This document shows, in pieces, positions 1 through 45,522 of a DNA stretch of 45,522 nucleotides; position 1 is the first letter of the stretch, and each line of letters opens with the position of its first letter. The DNA is from Candidatus Methanomethylophilaceae archaeon (lineage in GTDB: Archaea > Thermoplasmatota > Thermoplasmata > Methanomassiliicoccales > Methanomethylophilaceae): contig CALULN010000009.1 of assembly GCA_944321505.1 (NCBI GenBank), positions 1 to 45,522 on the forward strand, given 5' to 3'. Below the pieces are notes generated by a model, which saw only the letters and a program-made list of their open reading frames with translations, made no database searches and had not been told where the DNA came from. The translations under genes and the position numbers were made by a program.

Positions 1-660
1 TTCCACGACCCCCTCAGGGAGGGCGTGAACGTGGTCTCGTCCTCCACCCACAAGACCTTCCCGGGCCCCAACCACGGGATGATCCTCGGAGCCGATTTGA
101 CCGAGGAGCAGGAGAAGGCGCTGCAGAGGGCGGTCTTCCCCGGAGTGACCAGCAGCCACCACCTCCATGCCATGGCAGCCCTGGCCATCACCCTGGCGGA
201 GATGAAGGTCTATGCCAAGGACTACGCCGCCCAGGCCGTGAGGAACTCCAGGGCCCTCGGAGAGGCCCTCTACGAGCTGGGCATCCCCGTGCTCTGCCCC
301 GACCTTGGATTCACCAGGTCCCACGCCATCGCCGTGGATGTCTCCGAGTTCGGAGGCGGCAAGGACGTGGCTCAGAAGCTGGAGGATGCCAACATCATCT
401 GCAACAAGAACATGCTGCCATGGGACGAGAGTTCGGTGCGCCCGTCGGGCCTGCGCCTGGGATCCCAGGAGATGACCCGCCTCGGCATGCGCGAGAGCGA
501 GATGAAGGAGGTCGCCTCCTTCATAGCCAGGGTCTGCAAGGGAGAGGATCCGGCGAAGGTGAAGGGGGATGTCAGGGAGTTCAAGAAGGGATTCTCCACC
601 ATCCAGTACTGCTTCAACGCCGGCGAGCCCGCCTACGCATACCACAAGCTTGTCGAATGA
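1..660 (+). CDS. glyA: Serine hydroxymethyltransferase, C-terminal part (5' end outside window)
   Basis: The frame is open from base 1 and ends with TGA at 658-660, giving 219 residues of the C-terminal half. The motif STHKTFPGPNHG near the start carries the PLP-binding lysine (K18 of the fragment), which is diagnostic for serine hydroxymethyltransferase. The family interconverts serine and glycine while transferring a one-carbon unit to a pterin; in methanogens this is tetrahydromethanopterin or a related pterin. The rest follows the family small domain (PGVTSSHHLHAMAALA, later RPSGLRLG with the substrate-binding arginine). The gene is truncated only by the window edge and is followed by a clear hairpin terminator, so it ends its transcription unit. 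Confidence 0.93.
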   Translation, partial: FHDPLREGVNVVSSSTHKTFPGPNHGMILGADLTEEQEKALQRAVFPGVTSSHHLHAMAALAITLAEMKVYAKDYAAQAVRNSRALGEALYELGIPVLCPDLGFTRSHAIAVDVSEFGGGKDVAQKLEDANIICNKNMLPWDESSVRPSGLRLGSQEMTRLGMRESEMKEVASFIARVCKGEDPAKVKGDVREFKKGFSTIQYCFNAGEPAYAYHKLVE

Positions 661-667
661 GCCAGAC

Positions 668-698
668 GGGGGCGGGAAGGTCTCGCCCCCTAGTTTTT
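668..698 (+). terminator. Hairpin terminator after glyA
   Basis: GGGGGCG (668-674) pairs perfectly with CGCCCCC (684-690) around a 9-nt loop, followed by TAGTTTTT. It lies 8 nt after the glyA stop. Confidence 0.75.
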
Positions 699-711
699 CC
701 ACTCCATAGCT

Positions 712-721
712 AAACTTATAT
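712..721 (+). promoter_or_regulatory. TATA-like box for the coiled-coil gene
   Basis: AAACTTATAT lies about 35 bp before the ATG at 754. This predicts a start near 743 and a short leader containing a GGGATGAGGG ribosome-binding stretch. Confidence 0.45.
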
Positions 722-753
722 CGCGGGCCTCTTATGGGTATCCGGGATGAGGG

Positions 754-1245
754 ATGCGTCTAACCGACAGAATCGACAACAAGATCAGGCATTTCAGCAG
801 CCGCCGCTCCGAGGTCAACAAGGTCGAGGGGATCCGCGGCTCCATCGAAGCCGAGAACGAGGCCATCAGAGAGCTCCTGTACCAGATAGGGCAGCATTTC
901 TGGAAGCTGTACAGCGAGGGCAGATACACCCCCGGAGAGGAGGACAGGGCGTACTTCGAGGACATCGACAGACGCACCGAGGATATCCGCATCCTCACCA
1001 AGCAGATCGATGAGTGCAAGATCGAGGGCATCCGCGAGAGGGAGCGCATCGATGTCGACATCGCCGCCAGGGCCGCCGAGAGGGAGAGGCTGGCCGAGGA
1101 GCGCCGTGCCGAGAAGGAGCGCCTCGCCGAGGAGCGCCGTCAGGAGCGGGAGCGGGAGCAGGCCGAACGCGAGGAGCGCAGACGCATAGAGCGCGAGCAG
1201 GCGGAGGCGGAGCGCGAGGAGCAGCGCCGCGGCGGCGAGGAGTGA
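754..1245 (+). CDS. Charged coiled-coil protein, unknown function
   Basis: A 163-residue protein with no signal peptide or membrane segment. Residues 1-90 are a mixed, probably helical region. From about residue 95 to the end it is almost only Glu, Arg, Ala, Lys and Gln in heptad-like runs (AERERLAEERRAEKERLAEE), as expected for a long single alpha helix or coiled coil. I do not recognise a catalytic domain. It sits alone between the glyA terminator and the dtxR promoter and has its own TATA-like box. The repetitive GAG/CGC codons of the tail create false open frames on both strands. A structural or scaffold role is possible, but nothing in the sequence shows it. Confidence 0.75.
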   Translation: MRLTDRIDNKIRHFSSRRSEVNKVEGIRGSIEAENEAIRELLYQIGQHFWKLYSEGRYTPGEEDRAYFEDIDRRTEDIRILTKQIDECKIEGIRERERIDVDIAARAAERERLAEERRAEKERLAEERRQEREREQAEREERRRIEREQAEAEREEQRRGGEE

Positions 1246-1257
1246 TTTAGGGTCACC

Positions 1258-1285
1258 TTACAATTTAAATACGGCGCAGTTGTAA
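1258..1285 (+). promoter_or_regulatory. dtxR promoter with flanking inverted repeat (possible operator)
   Basis: The TATA-like TTTAAATA (1264-1271) lies about 25 bp before ATG 1295, so the mRNA is probably leaderless. It is bracketed by TTACAA (1258-1263) and TTGTAA (1280-1285), an inverted repeat with a 16-bp spacer. The position over the TATA box suits autoregulation by the metal-dependent repressor; the operator role is inference. Confidence 0.45.
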
Positions 1286-1294
1286 CGGTATCGC

Positions 1295-1954
1295 ATGACG
1301 ACTGGCAATAGAGAGGACTACCTCATCAACATCCTCAGGCTGACCGATTCCAAAGGCGGCGTCGTAAGGACCTCGGAGCTCGCCGCCTTCATGGATGTGG
1401 CACCTGCCAGCGTCACCGAGATGGTCCGCGCCCTCAGCGAGGCGGGGCTGGTCGACTACCAGAAGTACAAGGGCGTCAGCCTTACCGATGCCGGCAGGGA
1501 GTACGCCATGAACATCCGCAGGAAGCACCACATCGTGGAGCGCTTCCTGACCGACGTGCTCGACGTCGACCATGACGAGGCCCACGAGGAGGCCTGCCGC
1601 ATCGAGCACTCCATGTCGGACAACACCGCCAACAAGTTCTGCAGGATCATCGGCACACGTCAGGACCATGACTGCGCCACCTGTGGCGATCCGTGCAACA
1701 GGGACGAGGACTGCCCCACCCTCGAGACGGTGGAGCCCGGCACCAAGGCGAGGATCTCCCACCTTCGCGGCGACTCCGCGTCCAACGTCAAGAAGCTCCT
1801 CTCCATGGGATTCGTCCCCGGGAGGGAGGTCTCCGTGGTCAGCCGCATCGGCAACGGCCCCTGCGTCCTGTCCCTCGGGGAGTCCACCATCGCCATCGAT
1901 TCGGAGCTGGCGTCTGCGGTGTACCTCGACTGCGATGCGGGCACCGCCCAGTAG
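1295..1954 (+). CDS. DtxR-family iron-dependent regulator fused to a FeoA domain
   Basis: The protein has 219 residues. Residues 1-63 are the winged helix of the DtxR/MntR family (TSELAAFMDVAPASVTEMVRAL). Residues 64-115 are the dimerisation and metal-binding domain with EACRIEH, matching the DtxR ligand set Cys-x2-Glu-His (C101, E104, H105); the Cys points to an iron- rather than manganese-type sensor. Residues 143-217 form an SH3-like FeoA domain (MGFVPGREVSVVSRIG). Between them are four cysteines (C127, C130, C134, C140) that could hold a zinc or Fe-S centre. The stop is TAG. It lies directly upstream of feoB, and no separate feoA is present, so the fused domain may also serve the transporter. 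Confidence 0.9.
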   Translation: MTTGNREDYLINILRLTDSKGGVVRTSELAAFMDVAPASVTEMVRALSEAGLVDYQKYKGVSLTDAGREYAMNIRRKHHIVERFLTDVLDVDHDEAHEEACRIEHSMSDNTANKFCRIIGTRQDHDCATCGDPCNRDEDCPTLETVEPGTKARISHLRGDSASNVKKLLSMGFVPGREVSVVSRIGNGPCVLSLGESTIAIDSELASAVYLDCDAGTAQ

Positions 1955-1976
1955 CCGCACGGGCGCCCGGTCAGCT

Positions 1977-1985
1977 GTTAAATAG
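1977..1985 (+). promoter_or_regulatory. TATA-like box for feoB
   Basis: GTTAAATAG is centred about 25 bp before the GTG at 2006. It supports a separate, leaderless feoB transcript and the choice of GTG 2006 over the out-of-frame ATG at 2001. Confidence 0.5.
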
Positions 1986-2005
1986 AGCCTCTCTTATGGG
2001 ATGCC

Positions 2006-3913
2006 GTGCCGTCCGGCAGGGATATCCAGGTGGCCCTCATCGGGCAGCCCAATGTGGGCAAGTCCTCCCTTTTCACAAGGCTCACGGGAGTCGGGGTCAT
2101 ATCCTCCAACTACCCCGGGACGACGGTTGAGTTCGAGGAGGCCACCGTCCTCAGGGGCGGCGGAAGGCTCCATGTGCACGACCTGCCGGGGACATACTCT
2201 TTATCGACCAATTCGGCGGACGAGGATGTCGTCATCGACATGCTCCTCGATTCCGAGAACGACGCGGTGGTGCTGGTCGCCGACGCCATGAACCTCGAGT
2301 CGGGCCTGGCCCTATGCATAGAGGTGATGGAGCTGGGCATCCCCGTGGTGGTGGCCCTGAACCGCATAGATGTGGCCGTCAGGCACCGCCAGATGGACAT
2401 CGACGGCCTCTCCCGTGAGCTGGGCGTCCCCGTCATACCAGTATCGGCCAAGACCGGCCAGGGCATCGAGGAGCTCCTGGACTGCCTGGTGGAAGGGGGG
2501 CCAAGGGTATCCGGCTACCGCCCAGATTACGACGACCACATCATCGAGTACGCGGGCATGGTGGAGGGGATGCTCAGGGACACAAGGGTCGACCCCAGCG
2601 GCCTGAGCATCAAGCTCCTTGAAGGGGCTGGCAGGTTCGCCGAGCTCATCACCCCGGAGGAGAGGGAGAGGGTGGAGGCCCTCAGAGAGGAGTTCCTCCG
2701 CATCCACGGAGACAGCATCGACATCCACATCGCCAAGGACCGCTTCGCCGCCGCATCCGGCATCGTCGACCGCTGCGTCACCAAGACCGCCCGCAAGCGC
2801 ACGCGGGCAGAGGTGATCTCTGACTACACCATAACGCCGTCCACAGGCATACCGATACTGGCCCTCGTCATCCTGGGGATCCTGGCAGTCATAATCTACG
2901 GCGGAAGCTGGATCTCCGGATTGGTCGAGGAGGCCTACGGCCTGATTGTCGGGGACATCCTCCTGGACTTCGGCGAATCGCTAGGAGGAGATTTCTGGCC
3001 GGCGGTGATGTCCGGCCTCAACGAGAGCTTCATCGGGATCCTGACGCTGGTCATCCCCTACATCATGGTGTTCTACATCATCCTGGGCATCCTGGAGGAC
3101 ACAGGGTACCTCCCGAGGGTGGTGGTCCTGCTGGACAGCCTGATGCACCGCTTCGGTCTCCACGGCGGCGGGTTCATCCCGCTCATAGTTGGCCTGGGTT
3201 GCAACGTCCCGGCGGTTCTGGCCACGCGCTCCCTCTCGTCCCGCAGGGAGAGGCTCATCGCGTGCTGCATGATTGTCTTGGCGGTCCCCTGCTCGGCGCA
3301 GATAGCGATCATATTCGGAGCCACCGGAGCGGAGGCCGGGATACAGTACGCCCTGCTCATCATGGGCGTGCTGCTGGTCATCGGCATGGCCGCCGGCCTA
3401 CTCCTGAATAGGAAGCTGCCCAGCGAGCCCAGCAGCCTCGCCATGGAGATCCCCGACCTGACGGTGCCCCAGGCCAAGAACGTGCTGTTCAAGATGTGGT
3501 CCCGCACCAAGGACTTCTTCTCCATCGCAGTGCCGCTGCTGATCGTGGGCGGCGTGGTCATCGAGCTGCTCATAGCATACAACCTGCTGGACCCCATCGT
3601 TCAGCCCCTCTCCTTCATCACCGAAGGTCTCCTCGGCCTGCCCGCCGTGGCCATAGTCGCCCTGCTCATGGGCATAATCAGGAAGGAGATGGCCTACGCC
3701 ATACTCCTGGTGCTCCTTGGTGGAGCCACCCTGACCCCTGATCAGTTCGTGGTCTTCGGTGCGGTCATGGCCATCTACATGCCCTGCCTCGCCACCCTGG
3801 CGGTCATGGGCAGGGAGATAGGATGGAAGGACACGGCAGTGGTCGCCTTGAGCTCGATAGTCGTGGCGATACTGGTGGGTACCGCGTTCAACTACGGGCT
3901 GAGGCTGTTCTGA
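2006..3913 (+). CDS. feoB: Ferrous iron transport protein B
   Basis: A 635-residue GTP-driven Fe(II) importer of the cytoplasmic membrane. The N-terminal G domain has G1 GQPNVGKS (13-20), G3 DLPGTYSL (59-66) and G4 NRID (119-122), followed by the helical insertion to about residue 260. The C-terminal half has the Gate-type segments of the family, including VGLGCNVPAVLATR and PCSAQ with the conserved cysteines. The start is GTG at 2006, which fits the TATA spacing. It follows the DtxR-FeoA gene by 51 bp, so iron-dependent repression is very likely. The length is typical of archaeal FeoB, and a hairpin follows the stop. Confidence 0.96.
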   Translation: MPSGRDIQVALIGQPNVGKSSLFTRLTGVGVISSNYPGTTVEFEEATVLRGGGRLHVHDLPGTYSLSTNSADEDVVIDMLLDSENDAVVLVADAMNLESGLALCIEVMELGIPVVVALNRIDVAVRHRQMDIDGLSRELGVPVIPVSAKTGQGIEELLDCLVEGGPRVSGYRPDYDDHIIEYAGMVEGMLRDTRVDPSGLSIKLLEGAGRFAELITPEERERVEALREEFLRIHGDSIDIHIAKDRFAAASGIVDRCVTKTARKRTRAEVISDYTITPSTGIPILALVILGILAVIIYGGSWISGLVEEAYGLIVGDILLDFGESLGGDFWPAVMSGLNESFIGILTLVIPYIMVFYIILGILEDTGYLPRVVVLLDSLMHRFGLHGGGFIPLIVGLGCNVPAVLATRSLSSRRERLIACCMIVLAVPCSAQIAIIFGATGAEAGIQYALLIMGVLLVIGMAAGLLLNRKLPSEPSSLAMEIPDLTVPQAKNVLFKMWSRTKDFFSIAVPLLIVGGVVIELLIAYNLLDPIVQPLSFITEGLLGLPAVAIVALLMGIIRKEMAYAILLVLLGGATLTPDQFVVFGAVMAIYMPCLATLAVMGREIGWKDTAVVALSSIVVAILVGTAFNYGLRLF

Positions 3914-3920
3914 ATGTCTG

Positions 3921-3944
3921 TCGGCTCTGAAGCCGAGATTCTTT
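3921..3944 (+). terminator. Hairpin after feoB
   Basis: TCGGCT (3921-3926) and AGCCGA (3931-3936) pair around CTGA and are followed by GATTCTTT. The T-rich tail also contains CTTTAAGA, a possible TATA box for the HipA-like remnant. Confidence 0.55.
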
Positions 3945-3982
3945 AAGACCATGAATCGTAACCGTTCCGGGGGAGCGGTTGG

Positions 3983-4267
3983 ATGCGGTACACTCTGATG
4001 CACAAGGATGTCGAGGTTGCAGATCTGGATATAAGTCCCGAATCCGGACTGGTGGACCGCATCCTTCTTGTCAGGCAACCCGAGCATTTGCCTGTAGGCA
4101 CCTGCATCAAAGGACGCGTTGACGGTACCAGATTGAAGCAGTGGTGGAAGAGCCGTTCGATTCCCGCCAGCCGCTCCGGTATCGGACATCTTCTCGAGTC
4201 TCTTGGGATAGACGACACGTTGCTGTTGCTGACGAGCGGGTTCAGCGGTGGGAGAACACTCCGGTGA
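3983..4267 (+). pseudogene. HipA-like N-terminal remnant
   Basis: A 94-residue frame. MRYTLMHKDVEVADLDI at the start and WWKSRSIPASRSG at 53-65 match the N-terminal region of HipA-like proteins, which normally continue for several hundred residues into a kinase domain. Here the similarity stops near residue 80, and the last residues (TSGFSGGRTLR) look like random translation. The frame runs 26 bp into the 3' end of gltX on the other strand, so the rest of the gene is gone. Its codons are less GC-biased than the neighbours. It may be a decayed toxin-like gene or a deliberately short protein; decay is the simpler reading. Confidence 0.6.
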
Positions 4268-5918
4268 TGCCGTTCTCCCTGCTCTCGATCCTGACGAATC
4301 CGAACCTCTCGAACTGCACCTCGTCCCCCGCATTCATGACGGCGGTCTCGCAGTACCCCTCGGCCACGGAGCCGTCGGGCATGAGGATGCGGGCGGGCAC
4401 GTTGTCCCTGCCGACCCACTGCACTGCCTTGACGCCCTGCCTGAGCACGGAGACGTCGTTCCCTGAGTATGCGGCAGGCATGCCGTAGTCGATGTTGCAG
4501 AGGTCCTTCAGCCTGACCTTGCCCGCCTCGGAGAACAGACGGCTGTCCTTCTCGGAGATGAACACGGTCTTGGGGCCGTCAAGGCGGTATACCCTGTCCC
4601 CCCTCTCGGGATGGTCCGGGTGCAGAGGGGCCTTCCCCTCGATGACGTCGACGCCTTCGATGTCGTATCTGACGGGATCCTGGACGAAGAAGTACCTGTC
4701 TGATACGGGGTCTATGATGTCCCTGTTCATGCCGTACAGGTTGTCCCAGGAGAACTGGATGTCCACGGCCTTCATGCCGCTCTCGATCCAGTACCTGCGG
4801 ATGGCCTCGGGGCGGATCCCTCTCCTCTTCAGGGCCCTGACTGTCCCGGTGCGGACGTCGTCCCAGCCCGTGTATGCGCCCTCTTTGATCTTGGCGCGGA
4901 TGAGTGACGTCTTCAGCTCGGTGTCGGGGATGTTGACCAGGCCGTAGTGGTAGAACCTGGGCTTGGACCAGCCCATGTAGCCGTAGATGTACTCCTGACG
5001 ATAGGTGTTGTTGAGGTGGTCCTTCCCCCTGATGACGTGGGTCATGCCCATCAGGTGGTCGTCGATGGCCACGGAGAGGTTCATCATGGGGTAGGCGATG
5101 TACTTGGTCCCGACCCTGGGGTGAGGGTGCCTGACCAGCCTGAGGGCCACGAAGTCTCTGACCGCGGGGTTGGGGTGGTCTATGGCGGTCTTCACCACCA
5201 CGACGGCCTTCCCGTCCTCGTACTCTCCGGCCATGAACCTGTCGTAGCGCTCCATCTGCTCGTTGACGGGGAGGTCCCTGCAGGGGCATGCCTGCATGCG
5301 CTCCTTCTTCTGCCTCCAATCATCGGCGTCGCAGAGGCAGACGTAGGCGTTGCCCTGCTCTATGAGCGTCTTGGTGATGCCGTAGTAGGTCTCGAACCTG
5401 TCCGACTGGATGTAGGTGTCCGTGACCTTCACACCCAGCCATTCCATGTCCTCGGGAATCATGTCGTAGGCGTCGGGGTCGATCTTCTCGGGGTTGGTGT
5501 CCTCGAACCTGCAGATGAGCTTCCCGCCGTAGCGCTTCACGTACTCGTCGTTGAGCACGGACACCCTCGTGTGCCCGATGTGCAGCGGACCGGATGGGCC
5601 GGGGGCTATCCTCATGATCACGCCGTTCTCCGCATCTTCGAGGGCGGGGAGCTCGTAGGTGCGCTCCTTCTTCTCCTTCTTGGCCAGGAGAGACGGGTCG
5701 GCCTCCTGGAGGGCGCTGACCTGGGCCTCGGGGGCCATGGCGTTGACCTCGGAGACGACAGCATCCACTATCTCGCGGGCCTCCGCGGATCTGGACCTCC
5801 ACTCGGGGAACTCTGCCAGGATCTTCCCGGCCACCGCTTTGGGGTTGGCTTTGCCTTTGAACTGCACGGCGTTCTGCAGGGCGTACTTCCTGGCTGTCTC
5901 CTCGATGCTGTCGGACAT
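4242..5918 (-). CDS. gltX: Glutamyl-tRNA synthetase (archaeal, class I)
   Basis: A 558-residue enzyme charging tRNA-Glu. The HIGH motif is at 113-116 (PLHIGHTR), and the second class I motif region reads ELKTSLIR. The roughly 90-residue N-terminal helical extension and beta-barrel C-terminal anticodon domain are typical of archaeal/eukaryotic GluRS rather than bacterial GluRS. The frame stays open far upstream through the antisense of the UbiD gene, but the ATG at 5918 gives the family N-terminus and lies about 27 bp from a TATA-like box (CGATATATAC on the minus strand), so the transcript is probably leaderless. In archaea this enzyme is often non-discriminating and works with an amidotransferase. 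Confidence 0.95.
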   Translation of the reverse strand: MSDSIEETARKYALQNAVQFKGKANPKAVAGKILAEFPEWRSRSAEAREIVDAVVSEVNAMAPEAQVSALQEADPSLLAKKEKKERTYELPALEDAENGVIMRIAPGPSGPLHIGHTRVSVLNDEYVKRYGGKLICRFEDTNPEKIDPDAYDMIPEDMEWLGVKVTDTYIQSDRFETYYGITKTLIEQGNAYVCLCDADDWRQKKERMQACPCRDLPVNEQMERYDRFMAGEYEDGKAVVVVKTAIDHPNPAVRDFVALRLVRHPHPRVGTKYIAYPMMNLSVAIDDHLMGMTHVIRGKDHLNNTYRQEYIYGYMGWSKPRFYHYGLVNIPDTELKTSLIRAKIKEGAYTGWDDVRTGTVRALKRRGIRPEAIRRYWIESGMKAVDIQFSWDNLYGMNRDIIDPVSDRYFFVQDPVRYDIEGVDVIEGKAPLHPDHPERGDRVYRLDGPKTVFISEKDSRLFSEAGKVRLKDLCNIDYGMPAAYSGNDVSVLRQGVKAVQWVGRDNVPARILMPDGSVAEGYCETAVMNAGDEVQFERFGFVRIESRENGITGVFSHR

Positions 5919-5941
5919 GATGCCTCCCGATTCTGGTCCCC

Positions 5942-5974
5942 GTATATATCGTGTCCGTCGCGCGCAATTAAATA
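5942..5974. promoter_or_regulatory. Divergent TATA boxes for gltX and the ubiD-family gene
   Basis: GTATATATC at 5942-5950 serves gltX on the minus strand, and AATTAAATA at 5966-5974 serves the plus-strand gene. Each lies about 25-28 bp from its start codon, which fixes both starts (5918 and 5997). Confidence 0.6.
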
Positions 5975-5996
5975 CGCAGGCTCCATCGGAGATGGC

Positions 5997-7262
5997 ATGT
6001 CCGTTAGGAAGTACCTGACAGGTTCGGAGTTCACCGTCAAGGAGCATGTGGACCCGGACTCCCAGACAGCCACGAGATTCATGACCGAGGACCAGGACCG
6101 CACGGTGGTTTTCGAGGACCTCAACGGCGGGAAGGCCGTTGGCAACCTGTTCTCCACCAGGGCCAAGATCGCCGCGGCCATGGGCATCGGGCAGGGGGAC
6201 ATCGTCAGGCGCATGATCCACGCCATCGACAACCCCGTGGACACCGAGACCGTCCAGGACCCCGAGTTCAGACATTCGGAGCTGCCCCTGGACCTTACCG
6301 CGCTGCCCATCTGCAAGTACTTCCCCGAGGACGGAGGCAGGTACGTCTCCTCCGGCGTCATCGTCGCCGAGTACGGCGGCAAGAAGAACGTCTCCTTCCA
6401 CAGGATGATGATCATGGGCCCGGACTCCATCGCGGTCCGTTTGGTTCCGAGACACCTCTTCACCATGTACAACGCCGCCAAGGAGGCGGGAGAGGAGCTG
6501 AAGGTGTCCATATGCATCGGCGCCCGCCCGGAGGTCCTCCTGGCCGCGGCGACCTCCGCCGCCTACGACATGGACGAGATGAGGATCGCATCCTCCCTGG
6601 TGATGGAGTCCACCGGCTCCCCTCTCAAGGTGGGGCAGTGCGACAACGGCCTCCTGGTCCCTTCGGAGACCGACTACGTCTTCGAGGGGAGGATAACCTT
6701 CGAGACCACCGATGAGGGCCCCTTCGTCGACATCACCGGCACCTACGACTACGTCAGGCAGCAGCCGATCATCAGGATAGAGAGGATCTGGGCCTGCAAG
6801 GACCCGGTCATGCAGCTGCTCCTCCCCGGCGGCAACGAGCACTACCTCTTCATGGGCCTCCCCAGGGAGCCCGTCATCTTCAAGACGGTCCAGCAGCAGG
6901 TCCCCAGGGTCCATGCCGTCAGGCTCACCGAGGGCGGATGCTGCTGGCTCCACGGCGTGGTGTCCATCACCCAGAACAAGACGGGCGACTCCGTCAACGC
7001 CATCATGGCCGCCTTCACCGGCCACGCTTCCCTGAAGCACGTCATCGTCGTCGACGCCGATATCGACATCTTCGACGACCAGCAGGTGGAGTGGGCGGTG
7101 GCCACCAGGTTCCAGGCTGACAGGCTGGTGGTCGTGAAAGGCGCCGCCGGATCGTCCCTGGACCCCAGCGCACACGGGACGACATGCAAGATGGGCATCG
7201 ACGCCACTATCCCCCTCACCGAGGACAGGGAGCCGTACATGAAGGCTCAGCTGGACCCATGA
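5997..7262 (+). CDS. UbiD-family decarboxylase (candidate anhydromevalonate phosphate decarboxylase)
   Basis: A 421-residue protein of the UbiD family, which decarboxylates unsaturated acids with prenylated FMN. Characteristic stretches are SVHRM-like VSFHRMMIMG, RLVPRHLF, and the Glu-rich region around FEGRITFETTDEGPF. Archaea with the modified mevalonate pathway use a UbiD homologue of this length for trans-anhydromevalonate 5-phosphate, and that is the best guess for the substrate; it is inference from taxonomy. The frame is open from 4947, but the ATG at 5997 fits the TATA box and the family start. Its stop overlaps the ATG of the next gene (ATGA), so the two are co-transcribed. Confidence 0.88.
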   Translation: MSVRKYLTGSEFTVKEHVDPDSQTATRFMTEDQDRTVVFEDLNGGKAVGNLFSTRAKIAAAMGIGQGDIVRRMIHAIDNPVDTETVQDPEFRHSELPLDLTALPICKYFPEDGGRYVSSGVIVAEYGGKKNVSFHRMMIMGPDSIAVRLVPRHLFTMYNAAKEAGEELKVSICIGARPEVLLAAATSAAYDMDEMRIASSLVMESTGSPLKVGQCDNGLLVPSETDYVFEGRITFETTDEGPFVDITGTYDYVRQQPIIRIERIWACKDPVMQLLLPGGNEHYLFMGLPREPVIFKTVQQQVPRVHAVRLTEGGCCWLHGVVSITQNKTGDSVNAIMAAFTGHASLKHVIVVDADIDIFDDQQVEWAVATRFQADRLVVVKGAAGSSLDPSAHGTTCKMGIDATIPLTEDREPYMKAQLDP

Positions 7263-8005
7263 TACTGTACTTCTCCGCCACCGGCAACTCCAGGCAGCTG
7301 GCGGAGGAGGCGGCTTCCAGGCTGGGGACGGAGGCGAGGGACATGGCCCACCTCCCTCCCGGCCCGGTTGACGCCGGCGCCGGGACGCTGGGAATCGTCT
7401 GCCCTGTGTATTTCTACAATGTCCCGCCGATTGTGGCGGAGGTCATCTCCCGCATCAGGCTCCGTCCCGACCAGCAGGTCTGGGCCGCAATGACTTACGG
7501 GACTGTGCCGGGCGCCGCCGCCCGTCGCATGCGCTCCCTTCTGGAGGCCACGGGAGGGTCGGTCAGGTTCGTCATGGCCTACCGCATGCCCGAGAACTAT
7601 CTGCCGTTGTTCCGTGCGCCCGAAGAGGAGGAGTGCATCCGTATGCAGTCCGAGGTCGAGGCGCACGTATCGGAGATCGCCGACGAGCTGAAGATCCAGG
7701 ATGTCCTGGTCCCGAGAGCGGGTGCCTTCTCCAGGTTGCTCTCGTTCTTCGGCCTGCCGGTGTACGACCTCATCCGCAGGACGGGAAGGTTCTCCGTCTC
7801 CGGCTCCTGCATCGGCTGCGGACTCTGCGAGGAGATCTGCCCCGCCCATGTAATCCGTCTGTCCGACGGCATCCCCGTGTGGGTTGAGAAGAGATGCTGG
7901 CACTGCATGGGCTGCCTGAACCGCTGTCCCGCTGAGGCTATAGATTACGGGAAAAGGACGAAAGGGAGGCGCAGGTACGTGAATCCCGTCCTGCGCCGTG
8001 TTTGA
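7259..8005 (+). CDS. EFR1-type flavodoxin plus 2[4Fe-4S] ferredoxin protein
   Basis: A 248-residue protein. Residues 1-140 are flavodoxin-like with the FMN phosphate loop FSATGNSRQLA (5-15). Residues 181-229 hold two [4Fe-4S] motifs, CIGCGLCEEICP (C184, C187, C190, C194) and CWHCMGCLNRCP (C213, C216, C219, C223). This is the EFR1 family, cytoplasmic low-potential electron carriers. The start ATG at 7259 overlaps the ubiD-family stop by four bases, so translational coupling is likely and it could supply electrons for that pathway; this is not proven. The stop directly abuts the convergent trpB2 stop. Confidence 0.88.
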   Translation: MILYFSATGNSRQLAEEAASRLGTEARDMAHLPPGPVDAGAGTLGIVCPVYFYNVPPIVAEVISRIRLRPDQQVWAAMTYGTVPGAAARRMRSLLEATGGSVRFVMAYRMPENYLPLFRAPEEEECIRMQSEVEAHVSEIADELKIQDVLVPRAGAFSRLLSFFGLPVYDLIRRTGRFSVSGSCIGCGLCEEICPAHVIRLSDGIPVWVEKRCWHCMGCLNRCPAEAIDYGKRTKGRRRYVNPVLRRV

Positions 8006-9334
8006 TCAGTTCTTCATCGCCGAGGAGGGCAGGCTGCCGTTGAGTAAGTTCTCGTATCCTCCCAGGTCCAGCATCCCGTGGCCGGACAGGCAGAACACGA
8101 TGGTCTTCTCCTCTCCGTCCTCCTTCGCCTTCAGCGCCAGATCGATGGCCGCCTTGATAGCGTGGCAAGACTCGGGCGCAGGGACGATGCCCTCGGTCCT
8201 GGCCAGCAGCACTCCGGCCTCGAAGGTGGAGGTCTGGTCGTAGGACACGGCCTTCACCAGACCCTCGTGGCAGGCCTCGGACACCAGCGGCGACATGCCG
8301 TGGTACCTCAGCCCTCCGGCGTGGATGGGGCTGGGGATGAACTGGGATCCGAGGGTGTACATGAGGATCATGGGGGTCATCCCTGCGGTGTCTCCGAAGT
8401 CGTACTTGAACTCGCCCTTGGTGATGGACGGTGCAGCCTCGGGTTCCACGGCGATGAACTCGCAGTCGGTCCTCCCGTGGATCCTCTCCCCGATCATGGG
8501 GAAGGTGAAGCCGGCGAAGTTGGATCCTCCGCCGACGCAGGCCACCATGTAATCCGGTTCGATCTCGGCGACCTTCATCTGCTCCATGGTCTCCAGTCCG
8601 ATGACGGTCTGATGGAGCATCACATGGTTCATGACGCTTCCTAGGGCGTACTTGGTGGTGCCGCCGGACATGGCAGCGAGCTCGCATGCCTCGGATATGG
8701 CGATGCCCAGGGATCCGGAGGTCTCCGGGTGCTCCTTCAGGATCTTCCTCCCGTACTCGGTCTGGGCGGACGGGGATGCGTACACCTCCGATCCGTACAG
8801 GTGCATGATTGTCTTGCGGAAGGGCTTCTGATCGTAGCTCCCGCGGACCATGAACACCGTGGACTTGATGCCGAACAGGTTGGACACCATGGCGAGAGCG
8901 GTTCCCCACTGGCCCGCTCCGGTCTCGGTGGTGAGGGTGTCGATGCCCGCCTTGGCGTTGAAGTACGCCTGCGCCAGTGCGGTGTTGCCCTTGTGGCTGC
9001 CCAGCGGGCTCATGTCCTCGCGCTTGAAGTAGATCTTCGCCGGGGTCTTCAGGTACTTCTCCAGGTGGTACGCCCTCTGGAGAGGCGACGGGCGGTTCAG
9101 GTAGACGTAGTTGTCCCTGACCTCCTCCGGGATGTCGATGTACCTCTCGGTGGACATCTCCTGGCGGATGATCTCCTTGCAGAAAATCGCCTCCAGCTCC
9201 TCGGGCTTCACGGGCTCCCTGGTCTGGGGGTTGAGCATCGGCTCCAGGTGATCCAGGTCTGCGGCGATGTTGTACCATTTCTTCGGAATGTCTTCCGGTG
9301 TGAGACGTATGACGGCATCTCTGGGGATTGACAT
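8006..9334 (-). CDS. trpB: Tryptophan synthase beta chain, TrpB2 type
   Basis: A 442-residue PLP enzyme joining indole and serine. The PLP lysine is in LGSHKGNTA (K115), and the phosphate-binding GGGSNF loop is present. The extended N-terminus (residues 1-80, with YNIAADL) marks the TrpB2 subgroup, common in archaea and often not paired with TrpA. No trpA is nearby. The open frame extends through the antisense of the ABC gene, but ATG 9334 matches the family start and lies about 25 bp from the minus-strand TATA-like box. ATG 9346 (adding MVAI) is an alternative start. Confidence 0.93.
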
Positions 9335-9351
9335 GATTGCGACCATCGCGG

Positions 9352-9405
9352 AGTTATATTTAATGATTGTGTACATTAATGTATAATTATATTCATTATA
9401 TGGTC
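9352..9405. promoter_or_regulatory. Divergent trpB2/ABC promoter region with palindrome
   Basis: TTATATTTAATG (9354-9365) is the trpB2 TATA box read on the minus strand. TACATTAATGTA (9372-9383) is a perfect 12-bp palindrome. TATAAT (9382-9387) and ATTATA (9395-9400) form a second inverted pair next to the plus-strand box CATTATATGG. The arrangement suggests a shared operator. Confidence 0.45.
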
Positions 9406-9439
9406 GATACCTTAACATCCGAGGCGCATATGGGTACGC

Positions 9440-10237
9440 ATGGAGCCCATGGCCGCGGAGCTGAGGAACGTCTCCGTCGTGCGCGGAGGCAGGCGCATAC
9501 TGGACGGGGTGAGCCTCGACGTGGGGCACGGCGAGAACATCGCCGTCATAGGGGCCAACGGCTCCGGGAAGACGACCCTGGTGAAGCTGTTCTCCGGGGA
9601 CATCCTGCCATACTATGAGGAGGACGGCTCCTCGTCGATCCGTCTCTTCGGCGAGGAGAGATGGAGCATATTCGAGCTCCGCAGCAGGATCGGCATCGTA
9701 TCCATGGATCTGCAGACACGCTTCGGCCCGGAGACTCTGGTGTCCGAGGTCATCCTCTCGGGGTACTTCGGCAGCCTGGACGTCTTCAGGAACCATGAAG
9801 TCACCGAGGATATGCTGAGGGCGGTCAGGAACGCCGCCGTCCGCATGGGCATGGAGGACAAGCTTGACCGGCCGATAGGCGGGCTGTCGCTGGGGGAGAT
9901 GCGCAGGGCGCTCATCGCCCGTGCTCTCGCTCCGGAGCCCGGGATGCTGATACTCGATGAGCCGATGACCGGATTGGACATCGTCATGAAGGGCAGGTTC
10001 CGCAGGATGTTCGACATACTCTCCGCTTCGGGGATAGGTATCGTCATGATAACCCATGAGCTGGAGGACATCCCCGCATCCGTGCGCAGGGTCGTGATGA
10101 TCAAGGACGGCAGGAAGGTGGCGGACGGGCTGAAAGAGGAGGTGCTCACCTCCGTCAACCTCTCGCATCTGTTCGATGCGCCCATAGACGTGGTGTGCTC
10201 AGGCGGGGTCTACCGCATGTCATTGAGGGATGAATGA
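9440..10237 (+). CDS. ABC transporter ATP-binding protein (ModF/YlmA-like)
   Basis: A 265-residue stand-alone ATPase subunit. Walker A is GANGSGKTT (38-46), the signature is [13 protein letters not shown], Walker B is [12 protein letters not shown], and the switch histidine is in [10 protein letters not shown]. The short N-terminus, spacing and tail resemble the single-domain ATPases related to ModF/YlmA, whose substrate is unclear. No permease or binding protein gene is adjacent, so transport is not shown. The second in-frame ATG at 9449 is an alternative start. The following gene starts inside its stop codon (ATGATG), so the two form an operon. Confidence 0.85.
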
Positions 10238-10674
10238 TGTCTCAGGAGCCTTCTGATGATGGGATGCACACGGTCTTCGTGTGCGCGGAATGCGGGAAGA
10301 TAACGGATCCTTCCCCAGGGTTCTGCGCTCATTGCGGTTCGGTGAACGGAAGGGCTGTGCAGCCCGGAGCGCAGCCGGACGGTTCTCCGGCGCCGGTCTT
10401 CGACGACAGCACGGCGAAGAAGGCCATGTTCGCAACCATGCTTGCCCTGCTTCCCGGCCTCTTCGACGTGTTCGGCCTGGGTCACATAGCCATGGGGAAG
10501 TACGTCAGGGCGGCTCTTTTCCTCGTCTGCACCGCACTCCTGATGTTCTTCAGGTTCATCCATCCCCTGGAAGGGTACTCAGTTTACCTCGACTACGCAT
10601 CCCTGGGCATATTCATCCTCCAGGCGGTGGACGTCTACCTCATCGTCAACCGTGCTCTCGGCCTCCGCAGATGA
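10234..10674 (+). CDS. Zinc-ribbon membrane protein, unknown function
   Basis: A 146-residue protein starting four bases inside the ABC gene. A zinc ribbon with CAEC and CAHC (C17, C20, C31, C34) is followed by a Pro/Gly linker and about three hydrophobic segments (roughly 64-83, 89-107, 120-140). The arrangement resembles small zinc-ribbon plus TM2-like proteins common in this order. Overlap with the ABC ATPase gene suggests the two act together, perhaps at the membrane. No substrate or enzyme activity can be read from it. Confidence 0.75.
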   Translation: MMSQEPSDDGMHTVFVCAECGKITDPSPGFCAHCGSVNGRAVQPGAQPDGSPAPVFDDSTAKKAMFATMLALLPGLFDVFGLGHIAMGKYVRAALFLVCTALLMFFRFIHPLEGYSVYLDYASLGIFILQAVDVYLIVNRALGLRR

Positions 10675-10709
10675 GAAAGGTTATGACGGCGCCGAGTCAT
10701 TAGAGCGGC

Positions 10710-12170
10710 GTGTCAGAGGATTGGACGGAGAAGTACAGGCCCCGCAGCCTTTCCGGCGTCGTCGGCAACCCGAAGGCGGTCGGAGAGCTGAGGAAGTGGG
10801 CCGATTCCTGGTCGACGGGCATCCCGAAGAACCGTGCCGTGATCCTCATGGGCCCGCCGGGTGTGGGGAAGACCACATCCGCGGAAGCCCTCGCCGCGGA
10901 CATGGGGTGGGGGATCGTGGAGATGAACTCATCCGACCAGCGCACAGGTGAGGCCATCCGCTCCGTAGCTCTGAGAGGTGCTTTCGCCCAGACCTTCGGC
11001 GACGACGGCGAGTTCCGCTCCACTGCCGACGGCGGGAGGAAGCTCATCGTCCTGGACGAGGCCGACAGCCTCTTCGGCAACGCGGACCGCGGAGCCATGC
11101 CCGTGATCAACGAGCTCATCAAGGAGACCAGGCAGCCCGTCATCCTAATCGTCAACGATTTCTACGAGCTGAGCAGGAAGTCGTCCGCAGTCAAGTCGTC
11201 GACGTTGCAGATAACCTTCATGCGCCCGTCGGCCGCATCCATATCCAAGGCTCTGAAGGCCATAGCCGCTTCGGAGGGCGTGGAGGTCACCCCCGATGCT
11301 CTGAGCGCCATAGCCGAGAACTCCAACGGCGACATGCGCGCCGCCGTGAGGGACCTTCAATCCGTCGCCCTGGGCAGGAGCGAGGTGTCCTTCGGAGACG
11401 CTTCGCAGATCTCCAACCGCATCGTCCGCAAGAGCATCTACGATCTGATGTACGCCATCTTCCGCAAATCGGCTCCCATGGAGGCGCGCAGGCTCTCGAT
11501 GGATGTGGACGAGGAGCCCAGCTACATCCTCCTGTGGGTGGACGAGAACCTCCCCCACGAGTACCGCGCGCCCGGGGACCTGGTACGCGGGTACGAGCGC
11601 CTTTCCCGGGCCGACATCTTCCTGGGCAGGGTCCGGCGCAGGCAGTACTACGGATTCTGGTCCTATGCGTCGGACATGATGACTGCCGGAGTCGCCGAGG
11701 CCAGGAACGGCAGCTTCGTCAACCGGGAGAGGTTCAGGTTCCCAGGATACATGATGAAGCTCTCCAGGTCGAAGAGCGTGAGGGCATCCAAGGCGCAGGT
11801 CTGCTCGAAGCTGGCGGACCATCTGCACACATCCACCAAGAGGATCTCCTCGGAGGTACTCCCGGTCCTGAAGGCCATGCTGACGGAGGATGCGGAGCTG
11901 AGGGCCCATCTGGTCCGGGACGCTGAGCTGGACGCGGAGGACCTGGCTTTCATGATGGGCGTCAAGACGGACAGCAAGGCAGTGAAAGAGGCGATGGATG
12001 CGGCATCGAAGCTCCCTTCCCGCAGCACAGAGCCGGAAGACAACAATGGGGCTGCCGCTCCTGCCCCGGCGGTCAAGGCGCCGGTCAGCCCGGAGCCCCC
12101 CAAGGCCGTCGACGATGCCCCCGTGCATCATCCCAAGGGGACCGGTCAGAGGAGCCTGTTCGATTTCTGA
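10710..12170 (+). CDS. rfcL: Replication factor C large subunit
   Basis: A 486-residue clamp-loader subunit. The AAA+ core has WTEKYRPRSL (RFC box II), Walker A GPPGVGKTT (48-56) and Walker B LIVLDEADS (near 110-118). It loads the PCNA ring together with RfcS. The last residues GQRSLFDF are a PIP box for binding PCNA, preceded by a flexible Pro/Ala-rich linker (about 430-475). The start is GTG 10710, giving the expected MSEDWTEKYRP N-terminus. The length is normal for archaeal RfcL. The gene is followed after 9 bp by taw1. Confidence 0.96.
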   Translation: MSEDWTEKYRPRSLSGVVGNPKAVGELRKWADSWSTGIPKNRAVILMGPPGVGKTTSAEALAADMGWGIVEMNSSDQRTGEAIRSVALRGAFAQTFGDDGEFRSTADGGRKLIVLDEADSLFGNADRGAMPVINELIKETRQPVILIVNDFYELSRKSSAVKSSTLQITFMRPSAASISKALKAIAASEGVEVTPDALSAIAENSNGDMRAAVRDLQSVALGRSEVSFGDASQISNRIVRKSIYDLMYAIFRKSAPMEARRLSMDVDEEPSYILLWVDENLPHEYRAPGDLVRGYERLSRADIFLGRVRRRQYYGFWSYASDMMTAGVAEARNGSFVNRERFRFPGYMMKLSRSKSVRASKAQVCSKLADHLHTSTKRISSEVLPVLKAMLTEDAELRAHLVRDAELDAEDLAFMMGVKTDSKAVKEAMDAASKLPSRSTEPEDNNGAAAPAPAVKAPVSPEPPKAVDDAPVHHPKGTGQRSLFDF

Positions 12171-12179
12171 GGTGAAATG

Positions 12180-13121
12180 ATGGATCAGGAGTACCGTGAA
12201 CTTCTTGCCAAGCAGCAGTACCGTGTCTATAAGGACCATGCCGCCGTGAAGCTGTGCCATTGGATGAAGGAGTCCATGATGCGGGGCAGGACCTGCTACA
12301 AGCAGGACTTCTACGGGATCAGATCTCACAGATGCCTGCAGATGACCCCCGCCCTCAACGAGTGCTCCCAGATGTGCCAGTTCTGCTGGCGCATACTCGA
12401 CCGGGATTTCGAGGTGAAGGACTGGGCGGAGCCCAAGGACATGCTGGACCATCTCATCGAGATGCAGAGGAAACTCATCACCGGATTCAACGGCGACCCC
12501 AGGGTCTCCAAGCAGATGTACGAGGAGGCCAGGAACCCCAATCAGGTCGCCATCTCCCTGGCCGGGGAGCCAATCACGTACCCGTACCTGTCGGATTTCA
12601 TCAAGGAATGCCACTCCAGGGGGATGATGACCTTCCTGGTGACCAACGGCACCTACCCGAAGCAGCTTGCCGACCTGGACACCCTGCCCAGGCAGCTGTA
12701 CGTCACCGTCGCGGCTCCCAACGAGGAGGTCTACCGCACCACCTGCCGCCCCAAGCAGCCCGGCTGCTGGGACAGGCTGATGGAGACACTTGACCTACTG
12801 CCGTCCCTGGATACGAGGACGGTCATCCGCCACACCCTGGTCAAGGGTCTGAACTTCGGCTACGTTGACCAGTACGCGGAGCTCGACAGGCGTGCGGATC
12901 CCGATCTCGTCGAGCCGAAAGGGTACGTTTTCGTGGGAAGCTCGCGCATGAGGCTCACCATCGATTCCATGCCCCGTTTCAACGAGATCATGGAGTTCTC
13001 CGAGGACCTGGGTCAGCGCATAGGGATGACGGTGCTGAAGAAGAAGGAGGACAGCAAGGTGGTGCTCCTGGGTCACGAAGGCGTCGAGACCGACGTGATG
13101 AAGCTGTACGGCCTGAAATGA
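12180..13121 (+). CDS. taw1: 4-demethylwyosine synthase, radical SAM
   Basis: A 313-residue radical SAM enzyme making the tricyclic base of wyosine at G37 of tRNA-Phe from pyruvate and N1-methylguanosine. From the second of two tandem ATGs, the radical SAM cysteines fall at C62, C66 and C69 (CSQMCQFC) and the second-cluster cysteines at C26, C39 and C52, the spacing known for archaeal TYW1. GGTGA at 12171-12175 also sits better before 12180 than before 12177. SLAGEPITYP and LVTNGTYP are family motifs. It lies 9 bp after rfcL and probably shares its transcript. Confidence 0.94.
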   Translation: MDQEYRELLAKQQYRVYKDHAAVKLCHWMKESMMRGRTCYKQDFYGIRSHRCLQMTPALNECSQMCQFCWRILDRDFEVKDWAEPKDMLDHLIEMQRKLITGFNGDPRVSKQMYEEARNPNQVAISLAGEPITYPYLSDFIKECHSRGMMTFLVTNGTYPKQLADLDTLPRQLYVTVAAPNEEVYRTTCRPKQPGCWDRLMETLDLLPSLDTRTVIRHTLVKGLNFGYVDQYAELDRRADPDLVEPKGYVFVGSSRMRLTIDSMPRFNEIMEFSEDLGQRIGMTVLKKKEDSKVVLLGHEGVETDVMKLYGLK

Positions 13122-13123
13122 GT

Positions 13124-13147
13124 TTCGGGCCCCCGGAGGGGCCCGAA
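13124..13147. terminator. Strong hairpin between convergent taw1 and flavoprotein genes
   Basis: TTCGGGCCCC (13124-13133) and GGGGCCCGAA (13138-13147) pair perfectly around CGGA. There is no T-run after it on either strand, but its position between converging stops suggests a shared 3' end. Confidence 0.55.
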
Positions 13148-13167
13148 GAGGTTTCCGGGTGATGAGG

Positions 13168-13716
13168 TCAGAACTTCTTTCCGATGGCTTCGGCCTTCGC
13201 CAGAGCATCCGCGTCTCCCGCGGCCACGTTGGGTGCGAATCCGCCGGAGAGGACGATCTTGCCCAGGGACTCGGCTTTGAAGAAGTTCACGAAGGTGCCC
13301 TCCATGGCATCCGCAATCTTCTCAGCGCCCTCTTTGCCGGATCCGCAGGTGACCACGACGGCGACCTTCTTCTTCGAGATGTTGGGGACGAAGTCGGGTC
13401 CGACGAAGCTGTACATCCTGTCCTCGGACATGCGGTACTGGGAGCAGGGCTGGCCGAAGTAGTCGGCTGCGGCGACGATGACGCCGTCGGCGTCCCTGAC
13501 CGCGTCGATGACGGGGAGCATGTCGTCCTTGACGACGCATCTGCCGGCCTTCTTGCATCCCATGCAGGCCTGGCAGCCCTTGGCGTTCTTGAGGTCGTTC
13601 AGGCGGAAGACCTCGATGTCGTTCCCGTTCTGCTTCGCGGTCTCTGCGATCTTCATAGCGATGGTCTCAGAGTTCCCCTTGCGGGGCGATCCAAGTACAA
13701 CAGCAATCTTTGCCAT
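13168..13716 (-). CDS. Iron-sulfur flavoprotein (NADPH-dependent FMN reductase fold)
   Basis: A 182-residue flavodoxin-fold protein. The FMN loop GSPRKGNSET is at 9-18, and the compact cysteine motif CQACMGCKKAGRC (C48, C51, C54, C60) matches the [4Fe-4S] site of archaeal iron-sulfur flavoprotein (Isf). Family members transfer electrons and are linked to oxygen and peroxide defence. The ATG at 13716 is chosen because the only upstream in-frame start is TTG 13740 and the TATA-like box (near 13745-13754, minus) predicts transcription from about 13723. It is divergent from an HxlR regulator and shares with it an intergenic region holding four GTAAC boxes. Confidence 0.9.
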   Translation of the reverse strand: MAKIAVVLGSPRKGNSETIAMKIAETAKQNGNDIEVFRLNDLKNAKGCQACMGCKKAGRCVVKDDMLPVIDAVRDADGVIVAAADYFGQPCSQYRMSEDRMYSFVGPDFVPNISKKKVAVVVTCGSGKEGAEKIADAMEGTFVNFFKAESLGKIVLSGGFAPNVAAGDADALAKAEAIGKKF

Positions 13717-13742
13717 GTCTATCTTCCAGTCTATCCGCAAGG

Positions 13743-13808
13743 CGGTATTTATATCTTGGTAACATAGTGTAACCGATATGAATCATTGTAACTCTGGTAA
13801 CATTATTA
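13743..13808. promoter_or_regulatory. Shared promoter/operator region with four GTAAC boxes
   Basis: GTAAC occurs at 13759-13763, 13769-13773, 13788-13792 and 13797-13801, that is two pairs about one helix turn apart (10 and 9 bp), the pairs 28-29 bp apart. The flavoprotein TATA (GTATTTATATC, minus strand) lies beside the first pair. A binding site for the adjacent HxlR regulator is likely. Confidence 0.55.
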
Positions 13809-13832
13809 TACCGATATTCGCCTTCTCCAGTC

Positions 13833-14231
13833 ATGCATTTCGATCCCAAGGTGAGGATGGACTGTCCGTTGGATGCGGCCATGTCCGTCATCGAGGGGAG
13901 ATGGAAGACCGTGATCCTCTGCCGGATGGCCATGGAAGGGCGCCCTGTCAGGTTCAAGGAGTTCATGGAGGGCATCGAAGGTATCTCCTCCAGGATGCTG
14001 GTCCGCCAGCTCAGGGAGATGGAAGAGGACCGCCTCGTCACCAGGGAGGTGTTCCCGGAGGTCCCTCCGAGGGTTGAGTACTCCCTCACTCCCCGTGCAC
14101 GCTCCCTGCTGCCGATCCTCAGGCAGCTTGCGGAGTGGGGCAGGGAGAACATGTTCAACTCCTCCGTCGACATCTCCGCTCTCCTGGAGGAGCGCCAACC
14201 TCAGTCATCCGAATCCGAGTGTAAAGCATAA
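13833..14231 (+). CDS. HxlR-family transcriptional regulator
   Basis: A 132-residue winged-helix protein. CPLDAAMSVIEGRWKTVIL (C11 onward) is the HxlR hallmark; the N-terminal cysteine is the redox-sensing residue in several family members. The recognition region is GISSRMLVRQLREMEEDRLVTREV, followed by the wing PRVEYSLTPRA. It is divergent from an iron-sulfur flavoprotein, which suggests redox control of that gene and of itself through the GTAAC boxes; this is inference. Its stop (TAA) lies 3 bp before the next start, so the HprK-like and LarC genes may share its transcript. Confidence 0.9.
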   Translation: MHFDPKVRMDCPLDAAMSVIEGRWKTVILCRMAMEGRPVRFKEFMEGIEGISSRMLVRQLREMEEDRLVTREVFPEVPPRVEYSLTPRARSLLPILRQLAEWGRENMFNSSVDISALLEERQPQSSESECKA

Positions 14232-14234
14232 TCA

Positions 14235-15200
14235 ATGGCTCGCGGATTACCTTCCATGGCCTATGATGTGAAGGTCGTCCCCACCTCGGTTGTCTCGGAA
14301 GTCTATGACAGCTGCCGCTCCGGCAGGTTCTACTCGTCTAAAGCCGACATATCCGGCGTCTGCGTCAAGCTGGTGACGGCATTCAAGAGCGACCTGGACA
14401 TGTGGGTCGACAACTTCCGCTCCATGAGCGATTCCGTGAGGTCCCACGCCATGGTCATCTGCCTGCAGGACGATTCCAGGGGACTGGAGGTGGACTACGA
14501 CCCGGTCACATCCATCGCCGTGCTCTACAACTTCGACTACTACGGATGGATCAAGAGCATCGCATTGGCCATCGTTTCGGACATCCTCGAGGATTCCCAC
14601 AGGATATTCGCCGTCCACGGTGCCGCTTTGGACCTGGACGGCAGAGGTGTGGCCATAATCGCACCGTCCAAGACAGGCAAGACCACTCAGTCATGGGGCC
14701 TTCTGCGCACCCGCAACGCATCCCTGGTGACGGATGACTGGTTCTTCGTCCGTCTCACAGGCGGCCGCCCCAGGGCCTCGGGTTCAGAGAAGAACTGCTA
14801 CATCGACGCCGATATCGGCGATGTGTGGGAGGAGTACCGTCCCCTGGTGGCGACCACCCGCTTCGACGGCAGGGGCAGGGGTATAGCCAACATCCGCTGG
14901 GTGAAGGGTCCTGACGCGGTTGTTGACCAGACGTCTGTATCCGACATCGTCCTCCTCAAACGCGATCCTTCCGACGACGAGGTTGTCAGGGAGCTGACAT
15001 CGGAGCAGGCCCTGGATTATCTGGCCGCCAACGACTTCTGCAACCCCCATCAGATGATACGGGATGACAGGAAGCACCAGCTCCGCATGAGGTTCTTCGA
15101 GCGCTTCCTCTCCGGGTGCAGGGTGCACCTGGTGAACACCGTCCTGTCCCCGGAGGAGACGCAGCAGGCCATCAGAGGAGCGTTGGGGGCCGGGGAATGA
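14235..15200 (+). CDS. HPr-kinase/PEPCK-like P-loop protein
   Basis: A 321-residue protein. A P-loop APSKTGKTTQ (143-152) is followed by LVTDDWFFV (164-172), where the paired aspartates match the HprK/PEP-carboxykinase fold. HGAALDLDGRGVAII just before the loop is also typical. The N-terminal 120 residues look like a separate domain I do not recognise. The substrate is unknown: family members phosphorylate proteins or small molecules, and archaea lack the normal HPr pathway. ATG 14256 is a possible later start. It overlaps larC by four bases, so it may act with LarC. Confidence 0.75.
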   Translation: MARGLPSMAYDVKVVPTSVVSEVYDSCRSGRFYSSKADISGVCVKLVTAFKSDLDMWVDNFRSMSDSVRSHAMVICLQDDSRGLEVDYDPVTSIAVLYNFDYYGWIKSIALAIVSDILEDSHRIFAVHGAALDLDGRGVAIIAPSKTGKTTQSWGLLRTRNASLVTDDWFFVRLTGGRPRASGSEKNCYIDADIGDVWEEYRPLVATTRFDGRGRGIANIRWVKGPDAVVDQTSVSDIVLLKRDPSDDEVVRELTSEQALDYLAANDFCNPHQMIRDDRKHQLRMRFFERFLSGCRVHLVNTVLSPEETQQAIRGALGAGE

Positions 15201-16420
15201 GGCGCCTCTATCTTGACTGCGGTTCCGGCATCAGCGGCGACATGGCAGTGGCCGCGCTGCTCGACCTGGGTGCCGATGCAGCCGCAGTGGAGCGTGCGAT
15301 CGCCTCCCTCGACGTGCCGGGTCTGTCGGTGCGCATCTCCCACGTGATGAAGTCAGGCGTATCCGCCTGCGATTTCGATGTCATCCTCCCGGAGGACAAT
15401 CATGACCATGACATGGGCTACCTGCACGGACATTCAGATGCGCATGTCAAAGGGGGCGATACAGGATTGGAGCCCATCTCACGCATGATCCGCTCTGCGG
15501 ATGCTCCTGATGCCGCCAAGGATCTGGCGCTGAGGATTTTCTCCATCATAGCCGATGCGGAGGGGCGCGTCCACGGAGTGCCTCCCGAGGAGGTGCACTT
15601 CCATGAGGTCGGCGCATTGGATTCCGTAGCGGACATACTCTCTTTTGCGGTCTGCTTCGATTCCCTGGGCATCGAGGATGTGATCGTCACCGGCCTGACC
15701 GACGGCAAGGGCATGGTGCGCTGCGCTCACGGCAGGATGCCCGTCCCGGTTCCAGCGGTGCTGGAGATCTCCAGGGAGCACGGGCTGCCGCTGACCATCG
15801 CCGATGTGGAAGGCGAGCTCGTCACACCCACGGGAGCGGCCATAGCCGCCGCTGTTATGACCTCATCCGTACTCCCGGAAGGGTTCAGGGTGCTCTCGGT
15901 GGGGATCGGAGCGGGGAAGAGGGATTACGATGCTCCGGGCATCCTGCGTGCCGTGATCGTAGAGGATTCCGGGGGATTGGACAGCGTGTGCTGTCTGGAG
16001 GCCAACATAGACGACTGCACGGGGGAGATGCTCGGAAACGCGGCCGAGAGGCTGATGGAGGCCGGTGCCAAGGATGTCGTATACATTCCGATATACATGA
16101 AGAAGGGAAGGCCCGCCTACATGATCTCCGTCATCTGCGATCCGGACGATGCGGACATGCTCACTGATTTCATCTTCGCCGAGACCACCACAATCGGCGT
16201 CAGGCGGAACATGGCATACAGGGCCGTCCTGGACCGTGAGATCCGGTCCTTCGACACGTCATTGGGCAGGGTGAGGGCGAAGGTCTGCCGCACTCCGGCG
16301 GGCCTGCGGGCCTACCCGGAGTACGAGGACGTGGCCTCGGTCTCCGAGGGCATCCCCTTCAGGGACGCCTACAGGCGGATAGCCGAGGAGTGCGGCAGGC
16401 AGCTGTCATCTCTTGAATGA
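15197..16420 (+). CDS. larC: Nickel-pincer cofactor nickel insertase LarC
   Basis: A 407-residue protein. The start YLDCGSGISGDM is the LarC signature, followed by the HEVGALDSVADI motif and the histidine-containing insert (about 64-82, DNHDHDMGYLHGHSDAHV) that may bind nickel. LarC inserts nickel into the pyridinium bisthiocarboxylate nucleotide used by lactate racemase-like enzymes, consuming CTP. Here it is one uninterrupted frame, unlike bacterial cases made by programmed frameshift. No larB, larE or larA is in the window. ATG 15197 overlaps the previous stop (ATGA). Its 3' end overlaps the convergent methyltransferase gene by 15 bp. Confidence 0.93.
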   Translation: MRRLYLDCGSGISGDMAVAALLDLGADAAAVERAIASLDVPGLSVRISHVMKSGVSACDFDVILPEDNHDHDMGYLHGHSDAHVKGGDTGLEPISRMIRSADAPDAAKDLALRIFSIIADAEGRVHGVPPEEVHFHEVGALDSVADILSFAVCFDSLGIEDVIVTGLTDGKGMVRCAHGRMPVPVPAVLEISREHGLPLTIADVEGELVTPTGAAIAAAVMTSSVLPEGFRVLSVGIGAGKRDYDAPGILRAVIVEDSGGLDSVCCLEANIDDCTGEMLGNAAERLMEAGAKDVVYIPIYMKKGRPAYMISVICDPDDADMLTDFIFAETTTIGVRRNMAYRAVLDREIRSFDTSLGRVRAKVCRTPAGLRAYPEYEDVASVSEGIPFRDAYRRIAEECGRQLSSLE

Positions 16421-17467
16421 AGCCGCCGTCCTGCCCATGGCGATGACGTTCTCGTCGGGGGCATCCCTGGGGACCTCGCAGCCGGGCGCAACGATGTAGC
16501 CGCCGTCCATACCGGCCTTCATGATGCCCTCCTCCACTTCCTTCGCCACCCTCTCGGGGGTCCCCATCATGAGGGTCCCCACGGGGTCCACGTTGCCCAT
16601 AAGCGCCATGCGCCTGCCCACGGACGATCTGGCGTCCGCAAGATCCGATTTGGTGTCGCAGCTGAAGCACTGGATGCCCGCTTCGGGGAGCATGCGCATG
16701 GTGTCCACGGTGTAACCGCACATATGGTAGAATATGGGGGCATCCCTGTCGAAGGCCCGGACACCGTCCACCACATGCTTCAATCTGTCAAACTCGAACC
16801 TGCGGTACATGTCGGCGCTTATGAGGTCCTCTCCGGCGGTGGGGTCGGCCATCCACATCACCGTGGCGCCGGCGTCGATGCACCTCTTCTGGAGCTCGCG
16901 GCTCATGTCCGCGGTCTTGGTCAGCACCTTGTCCACCAGCTCCTGGTTCAGGAGGATGCTCATCATCATGTTCTCGGCTCCCATCACGAACCCGGCGAAG
17001 GAGAAGGGGGCCCAGCAGAACCCGCAGATATGCCAATCCTCGTCGATGGCTTCGGACAGGGCGGAGATGTTCTCGACGAATCCCTTGGTGAAGTTGGGGC
17101 AGTCGGAGGGGTCGAAGGGGTCGTAGAACTCCAGGTTGTCGGCATCCTCTCCATCGGTGACGATGCTCCCAGTGATGCGGATGTAGTTGTCGTCGGGGAT
17201 GACAAGGTTCACCTTGCTCGGTTTCGTGATGTCCATGAACTCCGCATTGGTGTCCAGGCAGGGCTTGATGAAGTCCGACCCTGTCATCTTCGCGTAGCGG
17301 ATGGTGCTCTCGGACGACATGGATGAGTTGAATCTGGCATCCCTGATGATCTGCCCGGCGCTGCGCACCGCTGCGATGTTCGCGAAATTGTTGACGGGCA
17401 CGCGGTCCGTTACCTCGAAGTTCAGGGCGGCTTCGATGGCCGCCCTGTGACCTTTTTCCTCCATCAT
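16406..17467 (-). CDS. MtaA/CmuA-type methylcobamide:CoM methyltransferase-like protein (UroD family)
   Basis: A 353-residue protein of the uroporphyrinogen decarboxylase superfamily. The zinc motif of methylcobamide:CoM methyltransferases, His-x-Cys-x(n)-Cys, is visible as YHMCG (H248, C250) and APGCEVPRDAP (C330). This favours transfer of a methyl group from a corrinoid protein to coenzyme M or a similar thiol over haem synthesis. Which corrinoid protein it serves is unknown: mtaCB lies 7.5 kb away on the other strand. Two ATGs (17467, 17464) are possible; a TATA-like box about 26 bp upstream implies a leaderless transcript. MtaA proper is nearer 340 residues, so the length agrees. Confidence 0.82.
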   Translation of the reverse strand: MMEEKGHRAAIEAALNFEVTDRVPVNNFANIAAVRSAGQIIRDARFNSSMSSESTIRYAKMTGSDFIKPCLDTNAEFMDITKPSKVNLVIPDDNYIRITGSIVTDGEDADNLEFYDPFDPSDCPNFTKGFVENISALSEAIDEDWHICGFCWAPFSFAGFVMGAENMMMSILLNQELVDKVLTKTADMSRELQKRCIDAGATVMWMADPTAGEDLISADMYRRFEFDRLKHVVDGVRAFDRDAPIFYHMCGYTVDTMRMLPEAGIQCFSCDTKSDLADARSSVGRRMALMGNVDPVGTLMMGTPERVAKEVEEGIMKAGMDGGYIVAPGCEVPRDAPDENVIAMGRTAASFKR

Positions 17468-17488
17468 GCTCCAGGGAACGGCGACTGG

Positions 17489-17498
17489 CGATAAAAGG
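17489..17498 (-). promoter_or_regulatory. TATA-like box for the MtaA-like gene
   Basis: On the minus strand the sequence reads CCTTTTATCG, centred about 26 bp before ATG 17467. Confidence 0.5.
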
Positions 17499-17501
17499 AT
17501 G

Positions 17502-18185
17502 TCAGAGCGACACAGGGATGCTGTAGGAGAGGGTCATGGAGTCGGGTGCGACGTCGCATCCGTAGGCGATGATGCGCACCCCCGCGGCTGCGGCCTCGGA
17601 CAACGCCTCAGCGAATGCGGGATCGGTGGCGCGGTTGGGTTCGAAGCGCTCCATGCCCTCCATCTGCACGACGAACAGTATGCACGCCTCCCATCCGTCA
17701 TCTGCCGCATGCATCAGTTCGCGGATGTGCTTCCTGCCCCTCTCGGTGGGCGCGTCGGGGAACATGCAGACCCCGTCCTCCTCGAGGGTCACGCCCTTCA
17801 CCTCGACGAGGATCCTCCTGCCGGGTGCGATGGCCATGATGTCGATGCGGGAATCGCCGTAGGGGAACTCCCGTCTCACCTCGGTGACATCCTCGAATCC
17901 GGGGATGAGTCCCAGCCCCTCGGCGGCGACGGGGTTGGGGGCCTGGCTGTCCATGTTGACAAGCAGGTTGCCCTTCATCACAGCGACGAGGTCATGAGAG
18001 GTGGACCTGCCGGGCGAATCGGAAGCGGAGAGGAAAACCCTGGCCCCGGGGACCAGCAGCTCCCTGCACCTCCCGGTGTTCTTGACGTGGCACCTCACGG
18101 TGCTGCCGTCGATGTCCACCATCGCGATGAAACGGTTGGGCCGGGAGAGGAAGGTCCCCTCCTCGACCCTGTCATAGAGTTTCAT
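17502..18185 (-). CDS. sfsA: SfsA family DNA-binding/nuclease-fold protein
   Basis: A 227-residue protein. PNRFIAMVDIDG, CHVKNTGRCRELLVPGA and the restriction-nuclease-like core SRIDIMAI...ILVEVKGVTL with DAPTERGRKHI are the SfsA family hallmarks. The name comes from a sugar-fermentation phenotype in E. coli, but the true activity is uncertain; the conserved Asp and Glu-x-Lys suggest a metal-dependent nuclease. The start gives the standard N-terminus MKLYDRVEEGTFLSRPNRF. It follows the 510-residue zinc protein gene almost without a gap (stop at 18188), so it is probably the last gene of that minus-strand unit. Confidence 0.93.
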   Translation of the reverse strand: MKLYDRVEEGTFLSRPNRFIAMVDIDGSTVRCHVKNTGRCRELLVPGARVFLSASDSPGRSTSHDLVAVMKGNLLVNMDSQAPNPVAAEGLGLIPGFEDVTEVRREFPYGDSRIDIMAIAPGRRILVEVKGVTLEEDGVCMFPDAPTERGRKHIRELMHAADDGWEACILFVVQMEGMERFEPNRATDPAFAEALSEAAAAGVRIIAYGCDVAPDSMTLSYSIPVSL

Positions 18186-18187
18186 GC

Positions 18188-19720
18188 TCAGATTATGAAC
18201 ACCGAGTTCTGGGTCATGCGGGCCAGGTGGTCGGGCACCATGTTCCCGAAGTCCTTGGGCAGCACCAGCTTCCCGTTGGACGCGGTGCAGGGGACGTAGA
18301 TGATCCTCTGTACCTGGGGCTGGCTCAGCTTGAACTTGCTGTGGGTGCGGGACACCTGTGCCAGGAAGTCCACGCAGACCTTCTCCGCCTCCGCCTTGGT
18401 GGACAGGGGGAGCACGATCCTCTTGCCGGCGGCGCTGCCCATCTGCACGGAGTCCTGTATCCTACCGATGCCGGTGCCTCCGCTGATCCTGGTCTCCTCG
18501 CCTTTGATGGAGTCCATGATGCTGCTCTCGGGGCGGTTCCTGAACACGTCTGTCAGAGCGGACGACGGGTTCACCAGGCAGTCGGGGTCCATGATGAAAT
18601 CGGCGCAGATGAGCAGGTCCTCCTTGACCTCCACGCTCTTCTTGGACCAGAGCTTGCCGGTGACGAAGGTGTACCGGAGGTCCACCTCCCAGAAGGGCAC
18701 GAGTATGTCCCCCTGGCCGGCGGCGATGGGTATCTGGCCGGAGTTCTTGGCCGATATCGCCCTGGATATCTCCGCGAAGATCTCGTTGAAGCGGTTCTGG
18801 TTCCCGGTGAGGAAGGACCACCTGGGGTTCTGGGCGGGTTTGGCGTTGATGACGTCCTTGACTATGTTCATGGTCTGCATCGGGTCGCCGCCCATGGTGC
18901 TGACGAACCCGGCGATGTCCAGGACGATGTTGGAGACGTTGATCTCCTGCTCGATGCCCATGTACATGATGCTCATCTGCGGGTCCGAGAACACCTTGTC
19001 CTTCAGTGCCGTGAGCATGTCCCTGCCCGCCGAGATGTGGGACTGGGCGTCGGTGATGTTGCCCTGCATGAACATGGCGAACCCGTCGGCCACCTCTGCC
19101 AGAGCGTTGTACCTCTCGCAGGCGAGGGCGTACTGGGGCGCGTCCTTCAATGCGTTGGCCGATTCCCTGAAGTTGGTGGCCATGATGCCCCATCTCCCGT
19201 CCTTCACCTCGGACAGCAGCTTCACGTTGTTCAGAGCCAGAGCGTAGCTCTGTGTGATGGCAGACGTCTGGGATATCAGGTCCTTGTCCTCATCCGTGAC
19301 CGCCAGAGGTGCAACGGATTTCGCTTTGGCGTTGAGCTCGAAGACCTTGTTTGGGCTGTGGTCGGTGTTGCACACAGCGGTGGTGTTGAAGGGCACGGTT
19401 ATGAGGGTGTTGCCCAGGAGGGACATGTTGCTGAACCTGTATGTCTCCAGCTCGGACTCTATCCTGGGGCGTACGTCGTTGGTGAAGATGCTGTGCCTGG
19501 CCACGGGGTCCACGTTCTCGCCGCCTTCGACGCCCATGCCGAGGGGCATTGCGCTGGACAGCCATGATTTGATCTGGGTCATCATGTCGTCCATGTACTT
19601 CTGGGCGTCGATCCTCTGCTGGGAGGTGCCGCAGTACTGGCAGGTGACGAAGGGCGCGTCCGCATCCAGCCCGGTGACGTCGATGGGCGCACCGCAGGAC
19701 TTGCATCTGAGCTCTACCAT
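18188..19720 (-). CDS. Large zinc-ribbon protein, unknown function
   Basis: A 510-residue protein. The N-terminus is a zinc ribbon (C6, C9, C27, C30: CKSCG and CQYCG). The rest is a soluble alpha/beta body with no motif I can name; residues 130-260 look helical and 330-430 mixed. There is no signal peptide or membrane segment. ATG 19720 places the first Cys close to the start as in many archaeal ribbon proteins; TTG 19729 is an alternative. It lies 13 bp after a second zinc protein gene and just before sfsA. The pairing suggests a shared function, but none can be assigned. Confidence 0.72.
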   Translation of the reverse strand: MVELRCKSCGAPIDVTGLDADAPFVTCQYCGTSQQRIDAQKYMDDMMTQIKSWLSSAMPLGMGVEGGENVDPVARHSIFTNDVRPRIESELETYRFSNMSLLGNTLITVPFNTTAVCNTDHSPNKVFELNAKAKSVAPLAVTDEDKDLISQTSAITQSYALALNNVKLLSEVKDGRWGIMATNFRESANALKDAPQYALACERYNALAEVADGFAMFMQGNITDAQSHISAGRDMLTALKDKVFSDPQMSIMYMGIEQEINVSNIVLDIAGFVSTMGGDPMQTMNIVKDVINAKPAQNPRWSFLTGNQNRFNEIFAEISRAISAKNSGQIPIAAGQGDILVPFWEVDLRYTFVTGKLWSKKSVEVKEDLLICADFIMDPDCLVNPSSALTDVFRNRPESSIMDSIKGEETRISGGTGIGRIQDSVQMGSAAGKRIVLPLSTKAEAEKVCVDFLAQVSRTHSKFKLSQPQVQRIIYVPCTASNGKLVLPKDFGNMVPDHLARMTQNSVFII

Positions 19721-19733
19721 TCCGTCCAAGGGA

Positions 19734-20663
19734 TCATCTCCTGGAGGCCAGCATCATGGCGTTGATCCTGGTCTCGATGGCGGCGATTTGCATGTTGATC
19801 CTGGCCTCCACGTCGTGGAGCTCCGCCAGGGCGGAGTCGTAGTATCCCCTGGAGATCTCGTCGGACCTGCGGGATATGGCCGAGTAGCACGCCCTGCAGA
19901 CGTAGACGGAGTCCCCCTCCTCGGGGATGGAGTTGCCGCTTTCGCCGATCTGCTGGGGGCTGATGTCGCTGCTCATCCTGTAGAAGTGCAGCCCCTCGCC
20001 CATGGTCTCCCTTCCGCAGATCCAGCATGTGCAGGAGTGGGTGAACTGCTTGATGCGCTGCTGGTTCTCCTCGCCGGTCTCGCCCAGCTGGCGCCTGAAG
20101 TTGTAGGCCATCTGCTGGTACTCCGCAGCCTTCTTGGGGTCCTCCCAGAACCATGCCTGGGAGATGAGCTCGTTCCCCTCGGCCATCAATGAGAGGGCCA
20201 GCTTCACGCCAGTGAGGGAGGTGTTGTTGAAGTAGTAGTTCACCTGAAGCATCTCGTTGCCGACAGACGCCTGGAGCTTCTGGGCGGCCTTGATGAGGTT
20301 CTCACCCTTGCTGATGTCCTCCTGGGGCCCGTTCGACGGCTGGGAGCGAGCGTTGATGCATTCTGCCATGCATTCGCATTCCGCCGCAAGCTTCTGGGTG
20401 TCGAAGGAGCTGAGCCCGAACTCGAAGGTCCCGGGCCCCTTCTCCCTCAGTCTCTGGGCCATGGCGCTGTAGTAGCTGGGATTGCTCCATTCGCGGCCCA
20501 GGTGGATGAAGGTGATCATGAGATTGGCTTCCAGAGCATTGTCCGGGTCCTTCTCTATGCTCTTCTGCAGGGTGCGAAGGGCTTTGTCGTAATCCTTCTG
20601 GTTGATCTGCTCTTTGGCCTCTTCGAACAGCTCGTCTCCGCCTTTGAATAATCCGAACACCAT
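19734..20663 (-). CDS. TPR-like protein with C-terminal zinc site, unknown function
   Basis: A 309-residue protein. Residues 12-45 (EEAKEQINQKDYDKALRTLQ) resemble one tetratricopeptide repeat, and further helices follow to about 200. CWIC (C213, C216) and CRAC (C256, C259) could form one zinc site with a long loop between the halves. The end is a helix with heptad character. ATG 20663 is supported by AAGGTG six bases upstream and a TATA-like box near 20701-20714; an upstream GTG (20672) would fall in the ribosome-binding site. First gene of a likely three-gene unit ending in sfsA. Confidence 0.74.
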   Translation of the reverse strand: MVFGLFKGGDELFEEAKEQINQKDYDKALRTLQKSIEKDPDNALEANLMITFIHLGREWSNPSYYSAMAQRLREKGPGTFEFGLSSFDTQKLAAECECMAECINARSQPSNGPQEDISKGENLIKAAQKLQASVGNEMLQVNYYFNNTSLTGVKLALSLMAEGNELISQAWFWEDPKKAAEYQQMAYNFRRQLGETGEENQQRIKQFTHSCTCWICGRETMGEGLHFYRMSSDISPQQIGESGNSIPEEGDSVYVCRACYSAISRRSDEISRGYYDSALAELHDVEARINMQIAAIETRINAMMLASRR

Positions 20664-20699
20664 GGTCCACACCTTATTGGCCGTGAATCGCGCTCCATG

Positions 20700-20714
20700 G
20701 ATTTTATTATATGT
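20700..20714. promoter_or_regulatory. TATA-rich divergent promoter
   Basis: ATTTTATTATATG can act in both directions, for the TPR-like gene on the minus strand (ATG 20663) and for the Fe-S protein on the plus strand (ATG 20761). Confidence 0.45.
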
Positions 20715-20760
20715 CGGGACTGTGCGAAACTGGCTTCAACCGAGTCGGCCTCTACGGGTC

Positions 20761-21516
20761 ATGGAGCCGGTATCCGCAGTCAGGGACATCATGAAGGCGA
20801 GCGGGATAGCGATCTTCGGATTCGCCGATCCATCACGCTGGGATTCCGATCCCGTCGTGTCGGCCAATGTCCCTCCGGAGCGCAGGCCGCTGGCCATCAT
20901 GCCGGGCGCACGCTCCGTCATCGTCTTCGGGATCCCCGTCAGCAGGACCATCCTGGCGACGGCGCCGTCCGTGTTCTACCGCTCCCATTACGACATCATC
21001 AACCAGCGCCTGGATTCTGTGGCTCAGCATGTCTCATCGGAGCTGGAGTCCCTCGGGTACCGCTGCGCCCCCGTTCCCAGGGACGGTTATCTCGGCGTCG
21101 CGCCCTACGCGGAGCTGCGCTCGTTCTTCTCGCACAAGCATGCTGCGTATCTCGCCGGACTCGGAACATTCGGTGCCAATTCCACCATCCTCACACCGAG
21201 CCACGGGCCGCGGGTGAGGTTCGTGTCGGTCATCACCGAGGCACCCATCCCCGATTCCGGAGGGCCTATGCGCGAGGAGCTCTGCACAGAATGCGGGCTC
21301 TGCTCATCAGAGTGCCCCGTTTCCGCCGTCGGCGATGAGCGCTACCCCCTTTCCCGCATCGACAAGCAGGCGTGCGCATCCAGGTCCGCGGACCTGGTGG
21401 CTTATAAGACCTACCCCTGCGGGAGGTGCATACTGGTGTGCCCGGTGGGGGATGACGATCCTCTGCCCCCTACGGACGAGGCCAAGGCCCAGATCCGCGC
21501 CCTGAGGAAGCCTTAG
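20761..21516 (+). CDS. QueG-like 4Fe-4S protein
   Basis: A 251-residue protein. SHKHAAYLAGLGTFGANSTILTPSHGPRVRF (124-154 region) is the segment shared by epoxyqueuosine reductase and reductive dehalogenase-like proteins. Two cluster motifs follow: CTECGLCSSECP (C175, C178, C181, C185), and CGRCILVCP (C220, C223, C227) with C205. It is shorter than bacterial QueG, and archaea use archaeosine rather than queuosine, so that exact role is doubtful; an oxidoreductase with corrinoid or flavin partner is more likely. ATG 20761 is the first ATG after the predicted transcription start, without a clear ribosome-binding site. The stop is TAG and overlaps the convergent gene by four bases. Confidence 0.78.
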   Translation: MEPVSAVRDIMKASGIAIFGFADPSRWDSDPVVSANVPPERRPLAIMPGARSVIVFGIPVSRTILATAPSVFYRSHYDIINQRLDSVAQHVSSELESLGYRCAPVPRDGYLGVAPYAELRSFFSHKHAAYLAGLGTFGANSTILTPSHGPRVRFVSVITEAPIPDSGGPMREELCTECGLCSSECPVSAVGDERYPLSRIDKQACASRSADLVAYKTYPCGRCILVCPVGDDDPLPPTDEAKAQIRALRKP

Positions 21517-22043
21517 AGGGTATCGGGCAGCTCGTTCCTCAGCTCCTCGAGCTCTTTCAGAACCTTCACGAACCTCTGGTGCTCCGCGTCCGCGGCCGCT
21601 TTCAGCTCCAGGGACCTCTGGTGCTCCCGGTCGGCCAGCTCCTTGGCGGCATCGATCTCCGGGCGGGTCTTCTCGATGATCTCCTGGTACTCCTGGGACT
21701 TGGCGTGGTTCTCGACGACCTTCGCATGGAGCCTGTCCCTTTCGGCTTTGAGCTCTCCGAGGTCCCTGGCGCCTTTCTCGCGGGCATCGGCGATCCTGTC
21801 GGAAACGGCGTTGCGTGCCTCCTTGGCCTCCCTGACTGCCGCGTTGTACCTGTCGCGTTCGCGTTTGGCATCGGTGACCTTCCTCATGAGGTCCTGGGAT
21901 GCCTTGCGGAAGCTGTCCCTGCGGGCCTGGCAGGCCTTCGCCTCCGACTGGAACTGGTCTCTTGAGCGTTTGATGTTGTTGAGCTCGTCCTGCTTCTCCT
22001 TCACGAGAGCATCCAGGGTGAGAAGTTCGTCTTCGACCGTCAT
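21513..22043 (-). CDS. Coiled-coil protein, unknown function
   Basis: A 176-residue protein that is almost entirely charged helix with heptad spacing from residue 5 to the end (VKEKQDELNNIKRSRDQFQ, KAERDRLHAKVVENHAKSQ). It resembles the long coiled-coil proteins common in euryarchaea. No enzyme motif, signal peptide or membrane segment is visible. The ATG begins one base after the TAG of the upstream reductase-like gene, so it is translated from the same message. A structural partner role is possible. Confidence 0.75.
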   Translation of the reverse strand: MTVEDELLTLDALVKEKQDELNNIKRSRDQFQSEAKACQARRDSFRKASQDLMRKVTDAKRERDRYNAAVREAKEARNAVSDRIADAREKGARDLGELKAERDRLHAKVVENHAKSQEYQEIIEKTRPEIDAAKELADREHQRSLELKAAADAEHQRFVKVLKELEELRNELPDTL

Positions 22044-22044
22044 C

Positions 22045-23112
22045 CTACCAACCGTACCTGAAGGTGATGAGGCACCCTATGTACATGGGGATATATTTTG
22101 GATGGCGGAGGGATGCGCATATCCCAGAAAGCCACAGGCTGCGGAACCTCCCGACGGGCGCCGCCATCTTGGCAAGCTCCCCGTCCGTCATTGATGCCAG
22201 TGAATCGTGCAGTTCCGAGAACCTGCGGGACGAGAGGATGCATCTGCGCCACCATCTTCCGTATGCGCCCTTCCTGCCGGATATGATGGCATGTGCGCAT
22301 TCCTGTCCGGACAGCAGCGCCGCGCTCAGCCCTCCGAAGCAGACGGGGTTGGCCATCCCCGCCGCATCGCCGCATAGGAATGCGTTATCGTCCTCGATGA
22401 CAGGCACGCTTCCGCAGGGGATGATCCTGCCACCGGATTGGATCCATCCTCCTGGTTCGGATGCCCCGGGGAGAGACCCGGTGTTGCAGCGGTCGCCGGA
22501 GGGGAACACCCATCTGTACGCACCGCGGTAACTCTCGGACAGCTCCAGTTCGAAGCGGTCCGGAACCGTTTCGGGAGTGATGAACTCCCTGGCGGGGACC
22601 ATGTACCTCGGCTCGGAGCCGAAGAGGCATCTCCTCACGACGGAGAAGGCTCCGTCGCATCCTATGACGTGGGTAAACGTCCTTACGGCGCCGTCGGAGA
22701 GGGACACTTCGAATCCGCCTTCGGCTCTCACGACGGATACCACCCTTCCATGGACGAATGAGCAGCCCAGCGAGGCGCAGAGCTCCCTGGTCCGGCGGAG
22801 GAACGACGGGCGGTCGATGACGGCTCCGTCGATCCCGATGCTGACGTCAGTCCCTCCCGGGAATCTGATCAAAGCTTCCGGGACGGTGTTCAGGATGTCC
22901 GATTCCCGCAGGTATCTGAGTTTGCGGAACGTGCAGCGGCTGATTCCCGCTCCGCACACAGTGTGATACCTGCCGTATCCGGCTTCGGAGAGCCTGTCGA
23001 ACACCGTGGCCTTCACGCCGTTGGACGCCAGGGCGATTGCCGCCGAGAGACCTGCCGGTCCCGAGCCGATGACTGCCACGTCCGCTTCCATGGGTGGGTG
23101 AACGCGTTTCAT
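22045..23112 (-). CDS. Geranylgeranyl reductase-family FAD-dependent protein
   Basis: A 355-residue flavoprotein. The Rossmann FAD motif VIGSGPAGLSAA has glycines at 16, 18 and 21, and a second FAD motif FLCGDAAGMANPVCFGG lies near residue 265. The CGAGIS stretch (about 52-57) corresponds to the active-site cysteine region of geranylgeranyl reductases, which saturate archaeal lipid chains. Whether lipid is the substrate here is unproven; at least one such gene is expected per archaeon and paralogues are common. ATG 23112 has GGGGAAG upstream and overlaps the transposase-like stop (ATGA); ATG 23091 is the usual family start but lacks a ribosome-binding site. The stop is TAG. Confidence 0.85.
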   Translation of the reverse strand: MKRVHPPMEADVAVIGSGPAGLSAAIALASNGVKATVFDRLSEAGYGRYHTVCGAGISRCTFRKLRYLRESDILNTVPEALIRFPGGTDVSIGIDGAVIDRPSFLRRTRELCASLGCSFVHGRVVSVVRAEGGFEVSLSDGAVRTFTHVIGCDGAFSVVRRCLFGSEPRYMVPAREFITPETVPDRFELELSESYRGAYRWVFPSGDRCNTGSLPGASEPGGWIQSGGRIIPCGSVPVIEDDNAFLCGDAAGMANPVCFGGLSAALLSGQECAHAIISGRKGAYGRWWRRCILSSRRFSELHDSLASMTDGELAKMAAPVGRFRSLWLSGICASLRHPKYIPMYIGCLITFRYGW

Positions 23113-24632
23113 GGGATACGTCTTCCCCTCAGCCGGGAGTACTCCGACCTGATGTCCAGCCCCAGTGCCTCTATCGCCGCGGATGCCGCGCTCCCCGGAT
23201 CGGTGTACGACGCCGAACCCGAAGGCCTCACCACCGCGCCGGCCGATTCCAGAGAGCGCATCATCCCTTCGGCATCCGCATCCTTGGAGAGCCCGCAGGA
23301 TGCCAGCTCGGAGTGGAGGCGGTGCATGATCGCCATGGCTACGAACTGCAGGAAGAGCCTGGCTTCCAGGCGGTGGGACAGGTAGAGCTTGAGGTCCAGC
23401 TGGTCGGTGCGGTTCTTCAGGTCGTCGAACCTCTCCTCCGCCCACCTGTGCATCATGTGCACCGACAGCGCCTCCTCCGGGTCCCTGATTCCCCTGGAGG
23501 CCAGGACCAGGAACCCTGCCATCTCGCTGTGCCTCATGACGGCATCGCTGTTAGGCTCCACCTTCGGCTGCCCGTCCTCTTCGGTGATTATGAAGTACCT
23601 CTCGTACATCCATCTGTGCGAGTGCTCCCATCTGTCGTTCAGGAGCTCCTCGCGGCAGATGTCGATGAGTTCCAGGAACGATCCCATCTCCATCTCGGCG
23701 TTCTCTGCGCTGTGGTATACATGGAGATGCACTTTCTTCCCCCCGATGAACCTCACTGCGGTGTGGATGTGCCTGTGCCCCCTGCTCCGCTCCAGCCCTT
23801 CCGAGCCGGATGGGGAGGCCCTTGCCTCAGCCACAGCATCCGCGTGAATCGGTTCGGACTGCGGGATCCTCACAACGAAGTCCCTGTCGGAAGCCGTCAT
23901 CCCCGTCAGCGCACCGCTGTCGGCGAGGCAGCTGTCCGATGAGAACAGGATCCTCCTGCATCCCATCCATCCGAGCCTGTCGGTGATGATCTCCAGGTCG
24001 GAATCCCTCTCAGGACGCAGCGGCAGGCGTTCCAGGAACACGGGCGCTCCCGTCTCGGCGTCGATGCAGAGGCCCATGCACATGCTCTGCACGGTGTCAT
24101 CGCCTCCCTGGCGGAACCATTCCCGCGGGTCGTAGCTCTGCAGGGATTCCAGGATCAGGTACCTTATATCGGAGCAGTCGAAGCGCTTCCTCCAGATCCT
24201 GTAGAACGAGTCTATGCCGTCCCTGTCCAGCATCGAAACCAGTGATACCGCGGGTGGAGAAGGGTCCGTAGGGTCCATGCCGTATGGGTCGGGCGGAAGC
24301 ATGGACAGGGGGTCGCGGTCCCTTATGATGTGCTCCGCAGCCCTGAGTATCTGCTCCCATCTGTCGGAGAAGCAGATCTGGAGGATGCCTGTCAGTCCCG
24401 ATCCGTCGGACATCCTGCGGATGAGCGTGCGGGGCCCCAGCTCCACGTATTTGAGCCCCGGCCCTTTGGTCCTGGAGCGGTTGGGGACGATCTCCCCGGT
24501 CTCCGGGTCCACATGTCCGATGCATTTCCTGACGTTCCTCATCACGCCCGTGGAAGGGTCCGCCTCCCTGGAGTTTGAGTACACGTAGACCTTGCCGGAA
24601 TCCTTGTTCCTGAGATAGACTATCGAACTCAA
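23109..24632 (-). CDS. IS1634-like transposase relative, possibly domesticated
   Basis: A 507-residue protein. The start SSIVYLRNKDSGKVYVY and RKCIGHVDPETGEIVP at about 33-48 are typical of IS1634/IS4-group DDE transposases, and the glutamate helix HRWAEERFDDLK is present. The usual first Asp (in a YDxTS-like strand) appears as Glu in YLILESLQSY, and the second motif reads SSDSCLAD instead of DRGF, so activity is doubtful. TTG 24632 gives the family N-terminus; the frame opens at TTG 24659. I see no terminal inverted repeats around the gene. Its stop overlaps the reductase start, making it the head of a three-gene unit. A perfect palindrome covers its promoter. Confidence 0.75.
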   Translation of the reverse strand: MSSIVYLRNKDSGKVYVYSNSREADPSTGVMRNVRKCIGHVDPETGEIVPNRSRTKGPGLKYVELGPRTLIRRMSDGSGLTGILQICFSDRWEQILRAAEHIIRDRDPLSMLPPDPYGMDPTDPSPPAVSLVSMLDRDGIDSFYRIWRKRFDCSDIRYLILESLQSYDPREWFRQGGDDTVQSMCMGLCIDAETGAPVFLERLPLRPERDSDLEIITDRLGWMGCRRILFSSDSCLADSGALTGMTASDRDFVVRIPQSEPIHADAVAEARASPSGSEGLERSRGHRHIHTAVRFIGGKKVHLHVYHSAENAEMEMGSFLELIDICREELLNDRWEHSHRWMYERYFIITEEDGQPKVEPNSDAVMRHSEMAGFLVLASRGIRDPEEALSVHMMHRWAEERFDDLKNRTDQLDLKLYLSHRLEARLFLQFVAMAIMHRLHSELASCGLSKDADAEGMMRSLESAGAVVRPSGSASYTDPGSAASAAIEALGLDIRSEYSRLRGRRIP

Positions 24633-24636
24633 CGTA

Positions 24637-24659
24637 TTGTATAATGATTCATTATACAA
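24637..24659. promoter_or_regulatory. Perfect 23-bp palindrome on the transposase-like gene promoter
   Basis: The arms TTGTATAATGA (24637-24647) and TCATTATACAA (24649-24659) are exact complements around a single T. The minus-strand TATA (near 24650-24656) lies in the right arm, about 22 bp from TTG 24632, so a protein bound here would block transcription. Confidence 0.65.
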
Positions 24660-24980
24660 AAAACTTTATGATTATACATATGCTGTGCACTGCTTATCAC
24701 AAAGAAATCTTTAAAAACCGAATGAATAAGAGGCACGCACCTGCATCTGCGGTCCGTTCTATAATAATATAATATTGATAAGCGGAGGGTGAACGGGGTT
24801 GGATGATATGATCCTATGGATGTTGCAATCCTTCCCTTTACGGTTGATAATAGAAAACTTGAAATATATTATCAACCGAAAACGTACAGTTCGGATTCGT
24901 GATGTTATATATCCGAACCAATCGGATGACATAATCAGCCGCTGCGGGCCCCCGGAGGCCCCGAGGCATAGGTGAAGAAG
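24660..24980. promoter_or_regulatory. Long regulatory intergenic region upstream of mtaCB
   Basis: There is no convincing gene in these 321 bp. CTTTAAAAACC (24709-24719) is a plus-strand TATA-like box far upstream. CGGTTGATAAT (24841-24851) and ATTATCAACCG (24868-24878) form a perfect inverted repeat. GTTCGGAT (24889-24896) and ATCCGAAC (24911-24918) form a second one with the TATA-like GTTATATAT (24904-24912) in its loop. This predicts a start near 24934 and a 45-nt leader with a small GGGCC/GGCCC hairpin. AGGTGA (24970-24975) is the ribosome-binding site for ATG 24981. Confidence 0.6.
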
Positions 24981-25763
24981 ATGATAGACATCTCGAAGAT
25001 CGACTACAGCACCATCCTCAGGCGCTACGACGCCGAGGCTGAGAACATGGACAGCCCCGAGGCTGTCGCTGCGAAGATGCTGCCGTCCGACCCCGTGCTC
25101 AGCGAGGTCGCCAGCGCAGTCCTCTACATGAAGTTCAAGGAGATCGGACCCGTCGTCAAGAAGGCCCTTGAGTCCAAGGAGCCTCTGGACATCATCAACA
25201 ACGGTCTGGTCGCCGGAATGGAGATCGTCAGCCACCTGTACGCTGCCCATGTCTACTACCTGCCCGAGATCATGATGGCCGCGAAGGTCATGGAGGTCGG
25301 AATCTCCATCGCCGAGAAGCAGATCCCCGGCGGAAGGACCACCAAGGGAACCGTCGTCATGCACGCCGCAGAGGGCGACCCCCACGACATCGGAAAGAAC
25401 ATCGCAGCCGTCATGATGAGGTCCTCCGGATTCACCGTCGTGGACCTCGGAAAGGATGTGGCCGTGGACGACGTCGTCGACGCAGTGAAGGAGAACAAGC
25501 CCTTCCTGGTCACCGGCACCGCCCTCATGACCACCACCATGACCGCGTTCCCCTCCGGCGCCAAGAAGCTCCAGGAGGCAGGAATCAACATCCCGTACAT
25601 GGCAGCCGGAGGCGCCGTGAACAGGGACTTCGCAGAGTCCTTCGACCTCGGAATCTACTCCGAGAAGGCTCCGCAGACACCCCCCATCGCCGACAAGATC
25701 CTCGCCGGCTACGACTGGAAGAAGATCAGAGAGGAGTGGGACAGCATCGTAGGAGGCGAGTGA
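24981..25763 (+). CDS. mtaC: Methanol-specific corrinoid protein
   Basis: A 260-residue cobalamin-binding protein that accepts the methyl group from methanol via MtaB and passes it to an MtaA-type enzyme. Residues 25-120 are the helical cap domain; the Rossmann B12 domain starts near 123 with GDPHDIGKN, the DxHxxG motif (D133, H135, G138) whose histidine is the lower cobalt ligand. GTG 24972 is in frame, but it lies inside the AGGTGA ribosome-binding site, so ATG 24981 is the start. It is one base from mtaB (stop at 25763, ATG at 25765), with AGGAGG near its end serving mtaB. Confidence 0.95.
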   Translation: MIDISKIDYSTILRRYDAEAENMDSPEAVAAKMLPSDPVLSEVASAVLYMKFKEIGPVVKKALESKEPLDIINNGLVAGMEIVSHLYAAHVYYLPEIMMAAKVMEVGISIAEKQIPGGRTTKGTVVMHAAEGDPHDIGKNIAAVMMRSSGFTVVDLGKDVAVDDVVDAVKENKPFLVTGTALMTTTMTAFPSGAKKLQEAGINIPYMAAGGAVNRDFAESFDLGIYSEKAPQTPPIADKILAGYDWKKIREEWDSIVGGE

Positions 25764-25764
25764 T

Positions 25765-27162
25765 ATGGCTAAGTTCACCAAGATGGCATACGAGTCCGCA
25801 GACGACATGCTCTTCGGACACGCGAAGAAGCCCGTTTCGTACGGGCTCGGAATAAAGGTCGGAGCCGGCAGGGTCATCCCCGAGGTCAACTACGCTCCCA
25901 GGCCCGGGACTGAGAAGTCCGTCGAGAGGATCACCAAGGAGTACGTGGACTACATCTCCAAGGACGCCATCAACAGGGCGGTCACCCTGGGATTCCCCGA
26001 CCTCCAGCTGGAGACCGAGTGGGTCGCCCAGATGGGAACCGTCCCCGGCATGGGCGCATCCGTGGTCGCCGGCCAGAAGGCGATCACCGAGAAGATGCAC
26101 GACGAGTACGGCATCAACCTGGCCGTCAGGCACACAATCCCCGACCAGCGTGAGGCCGAGCACGGACTCAGGGGCGGCATGGACAAGAAGTTCGGCTACC
26201 CCGAGAAGTTCATCGAGTGCTGCGAGATCGCCTGCGAGAACGGCGCGGACGTCCTGTCCGTCGAGTCCGTCGGCGGAAAGGAGTTCGCCGACTACGCAGT
26301 CACCCACGGAGACATCACCGCCTTCCTGTTCGGCGTCGGATACCTGGGATCCATCGACATGGAGCATGTCTGGACCCAGATGGTCGACATCGCCAAGAAG
26401 AACAAGACCATCGCGGGAGGAGACACCAACTGCTCCGGAGCCAACGTTTCCATGTTCATGGCCGGAGGCATGCTGGACAACGACGTCCAGAAGACCTTCT
26501 CCGCCGTGACCAGGTGCATCTCCGCGGCCAGGACCATGGTCGCCGAGGAGGTCGGAGCCACCGGCCCCGACAAGGACTGCGGATACGAGGGAGTCATCGT
26601 CAAGTCCATCACCGGAATGCCCGCCGCCCAGGAGGGTAAGAACTGCCAGTGCGCCCACGCGGACATCCAGGGCAACCTGATGGCCCAGTGCTGCGACCTG
26701 TGGTCCAACGAGTCCGTGGAGTACCACCCCGAGTTCGGAGGATCCTCCGTCGCCTGCTGGCTCGGACCTCTGGGATACGAGTGCTCCCTGATGAACACCG
26801 CCATCGCAACCGGCAACGCCAAGACCCTCAGGGACCTGTACATGGCCTCCGACAGGGTCAGGGGACCCGAGGGATACGTCCTCGCCTACGACAACGCGTG
26901 GAAGGTCGGAAAGGCCATCACCGAGTACGGCGACAACTACTACCTCAGGGCCAAGGCCGCCGGTCTGGCCGGTGCCAACATCATCCGCGAGGGGTACGAC
27001 AAGAAGGAGCTCGTCCTCACCAAGAAGCAGCTGGACGTCCTGGATGCCATCATCAAGGAGCTGTCCGTCCTGCCCGACGACGAGGACAAGTTCTACGACT
27101 ACTGCGTCAAGAAGTACAAGGACGACGTCCCCACCTTCAACCCCAAGTCCTACGGATTCTGA
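25765..27162 (+). CDS. mtaB: Methanol:corrinoid methyltransferase
   Basis: A 465-residue zinc enzyme that cleaves the C-O bond of methanol and methylates the cobalt of MtaC, the first step of methanol-dependent methanogenesis. The N-terminus MAKFTKMAYESADDMLFGHAKK and the segments RHTIPDQREAEHG and GGDTNCSGANVSMFMAGG are typical of MtaB; the Cys in NCSGAN is one expected zinc ligand. The length matches the family. AGGAGG (25751-25756) precedes the ATG. Codon use is very uniform (GCC, GGA, AAG), as expected for a highly expressed gene. No in-frame TAG is present, in contrast to the methylamine methyltransferases. Confidence 0.97.
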   Translation: MAKFTKMAYESADDMLFGHAKKPVSYGLGIKVGAGRVIPEVNYAPRPGTEKSVERITKEYVDYISKDAINRAVTLGFPDLQLETEWVAQMGTVPGMGASVVAGQKAITEKMHDEYGINLAVRHTIPDQREAEHGLRGGMDKKFGYPEKFIECCEIACENGADVLSVESVGGKEFADYAVTHGDITAFLFGVGYLGSIDMEHVWTQMVDIAKKNKTIAGGDTNCSGANVSMFMAGGMLDNDVQKTFSAVTRCISAARTMVAEEVGATGPDKDCGYEGVIVKSITGMPAAQEGKNCQCAHADIQGNLMAQCCDLWSNESVEYHPEFGGSSVACWLGPLGYECSLMNTAIATGNAKTLRDLYMASDRVRGPEGYVLAYDNAWKVGKAITEYGDNYYLRAKAAGLAGANIIREGYDKKELVLTKKQLDVLDAIIKELSVLPDDEDKFYDYCVKKYKDDVPTFNPKSYGF

Positions 27163-27170
27163 GGTCAAAC

Positions 27171-27190
27171 GGCCGGCTCCGGCCGGCCTT
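27171..27190 (+). terminator. Hairpin after mtaB
   Basis: GGCCGG (27171-27176) and CCGGCC (27183-27188) can pair around CTCCGG, followed only by TT. Likely 3' end of the mtaCB message. Confidence 0.5.
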
Positions 27191-27331
27191 CCCAAACATA
27201 TTCACACATCGGGGGACGTGCGCCGGGCTTCCACTCTATACCTCACGAACATCGGCGACATCCCGTTCCCTTGCGGGACGCCCCCCGGCCTCCGCCGGCC
27301 ATCCCATATCTTCGTAGCCGCCGGCGGAGGC

Positions 27332-27339
27332 GGTATATC
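27332..27339 (+). promoter_or_regulatory. TATA-like box for the DUF2284 gene
   Basis: GGTATATC lies about 26 bp before ATG 27362, which supports a leaderless transcript and decides the start within a longer open frame. Confidence 0.5.
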
Positions 27340-27361
27340 TCCGCTCATTCATGTCTGCCAT

Positions 27362-27901
27362 ATGGAAGCCAGGGATCTGATCTCGGGAGCATTCTCCTCA
27401 TGCGATACGGAAGGCATGACGCTCATAGCCGACCTCGATCCGCCTGAGGTGACATCCGACACCTTCAGGCGGAACAGAGAGGGGTGCGAGGAGAACATCT
27501 GCGGTTGCTTCGGCACCTGTTGGAGCTGCCCTCCTGCGATCACCGATGAGGCGGGGGCCCTGGAGACGGTGTCGTCATTTACCCGCTGCGCGCTCATCTC
27601 CGCCGACATATGCGGAGAACCGACCCGCGAAGCGGTGGAGGACACCGACCGCAGGCTGCAGGATGTCTGCCGTTCCATCGCCCTGTCGCTTCGGAAAGCG
27701 GGTATCGGATGCCTACCTCTGACAGGAGGGAAGTGCCTCAGATGCGCCGAGTGCACATACCCAGACGACCCCTGCAGGTTCCCCGACGAGATGGTTCCAT
27801 CAGCCACGGGATACGGCATCAGGGTCCTCGACTACACGGAGGCCATGGGCCTCGATCAGCCTGAAGGCGTGTTCAGGCTCTACGGATTCGTCCTCTACTG
27901 A
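27362..27901 (+). CDS. DUF2284 metal-binding protein
   Basis: A 179-residue soluble protein rich in cysteine. CGCFGTCWSCPPAI (about 45-58) and GGKCLRCAECTYPDDPCRFPDE (about 121-142) with the end motif SATGYGIRVLDY are characteristic of DUF2284, described only as predicted metal-binding proteins in anaerobes. The cysteine pattern could hold an Fe-S cluster. The open frame begins far upstream inside mtaB in another frame, but the TATA-like box fixes the start at 27362. It lies downstream of mtaCB behind a hairpin and has its own promoter, so co-regulation is not shown. Confidence 0.85.
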   Translation: MEARDLISGAFSSCDTEGMTLIADLDPPEVTSDTFRRNREGCEENICGCFGTCWSCPPAITDEAGALETVSSFTRCALISADICGEPTREAVEDTDRRLQDVCRSIALSLRKAGIGCLPLTGGKCLRCAECTYPDDPCRFPDEMVPSATGYGIRVLDYTEAMGLDQPEGVFRLYGFVLY

Positions 27902-27911
27902 ACCCGCCGGA

Positions 27912-27920
27912 TTGATATAA
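27912..27920 (+). promoter_or_regulatory. TATA-like box for the SDR gene
   Basis: TTGATATAA lies about 25 bp before ATG 27941, again consistent with a leaderless message. Confidence 0.5.
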
Positions 27921-27940
27921 CCGGCAGTCAATCGCCGGCC

Positions 27941-28693
27941 ATGGAGAGGACGGCCGTGGTCACGGGTGCCGGCAGCGGCATCGGCAGATGCATCGCAACG
28001 CGTCTCTCCGAGCTCGGATTCCGCATCGTCGCCGCCGACATCGACGTCTCCGGCGTCCCCGTGAGCGATTCCGTCATCCCGTTCCAATGCGACCTGTCGG
28101 GACAGGAGGGCGTCGATGCCCTCTTCGCATTCTCCGAAGGAGAGCTCGGAACGATCGGATTCTTTTTCGCCAACGCCGGGTTCCCGTACTACGAGAAGAT
28201 CAATGCCGCCGACTGGGAGCACATATCCCGCATCTTCTCGGTGAACACGTTCTCGCCCATATACTCCTACGAGAGATACATCGGCCACCTCTCGGGAAGA
28301 GAGGGCACATTCGTCGTCACCTGCTCCGCCATGGGCAGGACCGCAATGCCCGGATTCGCTCTGTATTCCGCCACGAAATACGCATTGGACGGCTTCAGGG
28401 AGGCGCTAAGGTTCGAGAAACCTCACAACCTCAGGATTACCTTCGCATACCCGGTGTCCACCGATACCGGGTTCTTCAGGCACCATTCCACCCGGGGGAT
28501 GGACAAGCCCTTCCCGGTCCAGACCCCCGAGCACGTAGCCGGATGCATAGTATCCGCGGCCTTGAAGGGCAGGAGGAAGGCCTGCCCCTCCAAGCTGTAC
28601 TCCTTCGCGTCGGTGCTGTTCGTCGTCATCCCTCCGGTGAAGTGGGCCTACAGAGGGTACTACGCCAGGAAGCTCGACGAGCGCTACCCCTGA
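27941..28693 (+). CDS. Short-chain dehydrogenase/reductase
   Basis: A 250-residue NAD(P)-dependent oxidoreductase. The nucleotide loop TGAGSGIGR is at 8-16, NAG at 78-80, and the catalytic Ser129, Tyr142 and Lys146 (YSATK) are intact. The C-terminus (about 215-240, LYSFASVLFVVIPPVKWAYRGYYARK) is hydrophobic and then basic, suggesting membrane association and a lipophilic substrate such as a fatty or isoprenoid alcohol or sphingolipid-like ketone; that is inference. It converges on the YeiH-type gene with no gap between stops (28693/28694). Confidence 0.9.
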   Translation: MERTAVVTGAGSGIGRCIATRLSELGFRIVAADIDVSGVPVSDSVIPFQCDLSGQEGVDALFAFSEGELGTIGFFFANAGFPYYEKINAADWEHISRIFSVNTFSPIYSYERYIGHLSGREGTFVVTCSAMGRTAMPGFALYSATKYALDGFREALRFEKPHNLRITFAYPVSTDTGFFRHHSTRGMDKPFPVQTPEHVAGCIVSAALKGRRKACPSKLYSFASVLFVVIPPVKWAYRGYYARKLDERYP

Positions 28694-29773
28694 TCACCAG
28701 AAGCCCATTATGTGCTGCATCAGCAGGCTGACCGCGGCTATCGACACCCAGCAGAAGAACCCGATTGTGAGGGGCTTCCCTCCGGTCTTCACCAACTCCA
28801 CCAGGTTGGTGTTCAGTCCGATGGCGGCCATGGCCACCACGATGAGGAACGCGCTCACCTGCTTCAGGGACGAGAACACTCCGTTGGCTGTCTCCAGAGC
28901 ATCGCCCGTCAGCACCGATGTGCATACGGTTGTTATCACCGAAGCCAGGATGAAGTAGAGGATGAACATGGGGAAGGCCCTCCTGATGTTCCTCCCGTGG
29001 CCGTCGGACGACGGCTCCTTCTTCAGGGTGATATAGGAGAGCACCAGCACGATGGGGATGATGAACAGGGTCCTGGTGAGCTTGACGATGGTGGCCTGGT
29101 CCAGCACCGCGCTGCCGGTTCCGTGGATGGCGTCCCAGGTGGACGCCGCGGCGGTGACGGAGGATGTGTCGTTTATGGCCGTCCCGGCGAAGAGGGCGAA
29201 CCCCTCGTCGCTCATACCCAGCATCTGGCCCAGGGTTGGGAATATTATCGCGGCGACCACGTTGAAGAAGAATATCACCGCGATGGACTGGGCGATCTCG
29301 TCGTTGTCCGCTTTGATCACCGGCGCGGCGGCGGCGATAGCCGACCCTCCGCATATGGACGACCCTATGCCCACCAGGGTGGTGGTCTTGGCGGGGGTGC
29401 GTATGATGCGGTAGAGCGCGTATGCGACGATGAGGGACGTGGAGATCGTCGAAACGATGATGGGCAGGGAGTCCAGGCCCACCCTGCCGATGACCGACAG
29501 GTTCAGACCGAATCCCAGGAGGACCACGGAGAACTGCAGGACGTACTTGGATGTGAAGGAGGTCCCCTTCTTGATGCAGTCGTGCCTCTTCCATAGTATG
29601 GACACAACCATTCCGGCGACGATGGCGATGATGGGTGCGCCCACCACCTCCAGCCCGTCTATGCTCTTCACCAGCACCCATGAGGGCACGGCTATGACGA
29701 CGCTCAGCAGGATGCCCTGCCAGCTGCTGCGCAGGAAACCGGAGATGTCCATGTTCACACCGTTTTCAGCCAT
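28694..29773 (-). CDS. YeiH/UPF0324-type membrane protein (putative sulfate exporter family)
   Basis: A 359-residue integral membrane protein with about ten hydrophobic segments. GFGLNLSVIGRVG, GSSICGGSAIAAAAPVI and AGTAINDTSSVTAA are the conserved segments of the YeiH family, annotated as putative sulfate or sulfonate exporters with little direct evidence. ATG 29773 follows the minus-strand TATA-like TTAAATACAT by only about 14 bp, so transcription may start after it; ATG 29752 (MDISGFL), preceded by GGTG, is a credible alternative start. The upstream side holds only the degenerate surface-protein tail. Confidence 0.88.
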   Translation of the reverse strand: MAENGVNMDISGFLRSSWQGILLSVVIAVPSWVLVKSIDGLEVVGAPIIAIVAGMVVSILWKRHDCIKKGTSFTSKYVLQFSVVLLGFGLNLSVIGRVGLDSLPIIVSTISTSLIVAYALYRIIRTPAKTTTLVGIGSSICGGSAIAAAAPVIKADNDEIAQSIAVIFFFNVVAAIIFPTLGQMLGMSDEGFALFAGTAINDTSSVTAAASTWDAIHGTGSAVLDQATIVKLTRTLFIIPIVLVLSYITLKKEPSSDGHGRNIRRAFPMFILYFILASVITTVCTSVLTGDALETANGVFSSLKQVSAFLIVVAMAAIGLNTNLVELVKTGGKPLTIGFFCWVSIAAVSLLMQHIMGFW

Positions 29774-29856
29774 GTTTTTTGATGTATTTAACGGGGTTAG
29801 TAGCAATCTGTGATTGAATAAACTCGCGGAAACACGTTTCTCTATCGCCCTGTATT

Positions 29857-30342
29857 CTTGCTGATAAGGCGGAATGGTCCGTGACTCCGGACGGGAGCAT
29901 CGGAGGGATGAGCACATCCGTCACAGTCGATGCGGTCTCCGAGGGCAGCGTAGCCATGTTCGATGGGAAGGACCTCTCCAAGGCGTTCGAGGTCAGCTTC
30001 GGCATGGAACAGAACCTGCCCGCAGGCACCACGCTGACCCTGTACCTCGGCGACAGGTACGCCTAAGGGACCACGTTCGAGGTCTATCACATCGCATCCG
30101 GTACCGTTGCCATTACGGAGGCTTCCGTCGTCGTCGACAGCCGGGGCGCCGTGACCTTCGACGTGCCTTCCTGCTCGTCATACGTGCTCGTGCAGGGCTC
30201 CATAGCGGATCGGGTGCCATTCGACGGTTCCGGTGCACCTCCTGCGCCTCCCGGCACCGACTGGCTCCTCTTCGGCGGAATGGCTGTGGCGGTCATAGTG
30301 CTCATCGGCCTTGCTGTGCTGCTCTTCAGAAGGCATCATTGA
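29857..30342 (+). pseudogene. Degenerate tail copy of the 699-residue surface protein
   Basis: The reading frame from 29857 begins LADKAEW and runs in register with the last 160 residues of the protein at 30651-32750 (LADSVEW there). It is interrupted by TAA at 30064-30066 (DRYA-stop-GTTFEVYH against DRYAAGTIFKVFH) and continues to the same ending: VTFDVPSCSSYVLV, a Pro/Gly linker, a transmembrane helix and RRHH. Nothing of the first 530 residues or the signal peptide is upstream. A hairpin like that of the intact gene follows. It is a truncated tandem paralogue, dead unless expressed from an unseen start. Confidence 0.8.
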
Positions 30343-30650
30343 AGGAGAAACAGGGGCGGAAGCCCCTTCCATCCGTCTTCCACCGTCCCGCCCAAGCTCC
30401 GACCGTCCCATGATGACAGTCATCGATTCGTTGTACAAATGTCGACATTAATTGTAAGCGGACAGGTCGGAAATATTTTCACAATATATAAAACTGAAGC
30501 ATATGCCAGATATGACATGTGTCAACGGTTGCGGAAAACCATCGGAATCGGGACTCTGAACATGTTTGTACGAACCTGAAGTGAAAAAATCGGTCCGCGA
30601 TGTGCTCCCTTTATAACCTCTGACGCACAGTCTGTTCCTGGTGATACAAA
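30343..30650. other. 308-bp intergenic stretch with small palindromes and promoter of the surface protein
   Basis: After the hairpin come TTGTACAA (30431-30438) and AATGTCGACATT (30438-30449), two adjoining palindromes. AATATATAAAAC near 30484-30494 is a TATA-like box 18-28 bp before a 15-codon frame at 30512-30559 (MTCVNGCGKPSESGL). TTTATAAC (30610-30617) is the box for the gene at 30651, with GGTGAT (30640-30645) as its ribosome-binding site. No longer coding region is convincing. Confidence 0.5.
30353..30368 (+). terminator. Hairpin after the degenerate copy
   Basis: GGGGC (30353-30357) and GCCCC (30362-30366) pair around GGAA, followed by TT. It parallels the hairpin at 32760-32781 after the intact paralogue. 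Confidence 0.45.
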
Positions 30651-32750
30651 GTGAAGACCAAAGCACTCACCGTCATCATCGCCGCCGTACTGGCGTCGGT
30701 GATGCTGATAGCGCCTTTGGGCTCCGCTCAGAGCTCCTACGGCGACGATGGCTTCGTGGATTTCGATGATTTCGAGATCCCGATGCCGGATATCGACGAT
30801 GACGAACTCATGAATGCATTCAATCAGATGGGCATCCAGATTCCCGACAGCGCCACCGGCACCTTCGGTTTCCTGCTGGATGAGGGCGAGGTCGACGATC
30901 TGTTGGGCCGGCTGATACAGATGTTCTCTGCTTCGGGCTCCGTTCCACAGGATGCAACTCTTGCCGATCTGATAGAGGCCCTCTACATCGCATCCTTGTC
31001 GCCGGGTCAGCAGGCTCAGATCGGCGTGTCCAGAGCGGACATCGGCGCCATGGCCGGCGCAGTGATCGACATCAAGGAGTCCGCCGACAGCCTCACCATC
31101 GCCATCGACGTCGTCGCAGAGATTTCCTTCGGGATGGCGGCATCCGTGACCGATCCGGACGGTGTAAGCGTGTCCATCGACAAAGCATCCGTCGATGCTG
31201 CCCTGGCCTTCGGCATGGATATGTCCTTCACCTCTGTCTATGACAGGCTGTGGCGCCTCTCGGACGTGTCCATGGAGGCCGCTCTGACCGCCGATGTGGT
31301 CCTTAACATCACTGCCACCGCCCCCGAAGGTACCGAATCAAGGGATTTCGATGCATCCGCCGACCTCGGCATGTACATCATCGGTGAGACCGTGCGGTAC
31401 GGCGAGCCCGTGCTCAGCATCGTGATGGCCAACAACATCGGGTCCTTCGTCAGGGAGCTGGCCGGAACATTCGGCTCAGCACCCGAGCCCCCTGCAGACG
31501 ATCGGGACGAGCAGTCCGTATTGACGATGAACTTCCCGCCCTACTGCACCACCACCGAGGAGCTGGACGACATCTTCGACGACGACCTCACCGAGGAGGG
31601 CATCAGCAAGCTGAGCGTCAGGGCCCTGACCGCCCTGCTGAGCGCCGATGTCAGCAAATTGATATCGTCGTCCGGCGAGATTCCTCCCGAGGCTGTGGCC
31701 GAAGTATCCGAGCTCTTATCCATCTTCCTGGGCGATGACGGTTTCGTCTCCGATTCCGGCGAGGCCGATGCCGTCCGCTCCGCTGCGGACCGCGTGATGC
31801 AGGAAAACCGCGTGGACATCGCAGCCATCGAGTCCAAGGTCACCATACTCAAGCCTGCTCAGGGCAACCACGACGATGACGAAGGTCTCTTCGAGGTCGT
31901 CGACACCATCACCGTGAAGGCCGGCGGATCCGTACCTCTGAACAAGGCCGCCATCCAGGAGATCGTGAACAATCCGCCCGAGGGCATGAGGTTCGTCGGC
32001 TGGGAGATGGCCAGCGAGTACTACGTGCTGCCCGACGGGAAGGTGTACGTCGAGGATGACGATGACTTCATCAACAGGATCTACGGCGACTGCTACCTCA
32101 TCCCCGAATTCGGCAAGGAGTACGGCGGCTTCGACCAGATTCCCGTCGGCGACACCGCCAACACCTACATCATCACCGTTGTAGACGACCAGGTGGCCAT
32201 CTCGCTAATGAAAGAGTCCGGAAAGACATACATCCTGGAGAAGACCGATGTGGGCTCCCTCGCCGACAGTGTCGAGTGGATCATCATCGGTGGAAGTAAC
32301 ATCTCAACCAATCCCGACCAGCAGCTCCACACATCCGTCTCCGTCGAAAGTGTCAGCGATGCCTCCGCCGGCCTGCTGAACGGTCTGGACCTCAACGGAG
32401 CCTTCGAGGTGGACTTCCAGAATCAGGAGGTCCCCGCAGGCACCCAGGTGAAGGTCTACACCGGCGACCGGTACGCGGCGGGAACCATCTTCAAGGTGTT
32501 CCACATCGCCAACGGCACCGCCACCCTCTCCGACAGCGCTGTGATGGTGGACGAGAGCGGAGCGGTCACCTTCGACGTGCCCTCCTGCTCCTCCTATGTG
32601 CTGGTCAAGAGCACCACCGACGGCATGCCCTTCGACGGCAGCGGCAGCGTCCCCGGCTCCGGAGGCACCAACTGGCTGCTGTACGGCGGGATCGCAGTGG
32701 GCGTCATCGTGCTCATCGGCGCGGCGGTGTTCCTGTTGAGGAGGCACTGA
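30651..32750 (+). CDS. Large secreted, membrane-anchored surface protein
   Basis: A 699-residue protein. An N-terminal signal peptide (MKTKALTVIIAAVLASVMLIAPLG) is followed by a strongly acidic body. Residues about 420-505 (ITVKAGGSVPLNKAAI, MRFVGWEMA) resemble an InlB-like beta repeat. The end is a Gly/Ser linker, one transmembrane helix (WLLYGGIAVGVIVLIGAAVFLL) and RRH, so the protein should be anchored with its body outside. GTG 30651 is the start, with GGTGAT upstream. A truncated paralogue lies immediately before it. An adhesin or envelope role is plausible, but I recognise no binding domain. Confidence 0.8.
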   Translation: MKTKALTVIIAAVLASVMLIAPLGSAQSSYGDDGFVDFDDFEIPMPDIDDDELMNAFNQMGIQIPDSATGTFGFLLDEGEVDDLLGRLIQMFSASGSVPQDATLADLIEALYIASLSPGQQAQIGVSRADIGAMAGAVIDIKESADSLTIAIDVVAEISFGMAASVTDPDGVSVSIDKASVDAALAFGMDMSFTSVYDRLWRLSDVSMEAALTADVVLNITATAPEGTESRDFDASADLGMYIIGETVRYGEPVLSIVMANNIGSFVRELAGTFGSAPEPPADDRDEQSVLTMNFPPYCTTTEELDDIFDDDLTEEGISKLSVRALTALLSADVSKLISSSGEIPPEAVAEVSELLSIFLGDDGFVSDSGEADAVRSAADRVMQENRVDIAAIESKVTILKPAQGNHDDDEGLFEVVDTITVKAGGSVPLNKAAIQEIVNNPPEGMRFVGWEMASEYYVLPDGKVYVEDDDDFINRIYGDCYLIPEFGKEYGGFDQIPVGDTANTYIITVVDDQVAISLMKESGKTYILEKTDVGSLADSVEWIIIGGSNISTNPDQQLHTSVSVESVSDASAGLLNGLDLNGAFEVDFQNQEVPAGTQVKVYTGDRYAAGTIFKVFHIANGTATLSDSAVMVDESGAVTFDVPSCSSYVLVKSTTDGMPFDGSGSVPGSGGTNWLLYGGIAVGVIVLIGAAVFLLRRH

Positions 32751-32759
32751 ATCAAAACA

Positions 32760-32781
32760 GGAGGGCGGATGCCCTCCTTTT
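32760..32781 (+). terminator. Hairpin terminator after the surface protein
   Basis: GGAGGGC (32760-32766) and GCCCTCC (32771-32777) pair perfectly around GGAT and are followed by TTTT. Confidence 0.75.
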
Positions 32782-32795
32782 CAGAATTTTTAGTC

Positions 32796-33143
32796 TCAGT
32801 CGTGGCAGTGGCAGTCGTGATCGTGGTCGCAGGTGCTCCTGCCGTTGCATGCGAGGTTACCGTCGATCAGCGCCTTTGCCGCATCGTCAGCGGATCCGGA
32901 GATTCCCGGGTACACCTGGATCCCGCGGTTCATGAGCATGTTCCTTGCGCCGTCGCCGATTCCCCCGCAGATCAGTGCGGAGATGCCGTTGTTCCCCAGG
33001 AGCTCTGCCAGTCCGCCGTGGGAGTAGCTGCCGGAGTCCAGGATGGAGGACTCGCCGGTCTCGGAGTCGAAGACCTTGAACTGCCTGGTCTGTCCGAAGT
33101 GCTGGAAGACCTGTCCGTTGTCGTAAGTCACTGCGAATCTCAT
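32796..33143 (-). CDS. NifX/NafY-type dinitrogenase iron-molybdenum cofactor domain protein
   Basis: A 115-residue protein of the NifX/MTH1175 type. MRFAVTYDNGQVFQHFGQTRQFKVFD at the start and ALICGGIGDGARNMLMNRGIQVYPG are typical. The tail is rich in His, Cys and Asp (CNGRSTCDHDHDCHCHD), a likely metal-binding extension. Family members carry Fe-S or FeMo-type clusters; without nif genes here, a general iron-sulfur carrier role is more likely. ATG 33143 lies 23-31 bp from the minus-strand TATA box at 33166-33174. It follows the CooC-like gene on the same strand, though a terminator separates them. Confidence 0.88.
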   Translation of the reverse strand: MRFAVTYDNGQVFQHFGQTRQFKVFDSETGESSILDSGSYSHGGLAELLGNNGISALICGGIGDGARNMLMNRGIQVYPGISGSADDAAKALIDGNLACNGRSTCDHDHDCHCHD

Positions 33144-33165
33144 GCATCCGCAAGTATAAACGCCG

Positions 33166-33174
33166 TTTATATAA
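33166..33174 (-). promoter_or_regulatory. TATA-like box for the NifX-like gene
   Basis: The minus strand reads TTATATAAA, centred about 27 bp before ATG 33143. Confidence 0.55.
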
Positions 33175-33179
33175 TTTCC

Positions 33180-33220
33180 TAAAAAACATAGGGAATAGGT
33201 CCGGAGGGATTCCGGACCTA
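33180..33220 (-). terminator. Hairpin terminator overlapping the CooC-like stop codon
   Basis: TAGGTCCGGA and TCCGGACCTA (33196-33205 and 33211-33220) pair perfectly around five bases. On the minus strand the first three bases are the TAG stop of the CooC-like gene, and a run of six T follows at 33186-33181. Confidence 0.7.
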
Positions 33221-33976
33221 GTTGCATAGTGCGGAGAGCCTCTCAGAGGCGGCGACCGCCATGGGATTGCCTGACGGGAACTCCTCCCCAATCATGCCCG
33301 CCCTGAGTATCCCCGCATCGTTTCTGAATATCCCGATGATATGTGATCTGTCGGGAACCGAGGACACCATGAGCTCCTCTGATTCTGCGGTAACCTTGTT
33401 CAGTGCATAGTAGACCGGGACTCCGAGCTGACTGCCGATGTCTGTCACCTTGCGGGAGAGCTTCATGGACTCGTAAGACGGATCTATTTTCATCAGTATG
33501 GCGTCGCTGTCGTTGTCGGTGCCACGGCCGAAATGCTCTACCCCAGCCTCCATATCCATGAAGATAGCGTCATCGTTCGTGAGGTTCAGGGAGGGGATGA
33601 GCTGAGCGACCACCACATTGAATGGGCAGGCGCAGGCCTCGTTGGCCTCTTCGATCTTCCCGGGGCTCATGAGGGTGATGCCGTCCTTAACCGTGCGGTA
33701 GCGTTCGGGTATCTCATCCAGCTCCATGCCTTCGCTGAAGAGCCTGGGCATGTTCTGAGGACCGTTGGCCTGCATGGAGAACACCGCATCCTTTCCTCCG
33801 AACATATCAACAAGGGAGTCCGGCAGCTCCATCCACAGCTGGCGATGGAGTCCGTAGTTGGATTCGTCGCAGTCCAGTACCAGCACCTTCTTCCCCTTTG
33901 AGGCGAAGGTCTTCGCCAGCAGCGACGTAACCGTGCTTTTACCGCTTCCGCCTTTTCCGCATACTGTGATTATCAT
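33218..33976 (-). CDS. CooC-like P-loop ATPase
   Basis: A 252-residue MinD/CooC-type ATPase. The deviant Walker A CGKGGSGKST is at 6-15, and VLVLDCDES (32-40) follows. DAIFMDMEAGVEHFGRGT is the second conserved segment. CACPFNV (about 115-121) offers a CxC-type metal site as in CooC, which matures nickel carbon monoxide dehydrogenase. No such enzyme is in the window, and this order usually lacks the acetyl-CoA pathway, so the client protein is unknown; a nickel or Fe-S insertion role is inferred. The ATG at 33976 follows a TATA-like box inside a long inverted repeat. The stop is TAG. Confidence 0.86.
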   Translation of the reverse strand: MIITVCGKGGSGKSTVTSLLAKTFASKGKKVLVLDCDESNYGLHRQLWMELPDSLVDMFGGKDAVFSMQANGPQNMPRLFSEGMELDEIPERYRTVKDGITLMSPGKIEEANEACACPFNVVVAQLIPSLNLTNDDAIFMDMEAGVEHFGRGTDNDSDAILMKIDPSYESMKLSRKVTDIGSQLGVPVYYALNKVTAESEELMVSSVPDRSHIIGIFRNDAGILRAGMIGEEFPSGNPMAVAASERLSALCN

Positions 33977-33990
33977 CTTTCATTGTTGTT

Positions 33991-34039
33991 ACTAATTGAT
34001 ATAATGATAATAATATTTGTTATCAATGTATTGATTAGT
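33991..34039. promoter_or_regulatory. 49-bp imperfect inverted repeat at the CooC-like/rarA divergent promoter
   Basis: The arms 33991-34010 and 34020-34039 match at 16 of 20 positions around a 9-bp centre. The minus-strand TATA (near 33996-34005, ATTATATCAA) lies in the left arm, about 25 bp from ATG 33976. Possible operator. Confidence 0.45.
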
Positions 34040-34095
34040 GTTACTGATTCATTGATTCTGCGAAAGAAGTAATACCCTTTCCATGATAGTCCGCC

Positions 34096-35421
34096 ATGGA
34101 CCTGTTCGGATTCAACCGCCGCGACATCCTGGAGAAGGAGGCTCCTCTCGCCAGCCGCATGCGCCCCCGCACCCTTGATGAGGTGGTGGGGCAGAAGCAC
34201 ATCATCGGTCCGGGCAAGCTGCTGTCCAGAGCCATCCAGGCGGACAGGGTCGGCTCACTCATCCTCTACGGCCCTCCCGGAACCGGCAAGACCACCATAG
34301 CTCAGGTCATCGCCAACTCCACCGGCGCCAGGTTCATTCAGTTAAACGCCACCACCGCCGGCAAGAAGGACATGGAGGATGCCGTGTCCAAGGCGAAAGC
34401 CGCTCTCGGTGCGGAGGAGAGGAGGACCATCCTCTTCGTGGACGAGATCCACAGGTTCAACAAGGCTCAGCAGGATTACCTGCTCCCGTTCGTTGAGGAC
34501 GGCACGGTCATCTTGGTGGGTGCCACAACCGAGAACCCCTATTTCGAGGTCAACCGCGCTCTCGTGTCCAGGTCTCGCATCTTCGAGCTGAGGCCCCTGA
34601 GCGCAGCCGATATCAGGGTCCTCCTGGAAAGGGCGCTGACGGACCCGAGGGGTCTGGGCGGACAGGACATCGTCTTGGAAGACGAAGCGGCGGATTTCCT
34701 CGCCGATGTGTCCAACGGGGATGCCAGGGCCGCCCTGAACGCCCTGGAGCTTGGCGCCCTCACCACCATGCCGTCAGAGGACGGAAGGATCCATCTGACC
34801 ATCGACGTCGCATCCGAATGCATCCAGAAGCGTGTCCTCAACTACGACAGGGAGGGGGACAACCATTACGATACAGTGTCCGCTTTCATCAAGAGCATGC
34901 GCGGCTCGGATCCGGATGCGGCCGTCTACTACCTCGCACGCATGCTGTATGCCGGGGAGGACATCCGCTTCATAGCCAGGCGCATAATCATCTGCGCTTC
35001 GGAGGACGTCGGCAACGCCGACCCGGATGCTCTCGTGGTGGCCGTCGCCGCCGCTCAGGCGGCGGAGAGGATTGGCATGCCGGAATCCCAGATCATACTG
35101 TCCCAGGCGGCTGCGTATGTAGCCTGCGCCCCTAAGAGCAACGCTTCGTACATGGCCATCTCCAAGGCGATGGACTGCGTCAGGAACGAGCCCACGGGGG
35201 GCATCCCCCTTTATCTGAAGGATGCACACTACGGCGGCGCCAAGGACCTGGGGCGTGGTCTGGACTACAGGTACCCACATGACTATCCCGGCCATTACGT
35301 GGAGCAGCAGTACCTCCCTGACGAGCTGAAGGGCAGGGTGTTCTACGAGATGTCCGACAACGGCTATGAGAAGGGGATGAAGGCCTGGCTGGCCAGATTG
35401 CGGAACCGCGGACAGCAGTGA
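34096..35421 (+). CDS. rarA: Replication-associated recombination ATPase RarA (MgsA/WRNIP1 family)
   Basis: A 441-residue AAA+ protein. The start LFGFNRRDILEKEAPLASRMRPRTLDEVVGQKHIIG is typical of RarA. Walker A GPPGTGKTT is at 59-67, Walker B ILFVDEIHRFNK near 112-123, and sensor-1 GATTENPYFEVN follows. The C-terminal half has the tetramerisation region with the conserved HYGGAKDLGRGLDYRYPHDYPGH. It acts on stalled replication forks. The family is widespread in bacteria and eukaryotes and patchy in archaea. A weak TATA (GTAATACC near 34069-34076) predicts a leaderless start at 34096. Confidence 0.94.
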   Translation: MDLFGFNRRDILEKEAPLASRMRPRTLDEVVGQKHIIGPGKLLSRAIQADRVGSLILYGPPGTGKTTIAQVIANSTGARFIQLNATTAGKKDMEDAVSKAKAALGAEERRTILFVDEIHRFNKAQQDYLLPFVEDGTVILVGATTENPYFEVNRALVSRSRIFELRPLSAADIRVLLERALTDPRGLGGQDIVLEDEAADFLADVSNGDARAALNALELGALTTMPSEDGRIHLTIDVASECIQKRVLNYDREGDNHYDTVSAFIKSMRGSDPDAAVYYLARMLYAGEDIRFIARRIIICASEDVGNADPDALVVAVAAAQAAERIGMPESQIILSQAAAYVACAPKSNASYMAISKAMDCVRNEPTGGIPLYLKDAHYGGAKDLGRGLDYRYPHDYPGHYVEQQYLPDELKGRVFYEMSDNGYEKGMKAWLARLRNRGQQ

Positions 35422-35453
35422 TTCCTTTCCACTCTTCATCATTGTTAGATATC

Positions 35454-35462
35454 ATTATATAG
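35454..35462 (+). promoter_or_regulatory. TATA-like box for htpG
   Basis: ATTATATAG predicts a start near 35485 and a leader of about 37 nt ending in GAAGTGAGG just before ATG 35522. This is unusual in a window where many messages look leaderless. Confidence 0.5.
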
Positions 35463-35521
35463 AAGTACAAACACTGGGTGGAACAGCTTGACAGACAGAG
35501 TCTGCCGGGAGAAGTGAGGAA

Positions 35522-37426
35522 ATGGCAAAGAAGCAGTTCAAAGCAGAATCCAAGCGCCTTCTGGACATAATGATCAACTCAATCTACACCCACAAGGAGA
35601 TCTTCCTGAGGGAGCTCATCTCTAACGCATCCGACGCCATCGACAAGATGAACTACAAGGCCATCGAGAACCCCGATCTGGGTCTCACACGCGACGATTT
35701 CCGCATCGACATCTCGGTTGACGAGAACGCACGCACAGTAACCGTCTCCGACAACGGCATAGGCATGACCAAGGAGGAGATGGACCAGAATCTGGGGGTC
35801 ATCGCCCACAGCGGCACCCTCGAGTTCAAGAAGGCCCTGGACGAGGGTGCGGAAAGCAGCATCATCGGTCAGTTCGGCGTAGGGTTCTACTCCGCGTTCA
35901 TGGTGGCCGACAAGGTGACCGTGGTCTCGAAAGCCTTCGGTTCCGACACAGCATTTAAATGGGTCAGCGACGGCGTGGACGGATACTCGATAACGGAGTG
36001 CCAGAGGGACTCCGTGGGAACCGATGTGATCATGCACATCAAAGCAGACACCGACGCCGAGGAGTACGGCGAGTTCCTCAGATCCTACCGCCTCCAAAGC
36101 CTGGTCAAGCAGTACTCCGACTACATCCGCTGGCCGATCCACATGATGGTTGAGAGCGGGGCCTGGAAGGAGACCGGGGAGACGGACGAGGACGGCAAGC
36201 CCAAGGAGGAGTACGTCACCGCCACCGAGGACAAGATCATCAACAGCATGGTCCCGGTCTGGATGAAGAAGAAGTCCGAGGAGGTGGACAAGGAGTGCAA
36301 CGAGTTCTACAAGACCAAGTACAGGGACTTCGAGGACCCCATCTCCATAATCAGGGCCAACGCCGAAGGGGCGGCGACATACCGCGCCATGCTGTTCATC
36401 CCCGCCAAGCCCCCCTATGACTACTATACCAGGGAGTTCGAGCCGGGCCTGCAGCTGTACTCCAACGGAGTGCTGATCATGGACAAGTGCGAGGACCTCC
36501 TGCCCTTCTGCTTCCGCTTCGTGAGAGGGGTCGTGGACTCCCCTGACTTCTCCCTGAACATCTCCAGAGAGGTGCTGCAGCACGACCGTCAGCTGAAGGC
36601 GATCTCCGCCAACCTCACAAAGAAGGTCAAGGCGGAGCTGCTCCGCATGCTCAAGGACGAGCCCGAGAAGTACAAGGGATTCTACGCTGGCTTCGGTCGC
36701 CAGCTGAAGTACGGCGTGGTGGATGACTACGGCTCCAAGAAGGACCTCCTGGCCGACCTGCTGCTGTTCCAGTCCTACGAGAAGAACGAGCTGGTCACCC
36801 TGGATCAGTATGTGGACTCCATAAAGGAGGGTCAGAACCGCATCTACTACGTCTCCGGCGATACCTTCTCCCAGGCGGCCGCTCTGCCCCAGACCGAGCC
36901 CGTCAAGGACAAAGGGTACGACTTCCTCTGCCTGGCGGAGGATGTGGACGGCTTCGTCATGAGGTCCATCCGCCAGTACAGGGACATGACCCTCTGCGAC
37001 ATCTCCAACGACGACCTGGGCATCGAGGGCGATGAGGAGAAGAAGGACTCCGAAGCGAAGCAGGAGGAGAACAAGGACCTTCTTGAGTTCATGAAGGAGG
37101 CCCTCGGAGACAAGGTGTCCAACGTGAAGATCTCATCCAAGCTGAAGAAGCACGCAGTGGTGCTGTCCTCCGAGGGAGGGATCACAATCGAGATGGAGAA
37201 GTACTTCCGCACCCTGCCGGACTACGACGGCTCCATGCACGCATCCTACGTCCTGGAGCTGAACGATGCGCATCCGGCCTTCGAGGCGCTGAAGAAGGCG
37301 TTCTCCGAGGACAAAGACAAGGCGAAGAAGATGGCCGAGATCATGTACGATCAGGCCAGGATCATATCCGGCCTGCCTCTGGACGATCCGGTCGCCTATT
37401 CCGACATGGTCCTGAGCCTCTTCTGA
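35522..37426 (+). CDS. htpG: Hsp90-family chaperone HtpG
   Basis: A 634-residue cytosolic chaperone. The GHKL ATPase domain shows ELISNASDAIDKMNY with the catalytic Glu and Asn, DNGIGMTKEEM, and the lid GQFGVGFYSAFMVADKV. The middle domain has the conserved arginine stretch SLNISREVLQHDRQLKAI, and the C-terminal dimerisation domain is complete. A Lys/Glu-rich stretch near residues 503-520 separates middle and C-terminal parts. Most archaea lack Hsp90, so this copy was probably gained from bacteria. It has its own TATA box, a true ribosome-binding site and a hairpin behind it. Confidence 0.96.
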   Translation: MAKKQFKAESKRLLDIMINSIYTHKEIFLRELISNASDAIDKMNYKAIENPDLGLTRDDFRIDISVDENARTVTVSDNGIGMTKEEMDQNLGVIAHSGTLEFKKALDEGAESSIIGQFGVGFYSAFMVADKVTVVSKAFGSDTAFKWVSDGVDGYSITECQRDSVGTDVIMHIKADTDAEEYGEFLRSYRLQSLVKQYSDYIRWPIHMMVESGAWKETGETDEDGKPKEEYVTATEDKIINSMVPVWMKKKSEEVDKECNEFYKTKYRDFEDPISIIRANAEGAATYRAMLFIPAKPPYDYYTREFEPGLQLYSNGVLIMDKCEDLLPFCFRFVRGVVDSPDFSLNISREVLQHDRQLKAISANLTKKVKAELLRMLKDEPEKYKGFYAGFGRQLKYGVVDDYGSKKDLLADLLLFQSYEKNELVTLDQYVDSIKEGQNRIYYVSGDTFSQAAALPQTEPVKDKGYDFLCLAEDVDGFVMRSIRQYRDMTLCDISNDDLGIEGDEEKKDSEAKQEENKDLLEFMKEALGDKVSNVKISSKLKKHAVVLSSEGGITIEMEKYFRTLPDYDGSMHASYVLELNDAHPAFEALKKAFSEDKDKAKKMAEIMYDQARIISGLPLDDPVAYSDMVLSLF

Positions 37427-37433
37427 GTGCCGG

Positions 37434-37456
37434 GGACCTGGGCTGCCCCCGGGTCC
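37434..37456 (+). terminator. GC-rich hairpin after htpG
   Basis: GGACCTGGG (37434-37442) pairs with CCCGGGTCC (37448-37456), with one G-T pair and a 5-nt loop. No T-run follows. Confidence 0.5.
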
Positions 37457-37506
37457 TCAGCACTAAACGATTTATCCCTTCCTGGCAATCCGTCCTCGGA
37501 AGCATC

Positions 37507-38820
37507 ATGGACGACCTATTCAAGCAGACCGAGACCGTCAACAGCCTGCTGGCCCGCTACGGCGTCAAGTTCGGCATCTACAAGGACGGTGTCTTCAGGG
37601 AGCAGCTGTTCCCCTTCGACCCGATACCCCGCGTCATATCCAAGGAGGAGTTCTCCGTGCTGGAGAAAGGACTCGCCCAGCGCGTCGATGCGCTGAACTG
37701 TTTCCTGGCCGACATCTACGGCGAGAAGCGCATCGTCAAAGACGGGGTGGTCCCGGAGGAGTTCGTCTTCGCATCATCCGGCTACCTGCGTCAGTGCGAG
37801 GGGATAGTCCCTCCCGAGGGCGTTCACAGCCACATCTCCGGCATCGATCTCGTTCAGGCGAAGGACGGTTCATGGTATGTCCTGGAGGACAACCTCAGGG
37901 TCCCTTCCGGAGCATCATATCCTCTCATCGCAAGGGACCTCACCCGCATGTCCAGTCCCGACACCTTCCGCCACAATGCTGTGGTGGACAACCGCGATTA
38001 CGCCGATCTGCTGAAGGCGGTTATGGACCACGTGAACACCGGCGGCATCAACGTCGTCCTCACCCCCGGAAGGTACAATGCCGCCTACTTCGAGCATTCG
38101 TACCTTGCGGAGCGCACCGGCTCGGTGCTGGTCACCGGTCAGGATTTGACCGTCGAGGACGATGTGGTGTACTACACCGATTATCAAGGCTCAAAAGTCA
38201 AGGTGGGTGCCGTCTACCGCAGGATCTCCGACGAGTACCTGGATCCTCTGGAGTTCGAGGAGGAGTCTTTGATAGGCGTTCCGCACATCATGTCCGCTTA
38301 CCGCGCCGGGAACGTCGCCCTCATCAATGCCCCCGGTAACGGCATCGCCGACGACAAGGGCATCTACTACTTCGTGCCGAAGATGATCCGCTACTACCTC
38401 AACGAGGAGCCCATCCTCAGCAACGCGCCCACATACCTTCCGTTCTATGAGGAGGACAGAAGGTATGTCCTCGAGAACTTCGACAGGCTGGTCATCAAGG
38501 ACGTGGCCGAAGCCGGAGGGTACGGCGTGGTGTTCGGAAGCAAGCTCTTTCCCGAGGACAAGGCTTCTCTGATCGCGCTCATCGAGGAGGAGCCCAGGAG
38601 GTTCATCGCCCAGGAGGTCATCGATTTTAGGGACATGGACATCCTGGAGGATGGCGAGCGCGTTCCGCGCAAGGCGGACCTCAGAGCCTTCGTGCTGACC
38701 GGAGGAAAGACCGTGGTGTGGAAGAGCGGTCTCACCAGGTTCTCCCGCAATCCGGATTCGTTCATAGTCAATTCCTCCCAGGGAGGGGGTTTCAAGGACA
38801 CATGGGTCCTGTCGAGGTGA
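37507..38820 (+). CDS. Circularly permuted ATP-grasp amidoligase-like protein
   Basis: A 437-residue protein of the circularly permuted type 2 ATP-grasp family (COG2308). Recognisable segments are FPFDPIPRVIS, GVHSHISGIDLVQAKDGSWYVLEDNLRVPSGASYPL, APGNGIADDKGIYYFVPKMIRYYL, and VIKDVAEAGGYGVVFG with the glycine-rich ATP loop. ATP-grasp ligases activate a carboxylate and join it to an amine. With the alpha-E and transglutaminase genes behind it, this is the core trio of a predicted peptide-forming or peptide-tagging system; the product is unknown. It starts a unit of five genes reaching 42167; GATTTATC (37469-37476) is a possible TATA box. Confidence 0.9.
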   Translation: MDDLFKQTETVNSLLARYGVKFGIYKDGVFREQLFPFDPIPRVISKEEFSVLEKGLAQRVDALNCFLADIYGEKRIVKDGVVPEEFVFASSGYLRQCEGIVPPEGVHSHISGIDLVQAKDGSWYVLEDNLRVPSGASYPLIARDLTRMSSPDTFRHNAVVDNRDYADLLKAVMDHVNTGGINVVLTPGRYNAAYFEHSYLAERTGSVLVTGQDLTVEDDVVYYTDYQGSKVKVGAVYRRISDEYLDPLEFEEESLIGVPHIMSAYRAGNVALINAPGNGIADDKGIYYFVPKMIRYYLNEEPILSNAPTYLPFYEEDRRYVLENFDRLVIKDVAEAGGYGVVFGSKLFPEDKASLIALIEEEPRRFIAQEVIDFRDMDILEDGERVPRKADLRAFVLTGGKTVVWKSGLTRFSRNPDSFIVNSSQGGGFKDTWVLSR

Positions 38821-38824
38821 TCCG

Positions 38825-39487
38825 ATGAGCCGCATTACCACCGAGAGAGCCAACGAGCTTTTCTGGCTCGGAAGGTACGCCGAGCGTGTTTACACAACTG
38901 TCAACGAGTTCTCCAAGGGATTCGACAGGATGATCGACGAAACGTCCGATTCATACAGGGAGTACTGCAAGAGGGTGAGCATCCCCGATGTCTACGAAGA
39001 CAAGGCGGACTTCCTGCGGAGCTACCCATTCGACGACACCAATCCCGACTCCATTATCAGCAACCTGATCAGGGCGTACGACAACGCCATCGTCCTCAGG
39101 GACGACATCGGCTCCTCCACGTTGTCGTACATACAGCTGGCGGTCTACGACATGAGGAAGGCGGCCATAGGCAACGCCCCTCTGGTCGGCCTGCTGAAGG
39201 TCACCGACGACCTCTACGCCTTCTGGGGCTGCCTGGACGATTCTGTGGCAAGTCAGAGCGAGAGGAGCATCGTCAAGACGGGGAGGAGGGTCGAGAGGGT
39301 GGACCTCTATCTCCGCTTCGGCATGCCCGCCGAGGTCATCCAGCACGAGATCAACAGACTGGAGAACAGGATACGCCTGACCGGGCTGAAGTACGACGAC
39401 GAATCCATAACCGACCTCAGAGTGCTGGTCTCAAAGGGATCCTATCCCGACGCGGTCCGCCTGGTGGAGTCTTTCATCGACGTCTGA
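38825..39487 (+). CDS. Alpha-E domain protein
   Basis: A 220-residue, mainly helical protein. ANELFWLGRYAERVYTTVNEF at the start matches the alpha-E family (COG2307), which almost always accompanies circularly permuted ATP-grasp and transglutaminase genes and is sometimes fused to the ATP-grasp domain. No catalytic residues are known for the family; it is thought to assist the ligase. It is smaller than the roughly 310 residues of many bacterial members, so the C-terminal part is shorter. It starts 4 bp after the ATP-grasp stop and lies 7 bp before the transglutaminase gene. Confidence 0.87.
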   Translation: MSRITTERANELFWLGRYAERVYTTVNEFSKGFDRMIDETSDSYREYCKRVSIPDVYEDKADFLRSYPFDDTNPDSIISNLIRAYDNAIVLRDDIGSSTLSYIQLAVYDMRKAAIGNAPLVGLLKVTDDLYAFWGCLDDSVASQSERSIVKTGRRVERVDLYLRFGMPAEVIQHEINRLENRIRLTGLKYDDESITDLRVLVSKGSYPDAVRLVESFIDV

Positions 39488-39494
39488 GGTCCCT

Positions 39495-40286
39495 ATGGAG
39501 CTCCTGTTCGATTACCGCATGTCGATCGGGTTCGACGGCATGGCGTCGAGGCATGCCTTCACACTGAGGTTCGTGCCCATGGACACTCTGCGCCAGAGGA
39601 TAGGGCGCTGCGTGTGGGCGGTGGACCCTTCGGCCCCTCTGTCCTCATCCGTCGACTCGGAGGGGAACACCGTTCTCTCCGGAACCGTGCAGAGGCCGCA
39701 CAGCCGTTTCTCAGCCTGCGTATCCGGCGAGGTCTCCACAGTCTCCGCGGATTCTGATTCGCCGGTGCCCGAGCATTCTGCCGATCCCCTGGATGCCATG
39801 ATGTACCGTCATTTCACCCCTAAGACCGAACCCGGCCCCGTCATCAGATTCATCGCCGGAGGATTGGACGGACGCTCCGTTGAAACCGCTATGGATGCGA
39901 TGCATGCCGTCCACGACTCGATACGGTATGTGAAAGGCTCCACATCACCGCAGACCACCGCCGAGGAAGCTGTTTCCGCAGGCGAGGGTGTCTGCCAGGA
40001 CTATGCTCAGGCAATGGCCTCCGTGTGCATCCTCGCCGGTCTGCCCGCCAGATACGTTGTCGGCTACACCGTCGGCGAAGGGGAGAGCCATGCATGGACG
40101 GAGGTCCTCGTCGACGGCATGTGGTACGGTTTCGATCCCACCGCAGACCGTACGGTCGGGTCGTCGCATATCAAAGTCTCCCACGGAAGGGACTTCGACG
40201 ACTGCCGCATCAACCGCGGGGTTTTCGTAGGAGCTGCGATATCGGGTCAGACCGTGAACGTGACCGTTACGGAGGCGAGGCCGTGA
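39495..40286 (+). CDS. Transglutaminase-like cysteine protease/ligase
   Basis: A 263-residue protein. The N-terminal beta domain (1-95) is the partner domain found in this family, and the papain-like core carries the triad Cys167 (GEGVCQDYAQ), His199 (ESHAWTEV) and Asp214 (YGFDPT). All three are intact. Such proteins can cleave or make amide bonds. No signal peptide is seen, so it acts in the cytoplasm beside the ATP-grasp ligase. The next gene begins with GTG inside its stop codon (GTGA), so the pair is translationally coupled. Confidence 0.9.
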   Translation: MELLFDYRMSIGFDGMASRHAFTLRFVPMDTLRQRIGRCVWAVDPSAPLSSSVDSEGNTVLSGTVQRPHSRFSACVSGEVSTVSADSDSPVPEHSADPLDAMMYRHFTPKTEPGPVIRFIAGGLDGRSVETAMDAMHAVHDSIRYVKGSTSPQTTAEEAVSAGEGVCQDYAQAMASVCILAGLPARYVVGYTVGEGESHAWTEVLVDGMWYGFDPTADRTVGSSHIKVSHGRDFDDCRINRGVFVGAAISGQTVNVTVTEARP

Positions 40287-41212
40287 TCCAGGATGTGGTC
40301 TCCCTGAGGCTCCCTGTCGACGAGGACCTCAGGATCGTCAAGAACAGGATAGCTCCCGAAGGTTCAACCGAGGGCATGAAGCGCATCTGCATAGTCACCG
40401 GCACCCACGGCGACGAGCTGGAGGGCCAGCTGGTCTGCTTCGAGCTCAACCGCTTCATACAGGCCAACATCGGCCATCTGAAGGGCATCGTGGACATCTA
40501 TCCCGCATTGAACCCGCTGGGGATAGACTCCATCACCAGAGGGGTCCCCGGTTTCGACCTCGACATGAACCGCACCTTCCCCGGGAACCTCCAGGGCTCC
40601 ATGCCCGAGTACATAGCGGCGAAGATATTCGAGGACATCCGCGGCGCAGACGTCTGCATAGACATCCACGCCAGCAACATCTTCCTGAGGGAGATACCGC
40701 AGGTGAGGATCAACGAGCTCACCGCCGAGGAGCTGGTCCCCCTGGCCAAGCATCTGAACGTGGATTTCATATGGGTGCATTCGGCGGCCACCGTGCTGGA
40801 ATCCACCCTCGCCTATTCCCTGAACATGGCCGGCACCAGGACCCTGGTGGCGGAGATGGGTGTGGGCATGCGCCTCACCAGGGAGTACGGGACACAGCTT
40901 AGCATGGGGATACTCGCTCTGATGGCCCATTTGGGCATATGGGACGGATCCGTCCCCGAGGTGAGGGAGCCGATAGTGTCCGTGGACGGCAAGGTGGAGT
41001 TCATCAACGCCGCCAAGGGGGGCATCTTCGTCTCCCATATCGAGCACTGGAAGGATGTGCGCAAAGGGGAGCACCTGGGGGACATCGTCAGCCCCCTGAC
41101 CGGAGAGATCCTCTCGGAGATACTGTCCCCCTGCGACGGGCTGGTCTTCACCCTCAGGGAGTACCCCGTGGTGGACGAGGGCTCCCTCATCGCCAGGATT
41201 CTGAGGATGTGA
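40283..41212 (+). CDS. AstE/AspA-type zinc deacylase (M14-like), intact
   Basis: A 309-residue protein of the succinylglutamate desuccinylase/aspartoacylase family, zinc carboxypeptidase-like enzymes that release N-acyl groups from amino acids. The zinc ligands are visible in GTHGDE (H42, E45) and DIHAS (H129), and the substrate-binding DMNRTFPG is at 94-101. A C-terminal biotinyl-like beta domain (about 230-305) ends the protein. GTG 40283 is chosen over the much longer open frame because it overlaps the transglutaminase stop. It could trim or recycle the product of the ligase unit. Confidence 0.85.
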   Translation: MIQDVVSLRLPVDEDLRIVKNRIAPEGSTEGMKRICIVTGTHGDELEGQLVCFELNRFIQANIGHLKGIVDIYPALNPLGIDSITRGVPGFDLDMNRTFPGNLQGSMPEYIAAKIFEDIRGADVCIDIHASNIFLREIPQVRINELTAEELVPLAKHLNVDFIWVHSAATVLESTLAYSLNMAGTRTLVAEMGVGMRLTREYGTQLSMGILALMAHLGIWDGSVPEVREPIVSVDGKVEFINAAKGGIFVSHIEHWKDVRKGEHLGDIVSPLTGEILSEILSPCDGLVFTLREYPVVDEGSLIARILRM

Positions 41213-41216
41213 TCGG

Positions 41217-42167
41217 ATGGAGAGGATAACGGTATACGAGCTGGAATCGATGTACAGGGACTCCTTCCGCATAACCGGCTTCCGCTTCGGCGAAGGGGAG
41301 AAGACCATGTGCATCGTCGGCTCCATGAGGGGCAACGAGGTGCAGCAGCTGTACTGCTGCTCGCAGCTGGTCAACCGCCTCAAGAGCCTTGAGGCAAGGG
41401 GGCACATCGCCGAGGGGAGGTCCATCACCGTCATCCCCTGCGTGAACCCCTATTCAATGAACATCGGCAAGAGGTTCTGGCCCACCGACAACTCCGACAT
41501 CAACCGCATGTTCCCCGGATACGACCTGGGGGAGACCACTCAGCGCATCGCTGACGGCCTCTTCCGCGAGATCTCCGATTACAGATACGGGGTGCAGTTC
41601 GCCAGCTATCACACGCCGGGGAGGTTCACGCCCCATGTCAGGATGATGCGCACCGGGTTCGAGAGCGTGGAGGATGCCAAATCCTTCGGCCTCCCCTATG
41701 TGCTCATCGTCGACCCCGTGCCTTTCGACTCCGGCACACTGAACTACAACTGGCAGATCTGGGAGACCAAGGCATTCTCCCTGTACACCCCGGAGACCAC
41801 CCGCATCGACAGGATAAGCGCCACCAGGGTGATCAACAGCGTCACCCGCTTCCTCACCCGCATCGGTGCGATCACGTACCACGGCCGCGCCGGCCATCAG
41901 TCCGACGTTATCGAGGAGGACCATCTCATCAGCATACAGACCCCCGAAGCGGGCATCTTCGAGCCCATGACCGAGGTGGAGGCCCAGGTCTCCGAGGGGG
42001 ACCTCATCGCCAGGGTTCTGGATCCGTACGAGGGCGATGTGCGCTGCGAGATCCGCGCAGTGTGCGACGGAGTGGTGTTCTTCAGGCATTCCGACCCCCT
42101 TGTGTACGCGGACACCGTCGTCTGCAGACTCATCCCGCTGGGAGAGTTCAAGCCCCTCCGCGGCTGA
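41217..42167 (+). CDS. AstE/AspA-type paralogue with altered zinc motif
   Basis: A 316-residue second member of the deacylase family, 4 bp after the first. The family segment DINRMFPGYD is kept, as is the C-terminal beta domain (EAGIFEPMTEVEAQVSEGDLIARV). However, the usual GTHGDE reads GSMRGNE, so the first zinc histidine is Arg38, while Glu41 remains; the second region reads FASYHT and retains a histidine. It may bind metal differently or act as a non-catalytic partner of its neighbour. A GCGGAA/TTCCGC hairpin follows the stop and closes the five-gene unit. Confidence 0.8.
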   Translation: MERITVYELESMYRDSFRITGFRFGEGEKTMCIVGSMRGNEVQQLYCCSQLVNRLKSLEARGHIAEGRSITVIPCVNPYSMNIGKRFWPTDNSDINRMFPGYDLGETTQRIADGLFREISDYRYGVQFASYHTPGRFTPHVRMMRTGFESVEDAKSFGLPYVLIVDPVPFDSGTLNYNWQIWETKAFSLYTPETTRIDRISATRVINSVTRFLTRIGAITYHGRAGHQSDVIEEDHLISIQTPEAGIFEPMTEVEAQVSEGDLIARVLDPYEGDVRCEIRAVCDGVVFFRHSDPLVYADTVVCRLIPLGEFKPLRG

Positions 42168-42168
42168 T

Positions 42169-42184
42169 GCGGAATCCGTTCCGC
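42169..42184 (+). terminator. Short hairpin at the end of the ATP-grasp unit
   Basis: GCGGAA (42169-42174) and TTCCGC (42179-42184) pair around TCCG. No T-run follows immediately; TTTTTAGG comes 20 bp later, where it may serve as the sstT TATA box. Confidence 0.4.
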
Positions 42185-42241
42185 CGCCCATCCGGCAATC
42201 GGAATGGTTTTTAGGGTAACCGGGATAAGGGGCGCGAGACA

Positions 42242-43477
42242 ATGGGTTTGCTGCAGGTATACGAGAGGTGGACCTCCATCAATCTGGTGGTCCGCATAGT
42301 CGCCGGTCTGATCATCGGTTCCGTCCTGGCGCTCACCGTCCCCGGCATAGCCCCCATATCCCTGCTGGGCACGCTGTTCGTCAAGGCTCTGACGGCCATC
42401 GCGCCCATCCTCGTCTTCGTGCTCATCGCCAGCTCCCTGGCCGGTTCCGGTCACGGGCTGGGTTCCAAATTCGAGAAGGTCCTCATCCTCTACATCGGGA
42501 GCACTCTGATCGCATCCTTCGTCGCAGTGGTCATGAGCTACGCCTTCCCGCTCACCGTCACACTCATCGATCCCGATACCAGCGAGACAGTCTCCGGGAC
42601 ATGGGAGCTCATCAGCGGCATCATCACAGGCATATTCACCAACCCTGTCACCGCGATAATGGATGCCAATTACCTCAGCATCCTCTTCTGGTCCGCCATC
42701 GTGGGATTCTTCATCAAGTCTCTCCGCTCGGAAACGCTGAAGAACATCTTCCAGGAAGGGTCCCAGGTGGTGACCATGATAATCAGGACCATCATCCAGT
42801 TCGCGCCACTGGGTATCATGGGTCTTATCTACAACACAGTGTCCACCAACGGCCTGGAGATCTTCGCCGAGTACGGCGCTCTCATCCTCCTGCTGGTGGG
42901 ATGCATGCTCATCGTCATGTTCGTCACCAACCCGGTCATCGGCGGCATACTCATGCGCAGGAACCCGTACCCGCTGCTCCTCAGATGCCTGAGGGACAGC
43001 GCTATCACGGCGTTCTTCACCAGGAGCTCCGCCGCCAACATCCCGGTCAACATGTCCCTCTGCGAGAGGCTGGGTCTGGACAAGTCGTTCTATTCTGTAT
43101 CCATCCCTCTGGGCGCCACCATCAACATGAACGGCGCCGCCATAACCATCGCCGTGATGTCCCTCTGCGCGGCGTTCACGCTGGGCATGGACGTCCCGGT
43201 GATCCTGGCCATCCTGATGTGCTTCATCGCCACCGTTGCCGCCTGCGGCGCATCCGGCGTCAGCGGCGGATCGCTGCTGCTTATCCCGTTGGCATGCTCG
43301 ATGCTCAACATCGGCAATGACGTGGCCATGCAGATGGTGGCCATCGGATTCATCATCGGGGTCATCCAGGACTCTCTGGAGACGTCGCTCAACTCCTCCG
43401 CGGATGTGTACTTCACGGCTGTCGCCGAAGTCGCGGATGCCCGCAAGCGGAGAGAGTATCTGGAGCTGAACCTCTGA
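42242..43477 (+). CDS. sstT: Serine/threonine:sodium symporter, DAACS family
   Basis: A 411-residue membrane transporter with about eight transmembrane helices and two re-entrant loops. The serine-rich hairpin FFTRSSAANIPVN, the motif GATINMNGAAI, and the last-helix motif ACGASGVSGGSLLLIP with DSLETSLNSSADVYF are typical of SstT, the sodium-coupled serine and threonine importer of the dicarboxylate/amino acid symporter family. ATG 42242 gives the family start LLQVYERWTSINLVVRI. It lies 74 bp after the ATP-grasp unit behind a possible promoter, so joint regulation is only suggested by position. Such transporters are uncommon in methanogens. Confidence 0.92.
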   Translation: MGLLQVYERWTSINLVVRIVAGLIIGSVLALTVPGIAPISLLGTLFVKALTAIAPILVFVLIASSLAGSGHGLGSKFEKVLILYIGSTLIASFVAVVMSYAFPLTVTLIDPDTSETVSGTWELISGIITGIFTNPVTAIMDANYLSILFWSAIVGFFIKSLRSETLKNIFQEGSQVVTMIIRTIIQFAPLGIMGLIYNTVSTNGLEIFAEYGALILLLVGCMLIVMFVTNPVIGGILMRRNPYPLLLRCLRDSAITAFFTRSSAANIPVNMSLCERLGLDKSFYSVSIPLGATINMNGAAITIAVMSLCAAFTLGMDVPVILAILMCFIATVAACGASGVSGGSLLLIPLACSMLNIGNDVAMQMVAIGFIIGVIQDSLETSLNSSADVYFTAVAEVADARKRREYLELNL

Positions 43478-43562
43478 TCTCTTCTCTGAATCTTATATTC
43501 TGAGGGGCTGACAATCAATCGACATAGCCAGGTGTATCTTCTCCGGTCTGCGATAGAGGGGA

Positions 43563-43599
43563 TTTGTAAAATCTGAAGTGCAACTTCAAAATTTACAAA
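43563..43599. promoter_or_regulatory. 37-bp palindrome at the DUF4143 gene promoter
   Basis: TTTGTAAA (43563-43570) and TGAAGT (43574-43579) are mirrored by ACTTCA (43583-43588) and TTTACAAA (43592-43599); only the three-base blocks between them differ. The right outer arm lies about 25-32 bp before ATG 43624, in the TATA position. Confidence 0.6.
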
Positions 43600-43623
43600 A
43601 ACTCAGAACGCATCCTCAACACG

Positions 43624-44856
43624 ATGATTCCGCGGACGGTTCTAACGTCGATAGAGGAGAGCATCAGGTTCAAACCGGTGACTCTGGTGACCGGAGCACG
43701 TCAGGTGGGTAAGACGACCCTCTGCCGGCTCATCGCCGAGAAGCACGGATTCGGATACGTGTCTTTGGCCACAGGCAGCGAGAGGGCTATGGCTGTCCGG
43801 GATCCGGAGATGTTCCTGCGCCTCCATCCCGCACCCGTCATCATCGACGAGATCCAGTACGCTCCGGGTCTCTTCGAGGCCATACAGGGCATTGTGGACG
43901 CCAGGAAGCTTGAGACCGGTCAAAATGCCGGCATGTACATCCTCGCGGGCAGTCAAATCCACCGGCTGATGGAGGGTGTGACTCAATCCATGGCGGGCAG
44001 GGTCGGCATCATCGAGATGTCCCCGCTAAGCATGAGCGAGGTCCTCGGCCGCGACGAGAAGCCGTTCGTAGTCGATTTTGAAAGCAACATACGCAGAGCC
44101 ATGGAGCATGTCCTATCGGTAGATGACGTCTACGGGATGATCGTCCGCGGAATGTATCCCGAGCTCCATGACCAGCCGGGGCTGAAAGCATCCAAGTTCT
44201 ACTCCGACTATGTGGACACCTACATAGAACGCGACGTGTCCGAGCTGATTGCTCTGAAGGACAAGCTGAAGTTCAGGCAGTTCATGGAGTACCTGGCTTC
44301 GGTAACGGGCCAGGAGCTGGTGTACGACAGCATCGCCGGTGCGATAGGTGTGAGCGTCCACACAATCCAATCCTGGCTAGGGGTCCTTGTTGCGGGAGAG
44401 ATCGTCCGTCTGCTGCAGCCCTATTTCGAAAGGTCCAATGTCAAGCGCATCGTGAAGCGCCCGAAGATATACTTCTGCGACACGGGTCTCGCCTGCTATC
44501 TCGCCAAGGTCTTCGACGCACAGACGCTCCGCGTAGGGTATCTGGGCGGCCACATGGTGGAGACGTTCGTTGTCAACGAGATCATGAAGACGTACTCCAA
44601 CAACACCGAGGAGGCAGGTTTCTACTACTACCGCGATTCGCAGAGGTACGAGATCGATCTCCTGATCCTGAGAGATGGCAGGCTCTCGCTGATAGAATGC
44701 AAGGCGGGGATGACGTACGACTCATCGGACGTGAAGGCGTTCTCGAGATTGGAGAATTCGGATTACGAAGTAGGCCCTTCGTGCATCATCTGCCTCACCG
44801 ACAGGGCGTATCCTTTGAAGCCGGGGGTCTACGCTCTCCCTGTATCTTCCATCTGA
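43624..44856 (+). CDS. AAA ATPase with DUF4143 domain
   Basis: A 410-residue protein. The N-terminal AAA_14-type ATPase has Walker A GARQVGKTT (24-32) and Walker B PVIIDEIQYAP (71-81), with sensor GSQIHRLM. The middle has YIERDVSELIALKDKLKFRQFM and a winged-helix-like segment. The C-terminal DUF4143 domain ends with a nuclease-like core: ETFVVNEI, EIDLLI and LIECKAG, where Glu, Asp and Glu-x-Lys match the PD-(D/E)xK pattern. The family is abundant in anaerobes and of unknown function; defence or DNA-processing roles are speculation. It stands alone under a large palindrome, which suggests autoregulation. Confidence 0.88.
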   Translation: MIPRTVLTSIEESIRFKPVTLVTGARQVGKTTLCRLIAEKHGFGYVSLATGSERAMAVRDPEMFLRLHPAPVIIDEIQYAPGLFEAIQGIVDARKLETGQNAGMYILAGSQIHRLMEGVTQSMAGRVGIIEMSPLSMSEVLGRDEKPFVVDFESNIRRAMEHVLSVDDVYGMIVRGMYPELHDQPGLKASKFYSDYVDTYIERDVSELIALKDKLKFRQFMEYLASVTGQELVYDSIAGAIGVSVHTIQSWLGVLVAGEIVRLLQPYFERSNVKRIVKRPKIYFCDTGLACYLAKVFDAQTLRVGYLGGHMVETFVVNEIMKTYSNNTEEAGFYYYRDSQRYEIDLLILRDGRLSLIECKAGMTYDSSDVKAFSRLENSDYEVGPSCIICLTDRAYPLKPGVYALPVSSI

Positions 44857-44988
44857 CCGTCACATCGGGACCCTGTCACCATTCAGTGTGGCTGATGGCC
44901 GTACTTTCGAAGAACGGTCCGCAGAGCCCTTGGGATTCACCTCATGCGATAACGGCTCGGAAAACGATGAGCCAGTAGGTGAAAAAAG

Positions 44989-45074
44989 CGCGGAGAGGGA
45001 GATTCGAACTCCCGGGGAGTTGCCTCCACCGGTTTTCAAGACCGGCGCCGTGGGCCAAACTTAGCTATCTCCGC
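44989..45074 (-). tRNA. tRNA-Ser (anticodon UGA)
   Basis: Read on the minus strand, the acceptor GCGGAGA pairs with TCTCCGC, followed by discriminator G as expected for serine. The anticodon loop is CTTGAAA within GGTCTTGAAAACC, so the anticodon is TGA. The variable arm GGAGGCAACTCC is long, as in class II tRNAs, and the T arm contains GTTCGAAT. There is no intron, and CCA is not encoded. TATAAAAG (45099-45106, minus-strand promoter) lies about 28 bp upstream. Confidence 0.93.
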
Positions 45075-45098
45075 CTGTCACGAACAATCACCCGCTTG

Positions 45099-45106
45099 TA
45101 TAAAAG
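45099..45106 (-). promoter_or_regulatory. TATA-like box for tRNA-Ser
   Basis: The minus strand reads CTTTTATA, centred about 28 bp before the mature tRNA 5' end. Confidence 0.55.
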
Positions 45107-45163
45107 ACATCCCAGTGGGCTCCGAGCCGTGGATCCTTCACACCTCATACCATACTCGGTTGG

Positions 45164-45187
45164 TAAATTAATATTGAGATTAATTTA
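45164..45187. promoter_or_regulatory. Perfect AT-only inverted repeat upstream of the small membrane protein
   Basis: TAAATTAAT (45164-45172) and ATTAATTTA (45179-45187) pair exactly around ATTGAG. A TATA-like TTTATTATA (45184-45192) overlaps the right arm, about 40 bp before ATG 45228. Confidence 0.5.
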
Positions 45188-45227
45188 TTATAGAATCAAA
45201 TAATAACACCAGCAGTGAAGTGGTGAG

Positions 45228-45422
45228 ATGGCCAGCGACGACGAGAGGATCGCTAAGTACTTCGGCAACCGCCGGGCCGACAACAACGATATGATAGAAC
45301 TGCCCAGCGGGACGTACCGCGGTGTGCTGAAAGGCGCACTCATCTTCCTGGCGGGCATCGCAATTATCCTGCTGATCTGGCAGGGGTACAGCTGGTACTC
45401 CGACACGGCTGCAGCTGCTTGA
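45228..45422 (+). CDS. Small single-pass membrane protein, unknown function
   Basis: A 64-residue protein. Residues 1-32 are polar and charged (DDERIAKYFGNRRADNND). Residues 34-52 form one hydrophobic helix (GALIFLAGIAIILLIWQGY), and the end is short with Ala repeats. GGTGAG directly before ATG 45228 is a good ribosome-binding site, and a TATA-like box lies upstream, so it is probably real despite its size. By the positive-inside rule the basic N-terminal half should be cytoplasmic. I do not recognise the family. Confidence 0.7.
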   Translation: MASDDERIAKYFGNRRADNNDMIELPSGTYRGVLKGALIFLAGIAIILLIWQGYSWYSDTAAAA

Positions 45423-45433
45423 TGCGGGACTCT

Positions 45434-45463
45434 TTCCAAAACCCTTCCAAAACCCCTTCCAAA
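45434..45463. repeat. Three imperfect tandem copies of a 12-nt unit
   Basis: The unit TTCCAAAACCC occurs twice and is followed by a third partial TTCCAAAC, spaced 12 bp apart. It lies between the small membrane protein and the next gene. TCGATT (45466-45471) and AATCGA (45475-45480) follow as a small hairpin. Confidence 0.5.
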
Positions 45464-45490
45464 CTTCGATTCGCAATCGAGAGGATCATC

Positions 45491-45522
45491 ATGGCATGTC
45501 CGGTGTGCCGCAGTGAACTGAG
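45491..45522 (+). CDS. Start of a probable zinc-ribbon protein (cut by window end)
   Basis: Only ten codons are present: MACPVCRSEL. The CPVC pair right after the start is typical of zinc-ribbon proteins of this order. GAGAGG lies 7 bp upstream (45479-45484), a reasonable ribosome-binding site. Nothing further can be said because the window ends here. Confidence 0.4.
   Translation, partial: MACPVCRSEL

Follow-up and report, generated by a model that had tools for sequence, protein, structure and literature searches.

The analysed stretch of DNA (45,522 nt, hereafter the window) represents one contig of a draft genome of 1.385 Mb, the relatives of which are classed as Methanomethylophilaceae within the Methanomassiliicoccales; all genomes compared here are draft or metagenome assemblies. 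It carries mtaC, coding for the methanol corrinoid protein (24981–25763, plus strand; NCBIfam MtaC models, Pfam B12-binding domain), and mtaB, coding for the methanol:corrinoid methyltransferase (25765–27162, plus strand; Pfam PF12176, E = 3.6e-205), in agreement with the gene assignments of a preliminary description of this DNA. A second mtaCB copy resides on contig C14 of the same genome. The second copy is directly followed by a gene for a RACo-like corrinoid activation protein (L254:625–2244 and L255:5011–6633, both minus strand), recognized by PF14574 in the L254 copy and by sequence likeness in the L255 copy; a CobW-type GTPase gene lies next to it.

Upstream of mtaC, the preliminary description had placed two stacked inverted repeats, with the suggestion that they could be one activator site and one repressor site. 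The first of them, IR1 (24841–24878), was given as CGGTTGATAAT/ATTATCAACCG with a 16-nt spacer. Its position and perfect arms were confirmed, and the arms can be extended by one pair to 12 nt around a 14-nt spacer (24841–24852 and 24867–24878). Since arms of at least 12 nt arise in 0.2% of dinucleotide shuffles (600 shuffles of the 321-nt region 24660–24980), IR1 is beyond chance. The complete palindrome occurs once in the genome. In the closest relative (G094), the base beside the IR1 core is altered on both sides (GGTTGATA...TATCAACC in the window versus CTTGATA...TATCAAG in G094), and the symmetry is therefore retained. The 20-nt core spacing recurs in G094 and G091; the form TTGATA-N20-TATCAA is kept in both of these genomes and, with one mismatch, in G093, while G090, G092 and paralogous promoters show little or no symmetry. 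Throughout the genus of the window, the IR1 zone follows the pattern TTGATAATAG.AAA.TTTAAATA...TATCAA. A search with a 32-nt pattern of this zone (up to three mismatches) returned five matches within the genus, all of them at mtaC promoters (G000 twice, G094, G091 and G093); in other genera there were four three-mismatch matches versus three for the reversed control. IR1 is a conserved element of the mtaC promoter of relatives, its earlier assignment to the mtaCB promoter region is supported, and the idea that the motif precedes other methyltransferase genes, which the preliminary description had proposed to check, is rejected.

A gapless alignment of 25 mtaC promoters linked to the divergent gene described below revealed two TATA-like boxes 46–47 nt apart (AAA.TTTTATAA..GTTATAA for box 1 and TTTTGAGACGGGTTATAAAC for box 2), a spacing that is fixed across three genera and characterizes this class of mtaC promoter. 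In the window, box 1 is the BRE/TATA-like sequence GAAAACTTGAAATA in the IR1 spacer (24853–24866, plus strand; AAA-nTTTAAATA in relatives) and box 2 is the TATA-like GTTATATAT (24904–24912, plus strand). IR1 is box 1 plus palindromic arms that were acquired in the genus of the window. Archaeal transcription starts about 25 nt past the TATA box, and it is because of this established geometry that the position of conserved elements bears on which box is the core promoter. An A-rich stretch preceding box 1 and a TGGAT box directly upstream of it in eight loci of another genus, g10, favour box 1; the sequence AATCA(A/G)C, conserved in the genus about 27 nt past box 2, favours box 2.

The second repeat, IR2 (24889–24918), does exist where it was described, with arms GTTCGGAT/ATCCGAAC (24889–24896 and 24911–24918) and a 14-nt loop that holds most of the TATA-like stretch TTATATA (24905–24911). 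Its proposed role as a regulatory site was not borne out. Because arms of at least 8 nt arise in 13% of the same shuffles, IR2 is within chance level, and its symmetry is already gone in G094, a genome with an MtaC 97% identical to that of the window. It is probably a chance symmetry overlying box 2; we rejected it as an operator, and the division into one activator and one repressor site finds no support. The preliminary description had named the disappearance of both repeats from close relatives as one observation that would speak against it, and this was seen for IR2 and not for IR1. Closer to the gene, G+C-rich inverted stretches just 5′ of the mtaC ribosome-binding site were noticed by eye at 24940–24975 and in mtaC leaders of many relatives; a hairpin in the mtaC leader of the window was rejected, as its folding did not surpass that of shuffles (z –0.2).

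Motif discovery in 79 mtaC upstream regions yielded a different palindrome, ATGGATATAACATCCATCC, with the core TGGAT-N5-ATCCA, usually located 84–116 nt 5′ of mtaC. The strict form is present in 83 of the 102 family genomes, with a tally of more than 200 matches versus 6 for the reversed control; examples of the form TGGAT-N5-ATCCA(W)CC are found at position 1501 of L190, L203, L207 and L210. Among about 30 loci inspected, the genes downstream included mtaC and those for other small corrinoid proteins resembling methylamine ones and for CbiD-like proteins (names read from sequence). Of the 62 promoters not classed as transposase-linked, 50 carry the box at its usual place; it also occurs in 9 of the 27 transposase-linked ones, there mostly about 30 nt further upstream. 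It is likely a methyltransferase regulon box in most of the family; no description of it was found in the literature searched. The mtaC promoter of the window has no proper copy, only two degenerate GGAT-N6-ATCC repeats (24801–24814 and 24818–24831) that score weakly against the profile (12.6 and 6.7 bits), are unconserved in the genus and are possibly remnants of the family box. Both this box and IR1 are palindromes in mtaC promoters, and they differ in sequence.

In Methanosarcina, mtaCB is controlled by Msr regulators (PMC11619418). The Msr-type domain PF08350 was found in none of the 102 family genomes, while the Methanosarcina acetivorans control was positive. An Msr-type regulator of the window's mtaCB is thus rejected, and any mtaCB regulation here therefore needs another kind of factor.

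The preliminary account of the promoter holds for the genes and for IR1; it overlooked a divergent gene and the palindromic element that is best conserved in this intergenic region. The gene (23109–24632, minus strand), whose start is probably TTG at 24632 (peptide M-SSIVYLRNKDSG), codes for a protein of about 507 aa related to IS1634-type transposases (NCBIfam IS1634, E = 3.6e-22). With this model, the window protein scores 79 bits and its relative G092a 68 bits, below the 100-bit cut-off, and G091b scores 139 bits. When the 102 family genomes were searched, nearly all strong matches turned out to lie directly head-to-head with mtaC. Such divergent pairs were found at 27 loci, distributed over three genera and 22 genomes (10 loci in g1, the genus of the window, 15 in g10 and 2 in g12), and a 28th pair, in G093, is truncated by the contig end. 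The two genes are 240–284 nt apart at the 15 loci of g10 and 333–337 nt apart in g12. The pairing persists where protein identity has fallen to about 25%, and it involves two different MtaC lineages. A profile search of 147 genomes of the order set the mtaC-linked clade (363–745 bits, with one fragment at 186 bits) apart from other IS1634 relatives (up to 130 bits). Most mtaC copies of the family have no such partner. In genus g5 (G005, G006 and G007; L292–L294), the transposase-like gene lies near mtaCB in a rearranged order that is not divergent. At locus L298 (G062:C105), mtaC groups in the tree with the transposase-linked g10 copies, with no transposase-like gene found within about 3 kb upstream, which may reflect loss of the partner.

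The overlooked palindromic element is an array of three half-sites (24637–24680) at the start of the transposase-like gene: TTGTATAAT (24637–24645), ATTATACAA (24651–24659) and ATTATACATA (24671–24680). The arrangement TTGTATAAT-N5-ATTATACAA-N11-ATTATACATA, or a close form of it, lies directly upstream of the gene start in nearly all pairs, with half-site spacings of 13–15 and 20–21 nt. The pattern GTATAAN{5,9}TTATACAN{11,15}TTATACA gave 25 matches in 23 of the 102 family genomes (24639–24678 in the window; one match from G093, with the truncated partner), all in the intergenic region between the transposase-like gene and mtaC; the reversed control gave none. We consider the array the presumed operator of the transposase-like gene. 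A single half-site is left upstream of mtaC in G005. Derivation of the array from known IS ends was rejected: in the only multicopy IS1634 relative that was inspected, the terminal repeats (CTGAAATTCTCGGAT...) do not resemble the array.

The mtaC-linked proteins resemble the IS1634 family (IS4 superfamily) of DDE transposases in sequence and overall fold, and depart from it in several respects. The first catalytic Asp is replaced in all linked members, which breaks the DDE triad of an active IS1634 element, while it is intact in the IS relatives G094IS1, G094IS2, G012IS and G037IS. The second catalytic residue is variable in the linked members (Asp in some); g10 has lost the third, which is Glu in some members of g1 and g12. 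No array half-sites were found in the 80–415 nt past the stop codon at paired loci with available sequence; half-sites lie upstream of the gene only, with no right-hand counterpart of the kind that a pair of terminal repeats would provide. Apart from a few exceptions, strong matches are sited at mtaC rather than at multiple unrelated places; each linked locus has a single copy, with a fixed genomic partner. A true mobile IS1634 relative in G012, by comparison, is present in three copies of 99.8–100% identity with clear terminal repeats. The dN/dS ratio is 0.31 between the window gene and that of G094, and ranges from 0.04 to 0.31 across nine pairs of transposase-like genes. On these residue patterns, the protein is probably catalytically dead, and the combination of conserved place, loss of catalytic residues and purifying selection is that of a domesticated transposase. 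Conservation peaks in the N-terminal 52 residues, where 21 of 52 columns reach at least 90% identity, compared with 29 of 459. An AlphaFold (AF2) model (pLDDT 80.6, pTM 0.76) places a small N-terminal beta sheet ahead of the transposase core, and we infer that this sheet may bind DNA. Among solved structures, the closest in fold are complexes of Tn5 transposase and the inhibitor of Tn5 (1b7e among the matches), with modest query TM-scores of 0.32–0.36.

Taken together, mtaCB and a domesticated, probably dead IS1634-type transposase would have a divergent control region of about 350 nt in common, which holds both repeats. The transposase-derived protein most likely retains ancestral DNA binding without cutting; it would bind the array of three half-sites next to the start of its gene, leading to autoregulation, and from this fixed place about 300 nt off mtaC it would help to set mtaCB expression, perhaps alongside a second factor at IR1/box 1. 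We assign this reading a probability of roughly 0.55, with DNA binding, autoregulation and the effect on mtaCB, including its sign, all being putative. Points that weigh against it are the many mtaC copies without such a partner, the non-divergent arrangement in g5, and the Glu and Asp that some members retain at the third and second catalytic columns. A more far-reaching statement, that a dead DDE transposase now serves in archaea as a dedicated transcription factor, controlling methanol methyltransferase genes through a three-half-site operator, is offered tentatively, at somewhat below even odds.

These observations could also be accommodated, with lower probability, if IR1 were the operator of a dimeric regulator overlapping the mtaC core promoter at box 1, and the transposase-like gene controlled only itself via the array. 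Near mtaC, including at IR1 and box 1, no recurrence of the array half-site was found (median p 0.48), so there is no sequence sign of the same protein at either element, and IR1 itself is above chance, restricted to the genus, specific to mtaC and kept symmetrical by the compensating change in G094. Such an operator would be hard to reconcile with the weak or missing symmetry in G090, G092 and paralogous promoters; no regulator gene was identified, and it would be left unexplained why array, gene and two-box promoter are so strictly linked.

A second objection is that both genes could simply be co-inherited neighbours. The transposase-like gene would then do an unrelated job, such as DNA maintenance or keeping related IS elements in check, and lie beside mtaC by shared ancestry, with the palindromes being ordinary promoter elements. 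The linked loci are indeed partly near-copies that the MtaC tree puts in two main clusters, and Tn5 provides a precedent of a transposase-derived inhibitor of similar fold. However, linkage holds at identities as low as those given above and at near-constant spacing, and the array is absent from the one true mobile IS relative examined. Since the pairing spans two separate MtaC lineages, pure accident appears unlikely, though co-inheritance of the neighbours may still account for it; we regard an unrelated job as improbable. That IR1 and IR2 are RNA hairpins in a long mtaC leader made from an upstream promoter is very improbable: the RNA fold of IR1 is a good one (–14.4 kcal/mol, z –5.7) and IR2 would be transcribed if box 1 is the core promoter, but the conserved part of IR1 extends beyond the stem to the BRE/TATA-like spacer, and IR2 is unconserved.

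In the literature searched, we found hardly any description of methanol-use control outside Methanosarcina, nothing relevant on IS1634 or on mtaC promoters in Methanomassiliicoccales, and no transposase-derived regulators of the cut-and-paste (DDE) type in prokaryotes. A parallel is provided by TldR, a group of nuclease-dead, TnpB-derived, RNA-guided repressors, as outlined in PMC13418256 (citing Wiegand 2024). As in TldR, a transposon enzyme without catalysis, with a presumed DNA-binding role retained, is linked to a host gene; unlike TldR, which is of the TnpB/RuvC type, the window protein belongs to the DDE/RNase H class, is archaeal, has no known guide RNA and has a putative regulatory role. 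A DDE-derived regulator would, if confirmed, parallel the nuclease-dead TnpB repressors. It would serve the same task, mtaCB control, as Msr proteins do in Methanosarcina (PMC11619418).

The analysis provides a candidate mtaCB regulator with its likely operator, as well as a second, family-wide TGGAT-N5-ATCCA box, both of which are directly testable. If the proposed reading is true, a dead DDE transposase controls the step by which methanol enters methane formation in a family that lacks Msr-type regulators, and this gut methane-producing archaeon likely has a home-made gene switch at its methanol-use genes.
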